Below, one piece after another: positions 1-64,000 of a DNA stretch of 64,000 nucleotides. The translations under genes and the position numbers were made by a program. This stretch comes from Olleya sediminilitoris (lineage in GTDB: Bacteria; Bacteroidota; Bacteroidia; Flavobacteriales; Flavobacteriaceae), in NCBI RefSeq assembly GCF_016785945.1, contig NZ_JAEMEF010000003.1, positions 186,001 through 250,000 of the forward strand. The letters run 5' to 3'. Position 1 is the stretch's first letter. Every line of letters starts with the position of its first letter. The notes under the pieces are model-generated. The model had not been told where the DNA came from. It was given only the letters and a program-made list of their open reading frames with translations, and did no database searches.

Positions 1-99
1 GTAACCTATGAGGTGCTTCAAGAAATGAGTGAAGACACTGAAGGTAACGAAGTAGAGATAGAAATATATACAATCACAGCGTTAGAGTTGATAGATTAA
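1..99 (+). CDS. C-terminal fragment of an unrecognised protein
   Basis: Reading frame 1 is open from the window edge to a TAA at 97-99 and gives 32 residues, rich in Glu and Ile/Leu, ending in TALELID. A rho-independent terminator begins 24 bases after the stop, as expected of a real gene end. The rest of the gene lies outside the window, and I do not recognise the family from this tail. Confidence 0.55.
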   Translation, partial: VTYEVLQEMSEDTEGNEVEIEIYTITALELID

Positions 100-122
100 T
101 TTTTTTTACTCGCTAGCATTAA

Positions 123-156
123 AAAACAATCGGAATCTATTCCGATTGTTTTGTTT
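123..156 (+). terminator. Rho-independent terminator of the first gene
   Basis: A perfect 14-bp inverted repeat (123-136 with 139-152, core CAATCGGAAT) is followed by a T-rich run. It sits just after the stop at 97-99. Confidence 0.8.
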
Positions 157-435
157 TATACCATTAAAATAATTCTAATTTATTTAAGATAATCTGTCTT
201 TAAAACAAAAAGAAAATGGTGACTTATTTATTTTTTAATTATAAAAAAGTAGTATTAAAATAATATTAATTGGTTAAAATGCATTTAAATCTACGTTTAG
301 GTTCTCTTTTTTGTTTTTTTTAACTCAAAATTTCAATTTTTATTAGTAAATTCATTGTAGTGATAAGTTCTAATATTATTAGGTTTTATAAGGTGTCAGC
401 TTATTAAAAACTTTACGACTAATCACAATAATACG
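157..435. other. AT-rich intergenic region with no visible gene
   Basis: This stretch follows the first terminator and precedes the GAF-protein promoter. It is very AT-rich, stops are frequent in all frames, and I see no RNA fold, repeat or credible small gene in it. Confidence 0.6.
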
Positions 436-443
436 TATCTTTG
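436..443 (+). promoter_or_regulatory. Bacteroidota -7 box (TATCTTTG) for the GAF-domain gene
   Basis: TATCTTTG matches the flavobacterial TAnnTTTG box exactly and ends 18 bases before the ATG at 462. No clear TTG stands at the -33 position. The box contains the TTG from which a longer frame could be read, which argues against that upstream start. Confidence 0.6.
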
Positions 444-461
444 CGTAATTTTTATAATACA

Positions 462-2843
462 ATGATTGACTTAAACGACAATATAAATTTACCTTTTTCG
501 TTGCAGATTAGTTTTAATAAATTAATCCAACGATATGAAGCATTAGTAAATAGTGATGATCCATTTACTGCTGCCAAGGCACGTCGTATATTACAACTTC
601 AAGAAGATCATCCAGAGTTAAAAGATGGTTTTAGTAAAATTTCGGTATTAGAGCAACACAAAGAAGCTATTCAAATTTTATTACAAGATTCGTTTAGTGA
701 AGTTTTGACACTAAACGAAATTAAAACAGCAAGTGTACCGTATCACAATTTTATTTTTAATGCCACAAAGCGATTTGAAAATATAATAAAAACTGCTGGT
801 CCAGACTTTGAGTTGGTCATAAAAAATATGCCAGAAAACGATTGGTATATTTTAAGTTGTACCATTATCATGAGTTTTTGTTATAATTTCAATACCAACT
901 TTAAAAGACCATTGTATTATGAAATTCCTGATGAAAATGGAATTTTAAGAATTTATAGAATTACTTATAATGCAGATTTTATGGAAATTATTCCAACAGA
1001 AGCTGCGCCTAAATTAACTCAAAACGATTTTGATGAGTTATTAGATAATTTTGAAAATATAGACCTTTGGAAAGAAAAATTTCCTCCAAACAGTTACATT
1101 TCAAAAGGATTTGTAATTTCTAACATATTTGATGTTACAGACGATCAGTCTATTTCTAATATAAAAACTACTTTAATAGGTAACAATAAGCGTCAAGACA
1201 AAAGTTTTATGACAGACTTCCAAAAAGTCTTCCGTTCTTTACTTGCTGTTACAGATTTAGAAGTTGGTTTTTCTATCTTTAATAAAGAAGAAAACACCTT
1301 AATGAAGGTGCATGATTCTAGTATTAATAGTTTTTTACTTAAAGCAAAAGAGCAATTTAAATGCGAAAATCTATTTTGTCATTACAGTTATGATAAGATT
1401 TTAAAAAGCAAAGCTAATTTTGCAATATCTGATGTTGATAAAAGTTTTAAAAAATCTGAAGGACAATCTCCACAAATTAAAGTCTTAAAAGAACAAGGTT
1501 TTAAAAGTGCTATTTTTGCTCCAATTGCAGAAGAAGGAGAGTTATTAGCAGTTTTAGAGTTAGTGTCCAAAACACCTAAAGCATTAAATAGTATTAATGC
1601 TAATAAGTTACTAGGTGTGATGCCTTTTATTTTGTCTGCTGTTAAACGCTCTAAGTTAGATGAAGAAAACTTAATTCAAGCAATCATCCAGCGTGAATGC
1701 ACATCAATACATCCAAGTGTAAAATGGAAATTTGAAAGTGCTGCACGTCAATTTATGCAAGAGCAATATAATGGAAATGAAAACCCATCATTTAATAAAA
1801 TTAGTTTTGATAATGTTTATCCATTATTTGGTCAAATAGATGTTAAAGGGTCTTCTGAAGCTAGAAATAGTGCAACTCAAAAAGACTTAGCATTACAATT
1901 AACTTTAGTTGAAAAAATTGTTGAAAAAGCCATTTTAAACGAAAGACTTCCAATTTTTGAACAATTATTGTTTCAGATTAAATCTTATCAAGTCGCTTTA
2001 AAAGATAGTTTTAAGGTGGATAGTGAGCAAAAAGTAACACATTTTTTCAAACATGAAATTGAGCCACTTTTTAGATTTCAACTTAAAACAAAGTCGTCAA
2101 TAACAGAAGATATTGAAGATTACTTTAGTAAAGTAGACACTAATTTAGAAGTGATTTATTACTATCGTAAAAATTACGATGATACCATAAGTTTGATTAA
2201 TAAAAACATGTCTACTTTATTAGATAAAAAGCAGGTTGAAGCGCAAGCTATGTATCCTCACTTTTTTGAACGTTTCAAAACCGATGGAGTAGAGCATAAT
2301 ATGTATATTGGAGAGTCTATAACTAAAGAAGATTCGTTTAACGAATTGTATTTGTATAACCTTAGATTGTGGCAAATGCAAGTTATGATAGATATGGAAA
2401 CTGCTTTTTATAACAAGCAACACAAATATCCAATTGCATTAGATGTTGCTTCAATGATATTAGTATTTAATCAACCTTTATCTATTAGATTTAGAACAGA
2501 CGAAAAGCATTTTGATGTTGACGGAACCTACAATGCAAGATATGAGGTTGTAAAAAAACGTGTAGACAAAGCTAATATTAAAGGTACCGATGAGCGTATT
2601 ACCGCAAAGGGTAAATTGGCAATTGTATATTCTCAACAAGAGGACGAGTATGAATACTTAAAATATGTTAGATTTTTACAATCTAAGCATAAATTAGGGG
2701 ATGAGGTCGAAATTTTAGAGTTGGAAGACCTTCAAGGTGTTACTGGTTTAAAAGCAATACGAGTTAATATCTTGTATCAAGATGAAACTAATACTAAACA
2801 GTTTTATACCTACGATGACTTAATGCACACCATTAAATCTTAA
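462..2843 (+). CDS. GAF-like domain protein, 793 aa
   Basis: Large soluble protein with no signal peptide or membrane segment. A GAF-like region lies at roughly residues 255-385, with the hydrophobic strand pattern around LEVGFSIF and FKSAIFAPIAEEGELLAVLEL. The remainder is mixed helix without motifs I know. GAF domains bind small ligands or mediate dimerisation, but the ligand here is unknown. I start it at ATG 462, because a TTG at 441 falls within the -7 box. Its 3' end overlaps the convergent HD-domain gene by 4 bases. Long GAF proteins of this type occur in Flavobacteriaceae and I know of no assigned function. Confidence 0.75.
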   Translation: MIDLNDNINLPFSLQISFNKLIQRYEALVNSDDPFTAAKARRILQLQEDHPELKDGFSKISVLEQHKEAIQILLQDSFSEVLTLNEIKTASVPYHNFIFNATKRFENIIKTAGPDFELVIKNMPENDWYILSCTIIMSFCYNFNTNFKRPLYYEIPDENGILRIYRITYNADFMEIIPTEAAPKLTQNDFDELLDNFENIDLWKEKFPPNSYISKGFVISNIFDVTDDQSISNIKTTLIGNNKRQDKSFMTDFQKVFRSLLAVTDLEVGFSIFNKEENTLMKVHDSSINSFLLKAKEQFKCENLFCHYSYDKILKSKANFAISDVDKSFKKSEGQSPQIKVLKEQGFKSAIFAPIAEEGELLAVLELVSKTPKALNSINANKLLGVMPFILSAVKRSKLDEENLIQAIIQRECTSIHPSVKWKFESAARQFMQEQYNGNENPSFNKISFDNVYPLFGQIDVKGSSEARNSATQKDLALQLTLVEKIVEKAILNERLPIFEQLLFQIKSYQVALKDSFKVDSEQKVTHFFKHEIEPLFRFQLKTKSSITEDIEDYFSKVDTNLEVIYYYRKNYDDTISLINKNMSTLLDKKQVEAQAMYPHFFERFKTDGVEHNMYIGESITKEDSFNELYLYNLRLWQMQVMIDMETAFYNKQHKYPIALDVASMILVFNQPLSIRFRTDEKHFDVDGTYNARYEVVKKRVDKANIKGTDERITAKGKLAIVYSQQEDEYEYLKYVRFLQSKHKLGDEVEILELEDLQGVTGLKAIRVNILYQDETNTKQFYTYDDLMHTIKS

Positions 2844-4105
2844 GCCATATAAAATAAGTTAAAGGTGTTTGGTGCTAGTTGTTTGATTTGAGATGTTGTG
2901 TTTAAAACATCCTGAATATTTACGCCTGGATTGTTTTTTACTGCAATACCAAATGCAATTAATGAGATAATAATACCAATCATAAATACAGTGTAAGTTA
3001 TTCTTAATAATCTGTATTTGCGCTCTAAAACAATACCTAAAAAGTATAAATCTTTAGTTAAAGATTGATAGATGTAATCTTTGTCACTTATCATTTCATT
3101 AATAGCCCATTCAAACTCATCTAATTTCATTTTATGGAAATTACCAAAAAAGGTTAAGTTTACTTTTTTGTTTTTAACGTCTTCCTTTGTAAACTGACCA
3201 CTAGTCACGTTTGGTCTTGTGGCAATTATGGACATTACCATTGAGATAACACTAAATAATGTAAAAATAACTGTTGGCCAAGTTAAATAAGGGTTGGTGT
3301 CTAATTTTGATATTAAATTAGCTAATACTACAGATATAATAATGGCATTTACCGATAATAATATATTGGCTTTAGTGTCAGCTATATCACTTAGTTTAAT
3401 GTGGTTTTTTAATGCTGTTCTGTAAAACGATTGTATAGCACGTTCAGGACTTTCGTTTTTGTACTGCGCTTTGTATTTAGCCTTAAGCTCTTCGTTTTTT
3501 ATTTTTGACTTCTGTTTCTTTTTAGATTTAATTAGTTTGGCTAAGTTTTTTTCTTTTCTAGATTGCCAATTTTTTAAAGCGTAATCAGTGTAAAATTTAT
3601 GTTTTTTAGATAATACTTTTATATTTTCATTTAACCATTCACTAGGTGTATAGTTTGCTATTCCTGCAATTTCAAGTTCTTTTCTTAAAAACTCACTAGC
3701 TTCAGGAAAGTATTTTTTTCCAAAATGAGACGAGTCAGCATCGCGTAATACTTTTTCTAATTCTGTAGTTGGTTCAGAGTCAAACTCGGTTGCTAAAATA
3801 CAATCTTCTACAGATTTAATTGTAGGTTCGTCTACATTTTGAGTCGTCAAAAATTCTCTTGCAATTTTCGCACTTACAGCTTCATGACCTTCTCTTGTTT
3901 GTGTATATCCAACGTCATGTAACAATGCTGCTAATTGAAGTATTTGCGCATCATTAACATCAATTTTAGAGTTTTCTATAATTTCTTTCGTACTTTTAAA
4001 TACTCGTAAAGTATGTGTATGGTTGTGATAAACTATAGTGTTAGGTAACTCATTTTTAAGGAGTTCAAAAACAAAAGCTTCGGTTTTTTCTATAAGTTTT
4101 GACAT
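2840..4105 (-). CDS. HD-domain phosphohydrolase fused to a PycTM-like (DUF5706) membrane module
   Basis: The 421-residue product has two parts. Residues 20-130 are an HD domain: H27, H29 and H31 near the start, LLHDVGYTQ with H63-D64, and RDAD near 121-124, the usual metal-binding pattern of HD phosphohydrolases. A Lys-rich linker (about 185-215) leads to a membrane part containing SDIADTKANILLSVNAI, segments near 249-268 and 276-296, the ATRP motif, and a last segment near 368-390. This second part resembles DUF5706/PycTM, the membrane effector of Pycsar anti-phage systems. No cyclase gene is adjacent. The start is ATG 4105; a TTG at 4129 lies in a GTACTTTG promoter-like sequence. Enzyme substrate and any role in defence are inferences. 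Confidence 0.75.
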   Translation of the reverse strand: MSKLIEKTEAFVFELLKNELPNTIVYHNHTHTLRVFKSTKEIIENSKIDVNDAQILQLAALLHDVGYTQTREGHEAVSAKIAREFLTTQNVDEPTIKSVEDCILATEFDSEPTTELEKVLRDADSSHFGKKYFPEASEFLRKELEIAGIANYTPSEWLNENIKVLSKKHKFYTDYALKNWQSRKEKNLAKLIKSKKKQKSKIKNEELKAKYKAQYKNESPERAIQSFYRTALKNHIKLSDIADTKANILLSVNAIIISVVLANLISKLDTNPYLTWPTVIFTLFSVISMVMSIIATRPNVTSGQFTKEDVKNKKVNLTFFGNFHKMKLDEFEWAINEMISDKDYIYQSLTKDLYFLGIVLERKYRLLRITYTVFMIGIIISLIAFGIAVKNNPGVNIQDVLNTTSQIKQLAPNTFNLFYMA

Positions 4106-4160
4106 ATATGTGCAGTAAATCTTATCCAAAGTACTAAAAAAATAAAACTATCAACCTTTA

Positions 4161-7100
4161 ATGACAAAAAATAACATATTTCTAACGTTTATTTTAGCCT
4201 TTCTATTAACTAATTGTGCCAGTTTTGAAGCTCAATATAAGCATGAAACTGATACAAAAACACAATTGCCAAATAAAGAAATTCATAAAACTTTTTACTT
4301 AGTTGGTGACGCTGGAAAATCTCCTAAAGATGGCTTTTCTGATGGTTTAACAGCTTATAAAAACTTTATTAAAGACAAGAATACTAAAGAAGATTACACT
4401 GTTTTTTTAGGTGATAATATATATCCTGCTGGATTGCCAACTAAGGATCATGAAAAATATGAAGACGCAAAAAATCATATTCAAGCTCAGGTAAATTCTG
4501 TTGAAGGATTTGATGGTAATGTATTATTTATTCCTGGTAATCATGATTGGTATGCTAACGGATTACATGGTTTAAAAGACCAAGAAAAATATATAGAAAA
4601 AGCTTTAGGTAAAAATACTTTTCAACCAGAAAACGGTTGCCCATTAGAAGTTGTGGAGGTTAGTGATCAAATAGAATTAATCATTATTGATACACAATGG
4701 TATCTAGAAAATTGGAATAAACATCCAACTATAAATGATGAATGTGAAATTAAAACAAGAGAACGTTTTTTATTAGAATTGGAAGGCGAGTTTAAAAAAG
4801 CACAAAATAAGACGGTTATTGTAGCAATGCATCATCCTATGTATACCAATGGTTCTCATGGTGGATTTTATAGTCCTGATAAACACTTGTATCCTTTTCA
4901 AAGTAAATTACCATTGCCTATAATTGCATCACTTTTAACTCAGGTTAGAACACAAGGTGGAGTATCCATCCAAGATCGTTATAACGAGCGTTATAATAAA
5001 ATGATGAATCGTATTAGTACTTTAGCATTAGAGTATCAAAACATCATTTTTGCATCTGGACACGAGCATAGTTTGCAATACATAGAAAACGAAGGAATAA
5101 AACAAATTGTTTCTGGTTCTGGAGCTAAATCAAGTGCAGCCTCATTAAGTCATAATGGATTGTTTACCTATGGAGGACAAGGTTTTGCAGTGTTAAACAT
5201 CTATAAAGATGGTAGTAGTTATGTCAGTTTTTATGGTGAAGACAATCAGCAAGCTAAGCTGTTGTATACTAAACAAGTATTTGATAAGCGTGAAGCTGAA
5301 TATGATATTTCCACTTTACCTGATAGTTTTGAGACAACAACCAATGCCTCTATTTATACAGAAGAAGAAACTAGTAAAACAGGAGTATATCAAGCGCTTT
5401 TTGGTGAAAAATATAGAGCATTATATAGTCAAAAAGTTAATGTACCTGTAGCGACTTTAGATACACTTTATGGTGGATTAGAAATTGTTAGAGAAGGAGG
5501 AGGACATCAAACAAGATCTTTAAGATTGCAAACTAAAGACGGTCGTCAATTAAATATGAGAGCTTTACGTAAAAGTGCAACTCAGTATTTGCAAACGGTT
5601 TTATTTAAAGAAACCTATTTAGAAGATGATTTTGATAAGACTAAAGTCGAAGATTTAATACTAGATTTTTACACAGCAGCGCATCCATATGCATTTGCAG
5701 TTGTGCCTGATTTATCACATGCAGCAGACGTGTATCATACCAATCCAAAATTATATTATATCCCTAAACACAAATATTTAAAAGATTATAATCGTAATTA
5801 TGGAGGCGAATTGTATTTAATTGAAGAGCGTCCTGAAGATAACTACACTGACGAGAAAAACTTTGGATACGCAGACGATATTGAAAGTACACACGACATC
5901 ATAAAAAAAATACGTACAGATGAAAAATATAAAATAGACGAAAACGCTTTTATTAGAGCACGTTTGTTTGATATGCTTTTAGGAGATTGGGATAGACATC
6001 AAGATCAATGGAGATGGGCTCAATTTAATCAAGAAAATGGAGATAAATTGTACAGACCAATTCCTAGAGATAGGGATCAGGTGTTTTCTAATTTTGATGG
6101 AGCAATATTAGATATTATGCGTTTTATTTCTGGATCAACAAAACAATTACAAGTATATGACGCAGAGTTGAAAGACATCAAATGGATGAACAGTGCAGGA
6201 ATAAAATTAGACAAAGTGTTAATCCAAAATTCTGATAAAGCAGTCTGGTTAAAACAAGCACAATACTTACAAGACAATATTACAGATCAGGTTATTGAAA
6301 AGGCATTTAGTAAAGTTCCAACAGAGGCTCAAGATCAGTCCTTACAACAAATTAAAGAGTTTTTAAAAGGTAGACGTGCTAATCTACAAGATATTGCAAC
6401 ACGCTATTCTGATTATTTAAACGAGTTGGTCATTTTAACAGGAACAGATAAAGACGATTATATTGAAGTTAACCGTATTGCAGATAATAAAACACAAGTC
6501 GTAATTTCTAGAATTAAAGATGGAGACAAAGCAGATGTAATTGTAGATAGGACTTTTGATAAAGATATTACTAAAGAGCTATGGATTTATGCTTTAGATG
6601 ATGATGATATTATTGAAGTTTCAGGTAAAGCTAGTAACTTGATTTTTACTAGAATTATTGGAGGTCAAAATAACGATGAATACATTATTAATAACGGAAG
6701 GCGTGTGCGTATTTATGATCATAAATCTAAATCTAATACAATCACAAAAAACAAAGGAGCCAAAATCAACTTTACAGATATTTACAATAATAACTTATTT
6801 GACTTTCAAAAAAACATTGTTAAAACTAGTGTTATTACACCAAGCTTAGGCTATAATCCAGATGATGGATTTAAAGTAGGAGTTGGTTTTAATTATACCG
6901 TTAAAGGATTTTCTCGTAACCCTTACTCGCAACAACACCGTTTTAAAAGTGGATACTTTTTTGCAACAGATGGTTTTAGTTTAAATTATAATGGTGAGTT
7001 TGCAAATCTTTTTGGAGATTGGAATCTACATGTTGCTGGACAATTAACTAGTGAGAATTTCACCAATAACTTTTTTGGTTACGGTAACCAAACCGTTAAT

Positions 7101-7871
7101 AATGATGACGATTTAGATTTGGATTACAACCGTATAAAAACAAGTATTTATGCAGCAAGTGTAGGTATTCTAAAAAAAGGTGATTTTGGATCAGATTACG
7201 GTGTTAAACTTCTAACTGAAGCTATTGAAATTGGTGAAACTCCTGACCGTTTTATAGAAACGGTTCAACCAGCAGCAACAAATGATGATTTTTACAGCAG
7301 ACGTTTATTTGCTGGTTTGGAAGGTAATTTTAATTATAAAAGTTTTGACAATGGTGCCAACCCAACAAGAGGTATGACTTTAGGTATTGATGTTGGAGCC
7401 AAAACCGAAGTTAAAGACACTAAATATACTTATGGATTTATAAATTCGAAATTAGGGTTTTACAATGCATTATCAACCAATCGAAAACTAGTACTTAAAA
7501 CAGACGTACGTTCTCAATTGCGTTTTGGTGATGACTTAATCTTTTATCAAGCTGCTAATATTGGTGGTAATAATGGGTTAAGAGGTTACAGGTTACAACG
7601 TTTTACAGGTCAAAACAGTTTAACAGGTAGTGCAGATGTTAGATATAGTTTTAATCAGTTTAAAACTAAAACCTTACCATTGCAATTGGGTGTTTTTCTT
7701 GGTGGTGATGTTGGTCGTGTTTGGACAAAGCAAGGTGAGTCTAAAATATGGCATAACGATTATGGTCTAGGATTTTGGGTGACAGCAGCAGATAGTGTTT
7801 CTGGTACATTCAACTTTTTTAACAGCGAAGAAGGATTGCGTTTCTCTTTTGGGTTTGGTTTAAATTTTTAA
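4161..7871 (+). CDS. Lipoprotein: metallophosphoesterase fused to Omp85-like beta-barrel
   Basis: The 1236-residue protein has a lipoprotein signal (LLTNCAS, lipid Cys 19). A calcineurin-like phosphoesterase domain follows, with all metal-site motifs: VGDAG (D50), LGDN (D85), GNHD (127-130), HH in AMHHP (224-225) and GHEH (300-303). A middle region holds LLGDWDRHQDQW (about 605-616), which faintly recalls DRH catalytic loops of atypical kinases. From about 880 the sequence is a beta-barrel of the surface-antigen/Omp85 type, with GLRGYRLQRF near 1138 matching the conserved RGY loop-6 motif. It is probably an outer-membrane enzyme handling phosphate esters; the substrate is unknown. DUF2254 follows after 10 bases, suggesting co-transcription. 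Confidence 0.85.
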   Translation: MTKNNIFLTFILAFLLTNCASFEAQYKHETDTKTQLPNKEIHKTFYLVGDAGKSPKDGFSDGLTAYKNFIKDKNTKEDYTVFLGDNIYPAGLPTKDHEKYEDAKNHIQAQVNSVEGFDGNVLFIPGNHDWYANGLHGLKDQEKYIEKALGKNTFQPENGCPLEVVEVSDQIELIIIDTQWYLENWNKHPTINDECEIKTRERFLLELEGEFKKAQNKTVIVAMHHPMYTNGSHGGFYSPDKHLYPFQSKLPLPIIASLLTQVRTQGGVSIQDRYNERYNKMMNRISTLALEYQNIIFASGHEHSLQYIENEGIKQIVSGSGAKSSAASLSHNGLFTYGGQGFAVLNIYKDGSSYVSFYGEDNQQAKLLYTKQVFDKREAEYDISTLPDSFETTTNASIYTEEETSKTGVYQALFGEKYRALYSQKVNVPVATLDTLYGGLEIVREGGGHQTRSLRLQTKDGRQLNMRALRKSATQYLQTVLFKETYLEDDFDKTKVEDLILDFYTAAHPYAFAVVPDLSHAADVYHTNPKLYYIPKHKYLKDYNRNYGGELYLIEERPEDNYTDEKNFGYADDIESTHDIIKKIRTDEKYKIDENAFIRARLFDMLLGDWDRHQDQWRWAQFNQENGDKLYRPIPRDRDQVFSNFDGAILDIMRFISGSTKQLQVYDAELKDIKWMNSAGIKLDKVLIQNSDKAVWLKQAQYLQDNITDQVIEKAFSKVPTEAQDQSLQQIKEFLKGRRANLQDIATRYSDYLNELVILTGTDKDDYIEVNRIADNKTQVVISRIKDGDKADVIVDRTFDKDITKELWIYALDDDDIIEVSGKASNLIFTRIIGGQNNDEYIINNGRRVRIYDHKSKSNTITKNKGAKINFTDIYNNNLFDFQKNIVKTSVITPSLGYNPDDGFKVGVGFNYTVKGFSRNPYSQQHRFKSGYFFATDGFSLNYNGEFANLFGDWNLHVAGQLTSENFTNNFFGYGNQTVNNDDDLDLDYNRIKTSIYAASVGILKKGDFGSDYGVKLLTEAIEIGETPDRFIETVQPAATNDDFYSRRLFAGLEGNFNYKSFDNGANPTRGMTLGIDVGAKTEVKDTKYTYGFINSKLGFYNALSTNRKLVLKTDVRSQLRFGDDLIFYQAANIGGNNGLRGYRLQRFTGQNSLTGSADVRYSFNQFKTKTLPLQLGVFLGGDVGRVWTKQGESKIWHNDYGLGFWVTAADSVSGTFNFFNSEEGLRFSFGFGLNF

Positions 7872-7881
7872 ACCCAGTTGC

Positions 7882-9165
7882 ATGAAAAAAATAATAGTCA
7901 ATGGATTAGAATATTTAAATAAAATAGAAAGTAAAATAGCGTTTTACCCAACACTTTATAGTTTGGCTGGAATGTTATTTGCTTTTTTTATGTACTATGC
8001 AGAAAACAAAGGAATATCGTCTTATTTAAAAGATAATATTCCTTTTCTAGTTATCAATAATACAGAAACAGCATTTAATATATTAACCACCTTTATTGCA
8101 GGACTAATATCTATTATGGTATTTAGTTTTTCAATGGTAATGATATTGTTAAACCAAGCTTCAAGTAACTTTTCGCCTAGAGTATTACCTGGATTAATTT
8201 CTAATAAAAGGCACCAAAAGATTTTAGGTATTTACAATGCTACATTGCTGTTTTGTATTTTTACAATGGTAGCCATTAAACCAGATGCAGATACTAACCA
8301 ATTACCTGGTTTTTCAGTGTTGTTAGCTATTGTTTTTATGGTTTTTTGTTTGGCAGCTTTTATTTATTTCATTCATTCTATTTCTCAAGAAATCCAAGTT
8401 CACAATATTATGCATCGTCTTTTTAAAGATGCTAAAAATAGATTAGAGCAGTTAATACATTCTGAAAAAAACAAAAAAAATAATTTCCCAAACACAGAAA
8501 ATTGGTCAACTTTTAATTCTAAAAACACTGGTTTTTTACAAGATATTATGCTTGAGCCTTTCGGCGAATATGCTAATCAAAATAACAATAAGTTTCATGT
8601 TCTAGCAGTTAAAGGACAGTATGTTTATAGTGACAAACCTCTTTTTAAAAGTGAATCAGAACTAAACGAAGAACAAATTAAAACCTTAACATCCTATTTT
8701 CATTTTTCAAAAGAAGAAGTTATTGATGATAATTACGTGTTAGGTTTTAAACAGTTAACAGAAATTGCAGTAAAAGCAATGTCTCCAGGTATTAATGATC
8801 CCGGAACAGCGTCTATCGCAATTGATTATTTGACTAATTTATTCGAAATTAGATTGCAAAAAAACGAAACCAGTCTACTATTTGAAGATAAGGAGGTATT
8901 GGTGAAAATTAATACTATTTCTTTCCAAGAATTGCTTTATTTGGTGTTGACTCCAATAAGGACTTATGCAAAACACGATGTTATCATAATAGGCAAGCTA
9001 ATAGATTTATATACGCATTTATTTACTAAGCTAGATAATGCTTCAAATTATAAAGATGTTATTATAAATGAAATAAACGCATTATATTTTGATGTTGAAA
9101 ATAACATCAGTAATCCCAATGATCTAGAAGTGATTTCTAATAAAATGAAAGTGTTTAAATTATAG
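7882..9165 (+). CDS. DUF2254-family membrane protein
   Basis: The 427-residue protein has four hydrophobic segments in its first 170 residues (around IAFYPTLYSLAGMLFAFFMY, TTFIAGLISIMVFSFSMVMI, YNATLLFCIFTMVAI and LLAIVFMVFCLAAFIYFI), then a soluble region. The motif SPGINDPGTASIAIDYL is characteristic of DUF2254 proteins. The biochemical role of the family is not established as far as I know. It begins 10 bases after the phosphoesterase-barrel gene. Its end overlaps the convergent lipoprotein gene by 6 bases. Confidence 0.85.
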   Translation: MKKIIVNGLEYLNKIESKIAFYPTLYSLAGMLFAFFMYYAENKGISSYLKDNIPFLVINNTETAFNILTTFIAGLISIMVFSFSMVMILLNQASSNFSPRVLPGLISNKRHQKILGIYNATLLFCIFTMVAIKPDADTNQLPGFSVLLAIVFMVFCLAAFIYFIHSISQEIQVHNIMHRLFKDAKNRLEQLIHSEKNKKNNFPNTENWSTFNSKNTGFLQDIMLEPFGEYANQNNNKFHVLAVKGQYVYSDKPLFKSESELNEEQIKTLTSYFHFSKEEVIDDNYVLGFKQLTEIAVKAMSPGINDPGTASIAIDYLTNLFEIRLQKNETSLLFEDKEVLVKINTISFQELLYLVLTPIRTYAKHDVIIIGKLIDLYTHLFTKLDNASNYKDVIINEINALYFDVENNISNPNDLEVISNKMKVFKL

Positions 9166-9966
9166 TTTTAAGCTGTAAATATTATTGTCCTCTTTACCAG
9201 AATCCTCATCAGTGATGTAAATTGTACTATTGTTTTTAAAACACACACCTTCCTTTTGACTATCATGTTTTAAATCTATCTTTTGGACAGTACCATCAAA
9301 AAAAGCGTCGTTTTTAAAATTAGTTAAAGTCCATATACGATCGTGATTTAATAAAACTACTGTTTTGCCATCAGGACTTATATCTGCTGAAGTCACACGT
9401 GTGTCTTTTCCTTTTAATTTATATTCAGTAAGGTAAGTTGCTTCATGACTACCTATTTGATTTGGTATTTTAATCACCATAGTCTTTTTGTTTTCTTTAC
9501 TAAAAACATAAAAACTATCGTTCCATAAAAAAAACGCTTCAAAATCCTCAGACTTGATGTTTTTTGGAAGCGTGAAGCTTATGGTTTTAGCATTTGTTTT
9601 ATCATCTATATTGGCAATGTTTTCAATTTTATAAATAAAAAACTGTTTGCGTTTTCTGGAGTTGTTTCCAAAATCACCAATATATAAATTACCATCAGTA
9701 TCACTTGCTAAATCTTCCCAGTCATGGTTTTTAATATTGCTAATATCAATATCTCTAATAATATCACCTTTTAGATCCATGCCATAGACATTATTTTTGT
9801 TTCCAGCATCCTCAATAGTCCATAATAGGTCTGAAGTATTAACTAATTGTGCTGCAGAAGCTTCTTGTAGGTCACTATCAATAGATCCTACAACAGTTAA
9901 TTTGCCTGTGTTACATGACATAAAAAGTAATGCTAAAACAGCTATTGGTTTTAACGGAAAAGTCAT
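9160..9966 (-). CDS. Lipoprotein of unknown function, beta-propeller-like
   Basis: The 268-residue product has a lipoprotein signal peptide ending LLFMSCNTG (lipid Cys 18). The mature part shows repeated short beta motifs such as SADISPDGKTVVLLNHDRIW and DWEDLASDTDGNLYIGDFG, recalling SdiA-regulated-type or six-bladed propellers. It should sit in the periplasm or at the outer membrane. No catalytic residues can be named. It is divergent from the glycerophosphodiesterase gene and shares a tail overlap with the DUF2254 gene. Confidence 0.7.
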   Translation of the reverse strand: MTFPLKPIAVLALLFMSCNTGKLTVVGSIDSDLQEASAAQLVNTSDLLWTIEDAGNKNNVYGMDLKGDIIRDIDISNIKNHDWEDLASDTDGNLYIGDFGNNSRKRKQFFIYKIENIANIDDKTNAKTISFTLPKNIKSEDFEAFFLWNDSFYVFSKENKKTMVIKIPNQIGSHEATYLTEYKLKGKDTRVTSADISPDGKTVVLLNHDRIWTLTNFKNDAFFDGTVQKIDLKHDSQKEGVCFKNNSTIYITDEDSGKEDNNIYSLKL

Positions 9967-10052
9967 AAATTGTGATGTTTTAAAATTTACTTAAATGTAA
10001 GCATATAGTAAGCCATACGGAAGTTTGAAATCTTAAAATATTAATAAATTTA

Positions 10053-10739
10053 ATGAGTGCATTTTTAAAAATTGGACATCGAGGCGCTAAAGGTCACGTT
10101 ACCGAAAACACGTTACAATCCATACAAAAAGCTATGGATTTTAATGTTGATGGTATCGAGATTGATGTGCATGTTTGTAAAACGGGAGAGTTGGTAGTGT
10201 TTCATGATTTTACTTTAGATAGACTTACAAATGGTACTGGAGAAATTGGTAAAAAAACACTAAGCCAATTGCAAAATTTACAAGTGGAAGATCAATATAC
10301 TATACCGACTTTAAGAGAGGTTTTACAGTTAATTGATAATAAATTATTAATAAATATTGAGCTTAAAGGCGAAGGTACAGCAATACCGACTTGTAACATT
10401 ATTCAAGAATTGATTAATGATAAAAAATGGTCCTTAGACAATATTTTGGTTAGTAGTTTTCAGCAAAACGAACTAGTGGATGTGTTTAATTATGATTCAA
10501 ATATTCCGTTAGGTGTTTTAACAAAAGCAAGTGTCAATCAAGCTATAGTATTTGCTAAAACGATTAATGCAAAAGCTATTCACCCGAGTTTTTCACTATT
10601 AAGTAAAAATAATGTACAAAAAGCTAAGGAAGAGGGATTGTTAGTAAATGCTTGGACAGTCAATACAAAACAAGCGATTAAAAGAATAAAAAGTTATCAA
10701 GTAGATGCTATAATTAGTGATTTTCCGGATAGATTATGA
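10053..10739 (+). CDS. Glycerophosphodiester phosphodiesterase
   Basis: Hydrolyses glycerophosphodiesters to glycerol-3-phosphate and an alcohol, recycling phospholipid head groups. The 228-residue product begins with GHRGAKGHVTENT (catalytic His and ENT), followed by DGIEIDVH (metal-binding Glu and Asp) and VVFHDFTLDRLTNG (second His), the full GDPD signature, and INIELKG. There is no signal peptide, so it is cytoplasmic. Its stop overlaps the start of the next gene by 4 bases (ATGA), so the two are probably translationally coupled. Confidence 0.92.
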   Translation: MSAFLKIGHRGAKGHVTENTLQSIQKAMDFNVDGIEIDVHVCKTGELVVFHDFTLDRLTNGTGEIGKKTLSQLQNLQVEDQYTIPTLREVLQLIDNKLLINIELKGEGTAIPTCNIIQELINDKKWSLDNILVSSFQQNELVDVFNYDSNIPLGVLTKASVNQAIVFAKTINAKAIHPSFSLLSKNNVQKAKEEGLLVNAWTVNTKQAIKRIKSYQVDAIISDFPDRL

Positions 10740-11947
10740 AACAGTATGATGTAATAGTAATAGGTGGTGGAGCAGCAGGTTTTTTTGCTGCAATTAATAG
10801 TGCAGAGTTATATCCTGAATTAAAAATTGCAATTTTAGAACGTGGTAAAGACGTACTTGGTAAAGTTAAAATTTCTGGAGGAGGACGTTGTAATGTTACT
10901 CATGCCGAGTTTATACCTCAGGAATTAACCCAATATTATCCAAGAGGCGAAAAAGAATTATTGGGACCTTTTCATACGTTTATGACTGGAGATACTATGG
11001 AATGGTTTGAAAATAGAGGTGTATCATTAAAAATTGAAGATGATGGACGTATTTTTCCTACTAGCAATAACTCGCAAACCATAATTGATTGTTTTTTAAA
11101 TGAAGCTAAAAAACATAATGTGGATGTGTTGACCAATCAATCTGTAATTAGTTTTAAACAAGACCATTCTTCTTGGATTACAGAAACTAAAACGGATACA
11201 TTTTTGTCTAAAAAACTAGTGGTTGCTACAGGTAGTAATCCTAAAATCTGGACGTTTTTAAAACAATTAAAACATAATATTATCACTCCAGTACCATCAT
11301 TATTTACTTTTAATATTAAAGATAAAAGGATTAATGATATTCCTGGTGTTGTTGCACAAAATGTAACTGTAAAAGTTGTGGATACTAATTTAGAATCTTA
11401 TGGTCCTTTACTAATAACACATTGGGGAATGAGTGCACCTTCTATTTTAAAATTATCTGCTTTTGGAGCTTTAGAATTGGCAAAAAGAGATTATAAGTTT
11501 AAAATAGAAATCAATTTTGTTAATCAAGATTTTGATTCGGTTTTATCTCAATTAAAAACAATTAAACAAGAGTTGTCCAAAAAAACTGTACTTAAAGCAA
11601 CACAATTTGATATACCAAAACGTTTATGGCAAACTTTGGTTTTAGCATCAGATATTATAGAGCAAACCCGTTGGGCAGATTTAAACAAATCTCAGTTAGA
11701 AGCCTTGGCAAATCAATTGACACAAGCTGTTTTTACTGTGGATGGTAAAAGTACGTTTAAAGAAGAGTTTGTAACAGCAGGAGGTATAGACTTAAAGGAA
11801 GTTAATTTTAAAACTTACCAAAGTAAACTATACGATAACTTGTATTTTGCAGGCGAAATCATAAATGTTGACGCTGTTACAGGAGGTTTTAATTTTCAAA
11901 ATGCTTGGACTAGTGGTTATATAGTTGCTAAACATATAAATGCATAA
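10736..11947 (+). CDS. BaiN/RdsA-like NAD(P)/FAD-dependent oxidoreductase
   Basis: The 403-residue flavoprotein has the N-terminal dinucleotide-binding motif VIGGGAAGFFAAI, then GKVKISGGGRCNVTH, which is diagnostic of the HI0933/BaiN family, and a C-terminal FAD motif with VTAGGIDLKEV and FAGEIINVDAVTGGFNFQ. The physiological substrate of most members is unknown. It lies in a tight plus-strand run: 4-base overlap with the phosphodiesterase and 3 bases before the DUF1697 gene. Confidence 0.9.
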   Translation: MKQYDVIVIGGGAAGFFAAINSAELYPELKIAILERGKDVLGKVKISGGGRCNVTHAEFIPQELTQYYPRGEKELLGPFHTFMTGDTMEWFENRGVSLKIEDDGRIFPTSNNSQTIIDCFLNEAKKHNVDVLTNQSVISFKQDHSSWITETKTDTFLSKKLVVATGSNPKIWTFLKQLKHNIITPVPSLFTFNIKDKRINDIPGVVAQNVTVKVVDTNLESYGPLLITHWGMSAPSILKLSAFGALELAKRDYKFKIEINFVNQDFDSVLSQLKTIKQELSKKTVLKATQFDIPKRLWQTLVLASDIIEQTRWADLNKSQLEALANQLTQAVFTVDGKSTFKEEFVTAGGIDLKEVNFKTYQSKLYDNLYFAGEIINVDAVTGGFNFQNAWTSGYIVAKHINA

Positions 11948-11950
11948 ATC

Positions 11951-12484
11951 ATGATTATTTACTTGGCTTTTTTAAGAGGTATAAATGTTGGTGGACATAA
12001 TAAAATACCAATGCAAGAATTACGTACATTATTGTCAGATATAGGATTAAAAGACGTGAAAACCTACATCCAAACTGGTAATGTTGTGTTTAAAACTTAT
12101 CAAACCGACATCCAAAAATTGACTTTGAAAATCGAAAATGCTATAACAGAAAATTTTCAATTTACTATTCCTGTTTTAATAAAAACACCTGAGGACATTT
12201 CAAACTTATTATCAAAATGTCCATTTAATCAAACAGAAAAAGAATCAAGTTATTTTGCATTGTTATTTAATGATATAACTGAAACCCAAAATAATTTAAT
12301 TAATACATTTAGTTTTCCAAACGAAAAATTTGAAGCTATTAAAGACTGTATTTACTTGTATTCAAGTACAGGATACGGTCGTGCAAAAGCAAATAATAAT
12401 TTTTTCGAGAAAAAAATAAAACTTACAGCTACTACCAGAAACTATAAAACACTGGTAAAAATGATTAGTTTGTCAGAAGGTTAA
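11951..12484 (+). CDS. DUF1697-family protein
   Basis: The 177-residue soluble protein opens with YLAFLRGINVGGHNKIPM and has YIQTGNVVFKT, the recognisable signature of DUF1697. The function of the family is unknown. It is the last gene of a three-gene run after the glycerophosphodiesterase and BaiN-like genes. Its stop overlaps the convergent TetR gene by 4 bases. Confidence 0.88.
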   Translation: MIIYLAFLRGINVGGHNKIPMQELRTLLSDIGLKDVKTYIQTGNVVFKTYQTDIQKLTLKIENAITENFQFTIPVLIKTPEDISNLLSKCPFNQTEKESSYFALLFNDITETQNNLINTFSFPNEKFEAIKDCIYLYSSTGYGRAKANNNFFEKKIKLTATTRNYKTLVKMISLSEG

Positions 12485-13041
12485 CCTTTGTGTTTAATAG
12501 AGTCCCAAGACATTTCAAGAGCCAAATCAATATGATCATTAGCCATTTCTAATTCTTCCTTTATTTTAAGTCTAACAGCAGACACAACATCTCCAAAAGT
12601 CATTTGTAACATTAATTTAACAGGCACATCTCTTAAATGTTTGTTTTTTATTCCATCTAAAAATATATCTCTAATATTTGAAATGTAAGGTATAGATTGC
12701 TTTACAATTTCTTTAGAGATAATAGGTGGCACAGCAACATACTCTATAAATTTGTATGCCAAAGGGTTGCCTACAAAGTAATTGTATAGGTTTAACCACA
12801 TGGTTTTGTACTGTTTTTTAAAATCACCTTCGGGTAAATTCGCAATCAGTACTACACCATAATCTTTAACAATCATCATGTAAATTTCTTCAATGATTTG
12901 GTTTTTGTTTTCAAAATAATGATAAATTGTACCTACAGCTACGTTTGCTTCTTTTGCAACTTGAGACATGGGAGTAGCGTGTACACCTTGTTTTACCACT
13001 AGTTCTAACATAGTGATAATTATGCGTTGTTTTTTGTCCAT
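12481..13041 (-). CDS. TetR/AcrR-family transcriptional regulator
   Basis: The 186-residue product has an N-terminal helix-turn-helix of TetR type (residues about 5-50: KKQRIIITMLELVVKQG, then MSQVAKEANVAVGTIYHYFE). The C-terminal half is a divergent helical ligand and dimer domain. The inducer is unknown. It is transcribed away from mvaD, and two small palindromes in the 202-bp gap are candidate operators. Control of its own gene, and perhaps of the mevalonate genes, is an inference from position only. Confidence 0.9.
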   Translation of the reverse strand: MDKKQRIIITMLELVVKQGVHATPMSQVAKEANVAVGTIYHYFENKNQIIEEIYMMIVKDYGVVLIANLPEGDFKKQYKTMWLNLYNYFVGNPLAYKFIEYVAVPPIISKEIVKQSIPYISNIRDIFLDGIKNKHLRDVPVKLMLQMTFGDVVSAVRLKIKEELEMANDHIDLALEMSWDSIKHKG

Positions 13042-13119
13042 ATAGTAGACGTTTTTAAAGGTAAAACGCAGTGATGCAAAGTTTAAGGGGACTATTTTAC
13101 CTATCAGTTAACTTGTTAT

Positions 13120-13132
13120 TCATTTTGAATGA
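13120..13132. promoter_or_regulatory. Candidate operator palindrome 1 (TetR/mvaD gap)
   Basis: TCATT-TTG-AATGA is a 5-bp inverted repeat lying between the divergent TetR and mvaD genes. It shares the CATT/AATG half-site with a second palindrome 36 bases away. TetR-type repressors usually bind such short palindromes. Confidence 0.35.
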
Positions 13133-13167
13133 CAGTAATACATTGTGTGTTAAGGGAGTAACGTATT

Positions 13168-13179
13168 GAATGTTCATTC
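13168..13179. promoter_or_regulatory. Candidate operator palindrome 2 (TetR/mvaD gap)
   Basis: GAATG-TT-CATTC has perfect 5-bp arms and a 2-base spacer. It lies 39 bases before the mvaD -7 box, where a repressor or activator could act. Confidence 0.4.
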
Positions 13180-13217
13180 GGTATGCAAAATTACTAAAAT
13201 AGTTTAATTTTTAAAGC

Positions 13218-13225
13218 TATCTTTG
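13218..13225 (+). promoter_or_regulatory. -7 box (TATCTTTG) for the mevalonate genes
   Basis: An exact TAnnTTTG match ending 18 bases before the mvaD ATG. No clear TTG is seen at -33. It would drive mvaD and probably the two genes after it. Confidence 0.65.
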
Positions 13226-13243
13226 TAAAAATTTAGCATTTAA

Positions 13244-14326
13244 ATGGATTTATCACGCTTTTCTAGTAACATTTATCTCAATACCATTAATAAAGGTTCT
13301 GTATCTTGGTCTTCACCAAGTAACATTGCATTAGTTAAATATTGGGGAAAAAAACAAACTCAAATTCCTGAGAATCCATCTATTAGTTTTACGCTAGATA
13401 ATTGTAAAACAATAACTGTTTTAGATTTTGTTAAAAAAGAAACCCAAGACGATGTATTTTCTTTTGAAGTCTTTTTAGATGAAATACCTAAGCCTGAGTT
13501 TCATCCAAAAATCGAAACGTTTTTCAATCGTATTGAAGCCTATTTACCATTTTTAAAGCAATTTCATTTTACAATAAAAACTAAAAATACGTTTCCTCAT
13601 AGTTCAGGAATAGCATCTTCTGCTTCTGGTATGAGTGCTTTAGCCTTGTGTTTGGTGAGTATAGAGAAACAGTTAAATCCAAACTTATCAGAGACAGAGT
13701 TTATTCAAAAAGCCTCTTTTTTAGCTAGATTAGGTTCTGGTAGTGCATGCAGAAGCTTAGAAGGAGATTTAGTGGTTTGGGGAACTCATCCAGAAATTGA
13801 AGGCAGTAATGATTTATTTGGTGTTAAATATCCATATAAAGTACACGATAATTTTAAAAATTATCAAGACACAATTTTATTAGTTGATAAAGGCGAAAAA
13901 CAAGTTAGTAGTACAGTTGGACATAATTTAATGTATGGTCATCCTTTTGCTAGTCAGCGTTTTGGTCAAGCAGTAGATAATATATCTAAAATTAAATTAA
14001 TATTAGAATCTGGAGATTTAGAAGCGTTTATAGCCTTGGTTGAAAGTGAAGCATTAACTCTTCACGCAATGATGATGACTAGTATGCCATATTTTATATT
14101 AATGAAACCAAATACGCTTCAAATAATTAATAGAATTTGGAGTTTTAGAGAGGAAACAAAACTGCCAATAAGTTTTACTTTAGATGCAGGAGCAAATGTA
14201 CATGTTTTATATCCAGAGCAATATACTGATGACATTTTAAAATTCATTCAGGATGAGTTAGTTGCATATTGTCAAAACGGTCACTATATTTGTGATAAAA
14301 TTGGTTTTGGTGCAAAACAATTGTAA
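13244..14326 (+). CDS. mvaD: Diphosphomevalonate decarboxylase
   Basis: Converts mevalonate diphosphate to isopentenyl diphosphate with ATP, the last step of the classical mevalonate pathway. The 360-residue GHMP-superfamily protein has SPSNIALVKYWGK near the start, the ATP loop HSSGIASSASGMSAL, and RLGSGSACRS followed by DLVVWG, all typical of the family. The kinase gene follows after 28 bases. Flavobacteria use the mevalonate route; the other enzymes are not in the window. Confidence 0.94.
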   Translation: MDLSRFSSNIYLNTINKGSVSWSSPSNIALVKYWGKKQTQIPENPSISFTLDNCKTITVLDFVKKETQDDVFSFEVFLDEIPKPEFHPKIETFFNRIEAYLPFLKQFHFTIKTKNTFPHSSGIASSASGMSALALCLVSIEKQLNPNLSETEFIQKASFLARLGSGSACRSLEGDLVVWGTHPEIEGSNDLFGVKYPYKVHDNFKNYQDTILLVDKGEKQVSSTVGHNLMYGHPFASQRFGQAVDNISKIKLILESGDLEAFIALVESEALTLHAMMMTSMPYFILMKPNTLQIINRIWSFREETKLPISFTLDAGANVHVLYPEQYTDDILKFIQDELVAYCQNGHYICDKIGFGAKQL

Positions 14327-14354
14327 CTTTATACATCAAATCATCATATAGCTT

Positions 14355-15284
14355 ATGAAAGGTCCTTTATTTTATTCAAAGATTTTATTGTTCGGTGAGT
14401 ACGGAATTATCAAAGACTCTAAAGGACTGTCTATACCCTATAATTTTTATAATGGTGCACTAAAGACTGAAGATAACCCTTCAGAAGAAGCTGTTAACTC
14501 CAATAAAAGCTTAAAGGCTTATGCGGATTACCTAGCTAAAATGGATCAAGATTTAGTGGTTTTTGATATTAAATCTTTACAACAAGACGTAAAAGGTGGT
14601 ATGTATTTTGACTCGTCAATACCTCAAGGTTATGGTGTTGGTAGTAGCGGAGCTTTAGTTGCTGCTATTTATGATAAATATGCATCAGATAAAATAACAG
14701 TTTTAGAAAACTTAACTAGAGAAAAATTATTGACTTTAAAGTCGATTTTTGCAGAGATGGAATCTTTTTTCCATGGAAAATCTTCAGGCTTAGATCCTTT
14801 AAACAGTTATTTAAGCTTACCAATTTTAATAAATTCTAAAGAAAACATCGAAGCTACAGGTATACCAACTCAAAGTAGTGATGGACAAGGCGCAGTGTTT
14901 TTGTTAGATTCTGGTATTACTGGAGAGACAGCACCAATGGTAAGTATTTTTATGGAAAACATGAAAAATGATGGTTTCCGAAAAATGCTTAAAAATCAGT
15001 TTATTAAACATACAGATGCTTGCGTTGAAGACTTTTTAAAAGGTGATGTAAAGTCATTATTTAAAAACACTAAGCAATTGTCTAAAGTGGTTTTTAACAA
15101 TTTTAAACCAATGATTCCTGCTCAATTCCATGAACTATGGAAAAAAGGAATAGACACCAATGATTACTACCTTAAACTTTGCGGTTCAGGAGGTGGAGGC
15201 TACATGTTAGGTTTTACTCAAGATATTAAAAAAGCAGAACAAGCACTTAAAGATTATAAATTAGAAGTAGTTTATAACTTTTAA
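14355..15284 (+). CDS. Mevalonate kinase-type GHMP kinase
   Basis: The 309-residue GHMP kinase has YSKILLFGEYGIIKDSKGL at the N-terminus, the ATP-binding loop IPQGYGVGSSGALVAAI, an acidic helix followed by HGKSSGLDPLNSY, and the C-terminal CGSGGGGYMLG. The context between mvaD and a prenyltransferase supports mevalonate kinase, which phosphorylates mevalonate with ATP. Phosphomevalonate kinase is the main alternative and cannot be excluded by reading alone. Confidence 0.85.
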   Translation: MKGPLFYSKILLFGEYGIIKDSKGLSIPYNFYNGALKTEDNPSEEAVNSNKSLKAYADYLAKMDQDLVVFDIKSLQQDVKGGMYFDSSIPQGYGVGSSGALVAAIYDKYASDKITVLENLTREKLLTLKSIFAEMESFFHGKSSGLDPLNSYLSLPILINSKENIEATGIPTQSSDGQGAVFLLDSGITGETAPMVSIFMENMKNDGFRKMLKNQFIKHTDACVEDFLKGDVKSLFKNTKQLSKVVFNNFKPMIPAQFHELWKKGIDTNDYYLKLCGSGGGGYMLGFTQDIKKAEQALKDYKLEVVYNF

Positions 15285-15302
15285 ACTCTACAATAAATTT
15301 TA

Positions 15303-16223
15303 ATGTTTAACAGGAAACAAAAACACATATTACTTAAGTTTTTTAGTATGTTTTCTGTAGTAAGAGGCTACAATATTTTAATAGTAGTTATCGCACAATA
15401 TCTTGCTTCCATTTATATTTTTGCATCAGATATGCCACTCAAAAAGGTGTTGTTTGATGTTAATTTATTAATGCTAGTTCTAGCAACAGCAGCTATTATT
15501 GCAGCAGGTTATATTATCAATAACTTTTACGACTCTGAAAAAGATTTAATTAATAGACCCAATAAAACAATGTTGGATAAGTTAGTAAGTCAAAACACCA
15601 AATTATCATTTTATTTCGTTCTTAATTTTTCGGCTGTTGTTATGGCAAGTTATGTGTCGTTTAAGCCTGTGTTATTTTTTTCATTTTACATTTTTGCTAT
15701 TTGGTTTTATTCTCATAAACTTAAAAAAAGACCAATTATAGGAAATCTAGTTTCAGCGTTATTAACATTAACTCCGTTTTTTGTCATTTTCGTGTACTAT
15801 TATAATTTTAAATATGTCATTTTAGTACATGCTGCTTTTTTATTTTTAATAATTTCAATTAGAGAACTAACTAAAGATTTAGAAAATATAAAAGGAGATC
15901 TGACTCAAAATTATAGAACTGTACCTATTGTATATGGTGAGGCTACCTCAAAACAAACAATTACAGCATTAGTTGTCGCAACATTGTTTCCTGTTTATTT
16001 TTTAATCGCAAAATTTGATATTGGTTACATGTATTTGTATTTTTTTATATGTGAAATTCTATTGATCATATATCTAATTTTACTTTGGAGTTTTTCAACT
16101 AAAACTCAATATTTGTGGCTGCATAATATTCTCAAATTTATAATTGTAGCAGGTGTTTTTAGTATTTTATTAATTGATGTTGATTTAGTTATTAACCGTA
16201 TTATGTCAGTTAATTTTATTTAA
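15303..16223 (+). CDS. UbiA-family prenyltransferase, possibly geranylgeranylglycerol-phosphate geranylgeranyltransferase
   Basis: The 306-residue integral membrane protein has seven to nine hydrophobic segments. The first Asp-rich motif is NNFYDSEKDLINRP and the second is RELTKDLENIKGD, the two metal-diphosphate sites of UbiA enzymes. Flavobacterial homologues are commonly named geranylgeranylglycerol-phosphate geranylgeranyltransferase, an archaeal-type ether-lipid enzyme. The acceptor cannot be read from sequence. Placement 18 bases after the mevalonate kinase links it to isoprenoid supply. Menaquinone or heme O synthesis seem less likely because no partner genes are near. Confidence 0.8.
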   Translation: MFNRKQKHILLKFFSMFSVVRGYNILIVVIAQYLASIYIFASDMPLKKVLFDVNLLMLVLATAAIIAAGYIINNFYDSEKDLINRPNKTMLDKLVSQNTKLSFYFVLNFSAVVMASYVSFKPVLFFSFYIFAIWFYSHKLKKRPIIGNLVSALLTLTPFFVIFVYYYNFKYVILVHAAFLFLIISIRELTKDLENIKGDLTQNYRTVPIVYGEATSKQTITALVVATLFPVYFLIAKFDIGYMYLYFFICEILLIIYLILLWSFSTKTQYLWLHNILKFIIVAGVFSILLIDVDLVINRIMSVNFI

Positions 16224-16270
16224 TAATTAACGATTAATAAGGTTTTTAATTTATAATGAAAAATTCGTTG

Positions 16271-16278
16271 TAGATTTG
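16271..16278 (+). promoter_or_regulatory. -7 box (TAGATTTG) for the pseudouridine synthase gene
   Basis: An exact TAnnTTTG match ending 15 bases before the ATG at 16294. It contains the TTG that begins a longer frame, arguing against that start. Confidence 0.55.
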
Positions 16279-16293
16279 CAAAAAATAAATATT

Positions 16294-17130
16294 ATGAGTA
16301 GACAACAAGGTGCTAATGGTAAAGGAAAGTCCTCTGGTAGAGGACGTGATAACTCAAAAAGCAAAACTTATGCTAGAGGTAACGCACCAGTTAAAAAGAA
16401 AACTACACCAAAATCTAATAGTAATCCTGATTTAATAAGGCTAAATAAATATGTTGCCAATTCTGGAATGTGTTCTAGAAGAGAGGCAGACCAACATATT
16501 GCAATGGGTTTAGTGACTGTAAATGGAAAGGTGATTTTAGAAATGGGTTATAAAGTAAAACTTGATGACGAAGTCCGTTATGATGGTGCACGTATTAATC
16601 CTGAGAAAAAAGCCTACGTTTTACTAAACAAGCCTAAAGGTTTTGCAACAACTACCAGCGAGCAAAAAGGACGAACTGTTATGGATTTAGTATCTAATGC
16701 AACTAATGCAAGAATAAAGCCAATTGGTCGTTTGGGACGAAACTCTACAGGACTTTTATTATTTACAAATGATGAGAAAGTAGTTAGCAGATTTACAAGT
16801 TCTAATAAAGGAGTTGAAAGATTATTTCATTTAGAATTAGATAGAAATTTAAAATTTGAAGATTTAAAAACGATTAGAGAAGGTTTTAAAATTGAAGGAA
16901 AGCAAATTAGTGTTGAAGAAATTGATTTTGTTAATAATACTAAAAACGAAATTGGTGTTAAAATAAAAAATACTGGTAATACAATTTTACATACCATTTT
17001 TGAACATTTTAAATATGAATTGGTTCGTATAGATTGTGTTCAAATTGCGCATTTAACCAAAAAAGATATTCCTAGAGGTAATTGGAAAATATTATCTCAA
17101 CAAGAAGTAAATACTTTAAAAATGATGTAA
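16294..17130 (+). CDS. RluB/RsuA-type rRNA pseudouridine synthase
   Basis: Converts uridine to pseudouridine in ribosomal RNA. Of 278 residues, the first 45 are a basic, Gly/Arg/Lys-rich tail without fold. An S4 RNA-binding domain follows (LNKYVANSGMCSRREADQHI, then GLVTVNG), and a catalytic domain with KPIGRLGRNSTGLLLFTND, where the catalytic Asp of this family is replaced within the RLGRNSTGLLL stretch by Asn as far as I can align it (family form RLDxxTxGLLL). The same site is RLGRNTTGLLL in many Bacteroidota homologues. ATG 16294 is chosen because a TTG at 16276 is inside the promoter box. Confidence 0.85.
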   Translation: MSRQQGANGKGKSSGRGRDNSKSKTYARGNAPVKKKTTPKSNSNPDLIRLNKYVANSGMCSRREADQHIAMGLVTVNGKVILEMGYKVKLDDEVRYDGARINPEKKAYVLLNKPKGFATTTSEQKGRTVMDLVSNATNARIKPIGRLGRNSTGLLLFTNDEKVVSRFTSSNKGVERLFHLELDRNLKFEDLKTIREGFKIEGKQISVEEIDFVNNTKNEIGVKIKNTGNTILHTIFEHFKYELVRIDCVQIAHLTKKDIPRGNWKILSQQEVNTLKMM

Positions 17131-17160
17131 AAAAAAGCGCTTATTATAAGCGCTTTTTTT
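17131..17160. terminator. Bidirectional terminator between rluB-type gene and DHFR fusion
   Basis: GCGCTTA-TTA-TAAGCGC (17137-17153) is flanked by six A on the left and seven T on the right, so it can end both convergent genes. Confidence 0.85.
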
Positions 17161-17179
17161 TGTTTAGATTTTTTCTGTT

Positions 17180-18091
17180 TTAAAGTTTTTCATAAGTTAA
17201 GAAAGAAAACTCGTAATCATGTTCACTATCTTTTTTATGGAATGTGTTTTCAGTTTCTTTCCATACGTTTAGGTCAATTTCTGGAAAAAAGGTATCAGCA
17301 TCAAATGTTGAATGTACGCGAGTTAATTCTATTTTAGTAGCATAAGGCATTGCAAGTTTGTAAATTTCTCCACCACCAATAATAAAAGGTTGGGTGTCGT
17401 TTTTAGCATGTGCTATAGCTGCATCTAAACTATTTACCACTATAACACCTTCAGGAGCATTGTAATTTGTCTGTCTAGATATTACAATGTGTGTACGGTT
17501 TGGTAGCGGTTTTGGAAAGCTCTCAAATGTTTTACGACCCATAATTATATGGTGTCCTGAGGTTAAGGTCTTAAAACGTTTCAAATCGTCACGTAAATGC
17601 CATATAAGGTCATTGTTTTTACCAATTTCATTATTTTGTCCAGCAGCAACAATCATTGTTAAAGTGTTAGTTTTTGATGAAATTTGTTTTTCAAAAACTT
17701 CACTTTTTGCAATATGAAGATCTTCTTTTTCAATTTGATGTTTTAATTTTTCAATTCTAACCTTCTGTTTGTTAACTAATTTTTCTAATTGCTTTTTCTC
17801 CCAATCTTTACCCATAAATTTAGAGGTTACAAACACACTAAATAAGTGGTATAAAAAGAAAAATAACCAAGCCATAATAGCAAACACAAACCAGTCAATA
17901 CCAAAAAACTTTGTTTCTTTTCCTATACCTAAAACTGTATTAGCTAATATTATAAATACAGCACCAATTAAAAATATGACAAAGTGTGCATATAAACGTT
18001 TTTTTTGCTTGATTCTACGTTGTGCATTTTTTATAAGTTCTAATTGCTCCTGATCGATTTTAGGAGTCTCTTTTTTCTTTTTTCCGAACAT
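17180..18091 (-). CDS. Dihydrofolate reductase with N-terminal 2TM membrane domain
   Basis: Residues 1-110 are a 2TM-type domain: basic N-terminus, helices near 33-55 and 66-88, and FMGKDWEKKQLEKL after them. A coiled-coil-like linker (about 98-135) joins it to a complete DHFR domain from 143: MIVAAGQNNEIGKNNDLIWHL, catalytic acid D169 in RDDLKRFK, the GHHIIMGRKTFES nucleotide site, and FIIGGGEIYKL. DHFR reduces dihydrofolate to tetrahydrofolate with NADPH, serving thymidylate synthesis, and thyA lies about 600 bases upstream on the same strand. The frame is uninterrupted, so this is one 303-residue protein placing DHFR at the inner membrane. Usual DHFR is about 160 residues. Confidence 0.88.
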   Translation of the reverse strand: MFGKKKKETPKIDQEQLELIKNAQRRIKQKKRLYAHFVIFLIGAVFIILANTVLGIGKETKFFGIDWFVFAIMAWLFFFLYHLFSVFVTSKFMGKDWEKKQLEKLVNKQKVRIEKLKHQIEKEDLHIAKSEVFEKQISSKTNTLTMIVAAGQNNEIGKNNDLIWHLRDDLKRFKTLTSGHHIIMGRKTFESFPKPLPNRTHIVISRQTNYNAPEGVIVVNSLDAAIAHAKNDTQPFIIGGGEIYKLAMPYATKIELTRVHSTFDADTFFPEIDLNVWKETENTFHKKDSEHDYEFSFLTYEKL

Positions 18092-18299
18092 ATATTAAGT
18101 TTATGATGTAAAGTTAGTGTTTTTATAATATTTAAGAATTTTATTTTTAAATGAAAGTTGTTTTAATTGATATTCAGTTGGTTAAGTTATTGATGTGGTT
18201 TTATTAATAACAATTTATTTCACTTAAATTAACAAAAAAAATATTTTCCCTTAGTATTTTTAATAATCTGATAAAAGTTTAAAATTAATTATTTTTTAT

Positions 18300-18331
18300 T
18301 TTGAAGACTCAAAAAATCTTGTCTAATTTAG
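18300..18331 (+). promoter_or_regulatory. Probable promoter of the CBM48-like gene
   Basis: A TTTG ending at 18303 is followed after 20 bases by TAATTTAG, one mismatch from TAnnTTTG, 21 bases before the ATG. The spacing agrees with known flavobacterial promoters. Confidence 0.5.
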
Positions 18332-18352
18332 ATACTATAAAACCTTTATATT

Positions 18353-18649
18353 ATGGCTATTAAAAAACAATTTTTAAAAAGTAAACCTATTTGTAAAGTT
18401 ACCTTTACAGTTCCAGCAGCTGAAGCAGAAGAAGTTGTTGTAGCAGGAAATTGGAACAATTGGAACACTAAAGCTGAACCATTAAAAAAATTAAAAAACG
18501 GAACTTTCAAAGGGACTGTAAATCTGGAATCAGGACAAGCATACGAATTTAAATATGTAGTCGATGGACAATGGCAAAATGAAGTAGAGGCAGATGCTTA
18601 CACTTGGAATGATTATGCTGCCACAGATAATAGTGTAATTAATTTATAA
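18353..18649 (+). CDS. Small isoamylase early-set (CBM48/AMPK-type) domain protein
   Basis: The 98-residue protein consists almost entirely of one glycan-binding immunoglobulin-like domain: VCKVTFTVPAAEAEEVVVAG-type strands, the signature GNWNNWNTKAEPLKK, FKGTVNLESGQAYEFKYVVDG, and a final VINL. Such domains bind glycogen or starch in AMPK and branching enzymes. As a free-standing protein its partner is unknown. It lies alone between convergent minus-strand genes, with its own promoter-like site and terminator. Confidence 0.88.
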   Translation: MAIKKQFLKSKPICKVTFTVPAAEAEEVVVAGNWNNWNTKAEPLKKLKNGTFKGTVNLESGQAYEFKYVVDGQWQNEVEADAYTWNDYAATDNSVINL

Positions 18650-18650
18650 T

Positions 18651-18680
18651 AAAAAACGCTTATAATTTTAAGCGTTTTTT
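18651..18680. terminator. Bidirectional terminator (CBM48-like gene / thyA)
   Basis: AAAAAACGCTTA (18651-18662) pairs perfectly with TAAGCGTTTTTT (18669-18680) around a 6-base loop. It serves both convergent genes. Confidence 0.85.
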
Positions 18681-18695
18681 ATTATGTAATTATTT

Positions 18696-19520
18696 TTATA
18701 CTGCTACAGCTCCTTTAATGTGAGGATGTGGATTATAGTTTTCTAATTTGAAATCTTCAAATTTGAAATCAAAAATATCCTTCACCTCAGGATTGATTGT
18801 CATTGTAGGTAATGGTCTAATCTCTCTAGATAATTGTAATTCTAACTGTTTAATATGATTGCTGTAAATGTGAGCATCACCAAAAGTATGAACAAAATTA
18901 CCAGCTTCATAACCACAAACCTGAGCTATCATCATTGTTAATAAAGCATATGAAGCAATATTAAATGGTACACCTAAAAAAGTATCTGCACTACGTTGAT
19001 ATAATTGACAAGACAATTTACCATTAGCTACATAAAATTGGAAAAAAGCATGACATGGTGGTAAAGCAGCTTTACCGTTAGCAACGTTTTCAGAAAAACT
19101 TTTTGAGGTATCAGGTAAAACAGAAGGATTCCATGCCGAAACTATCATACGTCGACTATCTGGATTGTTTTTTAAGCTATGTATAACGTCTTTTATTTGG
19201 TCTATCTCATCGTTGTTCCAATTTCTCCATTGGTGTCCATAAACTGGACCTAAATCCCCATTTTCATCTGCCCAAGAATTCCATATTTTCACACCATTAT
19301 CTGTAAGATAATTGATGTTTGTATCACCATTTAAAAACCAAAGTAATTCATAAATTATAGATTTTAAATGTAGTTTTTTAGTAGTTACCATTGGAAAACC
19401 TTCACTTAAATCAAAACGCATTTGATATCCAAATACACTTTTGGTTCCTGTTCCTGTTCTGTCCTCTTTAGTGTTTCCGTGTTCTAATATGTGTTTAACT
19501 AGGTCGTGGTATTGTTTCAT
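18696..19520 (-). CDS. thyA: Thymidylate synthase
   Basis: Methylates dUMP to dTMP using methylene-tetrahydrofolate, leaving dihydrofolate for DHFR. The 274-residue protein is near the usual ThyA length (264 in E. coli). It shows [11 protein letters not shown] (phosphate-binding Arg), [11 protein letters not shown], the catalytic Cys in [29 protein letters not shown], and the C-terminal [10 protein letters not shown]. It lies downstream of the nucleoside transporter behind a separate terminator. The nearby DHFR fusion completes the folate part of the cycle. Confidence 0.96.
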
Positions 19521-19549
19521 TTTACAAAATTTCTAATATTTAAAAGTAT

Positions 19550-19579
19550 AAAAAAGGGTTAACATTAAAATGTTAACCC
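19550..19579 (-). terminator. Terminator of the nucleoside transporter gene
   Basis: GGGTTAACATT and AATGTTAACCC form an 11-bp perfect stem (19556-19566 with 19569-19579). Read on the minus strand it is followed by six T, so it ends transcription arriving from the transporter gene before thyA. Confidence 0.85.
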
Positions 19580-19610
19580 TAAATAATATATCATAAAGTT
19601 ATTAACTTAA

Positions 19611-21299
19611 CTATCCAATAATCATACCTGCTATTGTTGCAGATATTAATGAGGCTATTGTACCTCCAAGTAAAGCTTTCATACCAAATTTAGATAACGT
19701 TTTGCGTTGTCCTGGAGCTAGAGATCCTATTCCTCCAATTTGGATTCCTATAGAAGCAAAATTTGCAAATCCGCACAACATATATGTAGCCATTATTATA
19801 GACTTTTCATACGATAAATGCGTAGCATTTGCTACATTTTTTAGATCTGCTAATTGTATATAACCGATAAACTCACTAGCAGCTAACTTAATACCTAATA
19901 ACTGACCCATCAATGCCATATCTTGTTTAGCGACACCTATTAGCCACATTAATGGTGCAAATATGTATCCAAGTATTAATTCTAAAGATAAAGCTGTGTA
20001 ACTGGTATTGGTTTTAATCCAATCATTAATGTAAGTTATGTCTCCAACCCAACCTAAAATACCATTTACCATGGCTATAAAGGCAACAAATACTAAAAGC
20101 ATGGCACCTACATTAACAGCAAGTTTTAAACCTTCGGTTGTACCATTAGCTATAGCATCTAAAATGTTTGATCCAATTTTATCTTGAGATACTTCAACAT
20201 CAGTATTAACATCTTCGGTTTGTGGAAATAATATTTTAGAGATTACAATTGCACCTGGAGCAGCCATTACAGATGCTGCCAATAAATGCTTAGCATAAAA
20301 TAAACGCAATGTTTCATCATCACCTCCTAAAAAACCAATATATGCTGCAAGTACTGCACCTGCAACAGTTGCCATACCACCAATCATGACCAATAGCATT
20401 TCTGATTTAGTCATTTTTTCTAGGTAAGCTTTAATTAATAAAGGTGCTTCAGTTTGTCCCAAAAATATATTTCCTGCTACGCTTAAGCTTTCTGCTCCAG
20501 ATATCTTCAGAGCTTTAGATAGCAACCATGCCATAGCTTGTACAACTTTTTGTATTATTCCTAAATAAAATAATAATGATGTTAATGCTGAAAAGAATAT
20601 AATTGTAGGTAATACTTGAAAGGCAAAAATGAAACCAAAGGTATCCATGTCAACAACTAAACCTTCAAATAAAAATTTACTTCCAGCTCTAGTAAAATCT
20701 AAGACACTTATAAATAATCCTCCAACAAATTCAAAAGCGGTTTTTATAAATTCTACTTTTAAAACTCCTATGGCAATAAGTAATTGGAAAGCCAAACCTA
20801 TTCCAACAATTTTCCAATCTATTGCTTTTCTATTACTACTAAATAAAAATGCTATAAAAATTAGTGACAACATTCCCAGTGATCCTCTCCAAAAACTTGT
20901 AAAGGTAAAACCACTACTTGGAATAATTTTTTCAGTTTCTGACACTAAGGTTTGGTCAGCAAGTTTTTCTTTAACATTAAAAGCGTAAATGTTTTCTTTT
21001 GATTTAAGTACTAAAGTCGAATCTGTAAGTTTTTGAACCTTAAATCTTTTTACTAAATCTGCAGGTGTATCGTAATAAAATACTAAAACATTATTTTGAT
21101 GTATATAATCTCCCGATGACTTGTTGTAGCTAAAGGTTCCTTTTTTTATTGATAAAACATCTTTATTGGATAGGTTGATGTTTATTAATTCTAGTTTAGA
21201 TTGACTAGCTTCTAATTGCCAATCTTTTTCGATATTTTGAGCAAAACTTGAAGCAGCACTTAATAGTATAGCTACAATCGCTAGTGTAAATTGTTTCAT
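19611..21299 (-). CDS. Concentrative nucleoside transporter (NupC family) with N-terminal periplasmic domain
   Basis: The 562-residue protein starts with a signal peptide (to about residue 20, SFAQ) and a lipocalin-like segment of about 100 residues (KDWQLEASQSKLELININ to KSKENIYAFN). The membrane transporter then follows: many hydrophobic helices, GNIFLGQTEAPLLIKAYL, MIGGMATVAGAVLAAYI, and the C-terminal LCGFANFASIGIQIGGIG. These are hallmarks of CNT symporters that import nucleosides with Na+ or H+. The extension is absent from E. coli NupC (about 400 residues). It starts 10 bases after the bifunctional-nuclease gene. Confidence 0.9.
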   Translation of the reverse strand: MKQFTLAIVAILLSAASSFAQNIEKDWQLEASQSKLELININLSNKDVLSIKKGTFSYNKSSGDYIHQNNVLVFYYDTPADLVKRFKVQKLTDSTLVLKSKENIYAFNVKEKLADQTLVSETEKIIPSSGFTFTSFWRGSLGMLSLIFIAFLFSSNRKAIDWKIVGIGLAFQLLIAIGVLKVEFIKTAFEFVGGLFISVLDFTRAGSKFLFEGLVVDMDTFGFIFAFQVLPTIIFFSALTSLLFYLGIIQKVVQAMAWLLSKALKISGAESLSVAGNIFLGQTEAPLLIKAYLEKMTKSEMLLVMIGGMATVAGAVLAAYIGFLGGDDETLRLFYAKHLLAASVMAAPGAIVISKILFPQTEDVNTDVEVSQDKIGSNILDAIANGTTEGLKLAVNVGAMLLVFVAFIAMVNGILGWVGDITYINDWIKTNTSYTALSLELILGYIFAPLMWLIGVAKQDMALMGQLLGIKLAASEFIGYIQLADLKNVANATHLSYEKSIIMATYMLCGFANFASIGIQIGGIGSLAPGQRKTLSKFGMKALLGGTIASLISATIAGMIIG

Positions 21300-21309
21300 T
21301 GTAAAGGGA

Positions 21310-21918
21310 TTAGCGTTTAGAGATTTCGTCTCTTATTTTAGCTGCTTTTTCATAATCTTCATTATTGACAGCTTCTTCTAAGAGGTTATGTAATTCCTCT
21401 GTAGATTTAGATATATAATCGTCTTGAGTTTGTTCTATTTCAAATTCTTCATTTAAAATATCATCTACTAAAATGTTATCAGGATCTTCGTCTTTAGTAG
21501 GATCTACTTTTAGATAAATTCCGGCTTTATCTAGTATGTTTTTATAAGTAAATATAGGTGCTTGAAAACGTAATGCTAATGCAATTGCATCACTAGTTCT
21601 GGCATCAATAATTTCTTCTATTTTATCACGTTCGCAAATTAGTGATGAGTAAAAGACACCATCCACTAACTTATGAATAATAACTTGCTTAACAACAATA
21701 TCAAACCTGTCAGCAAAGTTTTTAAATAAATCGTGAGTTAATGGTCTTGGAGGTTTAATTTCTTTTTCTAATGCTATAGCAATGGATTGTGCTTCAAAAG
21801 CACCAATAACGATAGGTAGTTTACGATCACCATCGACTTCATTTAAAATAAGTGCATAAGCACCATTTTGTGTTTGGCTGTAAGAAATACCTTTAATATT
21901 TAATCGGACTAAACTCAT
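21310..21918 (-). CDS. Bifunctional nuclease family protein (DUF151) with UVR tail
   Basis: The 202-residue protein has the DUF151 core: LPIVIGAFEAQSIAIALE, RPLTHDLFKN and RTSDAIALALRFQAPIFT. The C-terminus, LLEEAVNNEDYEKAAKIRDEI, is a UVR (UvrB/UvrC-interacting) helix pair. Family members include plant and bacterial proteins with reported DNase/RNase activity; that activity is not shown here. It lies between etfA and the transporter in a minus-strand run, with a long hairpin separating it from etfA. Confidence 0.88.
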   Translation of the reverse strand: MSLVRLNIKGISYSQTQNGAYALILNEVDGDRKLPIVIGAFEAQSIAIALEKEIKPPRPLTHDLFKNFADRFDIVVKQVIIHKLVDGVFYSSLICERDKIEEIIDARTSDAIALALRFQAPIFTYKNILDKAGIYLKVDPTKDEDPDNILVDDILNEEFEIEQTQDDYISKSTEELHNLLEEAVNNEDYEKAAKIRDEISKR

Positions 21919-21925
21919 AGTATAT

Positions 21926-22007
21926 AAAAAACAAAGAACCGTTTAAATTAGGACTTTACCAAACTACAATAAGTAGTTTTTGTACATAATTTAAACAGTC
22001 CTTTGTT
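21926..22007 (-). terminator. Very long nested hairpin, probable terminator of etfBA
   Basis: Arms of 21 bases (21930-21950 and 21987-22007) match with two mismatches. Inside them a second stem pairs AAACTAC (21961-21967) with GTAGTTT (21973-21979). On the minus strand the structure ends in six T, as in an intrinsic terminator, but it is far longer than the 10-15 bp stems elsewhere in the window. Confidence 0.65.
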
Positions 22008-22032
22008 AATAAGAACTTAAATTTACTAAAAA

Positions 22033-22995
22033 TTATGCGTTTGCTGCTTTAAACGCTTTTAATTTTTCGATAAGTTGTGGTACAACCTCAAAAGCATCAC
22101 CTACAACTCCGTAATCTGCTGCTTTAAAGAAAGGTGCTTCTGGATCTGTGTTAACAACTACTTTAACTTTAGAGGCATTAATACCTGCTAAGTGTTGTAT
22201 TGCTCCAGAAATACCAATGGCTATATATAAGTTAGACGCTACAGGTTTTCCAGTTTGTCCTACGTGCTCACTGTGTGGTCTCCATCCTAAATCAGAAACT
22301 GGTTTAGAACAAGCTGTTGCAGCACCTAAAACGTCTGCTAATTCTTCAACCATTCCCCAGTTTTCTGGTCCTTTTAATCCACGACCTGCAGACACAACTA
22401 TTTCAGCATCAGCAATAGTTACTTTGTCTGTTGCTTTGTCTACAGACTCTACAGTAACTCCTGATGTTGGTAAGCTAGGCGAGAAATCTTCTGCTGCAGC
22501 ATCACCAGCAGTTTCTACCAATCCAAATGAGTTGTTAGATACTCCAACAATTTTCACATCTGTATCAATAGTTGTAAGGTTAAATGCTTTGTTAGTAAAT
22601 GCAGTACGTTTTACTGTAAATGGAGCAGTAGAGCTTGGTGCTTCTACTACGTTTGAAGCATAACCTGCTTCTAGTCCAACTGATAAAATTGGAGCTAAAT
22701 ATTTACTGTCTGCACTTTGGCTAACAATAACTACTTTTGCGTCTTCATTTTTTGCTGCTTGAGCAATTGCAGAGGCATAAGATTTTGCATTAAAGTTATT
22801 TAATGAAGCGTCAGATATTTTTAATACCTTATTAACTCCATATTGTCCTAATTCTGAAACATCATTAGCGTTAACTGCAACAGCAGTAACAGTTGTTCCC
22901 ATTTGGTCTGCAACTGCTTTGGCGTATGATGCAACTTCAAGAGCGGTTTTTTTAAACGCTCCGTTTTCTGATTCTGTATATACTAAAACTGACAT
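22033..22995 (-). CDS. etfA: Electron transfer flavoprotein subunit alpha
   Basis: Carries FAD and passes electrons from acyl-CoA and other dehydrogenases towards the respiratory chain. The product of about 320 residues has an N-terminal MSVLVYTESENGAFKKTALE and the C-terminal FAD domain with GRGLKGPENWGMVEELADVL, SKPVSDLGWRPHSEHVGQTG, and LYIAIGISGAIQHLAGI. I start it at ATG 22995; an ATG at 23013 would add six residues but lies at the edge of a repeat hairpin. It is downstream of etfB, with the two repeat hairpins between. Confidence 0.94.
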   Translation of the reverse strand: MSVLVYTESENGAFKKTALEVASYAKAVADQMGTTVTAVAVNANDVSELGQYGVNKVLKISDASLNNFNAKSYASAIAQAAKNEDAKVVIVSQSADSKYLAPILSVGLEAGYASNVVEAPSSTAPFTVKRTAFTNKAFNLTTIDTDVKIVGVSNNSFGLVETAGDAAAEDFSPSLPTSGVTVESVDKATDKVTIADAEIVVSAGRGLKGPENWGMVEELADVLGAATACSKPVSDLGWRPHSEHVGQTGKPVASNLYIAIGISGAIQHLAGINASKVKVVVNTDPEAPFFKAADYGVVGDAFEVVPQLIEKLKAFKAANA

Positions 22996-23011
22996 ATTTT
23001 TTTGTTTTGTC

Positions 23012-23032
23012 ATCCTGAACTTGTTTCAGGAT
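23012..23032. repeat. REP-like palindromic element (CCTGAAC type), copy 1
   Basis: ATCCTGAA and TTCAGGAT form a perfect 8-bp stem around CTTGT. I recall similar CTGAAC...TTCAG hairpins as frequent intergenic repeats in Bacteroidota genomes. A degenerate second copy lies at 32187-32204. This one sits in the etfB-etfA gap. Confidence 0.6.
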
Positions 23033-23060
23033 TTCATTAATATTTTGTTAACTTTTAAAG

Positions 23061-23081
23061 ATTCCAAATCAAATTTGGGAT
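23061..23081. repeat. Second hairpin in the etfB-etfA gap
   Basis: ATTCCAAAT (23061-23069) pairs with ATTTGGGAT (23073-23081) apart from one G-T type mismatch. Together with the hairpin at 23012-23032 it forms a double-hairpin spacer in the operon, of the kind seen in REP-type repeats. Confidence 0.5.
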
Positions 23082-23095
23082 GAATTAATTTTAAA

Positions 23096-23842
23096 TTAAA
23101 TCACTTTAGCTTCGTTATGTAATAAGCTAACTAACTCGTCTAAATTGTCTGGAGCAACTAATGTTACTGCACCTTTAGGAGCTGGTTTTTCAAATTTAAC
23201 AGTAGTCGTTTCTACTGTAGCACCTGTTGGCTCAACAACTGTTAAAGGTTTTTTTCTAGCCATCATGATACCTCTCATGTTAGGTATACGTAAATCACTT
23301 TCTTCAACTAATCCCTTTTGACCTGCAATAACTAAAGGTAAAGTTGTGCTAACAGTTTCTTTTCCTCCATCAATTTCTCTTGTAGCTTTAGCATTTGTTC
23401 CGTCTAACTCTAAACTAATACAGTTAGTTACAAAATTAGCTTCAATCATTTCTGCAACCATACCAGGTACCATTCCACCATTGTAGTCTATAGATTCACG
23501 ACCAGCAATGACTAAATCATAACTACCTTCTTTTACAACGTTTGCAATTTCTTTAGCAACTTGGTATCCATCTTTAGCTTCTGCATTTACTCTAATTGCA
23601 GTATCTGCTCCAATAGCTAATGCTTTACGTAATGTAGGTTCTGTTTCAGCACCTCCAACGTTAACTACATCTACAGATGCACCTTGTTTTTCTTTAAACC
23701 ACATAGCACGAGTTAAACCAAATTCGTCATTTGGATTAATTACATATTGTACTCCTGTTGTGTCAAATTTTGAATCTCCATCTGTAAAATTAATTTTTGA
23801 TGTCGTATCTGGCACATGACTAATACACACTAAAATTTTCAT
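23096..23842 (-). CDS. etfB: Electron transfer flavoprotein subunit beta
   Basis: The 248-residue partner of EtfA shows MKILVCISHVPDTTSKI, VINPNDEFGLTRAMWFKE, the motif DLVIAGRESIDYNGGMVPGM, and the recognition-loop region PNMRGIMMARKKPL. It binds AMP structurally and contacts the donor dehydrogenases. It is the first gene of the etfBA unit, divergent from pdhB; the 241-bp gap holds an 18-bp perfect palindrome. Confidence 0.95.
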   Translation of the reverse strand: MKILVCISHVPDTTSKINFTDGDSKFDTTGVQYVINPNDEFGLTRAMWFKEKQGASVDVVNVGGAETEPTLRKALAIGADTAIRVNAEAKDGYQVAKEIANVVKEGSYDLVIAGRESIDYNGGMVPGMVAEMIEANFVTNCISLELDGTNAKATREIDGGKETVSTTLPLVIAGQKGLVEESDLRIPNMRGIMMARKKPLTVVEPTGATVETTTVKFEKPAPKGAVTLVAPDNLDELVSLLHNEAKVI

Positions 23843-23995
23843 ATTTATTCTGTTTTTATGAGTTCTTTTATGTTAGATTTAATCAACTATAACGATATAG
23901 TTAGTCTAACTTTTCTTTAAATTTCGATAAAATTTAAGATTATAAAAAGCTCTTAAATCTTACGGTTACGAAGATAATTATTTATTTCTTAAAAA

Positions 23996-24013
23996 TACTA
24001 TGCATGCATAGTA
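23996..24013. promoter_or_regulatory. 18-bp perfect palindrome between etfB and pdhB
   Basis: TACTATGCATGCATAGTA is fully self-complementary. It lies in the divergent gap, 43 bases before the pdhB -7 box, a normal place for a regulator. About one palindrome this long could occur by chance in a 64-kb AT-rich window, so the support is its position. Confidence 0.4.
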
Positions 24014-24055
24014 AATTTTAAATAATTCTTTAGTTAAAAGTTTTTCATTTATTGT

Positions 24056-24063
24056 TATTTTTG
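24056..24063 (+). promoter_or_regulatory. -7 box (TATTTTTG) for pdhB
   Basis: Exact match to TAnnTTTG, ending 20 bases before the pdhB ATG. No clear TTG is seen at -33. Confidence 0.55.
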
Positions 24064-24083
24064 CTTTTCAAATTATTATTTAG

Positions 24084-25061
24084 ATGAAGACAATTCAATT
24101 TAGAGAAGCTATTTGCGAAGCAATGAGCGAGGAAATGCGCAGAGATGAAAGCATTTTTTTAATGGGTGAAGAAGTAGCAGAATATAATGGTGCCTACAAA
24201 GCGTCAAAAGGTATGTTAGACGAGTTTGGTGCAAAACGTGTTATAGATACACCAATTGCAGAACTTGGTTTTGCAGGTATTGCTATTGGATCAACCATGA
24301 CAGGTAACAGACCAATTGTAGAGTATATGACGTTTAACTTTTCATTGGTTGGTATAGATCAAATAATAAACAATGCAGCTAAAATTAGACAAATGTCTGG
24401 AGGACAATTTAATTGCCCAATAGTATTTAGAGGTCCTACAGCAAGTGCAGGTCAGTTAGCAGCAACACACTCTCAAGCTTTTGAAAATTGGTTTGCAAAC
24501 ACACCAGGTTTAAAAGTAGTTGTCCCATCTAATCCATATGATGCTAAAGGATTATTAAAATCTGCAATACGTGATAACGATCCAGTGATTTTTATGGAAA
24601 GTGAGCAGATGTATGGTGATAAAGGTGAAGTGCCAGAAGGTGAGTACACTATCCCATTAGGAGTTGCAGAAATTAAAAGAGAAGGAACAGATGTAACAAT
24701 TGTATCGTTTGGTAAAATTATAAAGGAAGCTTATATCGCTGCAGATAAATTAGCAGAAGAAGGTATTTCTTGTGAGATTATAGACCTTCGTACGGTTCGT
24801 CCAATGGATAGAAAAGCTATTTTAGAGTCTGTTAAGAAAACGAATAGATTAATTGTGTTAGAAGAAGCTTGGCCTTTTGGTAATGTAGCAACTGAAATCA
24901 CATATTTAGTACAAAGTGAAGCATTTGATTATTTGGATGCTCCTGTAGTAAAAATTAATACAGCAGATACACCTGCACCATACTCTCCAGTATTGTTAGC
25001 AGAATGGTTACCAGACCATAAAGATGTTATTGCAGCTGTAAAAAAAGTAATGTACAAATAA
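24084..25061 (+). CDS. pdhB: Pyruvate dehydrogenase E1 component, beta subunit
   Basis: With E1 alpha it decarboxylates pyruvate using thiamine diphosphate. The 325-residue protein has FLMGEEVAEYNGAYKASKGM (containing the Glu that activates the cofactor), DTPIAELGFAGIAIG, GPTASAGQLAATHSQ and the C-terminal transketolase domain with IDLRTVRPMD and VVLEEAWPFG-type sequence. Branched-chain E1 beta is related, but the YNGAYK...GQLAATHSQ pattern fits pyruvate better. The alpha subunit and E2/E3 genes are not in the window, so the gene stands alone. Confidence 0.92.
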   Translation: MKTIQFREAICEAMSEEMRRDESIFLMGEEVAEYNGAYKASKGMLDEFGAKRVIDTPIAELGFAGIAIGSTMTGNRPIVEYMTFNFSLVGIDQIINNAAKIRQMSGGQFNCPIVFRGPTASAGQLAATHSQAFENWFANTPGLKVVVPSNPYDAKGLLKSAIRDNDPVIFMESEQMYGDKGEVPEGEYTIPLGVAEIKREGTDVTIVSFGKIIKEAYIAADKLAEEGISCEIIDLRTVRPMDRKAILESVKKTNRLIVLEEAWPFGNVATEITYLVQSEAFDYLDAPVVKINTADTPAPYSPVLLAEWLPDHKDVIAAVKKVMYK

Positions 25062-25083
25062 AAAATGTACATTTAGATATATC

Positions 25084-25125
25084 AAAAGCTTCATTAGCAC
25101 GTTTTGTTGATGAAGCTTTTTTGTT
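25084..25125 (+). terminator. Terminator of pdhB
   Basis: AAAAGCTTCAT (25084-25094) pairs perfectly with ATGAAGCTTTT (25110-25120) around a 15-base loop and runs into a T-rich tail. Confidence 0.8.
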
Positions 25126-25140
25126 TTTTAATCCCCAAAT

Positions 25141-27642
25141 ATGACTAGTAGACTTTTTTATTTTTGTTTTCTTATTGGTACCATTTGTACATTTGCACAA
25201 ACTAAAGTTAGTGGACATGTCTACGATGAGAATAACCAACCAGTTTCCTTTGCAAATGTAGTGTTTAAAGGGAGTTCTGTTGGAGTAATAACCAACGAAG
25301 ATGGACGTTTTTACATGGAAGATGATAATACTTGGGACACGTTACTAGTGTCTTTTATTAGTTTTGAAACCCAAGAAATTTCATTGGATAAAAAAGTAAA
25401 CTATGATTTAAAAGTGGTTTTAAAAGAAGAAGTTGCAGCTCTTGATGAAGTTGTAATTGTTTCTGGTAAACAACCTAAAAAAAATAATCCTGCTATTGAT
25501 ATTTTAAGAAAAATTTGGGCTAATAAGCGTAGTAACGGATTAAAAAAATACAAACAATACCAATACGATAAATATGAGAAAGTAGAGTTTGACCTTAATA
25601 CTATAGACAGTTCTTTAATAGAAAGTAAATTGTTTAAAGGTATGGAGTTTGTTTTTGAGCAAGTAGATACTTCAAGCGTTACAGGTAAAACCTATTTGCC
25701 CATGTTTATTAATGAGTCTTCAAGTCAAGTTTATGGAGATAACTTAATTAATCAAAAACGTGACGTTTTAAAAGGAAACAAAAATTCTGGTTTTAGTAAT
25801 AACCAAATTATTATAGATTTTGTAGACGATTTGTATTCAGATTATGATGTCTACGATAACTATTTAAAGTTTTTTGACAAAAGCTTTACAAGTCCAATTT
25901 CTAGAACAGGGATCCAAACCTATAATTACGTTTTAGCAGACAGTAGTTACATAGACAATAAATGGTGTTACAACATTATTTATTATCCAAGACGTAAAAA
26001 CGAACTAACTTTTAAAGGCGATTTTTGGGTTGCAGATACCACTTATGCAATTAAAGAAATTAACATGCAAGCCTCTAAAAGTGCTAATATAAACTGGGTA
26101 AAAGAAATTTATATAGAGCAAGAGTTTGAAGTGTTAAACGATTCAGTCTTTCTTATAAAACGTGATTATTTTATGAGTGATTTTGCTTTTAATAAAAAAG
26201 AAAAATCCAAAGGTATTTATGGAAAGCGTACAACCTTATATGATAATTATAAGTTTGATATCGAGAAAGACCCAAAATTTTACAAAGAAAAAGTATATAG
26301 TTTTGATCAAGATTTATACAATCAAGATGATAGCTTTTGGGAGAAAAGCAGAATGGAATCCTTAAATAAAGACGAAAAAGGAGTTTATGTCATGTTAGAC
26401 TCGCTTAAAAATACCAAAAAGTTTAAACGTCTGTATAACTTAGGAAGTATTTTAGCATCTGGTTATATAGAGTTTCCTGATTTAAATTTAGATTATGGAC
26501 CTATTTTTTCAACCTTTGGTTACAATGATGTTGAAGGTTTAAGACTTAGAGCTGGAGGACGTACCTATTTTGGACAAAACGATTTATGGCGAATTGAAGG
26601 ATTTACAGCCTACGGATTTAGAGATAATAAATTTAAATATGGATTATCTGGTAAATGGTTATTAGATAAAAAAAGTCGTTTAATTATTTCTGGAGGTAAT
26701 CGAAGAGATGTTGAGCAGATAGGAGCCAGTTTAACCACTAGTACAGATGTTTTAGGTCGAAGTTTAGCCAGTAGCTCTGTAGTTGGAACTGGGATTAATG
26801 ATAAGTTAACAAATATAAATTTAAGTACATTATCAATCGAAGCTGAGCCCTTTAGAAACTTTATAACTCGTCTAAGTACAAGTTACAGGACGTTAGAGTC
26901 TGCATCGCAAACGTTTAGTTTGGATTATTACACAGACAATACCCAAACAACAACAGAGTCAGAAATTAAACAATACGAAACCTCAATGTCAATGTCCTTT
27001 TTTCCTAAAAGAGAAATGACAGGTTTTGGTGTAGAACGACGTACTAAAAATGATGATTTTGCAAGACTATTTGCACAAATAACCTTAGGAGATAAAAGTA
27101 TTTTAAATAGTGATTTTGATTATACACGCTTACAGTTTTCTTACACACAACCTTGGTCTTTAGGTGGATTTGGACGCCTGTTTACTACCATTGAAGCAGG
27201 TAAGATTTTTGGAGAAGTGCCATTAGGATTGCTAAGTGTAGTACCTGGTAATCAAAGTTATTTTTCAATATATAACACATTTTCTAATTTAGATTTTTAC
27301 GAGTTTGTAACCGATGAATATGCAACATTACACATAGAGCATAATTTTAATGGTCGTTTATTTTCCCGTATTCCATTTCTTAAAAAATATAATTTAAGAG
27401 CCATTGTTGGAGCAAGAGGTGTGATAGGAGATGTAAGTCAAGAAAATAGAGCTATTAATGCCTCTGGATTATTGTATAGAGCACCAAGTAAAGAAGCTTA
27501 TTACGAGTATAGTGTTGGTGTAGGTAACATCTTTAAAGTGTTTAGAATAGATTTTAATTTTAGAGGAAACTATCTAAATCCAATAACTAATCCTGACGCC
27601 AGAAAATTTGGTGTTACAGGTAGTTTTGGATTTTATTTTTAA
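25141..27642 (+). CDS. DUF5686 outer-membrane protein with carboxypeptidase-regulatory-like domain
   Basis: The 833-residue protein has a signal peptide (to about residue 20, CTFAQ). A CarboxypepD_reg-like domain follows (VSGHVYDENNQPVSFANVVF, then GVITNEDGRF), and a long region ending in beta-strands. The layout is that of DUF5686 proteins of Bacteroidota. The C-terminal half alternates hydrophobic and polar residues, ends in FGVTGSFGFYF with a terminal Phe, and should form an outer-membrane barrel. The function is not known to me. It begins 16 bases after the pdhB terminator. Confidence 0.85.
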   Translation: MTSRLFYFCFLIGTICTFAQTKVSGHVYDENNQPVSFANVVFKGSSVGVITNEDGRFYMEDDNTWDTLLVSFISFETQEISLDKKVNYDLKVVLKEEVAALDEVVIVSGKQPKKNNPAIDILRKIWANKRSNGLKKYKQYQYDKYEKVEFDLNTIDSSLIESKLFKGMEFVFEQVDTSSVTGKTYLPMFINESSSQVYGDNLINQKRDVLKGNKNSGFSNNQIIIDFVDDLYSDYDVYDNYLKFFDKSFTSPISRTGIQTYNYVLADSSYIDNKWCYNIIYYPRRKNELTFKGDFWVADTTYAIKEINMQASKSANINWVKEIYIEQEFEVLNDSVFLIKRDYFMSDFAFNKKEKSKGIYGKRTTLYDNYKFDIEKDPKFYKEKVYSFDQDLYNQDDSFWEKSRMESLNKDEKGVYVMLDSLKNTKKFKRLYNLGSILASGYIEFPDLNLDYGPIFSTFGYNDVEGLRLRAGGRTYFGQNDLWRIEGFTAYGFRDNKFKYGLSGKWLLDKKSRLIISGGNRRDVEQIGASLTTSTDVLGRSLASSSVVGTGINDKLTNINLSTLSIEAEPFRNFITRLSTSYRTLESASQTFSLDYYTDNTQTTTESEIKQYETSMSMSFFPKREMTGFGVERRTKNDDFARLFAQITLGDKSILNSDFDYTRLQFSYTQPWSLGGFGRLFTTIEAGKIFGEVPLGLLSVVPGNQSYFSIYNTFSNLDFYEFVTDEYATLHIEHNFNGRLFSRIPFLKKYNLRAIVGARGVIGDVSQENRAINASGLLYRAPSKEAYYEYSVGVGNIFKVFRIDFNFRGNYLNPITNPDARKFGVTGSFGFYF

Positions 27643-27681
27643 CAATACCTAAAGTAGGCTATGTAAATCCGCAAAATTATC

Positions 27682-27712
27682 TTGTCAAAACCTTAAAAAT
27701 CTCGTACTTTCG
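27682..27712 (+). promoter_or_regulatory. Promoter of the soluble pyrophosphatase gene
   Basis: TTG (27682-27684), a 20-base spacer and TACTTTCG (27705-27712, one mismatch from TAnnTTTG) form a flavobacterial-type promoter. The leader would be about 55 bases. Confidence 0.55.
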
Positions 27713-27774
27713 CAATCTGAAAAAGTTCAATTTGAAATATAATTTAGCTTAAATAAAACCAATATATAAAGTTT

Positions 27775-28302
27775 ATGAGTCAAGAAGCAAATCTAACATT
27801 TGACGTATTAATAGAGATACCAAAAGGAAGCAGAAATAAATATGAATACGATTTTGAATTAAATAAAATCCGTTTTGATCGTATGTTATTTTCTTCAATG
27901 ATGTATCCAGGAGATTACGGTTTTATACCAGAAACATTAGCATTAGATGGTGATCCATTAGATGTTTTAGTTTTAGGTCATGAACCAACATATCCAATGG
28001 TAGTAATGGAAGTTAGACCAATTGGTGTTTTCCATATGACAGACGAAAAAGGACCAGACGAAAAAATTATCTGTGTACCAGTTTCAGATCCAATCTGGAG
28101 TAATAATAATGATATTAGTGATTTAAATCCACATAGATTAAAAGAAATCGAACACTTCTTCAAAGTTTATAAAGATTTAGAAAAGAAAAAAGTAGATACA
28201 GGTGGATGGGGAAATGCTGAAGAAGCTGTAAAAATCTTTCACGAATGTGTTGATCGTTATGATAAAAGCGAACATAAAGATAAACGTACTTTTGCTATCT
28301 AA
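27775..28302 (+). CDS. ppa: Inorganic pyrophosphatase, family I
   Basis: Hydrolyses pyrophosphate in the cytoplasm, pulling biosynthetic reactions forward. The 175-residue protein has IEIPKGSRNKYEYD, MMYPGDYGFIPETLALDGDPLDVLVL (the DGDPLDV metal motif at about 63-69) and a Lys-rich C-terminal region typical of bacterial family I enzymes. It is followed by a strong terminator, and the membrane pyrophosphatase gene comes next on the same strand. Confidence 0.96.
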   Translation: MSQEANLTFDVLIEIPKGSRNKYEYDFELNKIRFDRMLFSSMMYPGDYGFIPETLALDGDPLDVLVLGHEPTYPMVVMEVRPIGVFHMTDEKGPDEKIICVPVSDPIWSNNNDISDLNPHRLKEIEHFFKVYKDLEKKKVDTGGWGNAEEAVKIFHECVDRYDKSEHKDKRTFAI

Positions 28303-28327
28303 TTAGTAAAAAATATAACATAATTTT

Positions 28328-28363
28328 AAAGCCTTTCACTTTATAAAGTGAAAGGCTTTTTTT
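28328..28363 (+). terminator. Terminator of ppa
   Basis: A 32-bp perfect palindrome (28328-28359, arms AAAGCCTTTCACTTTA) followed by further T residues. It isolates ppa from the membrane pyrophosphatase gene. Confidence 0.88.
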
Positions 28364-28491
28364 ATTGTTTCAATTAATAGTGTTGGTTGTGATATTTGTT
28401 GTTTGGTTTGATGATTAGTTAGTATTGTGCTTTTCTTGATGTGTTTTATTGATGATATCTTTATTTAATGGTTAAAAATATTAGATATTAA

Positions 28492-28523
28492 TATTTTTGT
28501 TTTAATTGATTTTGTTACATTTA
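28492..28523 (+). promoter_or_regulatory. Candidate promoter region of hppA
   Basis: TATTTTTG (28492-28499) is an exact -7 match, and TACATTTA (28516-28523) is one mismatch away and closer to the gene. I cannot say which is used; the leader would be about 40 to 65 bases. Confidence 0.4.
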
Positions 28524-28568
28524 CGAGAACTAAAAAACTATTAATACTAATTAATCAAAAAAACTTAT

Positions 28569-30989
28569 ATGGAATCAATGATGATATGGATGCCTATTGT
28601 TATGGCAATTTTAGGCTTAATTTATATGGTTGTCAAACAATCTTGGGTTATGAAGCAAGACGCTGGAGATGGAAAAATGAAAGAGATTTCAGATCATATC
28701 TACCAAGGTGCTTTAGCTTTTCTAAATGCCGAGTACAGATTGCTAGCTGTTTTTGTAGTTATAGTCAGTGTGCTATTAGCAGTGGTCGCTTATTTTGTGC
28801 CAACAACTAGTTATTTAATTGTAATAGCATTTATTTTTGGAGCTGTATTTTCTGCTTTCGCAGGAAATATTGGAATGAAAATAGCAACTAAAACAAATGT
28901 TAGAACAACTCAAGCTGCTAAAACTAGTTTACCAAAAGCCTTAAATATCTCTTTTGGTGGAGGTACAGTTATGGGACTTGGTGTTGCTGGACTTGCAGTG
29001 TTAGGTTTAACAGCTTTTTTTATTGTGTTTTATAAGTTTGTGTTTATGCCTGAGGGTTGGACCAATACTGATGATATGACTTTAGTCCTAGAAACTTTAG
29101 CTGGTTTCTCATTAGGAGCAGAATCTATTGCATTATTTGCACGTGTTGGTGGTGGTATTTATACTAAAGCTGCAGATGTTGGTGCAGATTTAGTTGGTAA
29201 AGTAGAAGCAGGAATTCCAGAGGATGATCCTAGAAATCCAGCAACTATTGCAGATAATGTTGGAGATAATGTTGGTGATGTTGCTGGTATGGGAGCCGAT
29301 TTATTTGGTTCGTATGTTGCAACAGTATTAGCAGCAATGGTTTTAGGTAATTATGTTATAAAAGATATGGGAGGAAATATAGCTGATGCATTTGGTGGTA
29401 TTGGTCCTATTTTGCTGCCTATGGCAATAGCTGGAGCAGGTATTATTATTTCAATAATTGGTACTGTTTTAGTAAAAATTAAAAGTAATGATGCTAAAGA
29501 AGCTCAAGTTATGGGAGCTTTAAACTTAGGTAACTGGGTGTCAATTGCATTAGTTGCAGCAGCTTGTTTTGGATTAGTAACTTGGATGCTTCCCGAGACT
29601 ATGCAAATGAAATTTTTTGGTGAAGGTACTCTAGAAATTTCTTCGATGCGTGTCTTTTATGCAACCTTAGTTGGATTATTTGTTGGTGCAGTGATTTCTT
29701 CTGTAACCGAGTATTATACTGGCTTAGGTAAAAAGCCAATCTTAAAAATTGTACAACAATCTAGTACAGGAGCAGGAACAAATATTATTGCAGGATTAGC
29801 AACAGGTATGATTTCTACTTTTCCTTCTGTATTGCTATTTGCAGGAGCAATTTGGTCCTCTTATGCTTTAGCAGGATTTTATGGTGTCGCTTTAGCAGCA
29901 TCTGCTATGATGGCTACTACAGCTATGCAATTAGCAATTGATGCTTTTGGACCAATTTCTGATAATGCAGGTGGAATTGCAGAAATGAGCGAGCAAGACC
30001 CTATCGTTAGAGAGCGTACAGATATATTAGATTCGGTTGGAAATACAACTGCAGCTACAGGTAAAGGATTTGCTATTGCCTCTGCAGCATTAACCTCATT
30101 AGCACTATTTGCAGCTTATGTAACCTTTACAGGTATTGATGGAATTAATATTTTTAAAGCACCTGTTTTAGCAATGTTATTTGTAGGAGGTATGGTACCA
30201 GTTGTATTTTCAGCTTTAGCTATGAATGCAGTTGGTAAAGCAGCTATGGAGATGGTACAAGAAGTCCGTCGTCAGTTTAAAGATATTCCTGGTATTATGG
30301 AAGGTACAGGTAAGCCAGAATACGATAAATGTGTAGCAATATCTACACAAGCGTCTTTAAAAGAAATGATGTTGCCTGGTTTATTAACTATCGGATTTCC
30401 TTTGGTTATTGCTTTTGTACCAATGTTATTTGGAATGAATCCTATGGCTATAGCCGAAATGTTAGGAGGTTATATGGCAGGTGTAACTGTGTCTGGTGTT
30501 TTATGGGCAATTTTTCAAAATAATGCTGGTGGAGCATGGGACAATGCTAAAAAGTCTTTTGAAGCTGGTGTAGAAATTAATGGCGAAATGACCTTTAAAG
30601 GAAGTGATGCGCATAAAGCAGCAGTAACAGGAGATACTGTTGGTGACCCGTTTAAGGATACTTCAGGTCCATCTATGAATATATTGATTAAATTAACCTG
30701 TTTAATAGGTTTAGTAATTGCTCCAATTTTAGGAGGTCATACAGAAACTGGTGTCGCTAATACCAAAGAAATTACTATTGAAAAGGAAATGAAGATTGAA
30801 AATAATACAGCTGTAGCTACAATAGTTTATACTGTAATTGAAAACGGAAAAGTGGTAACTAAAGAGGAGACTTTTGAAGGTTCTAAGTTAGATGTAGAAG
30901 CAAAAATTAAGGACTTTGAAAAAGATAATAATCAAGCCAATGAAGCCAATAAAAAAATAATTCAGAACGTAAATATTACAAAAGGTTAA
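28569..30989 (+). CDS. hppA: Membrane-bound ion-pumping pyrophosphatase with C-terminal extension
   Basis: Couples pyrophosphate hydrolysis to H+ and/or Na+ export. The protein is 806 residues with about 16 helices. Signature motifs are [18 protein letters not shown], then [20 protein letters not shown], and a second Asp cluster near the C-terminus ([17 protein letters not shown]). The stretch [12 protein letters not shown] has Ala and Gly where K+-independent enzymes have Lys and Thr, so it should be K+-dependent. Which ion is pumped cannot be read safely. The last helix ends near LVIAPILGG, and 83 extra charged residues follow (724-806, [20 protein letters not shown] onwards), unlike short-tailed relatives. 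Confidence 0.93.
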
Positions 30990-31014
30990 TCTGTCCTTTA
31001 AAATTAAAAATTTT

Positions 31015-31046
31015 AAACCTGCTAATTTGATTAGCAGGTTTTTTTT
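31015..31046 (+). terminator. Terminator of hppA
   Basis: AACCTGCTAAT and ATTAGCAGGTT (31016-31026 with 31030-31040) make an 11-bp stem with a TTG loop, followed by a run of T. Confidence 0.88.
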
Positions 31047-31050
31047 GTAT

Positions 31051-31058
31051 TATATTTG
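31051..31058 (+). promoter_or_regulatory. -7 box (TATATTTG) directly before the App1-like gene
   Basis: Exact match to TAnnTTTG, lying just after the hppA terminator and ending only 5 bases before the ATG. If used, the transcript would begin at or next to the start codon. Confidence 0.5.
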
Positions 31059-31063
31059 AGGTA

Positions 31064-32068
31064 ATGAGTTGGTTTAGGAAAGATCCGTTACAAATTATTT
31101 CGTTTTTAAGTTATGGTACGTCAAACCATTTCTATCATCGTGGACGTGCGTTAGAGGATGAGACTATTGATTTAGATCAAAAAAGTTTGTATAATCTTAT
31201 TTTAAATACGTGGAAAAGATTTGAAACAGACGAAATCAAAAATACTAAGTTAAAGGTGACTTTACCTAATAATAAGGTGTTTTATGTCCAAACTGATAAA
31301 GATGGTTATTATAAAATTGAAGAAAATATTGATGGATTGGAGCTATTAATTAATAGTGAAGGTTGGTTAAATTTTGAAGTATCTTACAGTGAGCCATCTA
31401 TAAAGAGGACCATTCAAAATAAAAATAAATTCCCAGCCGAGTTATTAATACCAAAATTAGATTCTGATTTTGCTGTGATTAGTGATATTGATGATACAAT
31501 ATTACACACAGGTGTTGTATCTATTTTAAAATGGCGTGTATTATATAATACGTTTTTAAAACATGCCCAAAATAGAATTCCGTTAGAAGGTGCTGCAGAT
31601 TTTTATCACTTATTACATAAAGGTCCAAGTGGTAATAAGGCTAATCCTATTTTTTATGTTAGCCACAGTCCTTGGAATTTGTATCGCTATTTAGAGTTTT
31701 TTTTAAGAACTAATAATTTTCCTAAAGGTCCTATTTTACTTAGAAGTTTTAAAACCATTTTTAAAAAAAAGTCTTCGACTTGTAAGCCAGATAAGCAGTT
31801 GGAGATTGAAAATATTTTGAAAACTTATCCTGATTTACCTGTTATTTTGGTTGGTGATAGTGGAGAGCACGATCCTGATATTTACTTAAAATTAGTAAAT
31901 ACGTATCCTAATAGGATTAAGGCTGTGTATTTAAGAAGTGTGGATGATAAGCGTAAGACTAAACGTGTTAAGGACTTGTTGTCTAATTATAAAGACACAC
32001 CTGTGTTATTAGTTAACTCTAGCAAAGAGGCTATTATACATGCTAAAAGTCATGGGCTTATCAAGTAA
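31064..32068 (+). CDS. App1-family (DUF2183) phosphatidate phosphatase-like protein
   Basis: The 334-residue protein has the HAD-type motif FAVISDIDDTILHTGVV (DxDxT at about 140), then FYVSHSPWNLYRYLEFFL, KGPILLRSF and VILVGDSGEHDPDIY, the recognised App1 pattern. The yeast relative dephosphorylates phosphatidic acid. There is no signal peptide or membrane helix, so it is cytoplasmic or membrane-associated. The bacterial substrate is not established. Confidence 0.88.
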   Translation: MSWFRKDPLQIISFLSYGTSNHFYHRGRALEDETIDLDQKSLYNLILNTWKRFETDEIKNTKLKVTLPNNKVFYVQTDKDGYYKIEENIDGLELLINSEGWLNFEVSYSEPSIKRTIQNKNKFPAELLIPKLDSDFAVISDIDDTILHTGVVSILKWRVLYNTFLKHAQNRIPLEGAADFYHLLHKGPSGNKANPIFYVSHSPWNLYRYLEFFLRTNNFPKGPILLRSFKTIFKKKSSTCKPDKQLEIENILKTYPDLPVILVGDSGEHDPDIYLKLVNTYPNRIKAVYLRSVDDKRKTKRVKDLLSNYKDTPVLLVNSSKEAIIHAKSHGLIK

Positions 32069-32195
32069 GCCTGCGTTAGTGATAGTAGTGGCATCCTTTT
32101 TTATATTGTTTTACTGTTTTATGAATTATGAGCAAAATAGTTATAAAACAAATAAAAAAGATATAACGGATAGCACGACGTTTATACTGAACTAA
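32052..32195 (+). CDS. Possible 47-residue single-span membrane protein
   Basis: An ATG overlapping the last 17 bases of the App1-like gene opens a frame of 47 residues: short N-terminus, hydrophobic helix PALVIVVASFFILFYCFM, then a polar tail with several Lys. Overlap with the upstream stop suggests translational coupling. Against it, the frame is short and its last codons and stop fall in a degenerate copy of the CCTGAAC palindrome. I do not recognise a family. Confidence 0.4.
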   Translation: MGLSSKPALVIVVASFFILFYCFMNYEQNSYKTNKKDITDSTTFILN

Positions 32196-32204
32196 ATTCA
32201 GGAT
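32187..32204. repeat. REP-like palindromic element (CTGAAC type), copy 2
   Basis: CTGAACTAAATTCAGGAT matches the copy at 23012-23032 in 15 of its 18 bases, and both arms CTGAA/TTCAG are intact. It lies between the convergent App1-like and deoxynucleoside kinase genes. Confidence 0.5.
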
Positions 32205-32228
32205 AAAGGTAACGCCCAAATTATTTTT

Positions 32229-32843
32229 TTAGAACAAGCCGTTTATTTCGGCGTCTATTTTATTAATTATAAATCCTAAGTCTTCAGGATTTGCCACAAA
32301 GTCCATATTGTCTACATCTATTACTAATAGGTTGCCTTTATTGTAACCATGTATCCAAGCTTCGTAACGCTCATTAAGCCTGCTTAAATAGTCGATGCTT
32401 ATTGAGTTTTCATAGTCACGTCCACGTTTATGTATTTGAGAGACTAAATTTGGAATGGAGCTTCGTAAGTAGATTAGTAAGTCTGGTCCTGCAACAAAAC
32501 CTTCCATTAGCTCAAAAAGGGATTTGTAGTTTTCAAAATCACGGTTGGTCATCAAGCCCATCGCATGTAAGTTAGGTGCAAAAATGTGTGCATCTTCATA
32601 AATGGTTCGGTCTTGAATAATATCTTTTCCGCTTTCGCGAATTTGTGATACTTGTCTAAAACGACTATTTAAAAAGTAAACTTGTAGATTAAAGCTCCAA
32701 CGCTCCATTTGATTGTAAAAATCGTCAAGATATGGGTTGTCTACAACGTCTTCTAACTGAGCTTCCCAATTAAAATGTTTGGCTAATAAATTTGTAAGCG
32801 TTGTTTTTCCTGCTCCTATGTTTCCTGCTATGGCAACGTGCAT
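32229..32843 (-). CDS. Deoxynucleoside kinase
   Basis: Phosphorylates deoxynucleosides for salvage with ATP. The 204-residue protein starts with the P-loop HVAIAGNIGAGKTTL, has LEDVVDNPYLDDFYN, the DRTIYEDAHIFA motif (DRS-type, with catalytic acid context) and a lid with HKRGRDYE. This is the bacterial deoxyadenosine/deoxyguanosine-type kinase family. Which base it prefers cannot be told from sequence. It starts 2 bases after the upstream secreted-protein gene, so the two share a transcript. Confidence 0.92.
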   Translation of the reverse strand: MHVAIAGNIGAGKTTLTNLLAKHFNWEAQLEDVVDNPYLDDFYNQMERWSFNLQVYFLNSRFRQVSQIRESGKDIIQDRTIYEDAHIFAPNLHAMGLMTNRDFENYKSLFELMEGFVAGPDLLIYLRSSIPNLVSQIHKRGRDYENSISIDYLSRLNERYEAWIHGYNKGNLLVIDVDNMDFVANPEDLGFIINKIDAEINGLF

Positions 32844-32845
32844 GA

Positions 32846-33625
32846 TTAGTCTATTTTAAATTGGTATTGATAAAGTGTTTTGCGACTGTAAATATACAGG
32901 ATTTGATTGGTTACAGAAAACTGACTTATTAACATATTTGGTAATGCCATGGAAGACAGAGACTTGGTTTTGTGATTATAATAAATTAATCCATTTTCTT
33001 TTTTTATTACTAGATCTTCATTGTTTACTTTTACGCTTAAATAGTTGTCATTTTTTATTTTATAAACCAAACTTCCAAAATAATTATAGCAGTACAGGTA
33101 GTTTTGTGTAAGTAACCAACAGTAATTATAGCTGCTGGTTATGCCTAAAACTTTTGAGGTTATTGGTATGGTTTTATAACGCGTAGTTTGTGTTTTGTAA
33201 TCATATAGCTCCAAATACTGAAAATCTTGATTAAATAACCAAAGCGTATTGTCAAAACCTGTTGTTATGTGTGAAATATTTTTATAACTATCTAATGCGT
33301 TAAAGTCTATTTTAAATATTTCGGTTAACCTATTATCTAAAATAACTACTGTATTAAGATCTGCATAAAAAGCATTAATTTTTAATGGATTAAAAGTGTG
33401 TACACTGGTAATGTTTCCTAACTGAATACTACTGTAATTATAAGTGTTGTTTTTACTTTTTTTAATTAAAATATTGTCTTTAATGATGTAAAGATTGTCA
33501 AAATTATTTTTAGCTATAAAAAGGTCTGCATTTATACTATCTTTTTGTATTAGTTGTGTGGTTATTGGTTGTTGCGCCAATAATGAAACTGATATAAAAT
33601 AAATAGTGATTAGGATATATTTCAT
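32846..33625 (-). CDS. Secreted protein of unknown function
   Basis: The 259-residue product has a signal peptide (MKYILITIYFISVSLLAQ) without a lipid Cys. The mature part is rich in Asn, Tyr and Ile and shows repeated beta-strand pairs (for example TLWLFNQDFQYLELYDYK), suggesting a propeller-like fold. I recognise no family. The gap to the kinase gene is 2 bases, an odd partner for a secreted protein. Confidence 0.7.
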   Translation of the reverse strand: MKYILITIYFISVSLLAQQPITTQLIQKDSINADLFIAKNNFDNLYIIKDNILIKKSKNNTYNYSSIQLGNITSVHTFNPLKINAFYADLNTVVILDNRLTEIFKIDFNALDSYKNISHITTGFDNTLWLFNQDFQYLELYDYKTQTTRYKTIPITSKVLGITSSYNYCWLLTQNYLYCYNYFGSLVYKIKNDNYLSVKVNNEDLVIKKENGLIYYNHKTKSLSSMALPNMLISQFSVTNQILYIYSRKTLYQYQFKID

Positions 33626-33777
33626 GAATTACCAATGTACAAAAAGTAATCCAAAATGTAACAAGTTAATATTTAAGTCTACAAATTTAATTATTAGCAT
33701 TTTTTTAACATTTAATAATTAAACTATTAAGATTCTATAAGGTCTTAACATAGTATTAATACAATAAACATATAATA

Positions 33778-34692
33778 ATGAGATTAAAATCTACCTTTAA
33801 AAGCCTAACTATTGCATTGGTTATGGTTATTACCGCTAATAGCTTTGCTCAAGATAGTTTTCAGGGTCAAGCTATATACATGTCAAAAACTACTGTAGAT
33901 ATGGAAAGTTTTGGTGGTCGTGATATGAGTCCTGAACGTAAAAAGGCAATCACAGAGCGTATGAAAAGTATGCTTGAAAAAACATTTATTTTAGATTTTA
34001 ATAAAACCGAATCAACATATAAAGAAGATGAAGCTTTAGAGTCGCCAGGTGGTGGACGTGGTTTTAGATTTGGAGGAATGACCTCTGCTGGAACTGTTTA
34101 CAAAAACGTTAAAGACAATCAATTATTACAAGATCAGGAGTTTTTTGGAAAACAATTTTTAATCAAAGATAGTCTTACAACTTTTGAATGGAAAATGAGT
34201 GGTGAGTCTAAGCAAATTGGACAATATACATGTTTTAAAGCTACAGCAACAAAAAAAGTTGATGCTGCTGATTGGACGAATATGAGACGTAGAGGAGGAA
34301 AAGATGGAAGACAAGATAATGATAAAAAAGATACAGCTGAAGCTAAACAAGATAGTACAAAGGTAAAAGGAGATAAAGATCCTTTTGAAAATATTGAAAT
34401 ACCTGAAGAAGTAGAGGTTACTGCTTGGTATACTATGAGTATTCCAGTAAATAGTGGGCCAGGCGAATATTGGGGATTGCCAGGTTTAATTTTAGAGGTT
34501 AACTCTGGACGTACAACAATTTTGTGTACCAAAATTGTGTTAAATCCAGCAGATAAAGATGAAATTAAAAAACCAACTAAGGGTAAAGAAATCTCTCAAG
34601 AAGATTATCAAGCTACTGTTAAAAAGAAAATGGAAGAAATGCGCGAAATGTTTAGATCAAGAGGAGGTCGTGGTGGACGTGGTCGTAATTAA
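33778..34692 (+). CDS. GLPGLI family protein
   Basis: The 304-residue protein has a signal peptide (to about 24, NSFAQ) and the family motif YWGLPGLILEVNSG near residues 225-240. Low-complexity segments occur at about 160-200 (Asp/Lys-rich) and at the C-terminus, where RSRGGRGGRGRN resembles an RGG box. The function of GLPGLI proteins is unknown. A TonB-receptor-like gene follows after 28 bases, a pairing typical of the family and suggesting a joint role in uptake or its regulation. Confidence 0.92.
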   Translation: MRLKSTFKSLTIALVMVITANSFAQDSFQGQAIYMSKTTVDMESFGGRDMSPERKKAITERMKSMLEKTFILDFNKTESTYKEDEALESPGGGRGFRFGGMTSAGTVYKNVKDNQLLQDQEFFGKQFLIKDSLTTFEWKMSGESKQIGQYTCFKATATKKVDAADWTNMRRRGGKDGRQDNDKKDTAEAKQDSTKVKGDKDPFENIEIPEEVEVTAWYTMSIPVNSGPGEYWGLPGLILEVNSGRTTILCTKIVLNPADKDEIKKPTKGKEISQEDYQATVKKKMEEMREMFRSRGGRGGRGRN

Positions 34693-34720
34693 TTTTTAAA
34701 TAAACCAATCAAAAAAACTT

Positions 34721-37456
34721 ATGAAACACATATTTACACTACTACTTTTATTAGTGGTTACAACTTCTTTTGCTCAAGTTAAATTTGAGGGAGTTGTCAA
34801 AGATAGTTTAGGTGTTGGTTTAGAGCTGGCCAATGTGGTTGCTATAAATCAAGAAACTAAGGCTTTAGAAGCTTATGCTATTACTAATGATAAAGGTCGA
34901 TATAAATTAAATTTAGATGTCAATTCGGCTTATAGTATTCAGGTTAGTTATATAGGAATGCAACAAATTTCTGAAACTATTAATACTAAAGAAGTTGATA
35001 TAACTAAAAATTATACGATGTCTATAGATAATAGTTTAGATGAAGTTGAAATCACCTATGAAATGCCAGTAACCATAAGTGGAGACACAATTACTTACAA
35101 TGCAGATTCTTTTAAAAACGGAACAGAAAGAAAACTTGGTGATGTACTAGAAAAAATGCCAGGAGTAGAAATTAATGATGATGGTGAAGTAGAGGTCGAA
35201 GGTAAAGCTGTTGGTAAAGTCATGATTGATGGTAAAGAGTTTTTTGATGGAGATACTAAATTAGCGACCAAAAATATTCCTGCTAATGCAATAGATAAAG
35301 TGCAAGTTTTGAAAAATTATAGTGAAGTTGGACAGCTTAGTGGTGTAACTAACAATCAAGATAATATTGCAATAAATATTAAATTAAAAGAAGGAAAGAA
35401 AAACTTCTGGTTCGGAACTGTTACAGGTGGTTTAGGAGATTCAAAATCAGGTGAATTATATTTATTTCAACCTAAATTATTTTATTATAGTCCAGCAAAA
35501 AGTATCAATTTTATTGGTGACTTAAATAATATTGGTGAGTTAGCTTTATCACGTCGTGATATGTTTAATTTTTCAGGTGGCTTCCAACAACCTAGTCAGC
35601 AAAGTGGTACCAATATTAGTTTAGGAAGTAACGATTTAGGGTTTAGACAATTACAAAACAATCAAGCTAAAAGTATTGATACAAAATTTGCAGCTGCTAA
35701 CTTTAGCTTTTCACCTAAAAGCACTTTGGATTTAAGCGGATTTGCAATATTAGCAAGTAGCAGAATAGAGTTGCAAGAAAATAGCTCGGTATTTTACACA
35801 GATCAATCTTTAGATATTCCGGATGAAAATACGTCTAGTAATACCAAACAAAAAAGTGATTTAGGGTTGTTTAAATTTAGTGCAAAATATAAGCCCAATC
35901 CTAATAATCAGTTAGATTATGATATACTTGGAAGAGTGTCTAAAGACGAACAGTTAAACGGAACCTTTTCTAGTGTTATTGGACAAATTGATCAAAACGA
36001 AGAGACAACTCCCTTTAAAATAAATCAAAACTTGAATTATTATTATACCATGGATGAGGATAATATTTTTGCACTTTCTGTTCAACATTTATTACAAGAT
36101 GAAGATCCTTTTTATAATGCTATTCTACAAAATAATCCTTTAAATAATAATGATGCTGATAATGATCCTTTTGATGATACAGCTCAAGACTTAGGATTAG
36201 ATGGTACACAAGTAACATATGATGTTAATCAAGAAAAGCGTGTAAAGACAAACCAATTAGATGCTAAAGTAGATTATTGGAATATTTTAAATAAGAAAAG
36301 CGATATTAATTTTACTGTCGGAACTATATATAGTAATCAGCAATTTGATTCTAATTTATTTCAGACTTTAGATGATGGAAGCGATTTAGAAACAGACACA
36401 ACACTAGAAGGTTTGTCAGACGAGAATGATATTAAATATACTTTTAGTGATGTTTATTTAGGTGCACATTACCGTATTAAAACTGGTAAATTTACAATAA
36501 GTCCAGGTGTATCAGCACATGCATATAGTGCAGTTAATAAACAATTTGGAACAAAAACTACGGATAACTTTTTTAGAGTTTTACCAGATTTAAATGTACG
36601 TGTACAGTTAAAAGGTAGCGAAACTTTAAATTTAACTTATAAAATGCAAACTCAGTTTACAGATGTTAATCAATTTGCTGAAGCAGTAGTGTTAAATAGT
36701 TATAATTCGACGTTTGCAGGTAATCCTGATTTAGAAAGTTCTTTATCTCATAATGTCAACTTAAGTTATTTTAGTTTTAATATGTTTAATTATACTAATG
36801 TTTTTGCATTTGTTAATTATAGTAAAAACATTGATAATATTAGAAACGTATCAGAGTTTCAACCAGGATCTGTTATTAGAATAAGTACTCCATTTAACTC
36901 TGGTTTAGAAGATGAAAGTTTAAATGTTAGTGGACGTTTTCAAAGACGATTTGGAAAACTTCAAGCTAGTGCAAGAGGGACTTTTGGTTATACAAAATTT
37001 AGTCAATTTATAAATGAAGAAATTTCGGTTAATCAAAATTACACACAAAGTTATACTGCACAATTACGTTCTAACTTTAACAATGCACCAAATTTTGAGT
37101 TGAGTTACCGTTATGGTTTAACTAATAGTGATCAAGGAGATCGTACAACTAAAATTTATACCAACGCACCTTCAGCTGAGTTTGATGCTTTAATTTTTAA
37201 AACGTTTACTTTTAAAACAGATTATACGTATAGTCGTCAAACTATTGATGGAGATAGTAATGGTTTTGGTCTATGGAATGCAAACTTAGCATATAGAAAA
37301 AGTAGTGATAGTAAATGGGAATATGAGCTTAAAGCAACTAACCTTTTAGATACAGCTTCAAGAATACAAAATAGTAATGGAGCCTTATCTGTAAGTACAA
37401 GCGAGTATTTTATACAGCCTAGATTTGTAACAGCAAGATTTATTTACAATCTATAA
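34721..37456 (+). CDS. TonB-dependent receptor-like outer-membrane protein with carboxypeptidase-regulatory domain
   Basis: The 911-residue protein has a signal peptide (to about 18, TSFAQ). A CarboxypepD_reg-like domain follows (FEGVVKDSLGVGLELANVVA, then TNDKGRYKL). A plug-like region has GDVLEKMPGVEINDDGEVEV and IAINIKLKEG. The rest is a long beta-barrel ending in FVTARFIYNL. It resembles the outer-membrane beta-barrel receptor family found next to GLPGLI genes. The transported ligand is unknown. Confidence 0.88.
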   Translation: MKHIFTLLLLLVVTTSFAQVKFEGVVKDSLGVGLELANVVAINQETKALEAYAITNDKGRYKLNLDVNSAYSIQVSYIGMQQISETINTKEVDITKNYTMSIDNSLDEVEITYEMPVTISGDTITYNADSFKNGTERKLGDVLEKMPGVEINDDGEVEVEGKAVGKVMIDGKEFFDGDTKLATKNIPANAIDKVQVLKNYSEVGQLSGVTNNQDNIAINIKLKEGKKNFWFGTVTGGLGDSKSGELYLFQPKLFYYSPAKSINFIGDLNNIGELALSRRDMFNFSGGFQQPSQQSGTNISLGSNDLGFRQLQNNQAKSIDTKFAAANFSFSPKSTLDLSGFAILASSRIELQENSSVFYTDQSLDIPDENTSSNTKQKSDLGLFKFSAKYKPNPNNQLDYDILGRVSKDEQLNGTFSSVIGQIDQNEETTPFKINQNLNYYYTMDEDNIFALSVQHLLQDEDPFYNAILQNNPLNNNDADNDPFDDTAQDLGLDGTQVTYDVNQEKRVKTNQLDAKVDYWNILNKKSDINFTVGTIYSNQQFDSNLFQTLDDGSDLETDTTLEGLSDENDIKYTFSDVYLGAHYRIKTGKFTISPGVSAHAYSAVNKQFGTKTTDNFFRVLPDLNVRVQLKGSETLNLTYKMQTQFTDVNQFAEAVVLNSYNSTFAGNPDLESSLSHNVNLSYFSFNMFNYTNVFAFVNYSKNIDNIRNVSEFQPGSVIRISTPFNSGLEDESLNVSGRFQRRFGKLQASARGTFGYTKFSQFINEEISVNQNYTQSYTAQLRSNFNNAPNFELSYRYGLTNSDQGDRTTKIYTNAPSAEFDALIFKTFTFKTDYTYSRQTIDGDSNGFGLWNANLAYRKSSDSKWEYELKATNLLDTASRIQNSNGALSVSTSEYFIQPRFVTARFIYNL

Positions 37457-37476
37457 ATTGATTAATAGCTAAATTA

Positions 37477-37512
37477 AAAACCCTTTTAATAATTACGTTT
37501 TAAGGGTTTTTT
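37477..37512. terminator. Terminator between the TonB-receptor gene and mrdB
   Basis: AAAACCCTT (37477-37485) pairs with AAGGGTTTT (37502-37510), with T-rich sequence after and A-rich before, so it can serve both convergent units. Confidence 0.75.
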
Positions 37513-37542
37513 TATGTTTTTATAATATGCTAATTTCTTGTT

Positions 37543-38820
37543 TTACCACTCATTAATACGGTTTGAGTCTAGTTTTATAAAAATAAACACCAAAATAGTA
37601 AATCCCCAAAGTCCAGATCCACCATAACTAAAAAATGGTAGAGGTATACCTATAGTTGGTATTAATCCCATAACCATACCAATATTGATTAAAAAATGTA
37701 AAAACAAAATAGAGCCAACAGCATAGCCATACATCCTGCTAAATTGGTTTTTTTGTCGTTCGGCAAGAATTAAAATTCTTATAATTAATAATAAAAAGAC
37801 AAGTACGGTTAAGAAACTTCCTACAAAACCCCATTCTTCACCAACAGTACTAAAAATATAATCAGTGTGTTGTTCTGGGACAAAGTTTCCGGTTGTACGT
37901 GTGCCTTCCAAAAAGCCTTTTCCCTTAAAACCACCACTGCTTATTGCTTTTTCAGATTCGTTTAAATTGTAAGCGACCGTTTTTTTCATTCGCTCTAATT
38001 TATCAGGATCTTTCTCTAAACTTAGCCATATTGTAATTCTGTCTTTTTGGTGAGCTGGTAATATATTATCATAAAAAAAACGGACACTAAAAGCCAAAGC
38101 AGTACATAAAAGTATTACTACAATAGGTTGAAAAATAGAAGGACGCTTTTTGCGTGTAAAGTAGTAGGTTAGTACAATAATTGCAGTTGTTAACAGTGTG
38201 CTTGTAGCTCCAAGTTTTAAAGCGAAAATAGAGAGTAAAATAAGTAATACTGCAACTATTAAATACATGTGTGGTAAGCCTTCTCTGTACAATACAAAGA
38301 AAAATGCACCATAAACAATTGCGCTTCCAGCATCAGGTTGTAATAAAACTAAAAAAGCAGGAACAACTATTATTGCAAATGTTTTAAGTTGATCATTAAA
38401 TCGTTTTATATCTGTATTTAAATCGCTTACATATTTAGCTACAGCTAAAGCAGTTGCTACTTTTGCAAATTCTCCAGGTTGGAAGGTAAAACTACCAATA
38501 GGATACCAAGAGGTGGCTCCATTAATGTTTTTTCCAAAAATAAATAAGCCAGCTAAAGAGAGTAATGCTGAAAAATATATGATACTAGAAAAACGTTCGT
38601 AAAACTTAGACTCTATTGATAAAACCAAAATTATTAGTACTACAGAAAGCGCAATGAAAATAAGTTGTTTGCTGTAGTAATGAGAAAAATTTGAAAATTC
38701 TAAAGCTTCTCCAGAGTGTGAAGCAGATATGATGTTTACCCAACCAAAAATAACTAGTATAAAAAACAGTAGAATGGTTAACCAGTCAAATTTGTAATGT
38801 CTATCAGTTTGTCTTAACAT
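37543..38820 (-). CDS. mrdB: Rod shape-determining protein RodA (SEDS glycosyltransferase)
   Basis: Polymerises peptidoglycan glycan strands in the elongasome. The 425-residue protein has about ten membrane helices, GSFTFQPGEFAKVATALAVA, LLQPDAGSAIVYGAFFFVL (with the conserved Asp), GTRTTGNFVPEQHTDYIF and IPTIGIPLPFFSYGGSG, all SEDS motifs. Its start overlaps the end of mrdA by one base. It is the last gene of the mre-mrd operon. Confidence 0.95.
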   Translation of the reverse strand: MLRQTDRHYKFDWLTILLFFILVIFGWVNIISASHSGEALEFSNFSHYYSKQLIFIALSVVLIILVLSIESKFYERFSSIIYFSALLSLAGLFIFGKNINGATSWYPIGSFTFQPGEFAKVATALAVAKYVSDLNTDIKRFNDQLKTFAIIVVPAFLVLLQPDAGSAIVYGAFFFVLYREGLPHMYLIVAVLLILLSIFALKLGATSTLLTTAIIVLTYYFTRKKRPSIFQPIVVILLCTALAFSVRFFYDNILPAHQKDRITIWLSLEKDPDKLERMKKTVAYNLNESEKAISSGGFKGKGFLEGTRTTGNFVPEQHTDYIFSTVGEEWGFVGSFLTVLVFLLLIIRILILAERQKNQFSRMYGYAVGSILFLHFLINIGMVMGLIPTIGIPLPFFSYGGSGLWGFTILVFIFIKLDSNRINEW

Positions 38821-40748
38821 TAATTTAGTTGGTTTAGTCGTTTTTTAAGTTTATAAAATTCTTCTGGTTTGACCACTTGTAATTGGCTTTGACCATTTAT
38901 TTTAAAAGGTTCTCCAGAATAAGGTTTGGCATATTCGTTTTCTAACGTGTGATTTAACACCCAATCTTCTAAATCTGTTCTGCTAATACTTCCTTTTAAG
39001 TATTTTTCAATCATTAGACTGGTTATTTTCCCAGCATAACGACTTCCCCAATATCCATTTTCTACAAAAACAGCTATTGCAATTTTTGGGTTGTCTTTTG
39101 GTGCAAATGCTACAAAAATGGAGTGATCCGTTAATTGTGTTTTAATACTGTCTATTTTTACAAAATTTTCTACTGTACCTGTTTTCCCAACAATTTCTAT
39201 GTCTTTTACTTGCAAGGATTCTGCTGTACCTTTTTCATATACCTTTAACATACCTTCTATAACAGGATCAAAATGTTGTTTGTCTATGGTTGTATGTTTT
39301 GGTGTTGTAAAGCTTTCAGGTAAAGGTTGGTCTTGAATACTTTTTATAATGTGTGGTGTAAAGTAATAACCTCTATTAGCAATTGCAGCTACCATGTTGG
39401 CTAATTGTATTGGTGTAGTCCTAACTTCACCTTGCCCGATGGCATTCGACATGGTGTAAGTAGAATAAAAACGTTTAGGATAAGCGTTGCTATAAAATTC
39501 TCTATTAGGTATTCGTCCTTTTTGACCAACATATAAATCGTTGTTTAAAAAATTTCCGAGACCAAAACTTTGAACATGTTTACTCCAATTGTCAATACCA
39601 ATAGAAGCATTGTCGTATTTATCAAGTATACGTTTGTATGCAGTCCCGAAATATGCATTACAGGATTGTTGGATACCTCTTGATAAGTCATTTTTTACAC
39701 CATAGCCACAGTGACACTTCATAAAGGCTTTTTTACCGTATTTAAGACCGTTATAACATGTTATTTTTTCTTCTGTAGAAATCACACCTTCTTGTAGAGC
39801 AATTAAGGCATTCATTAATTTAAAAGGTGAACCAGGTTCATAAACTCCTTGTAAACTTCGGTTAAATAATGGTTTTGCTATTGAGTCTCTGTAAAGTTTA
39901 GTATAGTTTTTACTTCGGTTTCTTCCTACTAAACTATTTGGGTTGTAAGTTGGTGCTGATATCATAGCTAGTATTTCACCACTTTCTGGTTCTATTGCTA
40001 TAACACCACCTCGCTTATTGGTCATTAATAATTCTCCATAGGCTTGCAAGGTAGCATCTATGGTTATTTTAATATCTTTTCCAGACTCAGGAAGTGTGTC
40101 ATAAATTCCGTCTTTATAAGGACCAATATTACGATTAAATCTATCTTTTTGTATAAACTTGATTCCTTTTTGCCCACGCAGTGTTTCTTCATAGGATGCT
40201 TCAACACCAGCTTTACCTATTAAATCACCCGAATGATAGTAGCTATCATTTTTAATATTTCGGTTATTAACTTCGCCAATATCACCTAAAACGTTAGCTC
40301 CAATAGTGGTTTCGTATTTTCTAAGATTTCTTTTTTGAATATAAAAACCTTCATATTTACGCATCTTTTCTTGTAATACAGCATAGTCTTCTTTGGACAA
40401 ATGTGATACAAAAACATAAGGTAGTCTTGGTGAGTAGCGATATGCTTTATCGTATTTTTTAATAAAGGTTTCTTTATCTATTTTTAAAAGATTACAAAAC
40501 TCTAATGTGTCTAATGCTTTGACTTCTCTAGGTATTACCATCACATCATAAGACGGTTGGTTAGATACTAAAAGTTGTCCATTTCTGTCGTAAACAAAAC
40601 CACGTTTAGGGTAATCAAACACTTTACGTATAGCATTATCTTGATATAGATTATAGTCTGTTGTTTTAATAACTTGTAAATACAATAAACGACCTGTAAA
40701 TATTAAACCAACAACGATAACAGAAAAAAGCAGTAAAAATTTTCTCAT
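38820..40748 (-). CDS. mrdA: Penicillin-binding protein 2 (transpeptidase)
   Basis: Cross-links peptidoglycan together with RodA. The 642-residue protein has an N-terminal membrane anchor, a dimerisation domain, and the transpeptidase motifs SxxK in EPGSPFKLM, SxN in QQSCNAYF and KTG in VGKTGTVENF. An extra CHCGYG segment between the first two motifs is Cys-rich for this family. It overlaps mreD by 4 bases and mrdB by 1. Confidence 0.95.
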   Translation of the reverse strand: MRKFLLLFSVIVVGLIFTGRLLYLQVIKTTDYNLYQDNAIRKVFDYPKRGFVYDRNGQLLVSNQPSYDVMVIPREVKALDTLEFCNLLKIDKETFIKKYDKAYRYSPRLPYVFVSHLSKEDYAVLQEKMRKYEGFYIQKRNLRKYETTIGANVLGDIGEVNNRNIKNDSYYHSGDLIGKAGVEASYEETLRGQKGIKFIQKDRFNRNIGPYKDGIYDTLPESGKDIKITIDATLQAYGELLMTNKRGGVIAIEPESGEILAMISAPTYNPNSLVGRNRSKNYTKLYRDSIAKPLFNRSLQGVYEPGSPFKLMNALIALQEGVISTEEKITCYNGLKYGKKAFMKCHCGYGVKNDLSRGIQQSCNAYFGTAYKRILDKYDNASIGIDNWSKHVQSFGLGNFLNNDLYVGQKGRIPNREFYSNAYPKRFYSTYTMSNAIGQGEVRTTPIQLANMVAAIANRGYYFTPHIIKSIQDQPLPESFTTPKHTTIDKQHFDPVIEGMLKVYEKGTAESLQVKDIEIVGKTGTVENFVKIDSIKTQLTDHSIFVAFAPKDNPKIAIAVFVENGYWGSRYAGKITSLMIEKYLKGSISRTDLEDWVLNHTLENEYAKPYSGEPFKINGQSQLQVVKPEEFYKLKKRLNQLN

Positions 40749-41251
40749 TTAGATTTTGAACTAAAAATATATGTTATTAAAATACATAGTATAATAGTAA
40801 ATATACCTGAGAACAACGTGTTTTGTAACACAAAAATTATTTTAGAAACGTTAAAAATTTCTAATAAAAAATAAGTTAGATGATGTATTAAAACTAATAG
40901 TAAAATATAAGTTACACGTTGACCAAAATCTATGTTATTAAATTTTACTGCTTGATGCTCATAAATTGCACCAAAACTAAACTTTAAAATAATAGGTCTA
41001 GCATAAGCTGTTAGTAGTGCTGCTGCTGCGTTTATACCACCAGAATCCATAAATATATCAATACTTAATCCTAACAAAAAGCTTAAAAATAAAAATGTAA
41101 GTCTATTGTTTTTTACAGGAAATAAAGCTATGAATAAAACGTAAACGTATGGATTGATATAACCCATAAAATTAATATTATTAAACACTAATACTTGAAG
41201 TAGTATTAATACAATAAACCTAACAGTATGTATGGATAATAGGTTATTCAT
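40745..41251 (-). CDS. mreD: Rod shape-determining protein MreD
   Basis: The small integral membrane protein (168 residues) has five or so helices, with LLGLSIDIFMDSGGINAAAALL typical of MreD, and bridges MreC with the elongasome. It overlaps mreC by 8 bases and mrdA by 4, which points to coupled translation. Confidence 0.92.
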   Translation of the reverse strand: MNNLLSIHTVRFIVLILLQVLVFNNINFMGYINPYVYVLFIALFPVKNNRLTFLFLSFLLGLSIDIFMDSGGINAAAALLTAYARPIILKFSFGAIYEHQAVKFNNIDFGQRVTYILLLVLIHHLTYFLLEIFNVSKIIFVLQNTLFSGIFTIILCILITYIFSSKSK

Positions 41252-42059
41252 TGGTGTTTAATAAATCGTCTATTAAGGGTTTGTCTTTGTTTTCTATTAT
41301 ATTGACATGCTCAAGGTTAGTCATGTCGTTAAATAATTTTATATTAATTTCAAAATAATTTTTAGTAGCATCCAATTGGTGGTCTTCAATAGCACCAACT
41401 AAAATACCTTTTGGGAAAATTGCCGATCGTCCAGATGTTATTATAGTATCTCCTTTAGATACAACTGCATTTTTCTGAATATCTGTAAGTTGTATATAAT
41501 CTGGTGATTGTCCGTTCCAACTTAAAGTTCCAAAATGATTAGAGTTTTTAAGTTGACCACTTATTTTATTAGTTGTGTTTAATATAGAAATTACAGTTGC
41601 GTAACTACTGTTGGTATTATCTACAATTCCAATAATTCCGTTAGTAGACACAACACCTAAATCTTGTTTAATACTATCGTTTACTCCTTTGTTTATAGTT
41701 AAATAGTTGTTTTGTAAATTGTAACTATTCTTTATAATTTTAGCAGAGGTAAACTTATATTTTTTTTGAAACAAAGTCGTATCCACAAAAGTATTTGTAG
41801 GATCTTGTTGATTATATAACAATGACTTTAAATAGGTGTTTTCTTTTTGTAATTTTTCGTTTTCTTCTTTTAAACCAAAATAACTAGTAACCGAGTTGCT
41901 AGTATTATAAACACCACCTGTAATACTATTAGCCGAATTTATAAACTTGCTTTTATGGTAGTTGTGTGATTGTATTGTTAATCCAATAGCAATACCAAAC
42001 AGCAACAAGAAAAACAAAAACGCTTTGTTTTTAAGTATAAAATTTACAATTTGTTGCAT
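41244..42059 (-). CDS. mreC: Rod shape-determining protein MreC
   Basis: The 271-residue protein has one membrane helix near the N-terminus, a coiled coil (LKEENEKLQKENTYLKSLL) and a beta-rich periplasmic domain with GIVDNTNSSYATVISILN and GDTIITSGRSAIFPKGILVG. It links MreB filaments in the cytoplasm to PBP2 and RodA. It starts 13 bases after mreB. Confidence 0.95.
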   Translation of the reverse strand: MQQIVNFILKNKAFLFFLLLFGIAIGLTIQSHNYHKSKFINSANSITGGVYNTSNSVTSYFGLKEENEKLQKENTYLKSLLYNQQDPTNTFVDTTLFQKKYKFTSAKIIKNSYNLQNNYLTINKGVNDSIKQDLGVVSTNGIIGIVDNTNSSYATVISILNTTNKISGQLKNSNHFGTLSWNGQSPDYIQLTDIQKNAVVSKGDTIITSGRSAIFPKGILVGAIEDHQLDATKNYFEINIKLFNDMTNLEHVNIIENKDKPLIDDLLNTNE

Positions 42060-42072
42060 TTAGTTATAGTTA

Positions 42073-43101
42073 CTACTTGATCAATACGCTTTTGTATTTA
42101 GCAATGTTTTTAAGTGTAATTCCGGTTCCTCTTACTACAGCACGTAATGGGTCTTCAGCAATATAAACAGGTAAATCTGTTTTTTGAGATAGACGTTTAT
42201 CCAAACCACGTAGCATAGATCCACCACCTGCAAGATAAATACCTGTATTGTAAATATCAGCAGCTAATTCTGGAGGTGTTTGAGATAAAGTTTCCATAAC
42301 AGCATCTTCAATACGTAAAATAGATTTATCTAAAGCTTTAGCAATCTCTCTATAGCTAATTTGTACTTGCTTAGGTTTACCAGTTAAAAGATCACGACCT
42401 TGTACGCTCATGTCTTCTGGTGGAAGGTCTAAATCTTCTGTAGCAGCACCAATTTGAATTTTAATTTTTTCAGCAGTACGCTCACCAACATATAAATTGT
42501 GTTGTGTACGCATGTAATAAATAATATCGTTTGTAAACACATCACCTGCAATTTTTACAGATTTATCACAAACAATTCCACCTAAAGCAATCACTGCAAT
42601 TTCAGTAGTACCACCACCAATATCAACAATCATATTTCCTTTAGGTTGCATGATATCCACACCAATACCAATAGCAGCAGCCATAGGTTCGTGTATTAAG
42701 TATACTTCTTTACCATTAACACGCTCAGCACTTTCTTTTACAGCTCGCATTTCTACCTCTGTAATTCCAGACGGAATACAAATAACCATACGTAAAGCAG
42801 GCGTAAATAATTTCTTTTTTAAAGCAGGAATATTTTTAATAAACAGACTTATCATTTGTTCAGACGCATCAAAATCTGCAATTACACCATCTTTTAGAGG
42901 TCTAATCGTTTTAATGTTTTCATGTGTTTTACCTTGCATCATGTTGGCTTCTTGACCAACAGCAATGATTTTACCCGAAATCCTGTCTCTGGCAACTATC
43001 GAAGGCGCATCAACTACAACCTTGTCGTTATGAATAATTAATGTGTTGGCAGTACCTAAATCTATAGCGATTTCTTCTGTCAGGAAATCAAAAAATCCCA
43101 T
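42073..43101 (-). CDS. mreB: Rod shape-determining protein MreB (bacterial actin)
   Basis: The 342-residue actin homologue has phosphate-1 motif IDLGTANTLI, VCIPSGITEVEMRAVKESAE, phosphate-2 motif MIVDIGGGTTEIAVI and adenosine motif GIYLAGGGSMLRGLD. It organises lateral cell-wall growth. It is the first gene of the five-gene operon; I see no clear TAnnTTTG box in its 245-bp upstream gap, which also contains the purH terminator. Confidence 0.97.
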   Translation of the reverse strand: MGFFDFLTEEIAIDLGTANTLIIHNDKVVVDAPSIVARDRISGKIIAVGQEANMMQGKTHENIKTIRPLKDGVIADFDASEQMISLFIKNIPALKKKLFTPALRMVICIPSGITEVEMRAVKESAERVNGKEVYLIHEPMAAAIGIGVDIMQPKGNMIVDIGGGTTEIAVIALGGIVCDKSVKIAGDVFTNDIIYYMRTQHNLYVGERTAEKIKIQIGAATEDLDLPPEDMSVQGRDLLTGKPKQVQISYREIAKALDKSILRIEDAVMETLSQTPPELAADIYNTGIYLAGGGSMLRGLDKRLSQKTDLPVYIAEDPLRAVVRGTGITLKNIAKYKSVLIK

Positions 43102-43272
43102 ATGTTAAATGTAATTATAAGGCGTTATTGTAAAGATGTCGTAAAAGTAATAAAAGTATGGTAATATAAGGATTTTATGTCTTACAATTTTTATTAATTG
43201 GTATACAAATAAAAGATACGATTAAAAAGTAGATTTGGATGTTTTCGTTGTCACGGAAATTAAGCCCAACAC

Positions 43273-43307
43273 ACAAAAAAAAGCTTCGGTAATCACACCG
43301 AAGCTTT
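43273..43307 (-). terminator. Terminator of purH
   Basis: AAAGCTTCGGT (43280-43290) pairs perfectly with ACCGAAGCTTT (43297-43307). On the minus strand it is followed by eight T, so it ends purH before mreB. Confidence 0.88.
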
Positions 43308-43346
43308 GTATATAAATTTAAACGTTGTCTTTGTAAAACTAACCGT

Positions 43347-44876
43347 TTAGTGTTTAAAATGACGTGTACCAGTCATAACCATTGATATGTCATTATCGTT
43401 GCAGTAATCAATGCTTAATTGGTCTTTAATAGAGCCTCCAGGTTGGATCACACTAGATATACCAACATTACCTGCAATTTCTACACAATCAGGAAATGGA
43501 AAAAACGCATCACTTGCCATAACACTACCTTTTAAATCAAATTTAAAAGATTGTGCTTTGTGTATTGCTTGATTTAAAGCATCCACACGACTGGTTTGTC
43601 CAGTTCCGCTAGCACATAACTGTTTGTTTTTTACTAAAACAATAGTGTTTGATTTAGTGTGCTTGCAAATTTTAGAAGCAAAAATTAAATCTTCAATTTC
43701 AGACGTATTAGGTTTAGTATTAGTTGCGTATTTAAAATCTTCAATAACATCTGTTTTATTGTCTTTGTCTTGTACCAATACTCCGTTTAAACAAGTTCTA
43801 ACAGATGTTTGTGGGAAATCAATATCATTTAAAACTAATAGTATTCTGTTTTTCTTACCTTTTAAAATAGTTTCAGCTTCTGATGAAAAAGAAGGAGCGA
43901 TTACTACTTCGCAAAATAAGGTATGAATAGCATTGGCAGTAGCCTCGTCAATTTCAGTATTACTAATTAAAACACCACCAAATGCAGAAACAGGGTCACC
44001 AGCTAATGCATCAGTATAGGCTTGTTGGACTGTATCACGCTGTGCAAATCCACAAGCATTGTTATGCTTCAAAATAGCAAAAGTTGGATTTTCACCTTTA
44101 AATTCTTGAATTAAATTTACTGCAGCATCAACATCTAAAAGGTTGTTGTAGCTTAATTCTTTACCATGTAATTTTGTAAATAATTCGTCAAAATTTCCAA
44201 AGAAAAATCCTTTTTGATGTGGGTTTTCACCATAACGTAAAACTTGACCTTTAGTTTCGCTTAATTTAAAAGATGCTAAGTTTTCTGTAGTATTAAAATA
44301 GTTAAAGATAGCAGAGTCGTAATGTGATGATACATTAAAAGCTTTAGCAGCAAAACGTTTACGATCAGCTTCAGATAAGTCTCCTTTTTTATCTGTAATT
44401 AGTTCTAAAAATTCGGCATAATCATCAACTGAAGAGACACAAATGACGTCTGCATAATTTTTAGCAGCAGCACGTATTAAAGAGATACCTCCAATATCAA
44501 TTTTTTCGATAATATCTTGATTAGAAGCTCCAGAAGCTACTGTTTTTTCAAAAGGATATAAATCTACAATCACGACATCTATTTGTGGTATGTCAAAGTC
44601 TTTCATTTCTTTAACATCACCATCATGATTCTGACGGTTTAAAATACCTCCAAAAACTTTTGGGTGTAACGTTTTTACACGACCACCTAAAATAGAAGGA
44701 TAAGACGTCACGTCCTCTACAGGAACGACATCAATACCAAGGTTTTTTATAAAAGTTTCGGTTCCACCAGTAGAGTAAATGGTAACACCTTGTTTGTTTA
44801 GTTCTTTAACAATTGGTTCTAATCCATCTTTGCTAAAAACTGAAATTAATGCAGATTTAATTGTTTTGTTGCTCAT
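43347..44876 (-). CDS. purH: Bifunctional AICAR formyltransferase / IMP cyclohydrolase
   Basis: Carries out the last two steps of IMP synthesis, using formyl-tetrahydrofolate. The product is about 509 residues. The N-terminal cyclohydrolase (SALISVFSKDGLEPIVKEL, then STGGTETFI and GGRVKTLHPKVFGGIL) is followed by the formyltransferase with QVLRYGENPHQKGFF, LKHNNACGFA and SDAFFPFPD. The start is ATG 44876; a TTG at 44897 lies just inside the transcript start region next to the -7 box. It stands between mreB and a small GAF gene and is read as its own unit. Confidence 0.96.
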   Translation of the reverse strand: MSNKTIKSALISVFSKDGLEPIVKELNKQGVTIYSTGGTETFIKNLGIDVVPVEDVTSYPSILGGRVKTLHPKVFGGILNRQNHDGDVKEMKDFDIPQIDVVIVDLYPFEKTVASGASNQDIIEKIDIGGISLIRAAAKNYADVICVSSVDDYAEFLELITDKKGDLSEADRKRFAAKAFNVSSHYDSAIFNYFNTTENLASFKLSETKGQVLRYGENPHQKGFFFGNFDELFTKLHGKELSYNNLLDVDAAVNLIQEFKGENPTFAILKHNNACGFAQRDTVQQAYTDALAGDPVSAFGGVLISNTEIDEATANAIHTLFCEVVIAPSFSSEAETILKGKKNRILLVLNDIDFPQTSVRTCLNGVLVQDKDNKTDVIEDFKYATNTKPNTSEIEDLIFASKICKHTKSNTIVLVKNKQLCASGTGQTSRVDALNQAIHKAQSFKFDLKGSVMASDAFFPFPDCVEIAGNVGISSVIQPGGSIKDQLSIDYCNDNDISMVMTGTRHFKH

Positions 44877-44898
44877 TATAGTTGTGTTAATAAGCAAG

Positions 44899-44906
44899 CA
44901 AATTTA
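44899..44906 (-). promoter_or_regulatory. -7 box (TAAATTTG) for purH
   Basis: On the minus strand TAAATTTG matches TAnnTTTG exactly and ends 22 bases before the purH ATG. Confidence 0.55.
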
Positions 44907-44975
44907 AGTAAAACTAAATTGTTTTAGTTGAAAAACTTAAGTCCTTTTTCAACTAAAACAAGTAGTTATTAACAT

Positions 44976-45431
44976 CTATAGTAATTCTGAAACCTTACTG
45001 CAAACAAATTCTAAAAAGCGCTCGTCAGCTTCTGTAAAAGGATCAGGAGTGTTAGAGTCTATGTCTATTTGACCAATGTTTTCTCCGTTTACAAAAATAG
45101 GGATTACAATTTCTGCCTTAACAGTAATGCTACAAGCAATGTAATTATCTTGAGCAGAAACATCTGGTACCACAAAATTTTCGTTACTAACAGCAACTTG
45201 TCCGCAGATACCTTTTCCAAAAGGAATAATAGTGTGGTCTGTTGGCTCACCAACATAAGGCCCTAATTTAAGCTCGTTTTTATCTCCGTTTTTGAAGTAA
45301 AAACCAACCCAATTATAATAAGAAATGTTAGTTTCTAATAGTTGACATATTTGTAACAATTTATCATCATGAGATAAATTAGAATTAGAAACTATAGTTT
45401 CAACTTGAGGTTTTAAAGTTTCGAAAGTCAT
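44976..45431 (-). CDS. Small GAF protein of the free methionine-(R)-sulfoxide reductase type
   Basis: The 151-residue single-domain GAF protein has NWVGFYFKNG, LKLGPYVGEP, GKGICGQVA, VPDVSAQDNYIACS and IGQIDIDS, the layout of fRMsr enzymes that reduce free methionine-R-sulfoxide. Cys 76 (GICG) and catalytic-type Cys 100 (IACS) are present. The third Cys, expected about 10 residues before GICG and used as resolving Cys in the yeast enzyme, is absent (DHTIIP there). Activity may therefore be altered or absent. Confidence 0.85.
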   Translation of the reverse strand: MTFETLKPQVETIVSNSNLSHDDKLLQICQLLETNISYYNWVGFYFKNGDKNELKLGPYVGEPTDHTIIPFGKGICGQVAVSNENFVVPDVSAQDNYIACSITVKAEIVIPIFVNGENIGQIDIDSNTPDPFTEADERFLEFVCSKVSELL

Positions 45432-45510
45432 TTGTTTGAAAATTTTGGTAAAAGTATTTAAAAAGGTGTAATTTCAACCCTTAAAAAAACTTAAAGTTTA
45501 TTCTTTTTTA

Positions 45511-46053
45511 TTGAAAACGTTAATAATAAAATATAAATCTGTTATAAAATTTATACTTACTTTTTTAATAGTATATGGTGTTTTGTCTTTGGTGTATAGC
45601 TTTTATCTAGATGCGTCTAAGTCTGGACAATATTATCCGGATTTTATTACAAACCTAGTCGCTAAACAATCTGAAAACTTACTAAAAACCTTTGGGTATG
45701 AGACAAACGTCGTGCCACATCCAAATGAGCCATCCATAAAGGTGATAGTAGAAGGAAAATACTTGGCAAGAGTTATTGAAGGGTGTAATGCAGCAAGCAT
45801 TATTATTTTGTTTGTATCTTTTATTGTTGCTTTTTCTGGCAAAATAAAAACGACTATTATTTTCGCTTTAAGCGGAAGTGTATTGCTGTATGTTGTAAAT
45901 CTTATCAGGATTGTTGTCTTATCTATTGGGTTGTATCATTATCCTTGGAGGGAAGCCATATTGCATAGTGTTGTTTTTCCTGCAATAATCTACGGAATGG
46001 TATTTTTGTTATGGATGTTTTGGGTGAATCGTTTTTCAAAGATTAATCAATAA
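45511..46053 (+). CDS. xrtF: Exosortase F (XrtF)
   Basis: The 180-residue membrane protein of the exosortase family is thought to process and anchor proteins bearing a C-terminal sorting signal. The catalytic triad is visible: Cys 92 in VIEGCNAASI, Arg 133 in VNLIRI and His 152 in ILHSVVFP, each at a membrane edge. The start is the TTG at 45511, because the family N-terminus (KYKSVIKFILTFL) follows at once and no ATG is nearby. The partner gene starts one base after the stop. No target protein is recognisable in the window. Confidence 0.9.
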   Translation: MKTLIIKYKSVIKFILTFLIVYGVLSLVYSFYLDASKSGQYYPDFITNLVAKQSENLLKTFGYETNVVPHPNEPSIKVIVEGKYLARVIEGCNAASIIILFVSFIVAFSGKIKTTIIFALSGSVLLYVVNLIRIVVLSIGLYHYPWREAILHSVVFPAIIYGMVFLLWMFWVNRFSKINQ

Positions 46054-46054
46054 A

Positions 46055-46480
46055 ATGAAAAAATATTTAAAGTACATAGGTATTACTGCTTTGTTTTTTT
46101 TGTTGGCATTGGTTAGATGGTTTGAAAACGATTTGTTTTATGATCCCTATTTGTTGTTCTTTCAAAACGATTATTTGTACCTGGATTCTCCACGCCAAGA
46201 AGTCCTTAAATTAGTAGCCAACACAACACTTAGATTTGTGATAAATACTATGTTGTCAATAGCAATTTTATATCTTTTTTTTAAAGATAAAAGTGTGATT
46301 AAGTTTGCAAGTTTAGTCTATGTTTTTTCTTTTGTTATTTTAATAGCTTTATTTATGTTTTTTGTTTTAAATCCAAAACAAGAAAACTATTATTTGTTTT
46401 TTAACATCAGACGTTTTTTAATTCAGCCGATCCTATTACTATTACTATTACCTGCATTTTATTATAATAGGTTGACTTAA
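46055..46480 (+). CDS. Exosortase F system-associated membrane protein
   Basis: The 141-residue protein has about four helices: IGITALFFLLALVRWFE, TLRFVINTMLSIAILYLF, ASLVYVFSFVILIALFMFFV and LIQPILLLLLLPAFYY. It begins one base after xrtF, the constant arrangement for this pair. The function is unknown; it may help the exosortase. Terminated by a 46-base hairpin shared with groEL. Confidence 0.88.
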   Translation: MKKYLKYIGITALFFLLALVRWFENDLFYDPYLLFFQNDYLYLDSPRQEVLKLVANTTLRFVINTMLSIAILYLFFKDKSVIKFASLVYVFSFVILIALFMFFVLNPKQENYYLFFNIRRFLIQPILLLLLLPAFYYNRLT

Positions 46481-46500
46481 TTTGCTGTTCTAAATAATAT

Positions 46501-46546
46501 ATATAATAAGAAAGCCTCAACATGTGTTGAGGCTTTCTTATTATAT
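46501..46546. terminator. Bidirectional terminator (exosortase pair / groEL)
   Basis: Two 22-base arms (46501-46522 and 46525-46546) match perfectly around a 2-base centre. The core AAAGCCTCAACA is the usual GC-rich terminator stem, extended by AT pairs. It lies between the convergent genes. Confidence 0.85.
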
Positions 46547-46562
46547 TAAGAGTGATAGTGTA

Positions 46563-48218
<1,656 letters not shown>

Positions 48219-48277
48219 TTAAGCACTAGGCTTAACTAAATTTTGTTTGTATTAATTGTAGTTAAACTAATAGTTAT

Positions 48278-48556
48278 TTAGATTATAGCCATGATGTCAT
48301 CTTCGCGCATCATTAAGTAAGCTTTACCATCTAGCTTAATCTCAGAACCAGAATATTGTCCGTAAAGTACTTTGTCTCCAATTTTAACGGTCAATGGTTC
48401 GTCTTTTTTTCCGTTTCCAACAGCAACAATAGTTCCTTTGTGTTGCTTTTCTTGAGCTGTATCTGGTATGTATAAACCAGAAGCTGTTTGTGTTTCGGCA
48501 GGAAGTGCTTCTACTAGCACACGATCTGCAAGTGGTTTAATGTTTAATTTACTCAT
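48278..48556 (-). CDS. groS: Co-chaperonin GroES (10 kDa)
   Basis: The 92-residue protein has INIKPLADRVLVEALPAE-type N-terminus, the mobile loop TQTASGLYIPDTAQEK and GDKVLYGQYSGSEIKLDG. It forms the lid of the GroEL chamber. It is the first gene of groESL, and a -24/-12-like sequence lies 43 bases upstream of its start. Confidence 0.97.
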   Translation of the reverse strand: MSKLNIKPLADRVLVEALPAETQTASGLYIPDTAQEKQHKGTIVAVGNGKKDEPLTVKIGDKVLYGQYSGSEIKLDGKAYLMMREDDIMAII

Positions 48557-48596
48557 AATATATAGGTTTAATTAATTTAAAAATTTGAATTATTAT

Positions 48597-48614
48597 AAGC
48601 TAAAAATGTGCCAA
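48597..48614 (-). promoter_or_regulatory. Candidate sigma-54 (-24/-12) promoter of groESL
   Basis: On the minus strand, TTGGCACATTTTTAGCTT has GG and GC separated by exactly ten bases. It fits the sigma-54 consensus (YTGGCACGNNNNTTGCW) except for G to A after GGCAC and TAGC for TTGC. The GC lies 43 bases before the groES ATG, giving a leader of about 30 bases. No TAnnTTTG box is visible in this gap. Confidence 0.5.
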
Positions 48615-48643
48615 CAGATATGGACTGACAAACTTTCAGAAAT

Positions 48644-48680
48644 AAAAAATGCCAACTGTAAAAGTTGGCATTTTTTTTAA
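48644..48680 (-). terminator. Terminator of secG
   Basis: AAAAAATGCCAACT (48644-48657) pairs perfectly with AGTTGGCATTTTTT (48663-48676). It has A and T runs on either side and lies just after the secG stop on the minus strand. Confidence 0.85.
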
Positions 48681-48697
48681 TTTTTTATTATTTAGAA

Positions 48698-49054
48698 TTA
48701 TTCTCCAGTTGTAGGCTCTATTACTTTAGTTGCCTCATCTGTTATTGGAGCAGGAGCAGTAGGTGTTGGTAACTCGATTGAATCACTTTCTAAAATTTTT
48801 GATTCGTTAGCTACACCATTTTTGTCAATTCCTAAACTTGATGCTAAAATTAATACAAGTAAGATTGTTGCTAAAGTCCAAGTACTTTTATCTAAAAAGT
48901 CTGTTGTTTTTTTAACACCACCTAATTGCTGTGTTCCACCACCTCCGAAAGAAGATGATAATCCACCACCTTTAGGATTTTGTACCATAATTACTACTAT
49001 TAGTAAAAATGCTACTACTACGATTAAGAATAAAAAGATTGCAAATGTGCTCAT
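48698..49054 (-). CDS. secG: Preprotein translocase subunit SecG
   Basis: The 118-residue protein has two membrane helices (FAIFLFLIVVVAFLLIVVIM and LATILLVLILASSLG) around the conserved loop VQNPKGGGLSSSFGGG, which is diagnostic of SecG. It supports SecYEG-mediated export. I start it at ATG 49054, where the family sequence MSTFAIFLFL begins; the longer frame adds 21 residues unlike SecG. It is the last gene of the miaB operon. Confidence 0.94.
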   Translation of the reverse strand: MSTFAIFLFLIVVVAFLLIVVIMVQNPKGGGLSSSFGGGGTQQLGGVKKTTDFLDKSTWTLATILLVLILASSLGIDKNGVANESKILESDSIELPTPTAPAPITDEATKVIEPTTGE

Positions 49055-49067
49055 TATATTATAGTAT

Positions 49068-49964
49068 TTAGTCTTGTAATTTTTGTATTGCTTTAATTTG
49101 GTCTGCAAAGAAACCACTTTTTTCTGGATATTTCAAACTTAATATTTTATAAGATTGAATTGCTTTTTTATAGTTTTTTTGTTCTACATAAATACGAGCT
49201 AAAGTTTCTGTCATTAAAACCTCAGGCTGTATCATCTGTGCTTTAGCTATATTGTGTGAGGATACTTTTGTTTTTTTAGCTTCAAGTTTTGGGTTTTCGA
49301 TTATAAATTTATCTATTAATTCAAATTTTTTAGCACGTTCTTTACTTGTGGTATCCTCAATTGGTGTTGAAGTTTCCCTTTGAATAGGTTTTAGTTTTGA
49401 TAAACTTAACCACTCATTAAAACTGTGCGTTTCATTTCTATCAAATTCTAATGGTTTTCCTATTTTTAATATGGTTTCTGCTTCAACTTTTTCTGAATCT
49501 ATAGTATCCGTTTTGGATTGCTCAACTACAGGTTTTTTTTCTGTTTTAACTTCAGATTTGGGTTGAAATAAATCTGGGTTTAAAGTTTGTTTAGTAGTTT
49601 CGATTTGAATATTTAATGCATCTTTTACTGATTGATTTGTGTTATCAGTCATGTCTTCTGCAAAAACATCTAAACTATTTATGTAGGCTGAGTTTTGTTT
49701 TATGTATTCTGAAATTTCGTTTTGATTAAAGACTTCTGAAGTTATAAAATCAAACAATATACTTCTATCTGTTGTATATGCTGCTGTTACTTTTAATGCC
49801 TGATTGTATTTAAAACTGTCTTTGTTTTTTAAACCTTTAAGAAATAGCGCTCTTGCTGATTGAAAATACGGAAACTCCTCTAGAATAGTTTCTAGATTGT
49901 TAGTTTGATTTGCTGTTACAAGCTGAGGTTGTTGGAGTATATTTGTTAATTCTAGGCTTGTCAT
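49068..49964 (-). CDS. TPR-like protein of unknown function
   Basis: The 298-residue soluble protein is rich in Lys, Glu and Thr in the middle. One tetratricopeptide unit is visible at the C-terminus (RIYVEQKNYKKAIQSYKILSL), and the N-terminal part is helical (LETILEEFPYFQSARALFLKG). There is no signal peptide. It lies between lptE and secG, 13 and 3 bases from its neighbours, so it probably acts in or with envelope assembly, but that is only context. Confidence 0.75.
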   Translation of the reverse strand: MTSLELTNILQQPQLVTANQTNNLETILEEFPYFQSARALFLKGLKNKDSFKYNQALKVTAAYTTDRSILFDFITSEVFNQNEISEYIKQNSAYINSLDVFAEDMTDNTNQSVKDALNIQIETTKQTLNPDLFQPKSEVKTEKKPVVEQSKTDTIDSEKVEAETILKIGKPLEFDRNETHSFNEWLSLSKLKPIQRETSTPIEDTTSKERAKKFELIDKFIIENPKLEAKKTKVSSHNIAKAQMIQPEVLMTETLARIYVEQKNYKKAIQSYKILSLKYPEKSGFFADQIKAIQKLQD

Positions 49965-49967
49965 TGG

Positions 49968-50471
49968 TTACCAGTTTGCTAATGAGGCATTAAATATGTC
50001 TTGTGTTAAACGCTCAAAAATCTCCTCGTAAGCCACAGTTTTTGTGGTTCCTGATAATAATTCAGTACCTGTATAATCATAGAAAAAAGAGAATGATTTT
50101 TCAAAGTCTTTTTCTGGTTCTTTTTTATTGTAAAATCTAACTTTTACACCAATGGTTAGTCTGTTTTGTGCTGCTGTACTATTTGCTGTTGCAGTAGTTG
50201 GTGATATACGGTATTGTGTAATTTCTCCTTCATAGACTAAATCTCCATTTGAGTTAACAAGGTCTAAACTGGTTTGATTTTGTATTAAATCTTGTAAGGC
50301 TCTAGTAAAGTCTAAATCTAAACCTGGATCTATTAATGTTGCGGTATTTTGAAAGTAGTTAACTTGATAGCTTGTTGCAGACCCTGTATCAGCACCTGTA
50401 AAAGAGTATGCACCACAACTTAATATTGTTATAGTAATACAAAGGAATAATATGTTTTTAATGTATTTCAT
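49968..50471 (-). CDS. lptE: LptE-like LPS-assembly lipoprotein
   Basis: The 167-residue lipoprotein has a signal ending TILSCGAYSF (lipid Cys 19). The fold pattern (FQNTATLIDPGLDLDFTRAL, YRISPTTATANS, RLTIGVKVRFYN) corresponds to LptE-type proteins that plug the LptD barrel and help deliver LPS to the outer leaflet. lptD is not in the window. It follows the sigma-54 activator gene after 30 bases. Confidence 0.8.
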   Translation of the reverse strand: MKYIKNILFLCITITILSCGAYSFTGADTGSATSYQVNYFQNTATLIDPGLDLDFTRALQDLIQNQTSLDLVNSNGDLVYEGEITQYRISPTTATANSTAAQNRLTIGVKVRFYNKKEPEKDFEKSFSFFYDYTGTELLSGTTKTVAYEEIFERLTQDIFNASLANW

Positions 50472-50501
50472 TTATGTTTTGTTTAAAATAACAACGTTGT
50501 A

Positions 50502-51767
50502 TTACAAATCAAATTGTTTAATTTTTCTGTAAAGGGTACGTTCACTAATCCCTAATTCTTCTGCTGCTAATTTTCTTTTTCCGTTATGACGTTCTAAAGA
50601 TTTTTTGATTAGTTCTAATTCTTTATCGTGCAAGGATAGCGTTTCTTCTTCTTCAATTTCTTCAGCAAAATGGTATTTGTCTTCAGCATTATCTGTTATT
50701 GCAGAGGTGTTATTTGCATTTTGAGGTATGGATAATACTTCCATATCTTCTATGTGCTCTTCAAACTCGGTGTCGCTTTCATTTTCGCCATATATTTTCT
50801 GAATTAATGTTTCGTTATTTTTTTTAACGTCATTAGCGTTACCGCTTTTCATTAATTCCATGGTTAGCTTTTTTAAATCATTTAAATCAGCTTTCATGTC
50901 AAATAAGACTTTGTACAATATTTCGCGCTCGCTACTAAAATCACTTTCGGATTTAGTCGAATTTATAACAGCTGGAAGGTTGCTTCCGCTTGGTAAATAG
51001 CCATGTAGAGTAGTAGCGTTTATGGTTCTGTTTTGTTCTAAAACAGACACTTGCTCTGCAACGTTACGTAGCTGTCTTATATTTCCGCTCCAGCGATATT
51101 TTAATAATAACTGTATAGCATCATCAGTCAATTTTATGGTTGGCATTTTGTACTTTAATGCAAAGTCACTAGCAAATTTTCTGAATAGAATATGAATATC
51201 CTCTTGACGCTCTCTTAAAGGAGGAAGGTTTATATCTACTGTGCTTAAACGATAGTAAAGATCTTCTCTAAATTTTTCTTTTTTAATAGCTTCAAACATA
51301 TTAACGTTTGTTGCTGCTACTATACGTACGTTTGTTTTTTGAACTTTACTGGATCCAACCTTTATAAATTCGCCATTTTCTAAAACACGTAATAAGCGTA
51401 CTTGTGTGGTTAGTGGAAGTTCTCCAACTTCATCTAAAAAAATGGTTCCACCATCTGCAACTTCAAAATAACCACTTCTGGTAGCAGTTGCACCAGTAAA
51501 GGCTCCTTTTTCGTGACCAAAAAGTTCGCTATCTATAGTTCCTTCTGGTATTGCACCACAGTTAACAGCAATGTATTTACCATGTTTGCGATGAGAAAGT
51601 TGATGGATTATTTTTGGAATACTCTCTTTACCAACACCACTTTCTCCTGTTACCAATACAGATATATCAGTAGGAGAGACTTGCATTGCTTTTTCGATAG
51701 CACGATTTAAAGCATGACTATTTCCTATAATACCAAAACGTTGTTTTATAGATTGTATTGATTCCAT
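50502..51767 (-). CDS. Sigma-54-dependent transcriptional activator without receiver domain
   Basis: The 421-residue protein begins directly with the AAA+ domain: Walker A GESGVGKE (41-48), the GAFTGA loop (88-93) that contacts sigma-54, Walker B GGTIFLDEVGELP and RIVAATNVN. After a linker of about 130 residues rich in acidic residues, a Fis-type helix-turn-helix ends the protein (AAEELGISERTLYRKIKQFD). A receiver, GAF or PAS input domain is missing, so it should be constitutively active or controlled by amount or partners. It lies in an envelope-related operon between a lipoprotein and lptE. Confidence 0.93.
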   Translation of the reverse strand: MESIQSIKQRFGIIGNSHALNRAIEKAMQVSPTDISVLVTGESGVGKESIPKIIHQLSHRKHGKYIAVNCGAIPEGTIDSELFGHEKGAFTGATATRSGYFEVADGGTIFLDEVGELPLTTQVRLLRVLENGEFIKVGSSKVQKTNVRIVAATNVNMFEAIKKEKFREDLYYRLSTVDINLPPLRERQEDIHILFRKFASDFALKYKMPTIKLTDDAIQLLLKYRWSGNIRQLRNVAEQVSVLEQNRTINATTLHGYLPSGSNLPAVINSTKSESDFSSEREILYKVLFDMKADLNDLKKLTMELMKSGNANDVKKNNETLIQKIYGENESDTEFEEHIEDMEVLSIPQNANNTSAITDNAEDKYHFAEEIEEEETLSLHDKELELIKKSLERHNGKRKLAAEELGISERTLYRKIKQFDL

Positions 51768-51768
51768 G

Positions 51769-52665
51769 TTAGTTAACGTAATTAAAGTTTTCGTTATGAG
51801 TGGCTTCTATACCTTCGTTGGTAAAAGTTCCGCTTCTGCTTAATATACGGTTTTCTGTATCATAAGTCATAGTAAAATTAACTGTTGTTGCTTCTGAAGA
51901 AACATTTATCCAATTGTTTGTACTGTGAAATTGTACAATAGCAGGTCCAGCTTCAGCTTCATAATCATCATCTAAAATTGTTAACCAATATTGATCACTA
52001 AAACCATCTTTTAAAGGGTTGGTAAAAGTATCGTAACCATAGATTGTATTGTTATTAAGCTCACCTGATGTGATTACAGAAATACAATTACCATTTGTGT
52101 CATATACTAGGTTTTCTATTTGAATACTTTCACCATCTTCAAAAGACTCTTTTGTGATTAGTCTTCCTAAATTATCTGTAGTATAAACTGTAGTTACTGG
52201 ATTTCCGTCTTGAGTTTTAGTTATAGAATTACCTGATATTGTAAAATTATAAGTGTAGTCCTCAGTATCGTCTGTTAAATCATTAAAATTAATTTGAGAG
52301 ATGTTGCTACCTGTTGAGTATGTTATGCTAGTTTGGCTAATTGGTGTATCACCTTCAAAACTTTGTGCATTTAAAATTTTACCACTACTATCTCTGTTAA
52401 TAATTCCTGAGGTATAAAACGGAACATTTGAAAAGATAGTTTCTACATCTAAGGTAGATACTTTATTGTTAGTGTTAAAGCTAAAATCAGTATTGATATT
52501 TACAGGTCCAAAAAAAATAATTTCTGTATCTACGTCAAATGTATAATTAGTTAGTTGTACGTTATTACTTGTGGTATTGTCTGCTAGTTCAAAACCTTCC
52601 AGAGTTTCATTGTTACAAGATGTAATCAATGTAACGGTTAGCAATATTAGTAATGTTTTTTTCAT
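51769..52665 (-). CDS. Lipoprotein of unknown function
   Basis: The 298-residue product has a lipoprotein signal ending LITSCNNE (lipid Cys 17). The mature part is Asn, Thr and Ser-rich, with successive beta-hairpin motifs such as YTTDNLGRLITKESFEDGE and YDTNGNCISVITSGE, reminiscent of YD/RHS-type repeats. It should be a beta-rich surface or periplasmic protein. It sits 7 bases after miaB and 1 base before the activator gene, hence on the same transcript. Confidence 0.75.
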   Translation of the reverse strand: MKKTLLILLTVTLITSCNNETLEGFELADNTTSNNVQLTNYTFDVDTEIIFFGPVNINTDFSFNTNNKVSTLDVETIFSNVPFYTSGIINRDSSGKILNAQSFEGDTPISQTSITYSTGSNISQINFNDLTDDTEDYTYNFTISGNSITKTQDGNPVTTVYTTDNLGRLITKESFEDGESIQIENLVYDTNGNCISVITSGELNNNTIYGYDTFTNPLKDGFSDQYWLTILDDDYEAEAGPAIVQFHSTNNWINVSSEATTVNFTMTYDTENRILSRSGTFTNEGIEATHNENFNYVN

Positions 52666-52672
52666 AATCTGA

Positions 52673-54118
52673 TTAGTTGTTTTTAGATAGTCCTACTGCC
52701 TCACCTATTAACGTAGCTTTTGTACAGTCTGTTATCTTTACATTTACAAAATCTCCAATTTTAAAATCACCTTTAGGGAATACGGCTACTATATTATGTT
52801 GTGTACGACCAGACCATTGTTGATCAGATTTTTTTGATTGTTTTTCTACTAAAACTTCCACAGTTGTATTTAAAAATTGTCTAGTTCTAAATTCACTATG
52901 TTTTAATTGAAGTGCTATAATTTCGCTTAAACGTCTGCTTTTAGTTGATTCTGGTATGTCATCTTCAAATTTACGTTCAGCTAAAGTACCAGGTCTTTCA
53001 GAGTAGGTAAACATATAACCAAAATTATATTTTACATATTCCATTAAGCTTAATGTATCTTGATGGTCTTGCTCAGTTTCAGTTGGAAAACCAGCAATCA
53101 TATCCTGACTTATTGCACAACCAGGAATTATTGTTTTAATATTATCTATTAAAGTAAAATACTCTTCACGAGTATGTAAACGATTCATAGCTTTAAGTAC
53201 TCTATCACTTCCGCTTTGTACAGGTAAGTGTATATGGTTACAGATGTTGTCAAATTTAGCCATGGTTTTTATAACCTCTAGATGCATGTCTTGAGGGTTT
53301 GATGTGCTAAATCTAATACGCATTTTAGGTTGTGCTTTAGCGCATAACTCTAAAAGTTTGGCAAAGTCAGTTGCTGTAGCTTTTTCAAAATCTGAAGCTT
53401 TTTCAAAATCTTTTTTTAAGCCACCACCATACCAAAGGTAGCTATCTACATTTTGTCCTAGTAAGGTGATTTCTTTGTAACCTTTATTCCATAGGTCATT
53501 AACTTCTTCAATAATACTTTGTGGATCACGACTACGCTCTCTACCTCTTGTAAAAGGAACAACACAAAAGGTACACATATTGTCACAACCTCTAGTTATA
53601 GATACAAAAGCGGTAACTCCGTTAGTGTTTAGTCTAACAGGAGCAATGTCTCCATAAGTTTCTTCTTTAGATAATATAACGTTAATTGCATCGCGACCTT
53701 CGTCTACTTCAGCAATTAAATTTGGTAAATCTTTATAGGCATCTGGACCTACTACAAGGTCTACTATTTTTTCTTCTTCTAAAAATTTGCTTTTTAAACG
53801 TTCAGCCATGCAACCCAAAACACCAACTTTCATTTTTGGATTGGTACGTTTTACAGCATTGTATTTCTCTAAACGTTTTCTAACAGTTTGTTCAGCCTTA
53901 TCACGAATAGAGCAGGTGTTTACCAATACTAAATCTGCTTCTTCAAGACTTTGTGTGGTATTAAAACCTTCGTTTTGTAATATTGAGGCAACAATCTCAC
54001 TATCACTAAAATTCATAGAACAACCATAACTTTCAATAAAAAGTTTTTTGGTGTTTTCTTTTTTTTGAGGGATAACTAATGTTTCGCCTTGTTTGTTTTC
54101 GTCTATTGTCTTTTCCAT
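52673..54118 (-). CDS. miaB: tRNA-i6A37 methylthiotransferase MiaB
   Basis: Adds the methylthio group to isopentenyl-A37 of tRNAs, using radical SAM chemistry and two Fe-S clusters. The 481-residue protein has the N-terminal Cys ligands ESYGCSMN, VNTCSIRDKA and LGCMAERL. The radical-SAM cluster is GCDNMCTFCVVPFTRGRERS, and GFPTETEQDHQDTL and a C-terminal TRAM domain follow. It leads the operon to secG and has the best promoter in the window 35 bases upstream. Confidence 0.96.
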   Translation of the reverse strand: MEKTIDENKQGETLVIPQKKENTKKLFIESYGCSMNFSDSEIVASILQNEGFNTTQSLEEADLVLVNTCSIRDKAEQTVRKRLEKYNAVKRTNPKMKVGVLGCMAERLKSKFLEEEKIVDLVVGPDAYKDLPNLIAEVDEGRDAINVILSKEETYGDIAPVRLNTNGVTAFVSITRGCDNMCTFCVVPFTRGRERSRDPQSIIEEVNDLWNKGYKEITLLGQNVDSYLWYGGGLKKDFEKASDFEKATATDFAKLLELCAKAQPKMRIRFSTSNPQDMHLEVIKTMAKFDNICNHIHLPVQSGSDRVLKAMNRLHTREEYFTLIDNIKTIIPGCAISQDMIAGFPTETEQDHQDTLSLMEYVKYNFGYMFTYSERPGTLAERKFEDDIPESTKSRRLSEIIALQLKHSEFRTRQFLNTTVEVLVEKQSKKSDQQWSGRTQHNIVAVFPKGDFKIGDFVNVKITDCTKATLIGEAVGLSKNN

Positions 54119-54153
54119 AAATGTGTTGAAATCACTAACCTCTAATGAGTACG

Positions 54154-54184
54154 CAAAGATAGGATTATTTTAAAATTATGACAA
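54154..54184 (-). promoter_or_regulatory. Promoter of the miaB operon
   Basis: On the minus strand TTG (54184-54182), a 20-base spacer and TATCTTTG (54161-54154) fit the flavobacterial TTG/TAnnTTTG promoter exactly. The leader to the miaB ATG would be about 30 bases. Confidence 0.75.
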
Positions 54185-54246
54185 TCTGACAGACCTTAAA
54201 TTTAACCTAAAAGTTATAAAATTAGGAAGATAAATTTTTTTTGATA

Positions 54247-54254
54247 TACCTTTG
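54247..54254 (+). promoter_or_regulatory. -7 box (TACCTTTG) for topA
   Basis: Exact TAnnTTTG match 19 bases before the chosen topA ATG. The TTG at 54241 from which a longer frame could start lies before it and would be outside the transcript. Confidence 0.65.
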
Positions 54255-54273
54255 TGCTCATAAAAATCGAAGA

Positions 54274-56817
54274 ATGGCGAAGAATTTAGTAATAGTAGAG
54301 TCACCTGCAAAAGCAAAAACAATTGAAAAATTTTTAGGAAAAGACTTTAAAGTCGAATCCAGTTTTGGGCATATTGCAGACTTACCTTCTAAGGAGTTGG
54401 GAGTAGATGTAGAAGGAGATTTTGATCCAAAATACGAAGTGTCCTCGGACAAGAAGTCACTTGTAAAAAAATTAAAAGATCTTGCTAAAAAAGCCGAAAT
54501 GGTTTGGCTAGCAAGTGATGAGGATCGTGAAGGAGAAGCTATTGCTTGGCACCTTGCCGAGTCTTTAAAACTTGAAAAAGATAAAACTAAACGTATCGTT
54601 TTTCATGAGATTACAAAAGCTGCAATCCAAAAAGCAGTAGAAAATCCAAGACAAATTGATTATGATTTAGTAGATGCACAACAAGCACGTCGTGTATTAG
54701 ATAGAATAGTAGGTTATGAGTTGTCTCCTGTGTTATGGAGAAAAGTAAAGGGAGGTTTGTCTGCAGGTCGTGTACAATCTGTATCTGTGAGGTTAATTGT
54801 TGAGCGCGAACGTGATATACAAGATTTTAAACCTGAAGCGTCTTATAGGATTGATGCTGAGTTTTCAAATGAAGCTGGTCAATCATTTAAAGCTAAATTA
54901 CCAAAAACATTTTCAACTAAAAAAGAAGCTTTTGACTTTTTAGAAAGTAATGCTAATGCCGATTTTAAAGTTGCAGATTTAACTAAAAAACCAGCAAAAA
55001 AATCTCCAGCAGCACCATTTACAACTTCTACCTTACAGCAAGAAGCATCACGTAAATTATACTTTTCAGTAAGTAAAACCATGACTATGGCTCAGCGTTT
55101 GTATGAAGCTGGTTTGATTACTTATATGAGAACAGATAGTGTTAATTTATCTGACGAGGCAAGAAAAGGAGCTGAAAAAGAAATTGTTGCTGCCTATGGT
55201 AAAGAGTATGCTAAAGAGCGCAATTTTAAAGGAAAATCTAAAGGGGCTCAAGAGGCTCACGAAGCGATTAGACCAACAGATTTTACAAGACATTCAGTAG
55301 ATATAGATTATGATCAAGCAAGATTATATGATTTAATTTGGAAACGTGCTATTGCGTCTCAAATGAGTGAAGCACAATTAGAACGTACCAACGTTAAAAT
55401 AGAAGCTAACACACATAAACAAACCTTTACAGCAAATGGAGAGGTAATTACTTTTGATGGGTTTTTAAAAGTGTATTTAGAAGGTACAGATGATGAAGAT
55501 CTAGAGCAAGAAGGCATGTTACCTGCAATGAAGGTAAATGAAACATTGTTAAATAAAATTATTACTGCAACCGAACGTTATTCGCGTGCGCCTTACAGGT
55601 ATACTGAAGCGTCTTTAGTTAAGAAGTTAGAAGAGTTAGGTATTGGTAGACCATCTACATATGCGCCAACAATTTCGACAATTCAAAATAGAAACTACGT
55701 AGAAAAAGGGACTATTGAAGGTGTTGAGAGAGAATATACACAATTAGTGTTACAAGATGGTGAGTTAAAGGATAAGACTTTAACAGAAAAAGTTGGATCT
55801 GATAAAGGGAAATTAGTGCCAACAGATATAGGAATGATTGTAACTGATTTTTTAGTAAATCATTTTGAAAGTATTTTAGATTACAACTTTACAGCAAAAG
55901 TTGAAAACCAATTTGATGATATTGCCGAAGGTAAAGAGGATTGGAAAAAAATGATGAAAACTTTTTACAAAAAGTTTCATCCTGTTGTTGAAGATGTAAA
56001 AGAAAACGCTGATAGAGAATCTGGAGAACGTATTTTAGGTAAAGATCCAAAATCAGGAAAACAAGTAAGTGTTCGTTTAGGTAAATTTGGACCTATGGTA
56101 CAAATGGGAACTGTAGATGACGAAGAAAAACCCACCTTTGCTAGTTTAAGTCCTGACCAACAGTTAACAACTATCACGTATGAAGAGGCAATGGATTTGT
56201 TTAAATTGCCAAGAACTTTAGGGAAATATGAAGATGAAGTAGTGGAAGTTAATAATGGACGTTTTGGACCTTATGTAAAATATGGTAAAAAATATGTATC
56301 ATTAGCTCCTGGTCAAGATCCTTTAAATGTAGAAATAGAGGATGCTATAGAGTTAATTAAAGAAAAAGAAATTGCTGATGCTCCTGTGTATCATTATAAA
56401 GGACATGGCGTTACAAAAGGTAAAGGACGTTTTGGACCTTTCATTAAATGGAATGGTTTGTTTATTAATGTCAACAAAAAATACGATTGGGATAATTTAA
56501 CTACCGAAGAAATTGAAGAATTAGTTGATGCTAAAATTCAAAAGGAAATTGATAAAGTTGTCCATAATTGGGAAGAAGAAGGTATACGTGTCGAAAAAGC
56601 GCGTTGGGGAAGACATAACATCTTAAAAGGAAAAATTAAGATTGAGTTGCCTAAAACAGTGGATGCAAAAGCATTGACTTTGGATGAGGTCAAAGACTTA
56701 ATAGAAAAGAAAGCGCCTAAGAAGAAAGCTACAAAGAAAAAGGCTACAACTAAAAAGAAAGCTCCAGCAAAAAAGAAAACAACGACCAAGAAAAAAACTA
56801 CAGCAAAAAAGAAATAA
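54274..56817 (+). CDS. topA: DNA topoisomerase I
   Basis: Relaxes negative supercoils. The 847-residue protein starts with the Toprim domain (LVIVESPAKAKTIEKFLG, ASDEDREGEAIAWHL). Then come RVLDRIVGYELSP, the active-site Tyr 284 in LITYMRTDSVNLS, and four C-terminal repeat units (LGKFGPMVQMG, NGRFGPYVKYG, KGRFGPFIKWNG, EKARWGRHN). It ends in a tail of about 35 residues nearly all Lys, Ala and Thr, which would bind DNA. Zinc fingers of the E. coli type are absent, as in other members with Topo C repeats. The start ATG 54274 gives the family N-terminus MAKNLVIVESP. Confidence 0.96.
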   Translation: MAKNLVIVESPAKAKTIEKFLGKDFKVESSFGHIADLPSKELGVDVEGDFDPKYEVSSDKKSLVKKLKDLAKKAEMVWLASDEDREGEAIAWHLAESLKLEKDKTKRIVFHEITKAAIQKAVENPRQIDYDLVDAQQARRVLDRIVGYELSPVLWRKVKGGLSAGRVQSVSVRLIVERERDIQDFKPEASYRIDAEFSNEAGQSFKAKLPKTFSTKKEAFDFLESNANADFKVADLTKKPAKKSPAAPFTTSTLQQEASRKLYFSVSKTMTMAQRLYEAGLITYMRTDSVNLSDEARKGAEKEIVAAYGKEYAKERNFKGKSKGAQEAHEAIRPTDFTRHSVDIDYDQARLYDLIWKRAIASQMSEAQLERTNVKIEANTHKQTFTANGEVITFDGFLKVYLEGTDDEDLEQEGMLPAMKVNETLLNKIITATERYSRAPYRYTEASLVKKLEELGIGRPSTYAPTISTIQNRNYVEKGTIEGVEREYTQLVLQDGELKDKTLTEKVGSDKGKLVPTDIGMIVTDFLVNHFESILDYNFTAKVENQFDDIAEGKEDWKKMMKTFYKKFHPVVEDVKENADRESGERILGKDPKSGKQVSVRLGKFGPMVQMGTVDDEEKPTFASLSPDQQLTTITYEEAMDLFKLPRTLGKYEDEVVEVNNGRFGPYVKYGKKYVSLAPGQDPLNVEIEDAIELIKEKEIADAPVYHYKGHGVTKGKGRFGPFIKWNGLFINVNKKYDWDNLTTEEIEELVDAKIQKEIDKVVHNWEEEGIRVEKARWGRHNILKGKIKIELPKTVDAKALTLDEVKDLIEKKAPKKKATKKKATTKKKAPAKKKTTTKKKTTAKKK

Positions 56818-56822
56818 TATAA

Positions 56823-57989
56823 ATGAATTTTAATTTTCTTACTCCAGTTTCAGATACTGTTTTAGCGCATAATCAATTATTATCGCCTTTAAGCTTAGGA
56901 CAAAAAATTAAAATTCATTCGGTACAGAATGGTTTTCCAGATTTGGATAAAGTTAAAATAGCCATCTTTGGTGTTCTTGAAAATCGTAATGATGTTAATT
57001 ATATAGGAGAAGATTTTAATTTAAACGAAATTAGAAAATCTTTTTACACTTTATATCCAGGAAGTTGGAGTGCGTCCATTGCCGATTTAGGTGATATTCA
57101 GAAAGGGGAAACGGTAGAGGATACTTATTTTGCCTTAAAAGAAACTATAAATACATTAGTGCAAAATCGTATTACACCAGTTATTATTGGTGGAAGTCAA
57201 GATTTAGCTTATGCTAATTATCGTGCCTATGATAGTTTAATGCCAATGGTTAATGTTGTAAATGTAGATAGATCTTTTGATTTAGGCGATTCTTCTAAAC
57301 CTACTAAAAATTCAAATTTTGTAGGTAAAATAATTTTAGACGAACCATATAACTTATTTAACTACGCTATTTTAGGCTATCAAACATATTTTAATAGTCA
57401 AGAAGAGATAGATTTGATGGAGCGTTTGTATTTTGAACCTTATCGTTTAGGAGAAATATCTAATGATATTACTTTGGTGGAGCCAGTAATGCGTGATGCA
57501 AATATTGTTACTGTTGATTTGGGAGCTATCAAAGCCTCAGAAGTTAGTCAGAAGCAAAAGGTGTCACCAAATGGTTTAGATGGAAAAGAAATCTGTGCAG
57601 TAGCACGTTATGCAGGAATAAGTAATAAAGTATCATCATTTGGTATTTATGAATATAAACCGTCTCAGGATGACGAAATTACTTCAATGTTAATTTCACA
57701 GATGATTTGGTATTTTATTGAAGGTTTTAATTGTCGTGTTAACGATGATGATTTTTCAAATGATGATAATCACCAAAAATTCATTACTTTAGCCGAATCT
57801 CATGAATTAATTTTCTATAAGAGTACAAAAACAGGACGTTGGTGGATAGAAATTCCATTTTTAGCAAATGTTAATAATAAATTAAAAAAACATACGTTAT
57901 TACCATGCACGCATCAAGATTATTTAGATGCCTGTAATGATAAAATACCTGAGCGATGGTATAAGGCTTATCAAAAAAATAGTGTCTAA
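56823..57989 (+). CDS. Arginase/formimidoylglutamase-like protein lacking metal ligands
   Basis: The 388-residue protein has the arginase/ureohydrolase fold pattern, and flavobacterial homologues are often called formimidoylglutamase. Its sites differ from active enzymes: GGSQDL (123-128) instead of GGDHS-type His, VDRSFD (148-153) instead of DAHxD, and VDLGAIKASE (231-240) instead of SxDxDxxDP. Thus both metal-binding His and at least one Asp are gone, and hydrolysis is unlikely. It begins 5 bases after topA and precedes gldK, an arrangement I recall as conserved in gliding flavobacteria. It may act as a structural or regulatory protein. Confidence 0.8.
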   Translation: MNFNFLTPVSDTVLAHNQLLSPLSLGQKIKIHSVQNGFPDLDKVKIAIFGVLENRNDVNYIGEDFNLNEIRKSFYTLYPGSWSASIADLGDIQKGETVEDTYFALKETINTLVQNRITPVIIGGSQDLAYANYRAYDSLMPMVNVVNVDRSFDLGDSSKPTKNSNFVGKIILDEPYNLFNYAILGYQTYFNSQEEIDLMERLYFEPYRLGEISNDITLVEPVMRDANIVTVDLGAIKASEVSQKQKVSPNGLDGKEICAVARYAGISNKVSSFGIYEYKPSQDDEITSMLISQMIWYFIEGFNCRVNDDDFSNDDNHQKFITLAESHELIFYKSTKTGRWWIEIPFLANVNNKLKKHTLLPCTHQDYLDACNDKIPERWYKAYQKNSV

Positions 57990-57996
57990 TCGTATA

Positions 57997-58032
57997 GCTT
58001 AACAGATCGACGATATTGTGTATCGTTTAAGC
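57997..58032. other. Two-part hairpin after the arginase-like gene
   Basis: ACGATA (58010-58015) pairs with TATCGT (58021-58026), and outside it GCTTAA (57997-58002) pairs with TTAAGC (58027-58032) with a one-sided bulge. There is no T run, so it is not a standard terminator. It may stabilise or partly terminate the upstream transcript. Confidence 0.4.
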
Positions 58033-58075
58033 GTTAAATTTTTACGACGAAATGTATTTTTTTTTGCCAAAAAAG

Positions 58076-58106
58076 TTGTTTTTCATTAAATAAATAAATA
58101 TGTTTA
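58076..58106 (+). promoter_or_regulatory. Probable promoter of gldKLMN
   Basis: TTG (58076-58078), a 20-base spacer and TATGTTTA (58099-58106), one mismatch from TAnnTTTG. The expected start leaves a leader of about 40 bases containing a hairpin. Confidence 0.5.
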
Positions 58107-58108
58107 CG

Positions 58109-58127
58109 CTCTTAAAAAAATTAAGAG
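58109..58127 (+). promoter_or_regulatory. Hairpin in the gldK leader
   Basis: CTCTTAA and TTAAGAG form a perfect 7-bp stem around five A residues, immediately after the probable -7 box and 25 bases before the gldK ATG. It could protect the 5' end of the mRNA or affect initiation. Confidence 0.4.
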
Positions 58128-58151
58128 TATTAAATTAACCTCGAGTTTTCA

Positions 58152-59519
58152 ATGGATATGAAGAAGTTTGTATTATTAACAGCGGTTTTCGCACTTTTAG
58201 TAAGTTGTGGATCAAAAGATAAAGGACAGCTAGTAGGTGCTAAAGGAAAAAAGTGGCACCCAGAAAAACCTTTCGGTATGACATTAGTTCCTGGTGGAGC
58301 TTTTATTATGGGTAAAGCAGATGATGATTTAGCAGGTATACAAGATGCACCAGCTAAAACAGTTACAGTAGCTTCGTTCTACATGGATGAGACAGAAATC
58401 ACAAATAGTGAGTATCGTCAATTCGTAGAATGGGTAAGAGATTCAACAATTCGTACAAAATTAGCAATCTTAGCTGATGAAGTAGGAATGACTCCAGATG
58501 ATGGAGGTATTGGTGAATTTGCATTTAAAGATGCAGATACAACAGATGCTTCAGCTTACGAAAAGTATATGATTGATAATTATAGTGGACTTGGCGAAAC
58601 TGGTTATGAAGGTAGAAAATTAAACTACGATGTAGATTTGTTTTTTGACACTGCAGAATATCCAGATGAGTACTATGTGGAAGTAATGGATACAATGTAT
58701 TTACCATTAGAGGAGTCTTATAATGGACAACGTACTTGGGATGTGACAAAGTTTAAGTTTCAATACACTTACATGGACATTGCAAAAGCTGCAAAAAACA
58801 AAAATTTAAGTCGTAAAGATGTAGTTATTAGAGAAGAAGTTGAAATATATCCAGATACAACAGCTTGGATTAGAGATTTTGCTTATTCTTACAACGAACC
58901 AATGCATAATGATTATTTCTGGCATGATGCATACAGTGATTATCCAGTAGTAGGTGTATCTTGGCAACAAGCTAAAGCATTCTGTGAGTGGAGAACAAAA
59001 CATCATAATGATTACAGACGTTCAAGAAAAATACACAATGTAGGTCGTTATAGATTACCGTCAGAAGCACAATGGGAATATGCTGCAAGAGGAGGTCTGC
59101 AAGCTGCAACTTTTCCTTGGGGAGGACCTTATGCTAAAAACGATAGAGGTTGTTTTATGGCTAACTTTAAACCATTAAGAGGAGATTATGCAGCAGATCA
59201 AGCTTTATATACAGTTGAAGCAGATGCTTATGAACCAAACGATTTTAACTTATATAACATGGCAGGTAACGTGTCAGAATGGGTAGATTCTTCTTACGAT
59301 CCAGGTTCATATGAGTACGCATCTACTATTAATCCAAGTGTTAATGATCCATATAACAAACGTAAAGTTGTTCGTGGTGGTTCTTGGAAAGATGTTGCTT
59401 ACTATTTACAAGTAAGTTCAAGAGATTACGAATATTCTGATTCTGCAAGAAGTTACATTGGTTTCAGAACGGTTCAAGATTACATGGGAACTGATGTTAC
59501 AGCTAACTCAAGACAATAA
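58152..59519 (+). CDS. gldK: Gliding motility / type IX secretion lipoprotein GldK
   Basis: GldK forms, with GldN, the periplasmic ring beneath the outer membrane in the type IX secretion system. The 455-residue protein has a lipoprotein signal (FALLVSCGSKD, lipid Cys 19) and an FGE/sulfatase-modifying-factor-like domain (GMTLVPGGAFIMG, SFYMDETEITNSEYRQF, YRLPSEAQWEYAARGG, NMAGNVSEWVDS, VVRGGSWKD). It is first of four genes in conserved order. An ATG two codons later is equally possible as the start. Confidence 0.96.
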   Translation: MDMKKFVLLTAVFALLVSCGSKDKGQLVGAKGKKWHPEKPFGMTLVPGGAFIMGKADDDLAGIQDAPAKTVTVASFYMDETEITNSEYRQFVEWVRDSTIRTKLAILADEVGMTPDDGGIGEFAFKDADTTDASAYEKYMIDNYSGLGETGYEGRKLNYDVDLFFDTAEYPDEYYVEVMDTMYLPLEESYNGQRTWDVTKFKFQYTYMDIAKAAKNKNLSRKDVVIREEVEIYPDTTAWIRDFAYSYNEPMHNDYFWHDAYSDYPVVGVSWQQAKAFCEWRTKHHNDYRRSRKIHNVGRYRLPSEAQWEYAARGGLQAATFPWGGPYAKNDRGCFMANFKPLRGDYAADQALYTVEADAYEPNDFNLYNMAGNVSEWVDSSYDPGSYEYASTINPSVNDPYNKRKVVRGGSWKDVAYYLQVSSRDYEYSDSARSYIGFRTVQDYMGTDVTANSRQ

Positions 59520-59533
59520 TAATTACTACTAAT

Positions 59534-59565
59534 AACAACTAAAAAACTTAACAACTAAAAACTTA
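59534..59565 (+). repeat. Tandem duplication in the gldK-gldL gap
   Basis: AACAACT-A6-CTTA (59534-59550) is repeated as AACAACT-A5-CTTA (59550-59565), ending 6 bases before the gldL ATG. The unit is A-rich and unstructured, as expected of a leader favouring translation. Confidence 0.6.
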
Positions 59566-59571
59566 GAAATT

Positions 59572-60204
59572 ATGGCACAAAAAAAGATTTCAACAATGAA
59601 CATGGTCTACGGATTAGGAGCAGCAATTGTAATTATTGGAGCTTTATTTAAAATCCAACACTGGCCTTACGGTTCACTTATCTTAACAATAGGTATGATT
59701 GTAGAAGCTGTTGTATTTACATTATCTGCATTTGAAAAACAAGGTGGTGAATTAGATTGGTCTCTTGTGTATCCTGAATTAGCAGGCGGACAAGCAACAA
59801 CTAAAAAAGGTAAAGTTGAAGAGCCTAAAGATGCTGAAGGTTTATTATCTAAAAAATTAGATAACTTATTAAAAGAAGCTAAAATTGATGGTGAATTAAT
59901 GGCTAGCTTAGGAACAAGTATTAAAAACTTTGAAGGAGCTGCAAAAGGAATTTCTCCAACTGTAGATTCTATTGCTGCTACTAAAAAGTATGGTCAAGAA
60001 ATGACATTAGCTGCATCTCAAATGGAGTCTTTAAATAGCTTATATAAAGTGCAAATGGAAAGTGCTTCTCGTCAAGCTACTATTAATGAAGAAGCTGTTG
60101 AAAATGCTGCTAAATTAAAAGAACAAATGCAATCTTTAGCGTCTAACTTATCTTCTTTAAACGGAGTATATGGTGGTATGTTAACTGCAATGAATAAAAA
60201 CTAA
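59572..60204 (+). CDS. gldL: Type IX secretion / gliding motor protein GldL
   Basis: The 210-residue inner-membrane protein has two helices at residues about 10-30 and 35-52. The second contains Glu 45 (GMIVEAVVFTL), the membrane glutamate of the GldL family linked to proton flow. A cytoplasmic helical tail of about 140 residues follows. Five GldL subunits surround two GldM subunits in known motors. It lies 52 bases after gldK, behind a tandem A-rich repeat. Confidence 0.96.
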   Translation: MAQKKISTMNMVYGLGAAIVIIGALFKIQHWPYGSLILTIGMIVEAVVFTLSAFEKQGGELDWSLVYPELAGGQATTKKGKVEEPKDAEGLLSKKLDNLLKEAKIDGELMASLGTSIKNFEGAAKGISPTVDSIAATKKYGQEMTLAASQMESLNSLYKVQMESASRQATINEEAVENAAKLKEQMQSLASNLSSLNGVYGGMLTAMNKN

Positions 60205-60250
60205 TTAGTGATTAATATCAACTAATATTAATAAATTAAACTAATTAGAA

Positions 60251-61813
60251 ATGGCAGGAGGAAAACAGTCCGCAAGACAGAAAATGATTAACCTGATGTA
60301 CTTAGTATTTATTGCAATGATTGCAATGACTATGTCAAAAGAAGTATTATCTGCATTTGGGTTAATGGATAAAAAATTTGATAGAGCTAATGAATTAGCA
60401 ATAGCTTCAAATGATGGTATATTAAGCCAACTTAACACACAAGCTGAAGAAAAGCCTGAGGAGTTTCAATCGGCAAATGAATTAGCAAAGCAAATAAGCG
60501 TAATTTCAGATGATTTTTACAAATTTCTAGGTACAGTTAAAGCCAATGATATAGTGAAATTAGGTGGTTACGAGCTTGAAGATAATGGTGATTTACCTTA
60601 CGAAGAAATGGATAAGGGAGATAAACTAGATGAATTATGGTTTACAGGAGATAGACTTACCAAAAGAGGTCAAGAAGTACTTGATAGAATCGAAAAGTAT
60701 AAGTCAGATATAATTGCAGTATTACCAAAAGAAGCAAAGTGGAAACCTGTAATTGAGAACTTTGAAAAACGTTTTAGTACATCACCAGTTAAAGATAACG
60801 AAGGTGTTGAGAAAAAATGGTTAGATTACCATTTCCAAGGTTTTCCAGCTATTGCATCTTATACAAAGTTAACAGCTATGCAAAACGATATCAAAGCTAC
60901 TGAAACTAATATTTATAACGGTTTTCTTGGTAACTTAGTAAGTAATGCTACTTCTTTAAAAAATTATAAAGCGATTGTTTTGGCTGATAAATCAGCATTC
61001 TTTGCTGGAGAAAAATTTCAAGGAAGAGTTGTTCTAGGTAAGTATGCTAACGTTGCACCAACTAAAATGAGCGTTTCAGGTAAAGACATTGATCTAACAG
61101 AAGCAATTGATTCTACTGGAGCTGCTAAATTAGATTTTAATGTTGGTAATGTTGGAGAACATGATATAGATGGTAAATTTACTTTCTTAGAGGACGGTAA
61201 AGAACTTGAAATACCTATTATTGGTAACTATGTTGTAGTTCCAAGACCAAATTCAGCTACAATTTCAGCTGATAAAATGAATGTAGTTTATAGAGGTGTT
61301 GCTAACCCAATGACTATCTCTTTCGCTGGTGTACCAGATAATAAAGTTAATGCTTCTGCATCAGGTTTATCATCAAAAGGTGGTGGTAAGTATATTATGA
61401 CACCTGGTTCAGGTAAGCAAGTGACTATTAATGTTACAGCAAAACTTGACGACGGTTCTAGTGCTTCTGACAGAGCAGTTTTCAGAATTAAAGATATTCC
61501 AAAGCCTTCTGGTACTATTGCTGGTAAGTCTCAAGGTTCTTTACCAAGAAACAATGTTGAAATTGGTACTGTTAAAGCAGTATTAGAAGATTTTGATTTT
61601 GATTTACCTTTAACTGTAACATCATTTAAAATTAAAGTACCAGGTCAAGCAACAGTAAATGTTTCTGGTAGTAGATTAAATGGTCAAGCTAAAGCAGCTT
61701 TAAGAAAAGCTAGACGTGGTGATGCTATTCAGATTTTTGATATTAAGTCTAAATCATCAGGTGGTCCAAGAATTAAACCAGCTAGTCCAATAGCAATTGA
61801 GCTATCTAACTAA
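60251..61813 (+). CDS. gldM: Type IX secretion / gliding motor protein GldM
   Basis: The 520-residue protein has a single N-terminal helix (MINLMYLVFIAMIAMTMSKE), a helical first periplasmic domain (about 35-225) and three beta domains that reach towards the GldK-GldN ring, with FAGEKFQGRVVLGKYANVAP starting the second and PKPSGTIAGKSQGSLPRNN in the last. It transmits the force generated by the GldL-GldM motor. The gap to gldL is 46 bases and to gldN 41. Confidence 0.96.
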   Translation: MAGGKQSARQKMINLMYLVFIAMIAMTMSKEVLSAFGLMDKKFDRANELAIASNDGILSQLNTQAEEKPEEFQSANELAKQISVISDDFYKFLGTVKANDIVKLGGYELEDNGDLPYEEMDKGDKLDELWFTGDRLTKRGQEVLDRIEKYKSDIIAVLPKEAKWKPVIENFEKRFSTSPVKDNEGVEKKWLDYHFQGFPAIASYTKLTAMQNDIKATETNIYNGFLGNLVSNATSLKNYKAIVLADKSAFFAGEKFQGRVVLGKYANVAPTKMSVSGKDIDLTEAIDSTGAAKLDFNVGNVGEHDIDGKFTFLEDGKELEIPIIGNYVVVPRPNSATISADKMNVVYRGVANPMTISFAGVPDNKVNASASGLSSKGGGKYIMTPGSGKQVTINVTAKLDDGSSASDRAVFRIKDIPKPSGTIAGKSQGSLPRNNVEIGTVKAVLEDFDFDLPLTVTSFKIKVPGQATVNVSGSRLNGQAKAALRKARRGDAIQIFDIKSKSSGGPRIKPASPIAIELSN

Positions 61814-61854
61814 TCAAACTAAATTTGATTAATAAATTATAAAATAAATTTCAG

Positions 61855-62754
61855 ATGAATTATAAATCTTTATTAGCAGTTGTTTTCGGAGTATGTTTTG
61901 CATCTCAATCAGTTGCACAATCTAATATTCTAAATGCTAAATCTCCAGATGAGATTGGTGTAAGAACAGAGGAACAAATAGCATTAGATAATGATAGACC
62001 ATTAGAATATGGTTATGTTGATGATAGAGATATTATGTTTGCAAAAATGACTTGGGAGAAAGTTGTTTTAGACGAGCGTGTAAACTTTCCATTATATTAT
62101 CCTGTTGATACTAATAATATAGGTAGTGAAAGACGTTCTCTATTTGATGTTCTAACTAAGGCTATCGATGAAGGTAAAATTGAAAATGTTTATAACGATT
62201 CATATTTTACTGGTAGACGTACTAAAAAAGAATTAGAGCAAATTAGAACAGCAGTTGATACTATGGATATTGGTTACGATCAGTTAAATGCTGATGGTTT
62301 TGTAGATCCTGAGTATATTACAACTACAACTATTGCTTCTTATGATGTATCAGCATACTTAATCAAAGGATTATGGTATTTTGATAAGCGTCAAGGTGAA
62401 TTAAAATATAGATTGTTAGGTCTTGCTCCAGCTGCACCAGATGTTAACTACGTTAACTCAAATGATGAAGCTAACAAAGAGCCAATTCCTTTATTTTGGA
62501 TTTTCTATCCAGATGCAAGAAGTATTTTACATGAGTCTAAAGCTTTTAATGCTAAAAATAGTGCAATGCCTTTTTCTTTTGATCACATATTAAACTCTAG
62601 ACGTTTTAATAGTGTAATTTATAAAGAAGAAAACGTATTTGGAGACAGAAAAGTTGAAGATTATGTTGCAGAAAATGCTTTAATGCAATTATTAGAGTCT
62701 GAAAGAATAAAAGAAAAAATTAGAAACTTTGAGTTAGACATGTGGTCTTACTAA
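61855..62754 (+). CDS. gldN: Type IX secretion / gliding motility protein GldN
   Basis: The 299-residue periplasmic partner of GldK has a signal peptide (to about 22, QSVAQ), then RDIMFAKMTWEKVVLDERVN, IKGLWYFDKRQGELKYRLLG and the region IPLFWIFYPDARSILHESKAF typical of GldN/PorN. It closes the operon and is followed by a strong terminator. Confidence 0.96.
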   Translation: MNYKSLLAVVFGVCFASQSVAQSNILNAKSPDEIGVRTEEQIALDNDRPLEYGYVDDRDIMFAKMTWEKVVLDERVNFPLYYPVDTNNIGSERRSLFDVLTKAIDEGKIENVYNDSYFTGRRTKKELEQIRTAVDTMDIGYDQLNADGFVDPEYITTTTIASYDVSAYLIKGLWYFDKRQGELKYRLLGLAPAAPDVNYVNSNDEANKEPIPLFWIFYPDARSILHESKAFNAKNSAMPFSFDHILNSRRFNSVIYKEENVFGDRKVEDYVAENALMQLLESERIKEKIRNFELDMWSY

Positions 62755-62776
62755 GTTACACACTAATTAATATTTT

Positions 62777-62812
62777 AAAAAACGCTCACTTTTAAGTGAG
62801 CGTTTTTTGTTT
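62777..62812 (+). terminator. Terminator of gldKLMN
   Basis: Arms of 15 bases (62777-62791 and 62794-62808, core CGCTCACTT) match perfectly around TT and end in a T run. Confidence 0.9.
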
Positions 62813-62845
62813 TTATTCAGATTAGATTTTTGATTTATTTATCAA

Positions 62846-62853
62846 TATTTTTG
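62846..62853 (+). promoter_or_regulatory. -7 box (TATTTTTG) directly before the FAD oxidoreductase gene
   Basis: Exact TAnnTTTG match only 4 bases before the ATG at 62858, again predicting a leaderless or nearly leaderless transcript. No TTG at the right -33 distance is seen. Confidence 0.45.
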
Positions 62854-62857
62854 TATC

Positions 62858-63898
62858 ATGAAAGTAGATTATATAGTTGTAGGTTGCGGTTTAGCAGGAT
62901 TATCTTTTTGCGAAAAATTATTAGAGAATAATAAATCTTTTATAGTCATAGATAATAATTCTCAGCAATCTTCGGTTGTTGCAGGTGGATTATATAATCC
63001 AGTTACTTTAAAACGTTTTACTCCAGTTTGGAAAAGTGAAGAACAGTTAGCTACAGCTTTACCTATTTATAAACTCTTAGAACAAAAATTAAATTCTACT
63101 TTAGATTATAAGGTTCCTGTTAAAAGACGATTTACGTCCCTAGAAGAGCAAAATAATTGGTTTTCTGCTTCAGACAAAAAAGGACTAAAACCATTTATTA
63201 ATACTGATCTTTTTGTTAATAACAACCCTTATATTGATGCTAATTTTAAATTAGGTGAAGTCTTTCAAACGGGAAGATTAGATACCAAGAAACTTATTGA
63301 AAATTATAAAAAATGGCTTTCTGATAATAATCTTCTTATTTCAGAAACCTTTAATTATGATTTGTTAATCCTAGATGAATCAAAAGTAATTTATCAACAT
63401 ATTACTGCAAAGCACATTGTCTTTGCTGAAGGTTTTGGTATGAAACAAAATCCATATTTTAAAGATTTACCACTTTCAGGTACTAAAGGACAGTTGTTAA
63501 CTATTCATGCTCCAGAGTTAAAATTAGATTATGTGTTAAAATCCAGTGTATTTGTTATTCCTTTAGGTGAGGATTTATATCGTGTAGGCTCTACTTATGA
63601 GCAAAAAGATAAAACGAACACTATTACTGATGACGCAAAGGAAATGTTATTAAACAAGCTTAAAACGTTTGTTAAATGCGATTTTGAAATCATTAATCAA
63701 GTTGCTGGAATTAGGCCAACTGTTAAAGATCGTAAACCTTTGGTAGGTAAGCATCCAACAATACCAAACATGTATTTGTTTAACGGTCTAGGGTCACGAG
63801 GCGTTATGATTGCTCCATATGTTGCAAATCAATTATTCAATTTTATTGAAAATAATGGAAGTTTAGATACAGAGATTGACTGTAGTCGTTTTTTTTAA
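62858..63898 (+). CDS. FAD-dependent oxidoreductase of the DAO family
   Basis: The 346-residue protein has the N-terminal FAD-binding motif DYIVVGCGLAGLSFCEKLL, VVAGGLYNPVTLKR (the conserved region after the first helix), and the C-terminal GIRPTVKDRKPLVGKHP and NGLGSRGVMIAPYVANQL of the D-amino-acid-oxidase superfamily. The substrate is unknown. It follows gldN behind a terminator, so it is a separate unit. Confidence 0.88.
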   Translation: MKVDYIVVGCGLAGLSFCEKLLENNKSFIVIDNNSQQSSVVAGGLYNPVTLKRFTPVWKSEEQLATALPIYKLLEQKLNSTLDYKVPVKRRFTSLEEQNNWFSASDKKGLKPFINTDLFVNNNPYIDANFKLGEVFQTGRLDTKKLIENYKKWLSDNNLLISETFNYDLLILDESKVIYQHITAKHIVFAEGFGMKQNPYFKDLPLSGTKGQLLTIHAPELKLDYVLKSSVFVIPLGEDLYRVGSTYEQKDKTNTITDDAKEMLLNKLKTFVKCDFEIINQVAGIRPTVKDRKPLVGKHPTIPNMYLFNGLGSRGVMIAPYVANQLFNFIENNGSLDTEIDCSRFF

Positions 63899-63899
63899 A

Positions 63900-64000
63900 C
63901 TAATCTTTTTTGGCTAATTTTTTGTCATAACTCATAAAAATATTAATCCAAATATTTCTAGAAAGCCTTACTATTATTGGGTAAAATACTACTAATGTAA
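63900..64000 (-). CDS. C-terminal fragment of a probable DUF983 membrane protein
   Basis: Read on the minus strand, the frame enters from the window edge and ends at a TAG (63902-63900) after 32 codons. It reads a hydrophobic stretch LVVFYPIIV, then RLSRNIWINIFMSYDKK. The motif RLSRNIWIN..F..YD resembles the end of DUF983 proteins, small membrane proteins with an N-terminal Cys pair. The stop lies 1 base from the end of the convergent FAD oxidoreductase gene. Confidence 0.55.
   Translation of the reverse strand, partial: TLVVFYPIIVRLSRNIWINIFMSYDKKLAKKD

Follow-up and report, generated by a model that had tools for sequence, protein, structure and literature searches.

An active ureohydrolase needs six metal ligands, two histidines and four aspartates, which are spread over three motifs. 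Members of this superfamily that depart from the rule have been described in both eukaryotes and enzyme complexes. An arginase-like protein of Trypanosoma brucei reportedly evolved without a binuclear manganese cluster, to go by the title of the work by Hai et al. in 2015; this protein is eukaryotic and nearer to arginase. The same protein is called inactive in a further paper (PMC10820115). A second case is MefH-beta, the inactive subunit of metformin hydrolase, in which four of the six ligands are replaced, no metal is present in the crystal, and function is achieved in a heterohexamer with an active alpha subunit (PMC11399263). The structure entry 8ryi carries the name MefH, and the related entries 8snf, 8sp2 and 8snk name the enzyme MfmAB. 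Finally, HutG, the formimidoylglutamase represented by TIGR01227 and by the structures 4mxr and 3m1r, provides the catalytic point of comparison for the gene described here.

This gene, for which the working name PArg is used, is an ATG-started ORF of 388 codons at positions 56823 to 57989 of the forward strand of the window, the 64,000-nucleotide stretch of Olleya sediminilitoris DNA that was analysed, and would encode a pseudo-ureohydrolase of 388 aa. A first-pass annotation had placed it between topA and gldK, and the neighbours have been confirmed with NCBIfam models. The gene for DNA topoisomerase I, topA (54271 to 56817, forward strand; TIGR01051, 709.3 bits against a cut-off of 456.4), ends in a stop codon that lies 5 nt upstream of the PArg ATG. 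On the other side, gldK (58152 to 59519, forward strand; TIGR03525, 587.7 bits against 350) encodes the ring lipoprotein of the T9SS and is the first gene of gldKLMN, being followed by gldL, gldM and gldN (59572 to 62754, forward strand; TIGR03513, TIGR03517 and TIGR03523, each above its cut-off). The mechanically called ORF of topA starts at a TTG at 54241; an alternative start, MAKNLVIVESPAKAKTIE, lies at 54271 and is alike in locus L066. A second, partial GldM-like match, in a 211-aa frame at G000:C4:69112-69627, scored 57.5 bits and fell under the cut-off.

PArg is matched by the Pfam family PF00491 with an E-value of 5.6e-14 and 52.7 bits (cut-off 22), and by homology together with its modelled fold it is a member of the ureohydrolase (arginase) superfamily by descent. 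Its best NCBIfam match is TIGR01227 (hutG), at 71.8 bits against a curated cut-off of 229.15, and two PArg homologues likewise stay below that cut-off, at 99.1 and 99.4 bits; the early warning that the name formimidoylglutamase would mislead has thus proved sound. PArg resembles HutG in fold, best NCBIfam match and tree position, but differs from it in the sub-cut-off score, in the replacement of three of the six ligands, and in an extra C-terminal domain. Two further PF00491 genes occur in the Olleya genome, both with an intact DAH.D motif. No signal peptide was seen by eye in PArg, and the protein is probably cytoplasmic.

The fold of PArg was predicted with AlphaFold2, where the best model had a mean pLDDT of 87.6 and a pTM of 0.90 (the four other models, 74.7–78.9). 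Residues 21–306 of this model superimpose on the T. cruzi formiminoglutamase 4mxr with a Z-score of 32.3 and an rmsd of 2.4 over 272 residues, and residues 22–307 match the Bacillus subtilis structure 3m1r with a Z-score of 29.6; metformin hydrolase also ranks high among the fold matches. Almost none of the fold matches of the full model extends into the C-terminal part. This private domain (residues 307–388; 57741 to 57986, forward strand) carries RWW, PC and DY signatures and the invariant residues W340 and C362, whose columns are empty in all 18 aligned enzymes. When residues 306–388 were modelled alone, pLDDT was 78.8 and pTM 0.69, and fold searches with the domain gave no credible match among the families listed (best Foldseek E-value 0.87; best VIA-align Z-score 3.3). 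Its profile found a single match among PDB sequences, an antibody at an E-value of 1.6 that is not credible, and among 34 PArg members no Pfam family other than PF00491 recurred above chance level.

The three motifs that had been singled out as altered are present as described, beginning at residues 123, 148 and 231. In GGSQDL (residues 123–128; 57189 to 57206, forward strand), Gln126 occupies the position of the first His ligand; in VDRSFD (residues 148–153; 57264 to 57281, forward strand), Ser151 replaces the second His, with Asp149 and Asp153 kept; and in VDLGAIK (residues 231–237; 57513 to 57533, forward strand), Asp232 is kept and Gly234 stands for the last Asp ligand. Aligned with enzymes of the same phylum, the Olleya protein therefore shows substitutions at three of the six ligand positions (Gln126 and Ser151 for His, Gly234 for Asp) and retains D149, D153 and D232, so that its earlier description as metal-ligand-less was half right: three ligands are lost, but three aspartates are still in place. 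An active ureohydrolase has six ligands, and PArg has three of these.

The same pattern extends through the class. Ligands were counted in loci whose profile match begins no later than position 110 and reaches at least 365 (271 loci, 236 of them distinct), a span that makes the C-terminal domain part of the definition of PArg and places fragments and divergent copies outside the set. Among these 236 distinct full-length homologues, the first His is present in 19 (Gln in 198), the second His in 5 and the last Asp in 8, while Asp149, Asp153 and Asp232 are found in 220, 207 and 222, respectively. Three ligands are kept in 185 homologues, four in 21, and two or fewer in 30; none of the 236 has five or six. 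No homologue with intact ligands was thus encountered in this set when the conservation of the altered residues was checked, in support of the earlier proposal of a pseudo-enzyme within the superfamily.

How far these losses reach depends on which ligands serve which metal. In rat arginase, the second His and the last Asp serve one metal site, the first His and the middle Asp serve the other, and two aspartates are common to both. If this assignment is right, one site of PArg would be destroyed almost everywhere, the other only damaged. A report on a Zymomonas arginase describes two bound metals despite a Cys at the first-His position (PMC6988801), and T. cruzi formiminoglutamase has an Asn there in our alignment. 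Gln126 alone would consequently prove nothing, and the telling change in PArg, judged from the aligned sequences, is that the second His and the last Asp are gone.

Eight positions outside the metal site (R71, G90, E220, R224, G251, W296, W340 and C362) do not vary in any of the 236 distinct full-length homologues, and C258 is found in 230 of them. R71, G90 and G251 are also common in enzymes (16, 17 and 18 of 18, respectively). The remaining five of the eight invariant residues are rare or absent there; E220 and W296 are each shared by 2 of 18 enzymes, whose five commonest letters at the position of R224 do not include Arg. E220 and R224 together form the signature E220-P-x-x-R224 (57480 to 57494, forward strand). 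An instructive case is provided by lineage f5, which we guess to be Weeksellaceae. Five of its sequences (L071–L075) have lost both His ligands as well as D149, D153 and D232, leaving only the last Asp ligand, and still hold E220, R224, C258, W296, W340 and C362; a sixth, L076, keeps the three aspartates. Since the f5 sequences lose ligands and keep the other residues, the feature that selection preserves throughout PArg is not the metal site.

It is conceivable that PArg is instead a new or one-metal enzyme, in which the three aspartates and Gln126 hold a single metal or E220, R224, C258 and C362 make up a new active site. Such an activity would be in keeping with the frequent retention of Asp149, Asp153 and Asp232, with the replaceable first His of the Zymomonas and T. 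cruzi enzymes, and with an invariant C362 and a nearly invariant C258. Several findings argue against it: the second His and the last Asp have gone nearly everywhere, 30 of 236 homologues have two or fewer ligands, and the five f5 sequences lack the three aspartates and keep the other invariant residues. On balance it seems unlikely that PArg is an enzyme of this kind. Because the three aspartates are usually retained, as in the 185 homologues above, a one-metal site or weak activity is nonetheless possible, and this weakens the reading of PArg as non-catalytic that is preferred here.

PArg is distributed across almost the whole class. In the family, 146 of 149 genomes have a homologue, and the three without one are 88% complete; a single-sequence query matched 153 of 196 genomes of the order, one too many, as G160 has an enzyme match only. 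The 18 family and order genomes that lacked PArg were re-searched with a profile, and no PArg was found in them. In the class, Bacteroidia, a profile search placed PArg in 276 of 295 genomes; these were counted by profile E-value, and an enzyme outside the class reached 6.4e-44, so that weaker class matches could be enzymes. Five of the weaker ones (G475, G533, G397, G431 and G433) match the C-terminal part, and G512 (1.4e-38) is counted by E-value alone. Beyond the class, the profile matches listed with their range all stop by position 324 and therefore do not include the C-terminal domain; the best of them, L286–L288, have intact ligands except for an Asn in place of one Asp in L286, which is HutG-like at 210.5 bits against 229.15 (TIGR01227). 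A further sample consisted of the best 80 of at least 587 named loci, mostly from Flavobacteriaceae genera with a few broader labels, among which the nearest is that of Olleya marilimosa, at 91%. For one sub-sample of these, L223 and L279 were dropped as truncated, and the window together with 47 of the remaining 78 was used later.

Two copies of PArg are interrupted, one by an in-frame TAG (G123:C1:1746166-1747323) and one by division into three pieces (G393:C1:921214-922323), and each could be a pseudogene or an assembly error. An origin in defence systems or phages was also considered and rejected: PADLOC gave no match to PArg, PHROGs gave one weak match (E-value 0.013), and a plasmid search gave a single match, at 22.6%, in two Acinetobacter records, one of which is annotated hutG.

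The first-pass annotation had further suggested that PArg is kept beside the gliding and T9SS genes, possibly with a structural or regulatory role in them. The position itself was compared among relatives. In 79 context loci with flanks, 46 have topA directly upstream together with T9SS genes within three genes downstream, 6 have only topA (3 of these are at the end of a contig), 2 have T9SS genes only, and 25 have neither. T9SS genes are thus near PArg in 48 of 79 loci, from many families, and gldK lies downstream in 78 of the best 80 of at least 587 named loci. The adjacency of PArg and the T9SS is old and common, but in the 25 loci PArg is next to neither topA nor T9SS genes, so that the link to TopA is not universal. 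Ten neighbouring genes from eight loci scanned as unlinked, one of which (L178) still has topA upstream, encode carbamoyl-phosphate synthase, a PKD/CHU_C protein, a glycosyltransferase, RmuC, an ABC ATPase, methylmalonyl-CoA mutase, a POT transporter and three proteins without a family, and no common theme was found among these ten.

Spacing points to topA rather than to the downstream genes. Between topA and PArg the gap has a median of 5 nt (52 loci) or 6 nt (the best 80 of at least 587 named loci), against 117.5 nt from PArg to the next gene (50 loci) and 154.5 nt from PArg to gldK (78 of the best 80 named loci). In most other families, an ORF of approximately 300–351 aa stands between PArg and gldK (L062, L064–L070, L175–L199); it was identified as PorP/SprF in the two cases tested and is absent from the family of Olleya, where the interval spans 57990 to 58151 of the window. 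The presence of PorP/SprF there suggests that the old gene order was probably miaB, topA, PArg, porP, gldKLMN.

A promoter-like element also lies in the PArg–gldK interval. It has the form TTG-N20-TATGTTTA and lies at 58076 to 58106 of the forward strand; all 12 aligned relatives share its TTG and TATGTTTA unchanged, and it resembles the known Bacteroidota promoter. A relaxed block, TTG-N17..23-TAnnTTT(A/G), was present in this gap in 77 of 78 named loci, these being the loci of the best 80 of at least 587 that have gldK on the contig, against a mean of 5.2 in 20 shuffles; its last base was relaxed to A or G after the alignment had been seen, and with a strict G the count is 2 of 78 against a shuffled mean of 1.1. 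In separate counts, the strict form occurred in 9 of 46 gaps from the window and more distant loci, where single-base shuffles predict 0.5, and in 2 of 75 named loci, against 1.3 expected. Upstream of PArg itself, the relaxed block was found within 150 nt in 1 of the best 80 of at least 587 named loci, and upstream of topA in 10 of 75, where the topA start used may be wrong. As the block is seen before topA in so few loci, the pattern is not a complete promoter finder. On spacing and motif content, expression of PArg nevertheless seems to be coupled to topA and not to the adjoining gliding and secretion genes, although transcription may read through the element into gldK.

Whether PArg could be an accessory of the T9SS or of gliding, as a cytoplasmic factor that assembles or regulates the GldKLMN/PorPKLMN machine, is also addressed by co-occurrence. 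In the 295 class genomes, combined by hand from two lists, PArg and SprA occur together in 273, SprA alone in 13, PArg alone in 3, and neither in 6, so that six of the nine genomes without SprA also lack PArg. This association is strong, yet confounded by shared ancestry. The 13 exceptions among 286 SprA-bearing genomes include eight that are at least 90% complete (G354, G441, G464, G502, G530, G556, G572 and G618), all with GldM save G464, and a second search of these eight at an E-value of 10 found no PArg match. Divergent copies can escape the profile in this test, and since the family of G464 has a very divergent PArg, the copy in that genome may have been missed. Among the 18 PArg-lacking genomes of the family and order, some of them incomplete, 13 have SprA, as do 6 of the 10 that are at least 90% complete. 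Judged by gene content, then, a T9SS can exist without PArg. Three small f9 genomes without PArg (G156, G170 and G181) have SprA matches broken into several weaker pieces, with frames of approximately 2070–2080 aa in G156 and G170.

The converse situation is found in G376 and G585, two genomes of one genus in which PArg is present and SprA and above-cut-off PorV are absent; GldM occurs in G376 and not in G585. Seven other genomes of their family have PorV. This genus (L161, L162) shows an apparent loss of the T9SS translocon, with SprA and PorV kept in other genera of the family, and it seems to be a case of T9SS decay, which PArg seems able to outlive. The third genome with PArg and without SprA, G395, has PorV, with GldM not found, and its missing SprA is for that reason probably an assembly gap. 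PorV_fam is an imperfect marker in these comparisons, being above its cut-off also in G368, which lacks SprA and GldM.

The presence of PArg therefore seems separable from that of the T9SS in both directions (13 of 286; G376 and G585). PorPKLMN/GldKLMN is an old neighbour of PArg, but belongs to a different gene family, is set apart by the promoter-like element, and can be uncoupled from it in presence. A role dedicated to gliding or the T9SS is not supported, given the tight topA spacing, the element in 77 of 78 gaps, the uncoupled genomes and the 25 of 79 unlinked loci, against which the frequent adjacency and the co-occurrence with SprA have to be set; such an accessory function is improbable as a general account, and PArg may have a T9SS role in some lineages.

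A more specific precedent is that of an inactive subunit that partners an active ureohydrolase, as MefH-beta does MefH-alpha. PArg shares with MefH-beta the ureohydrolase fold and a degenerate metal site, with a similar loss of ligands (PMC11399263), and metformin hydrolase was among its best fold matches. In the 41 genomes searched for PF00491, 35 bear PArg, and 28 of these have another PF00491 gene. Unlike MefH-beta, however, PArg carries an additional C-terminal domain and may occur without any other family member in the genome: in seven of the 35 (G090, G043, G149, G158, G171, G448 and G585), PArg is the only PF00491 match. An obligate partnership with an active paralogue was rejected on this ground, and as a general rule the MefH-beta type of arrangement is refuted and highly improbable.

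The ancestry of PArg is indicated by a tree of 42 PArg and 19 enzyme sequences, hand-picked for spread, in which PArg forms one clade with support of 100/99, recovered in all 200 bootstrap trees, although the bootstrap had not fully settled and several branches are long. The clade lies inside the formimidoylglutamase-like enzymes of the phylum. In this it differs from the T. brucei protein, which PArg would resemble in being arginase-like without the binuclear metal cluster that is mentioned in the title on that protein. Purifying selection on PArg is close to that on TopA and GldK: dN/dS between Olleya and five relatives is 0.046–0.158, against 0.050–0.118 for TopA, 0.038–0.177 for GldK and 0.073–0.410 for GldM, with synonymous sites near saturation in several pairs. 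That PArg is a decaying relic held in place between topA and the T9SS genes, as the degenerate catalytic residues and the interrupted copies in G123 and G393 might suggest, is hardly credible and was rejected given this purifying selection, the eight positions conserved in 236 of 236 homologues, and retention also where the gene is unlinked. Degenerate ligands, purifying selection and conserved residues together mark PArg as a selected pseudo-ureohydrolase, and this part of the interpretation is very probably correct.

Taken as a whole, the explanation that we favour, and consider somewhat better than even, is that PArg acts as a scaffold or regulator without catalytic activity and is expressed together with topA. 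PArg would descend from a formimidoylglutamase-like ureohydrolase and would have lost the two-metal hydrolase chemistry, its fold now serving as a scaffold or regulatory subunit with an interaction surface that may include E220, R224, W296 and the C-terminal domain. It would be made from the topA transcript and would serve a general cellular process, which may be linked to TopA, and not the T9SS in particular. An inactive subunit like MefH-beta may be the nearest parallel, but with a partner outside the ureohydrolases. A bolder version, in which PArg is a class-wide non-catalytic partner or regulator of topoisomerase I with a ureohydrolase fold, made from the topA transcript, is doubtful.

A search of the open-access literature, with subscription journals and bioRxiv outside its scope, found no related paper on this gene together with gldK, the T9SS, gliding or Flavobacterium. 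The PArg family was not met in the literature searched, and pseudo-ureohydrolases as such are already known; the inactive homologues that were met there are one trypanosome protein and a subunit of one enzyme. PArg, by comparison, is conserved through nearly all of a bacterial class, carries a private domain, and varies less at certain residues away from the metal site than at the ligands themselves. The best family match suggests a formimidoylglutamase, and the adjacency of gldK invites an assignment to the T9SS, neither of which has been borne out. Were the bolder topoisomerase version true, a fold of nitrogen metabolism would, together with a new C-terminal domain, have been recruited to DNA topology or chromosome maintenance.
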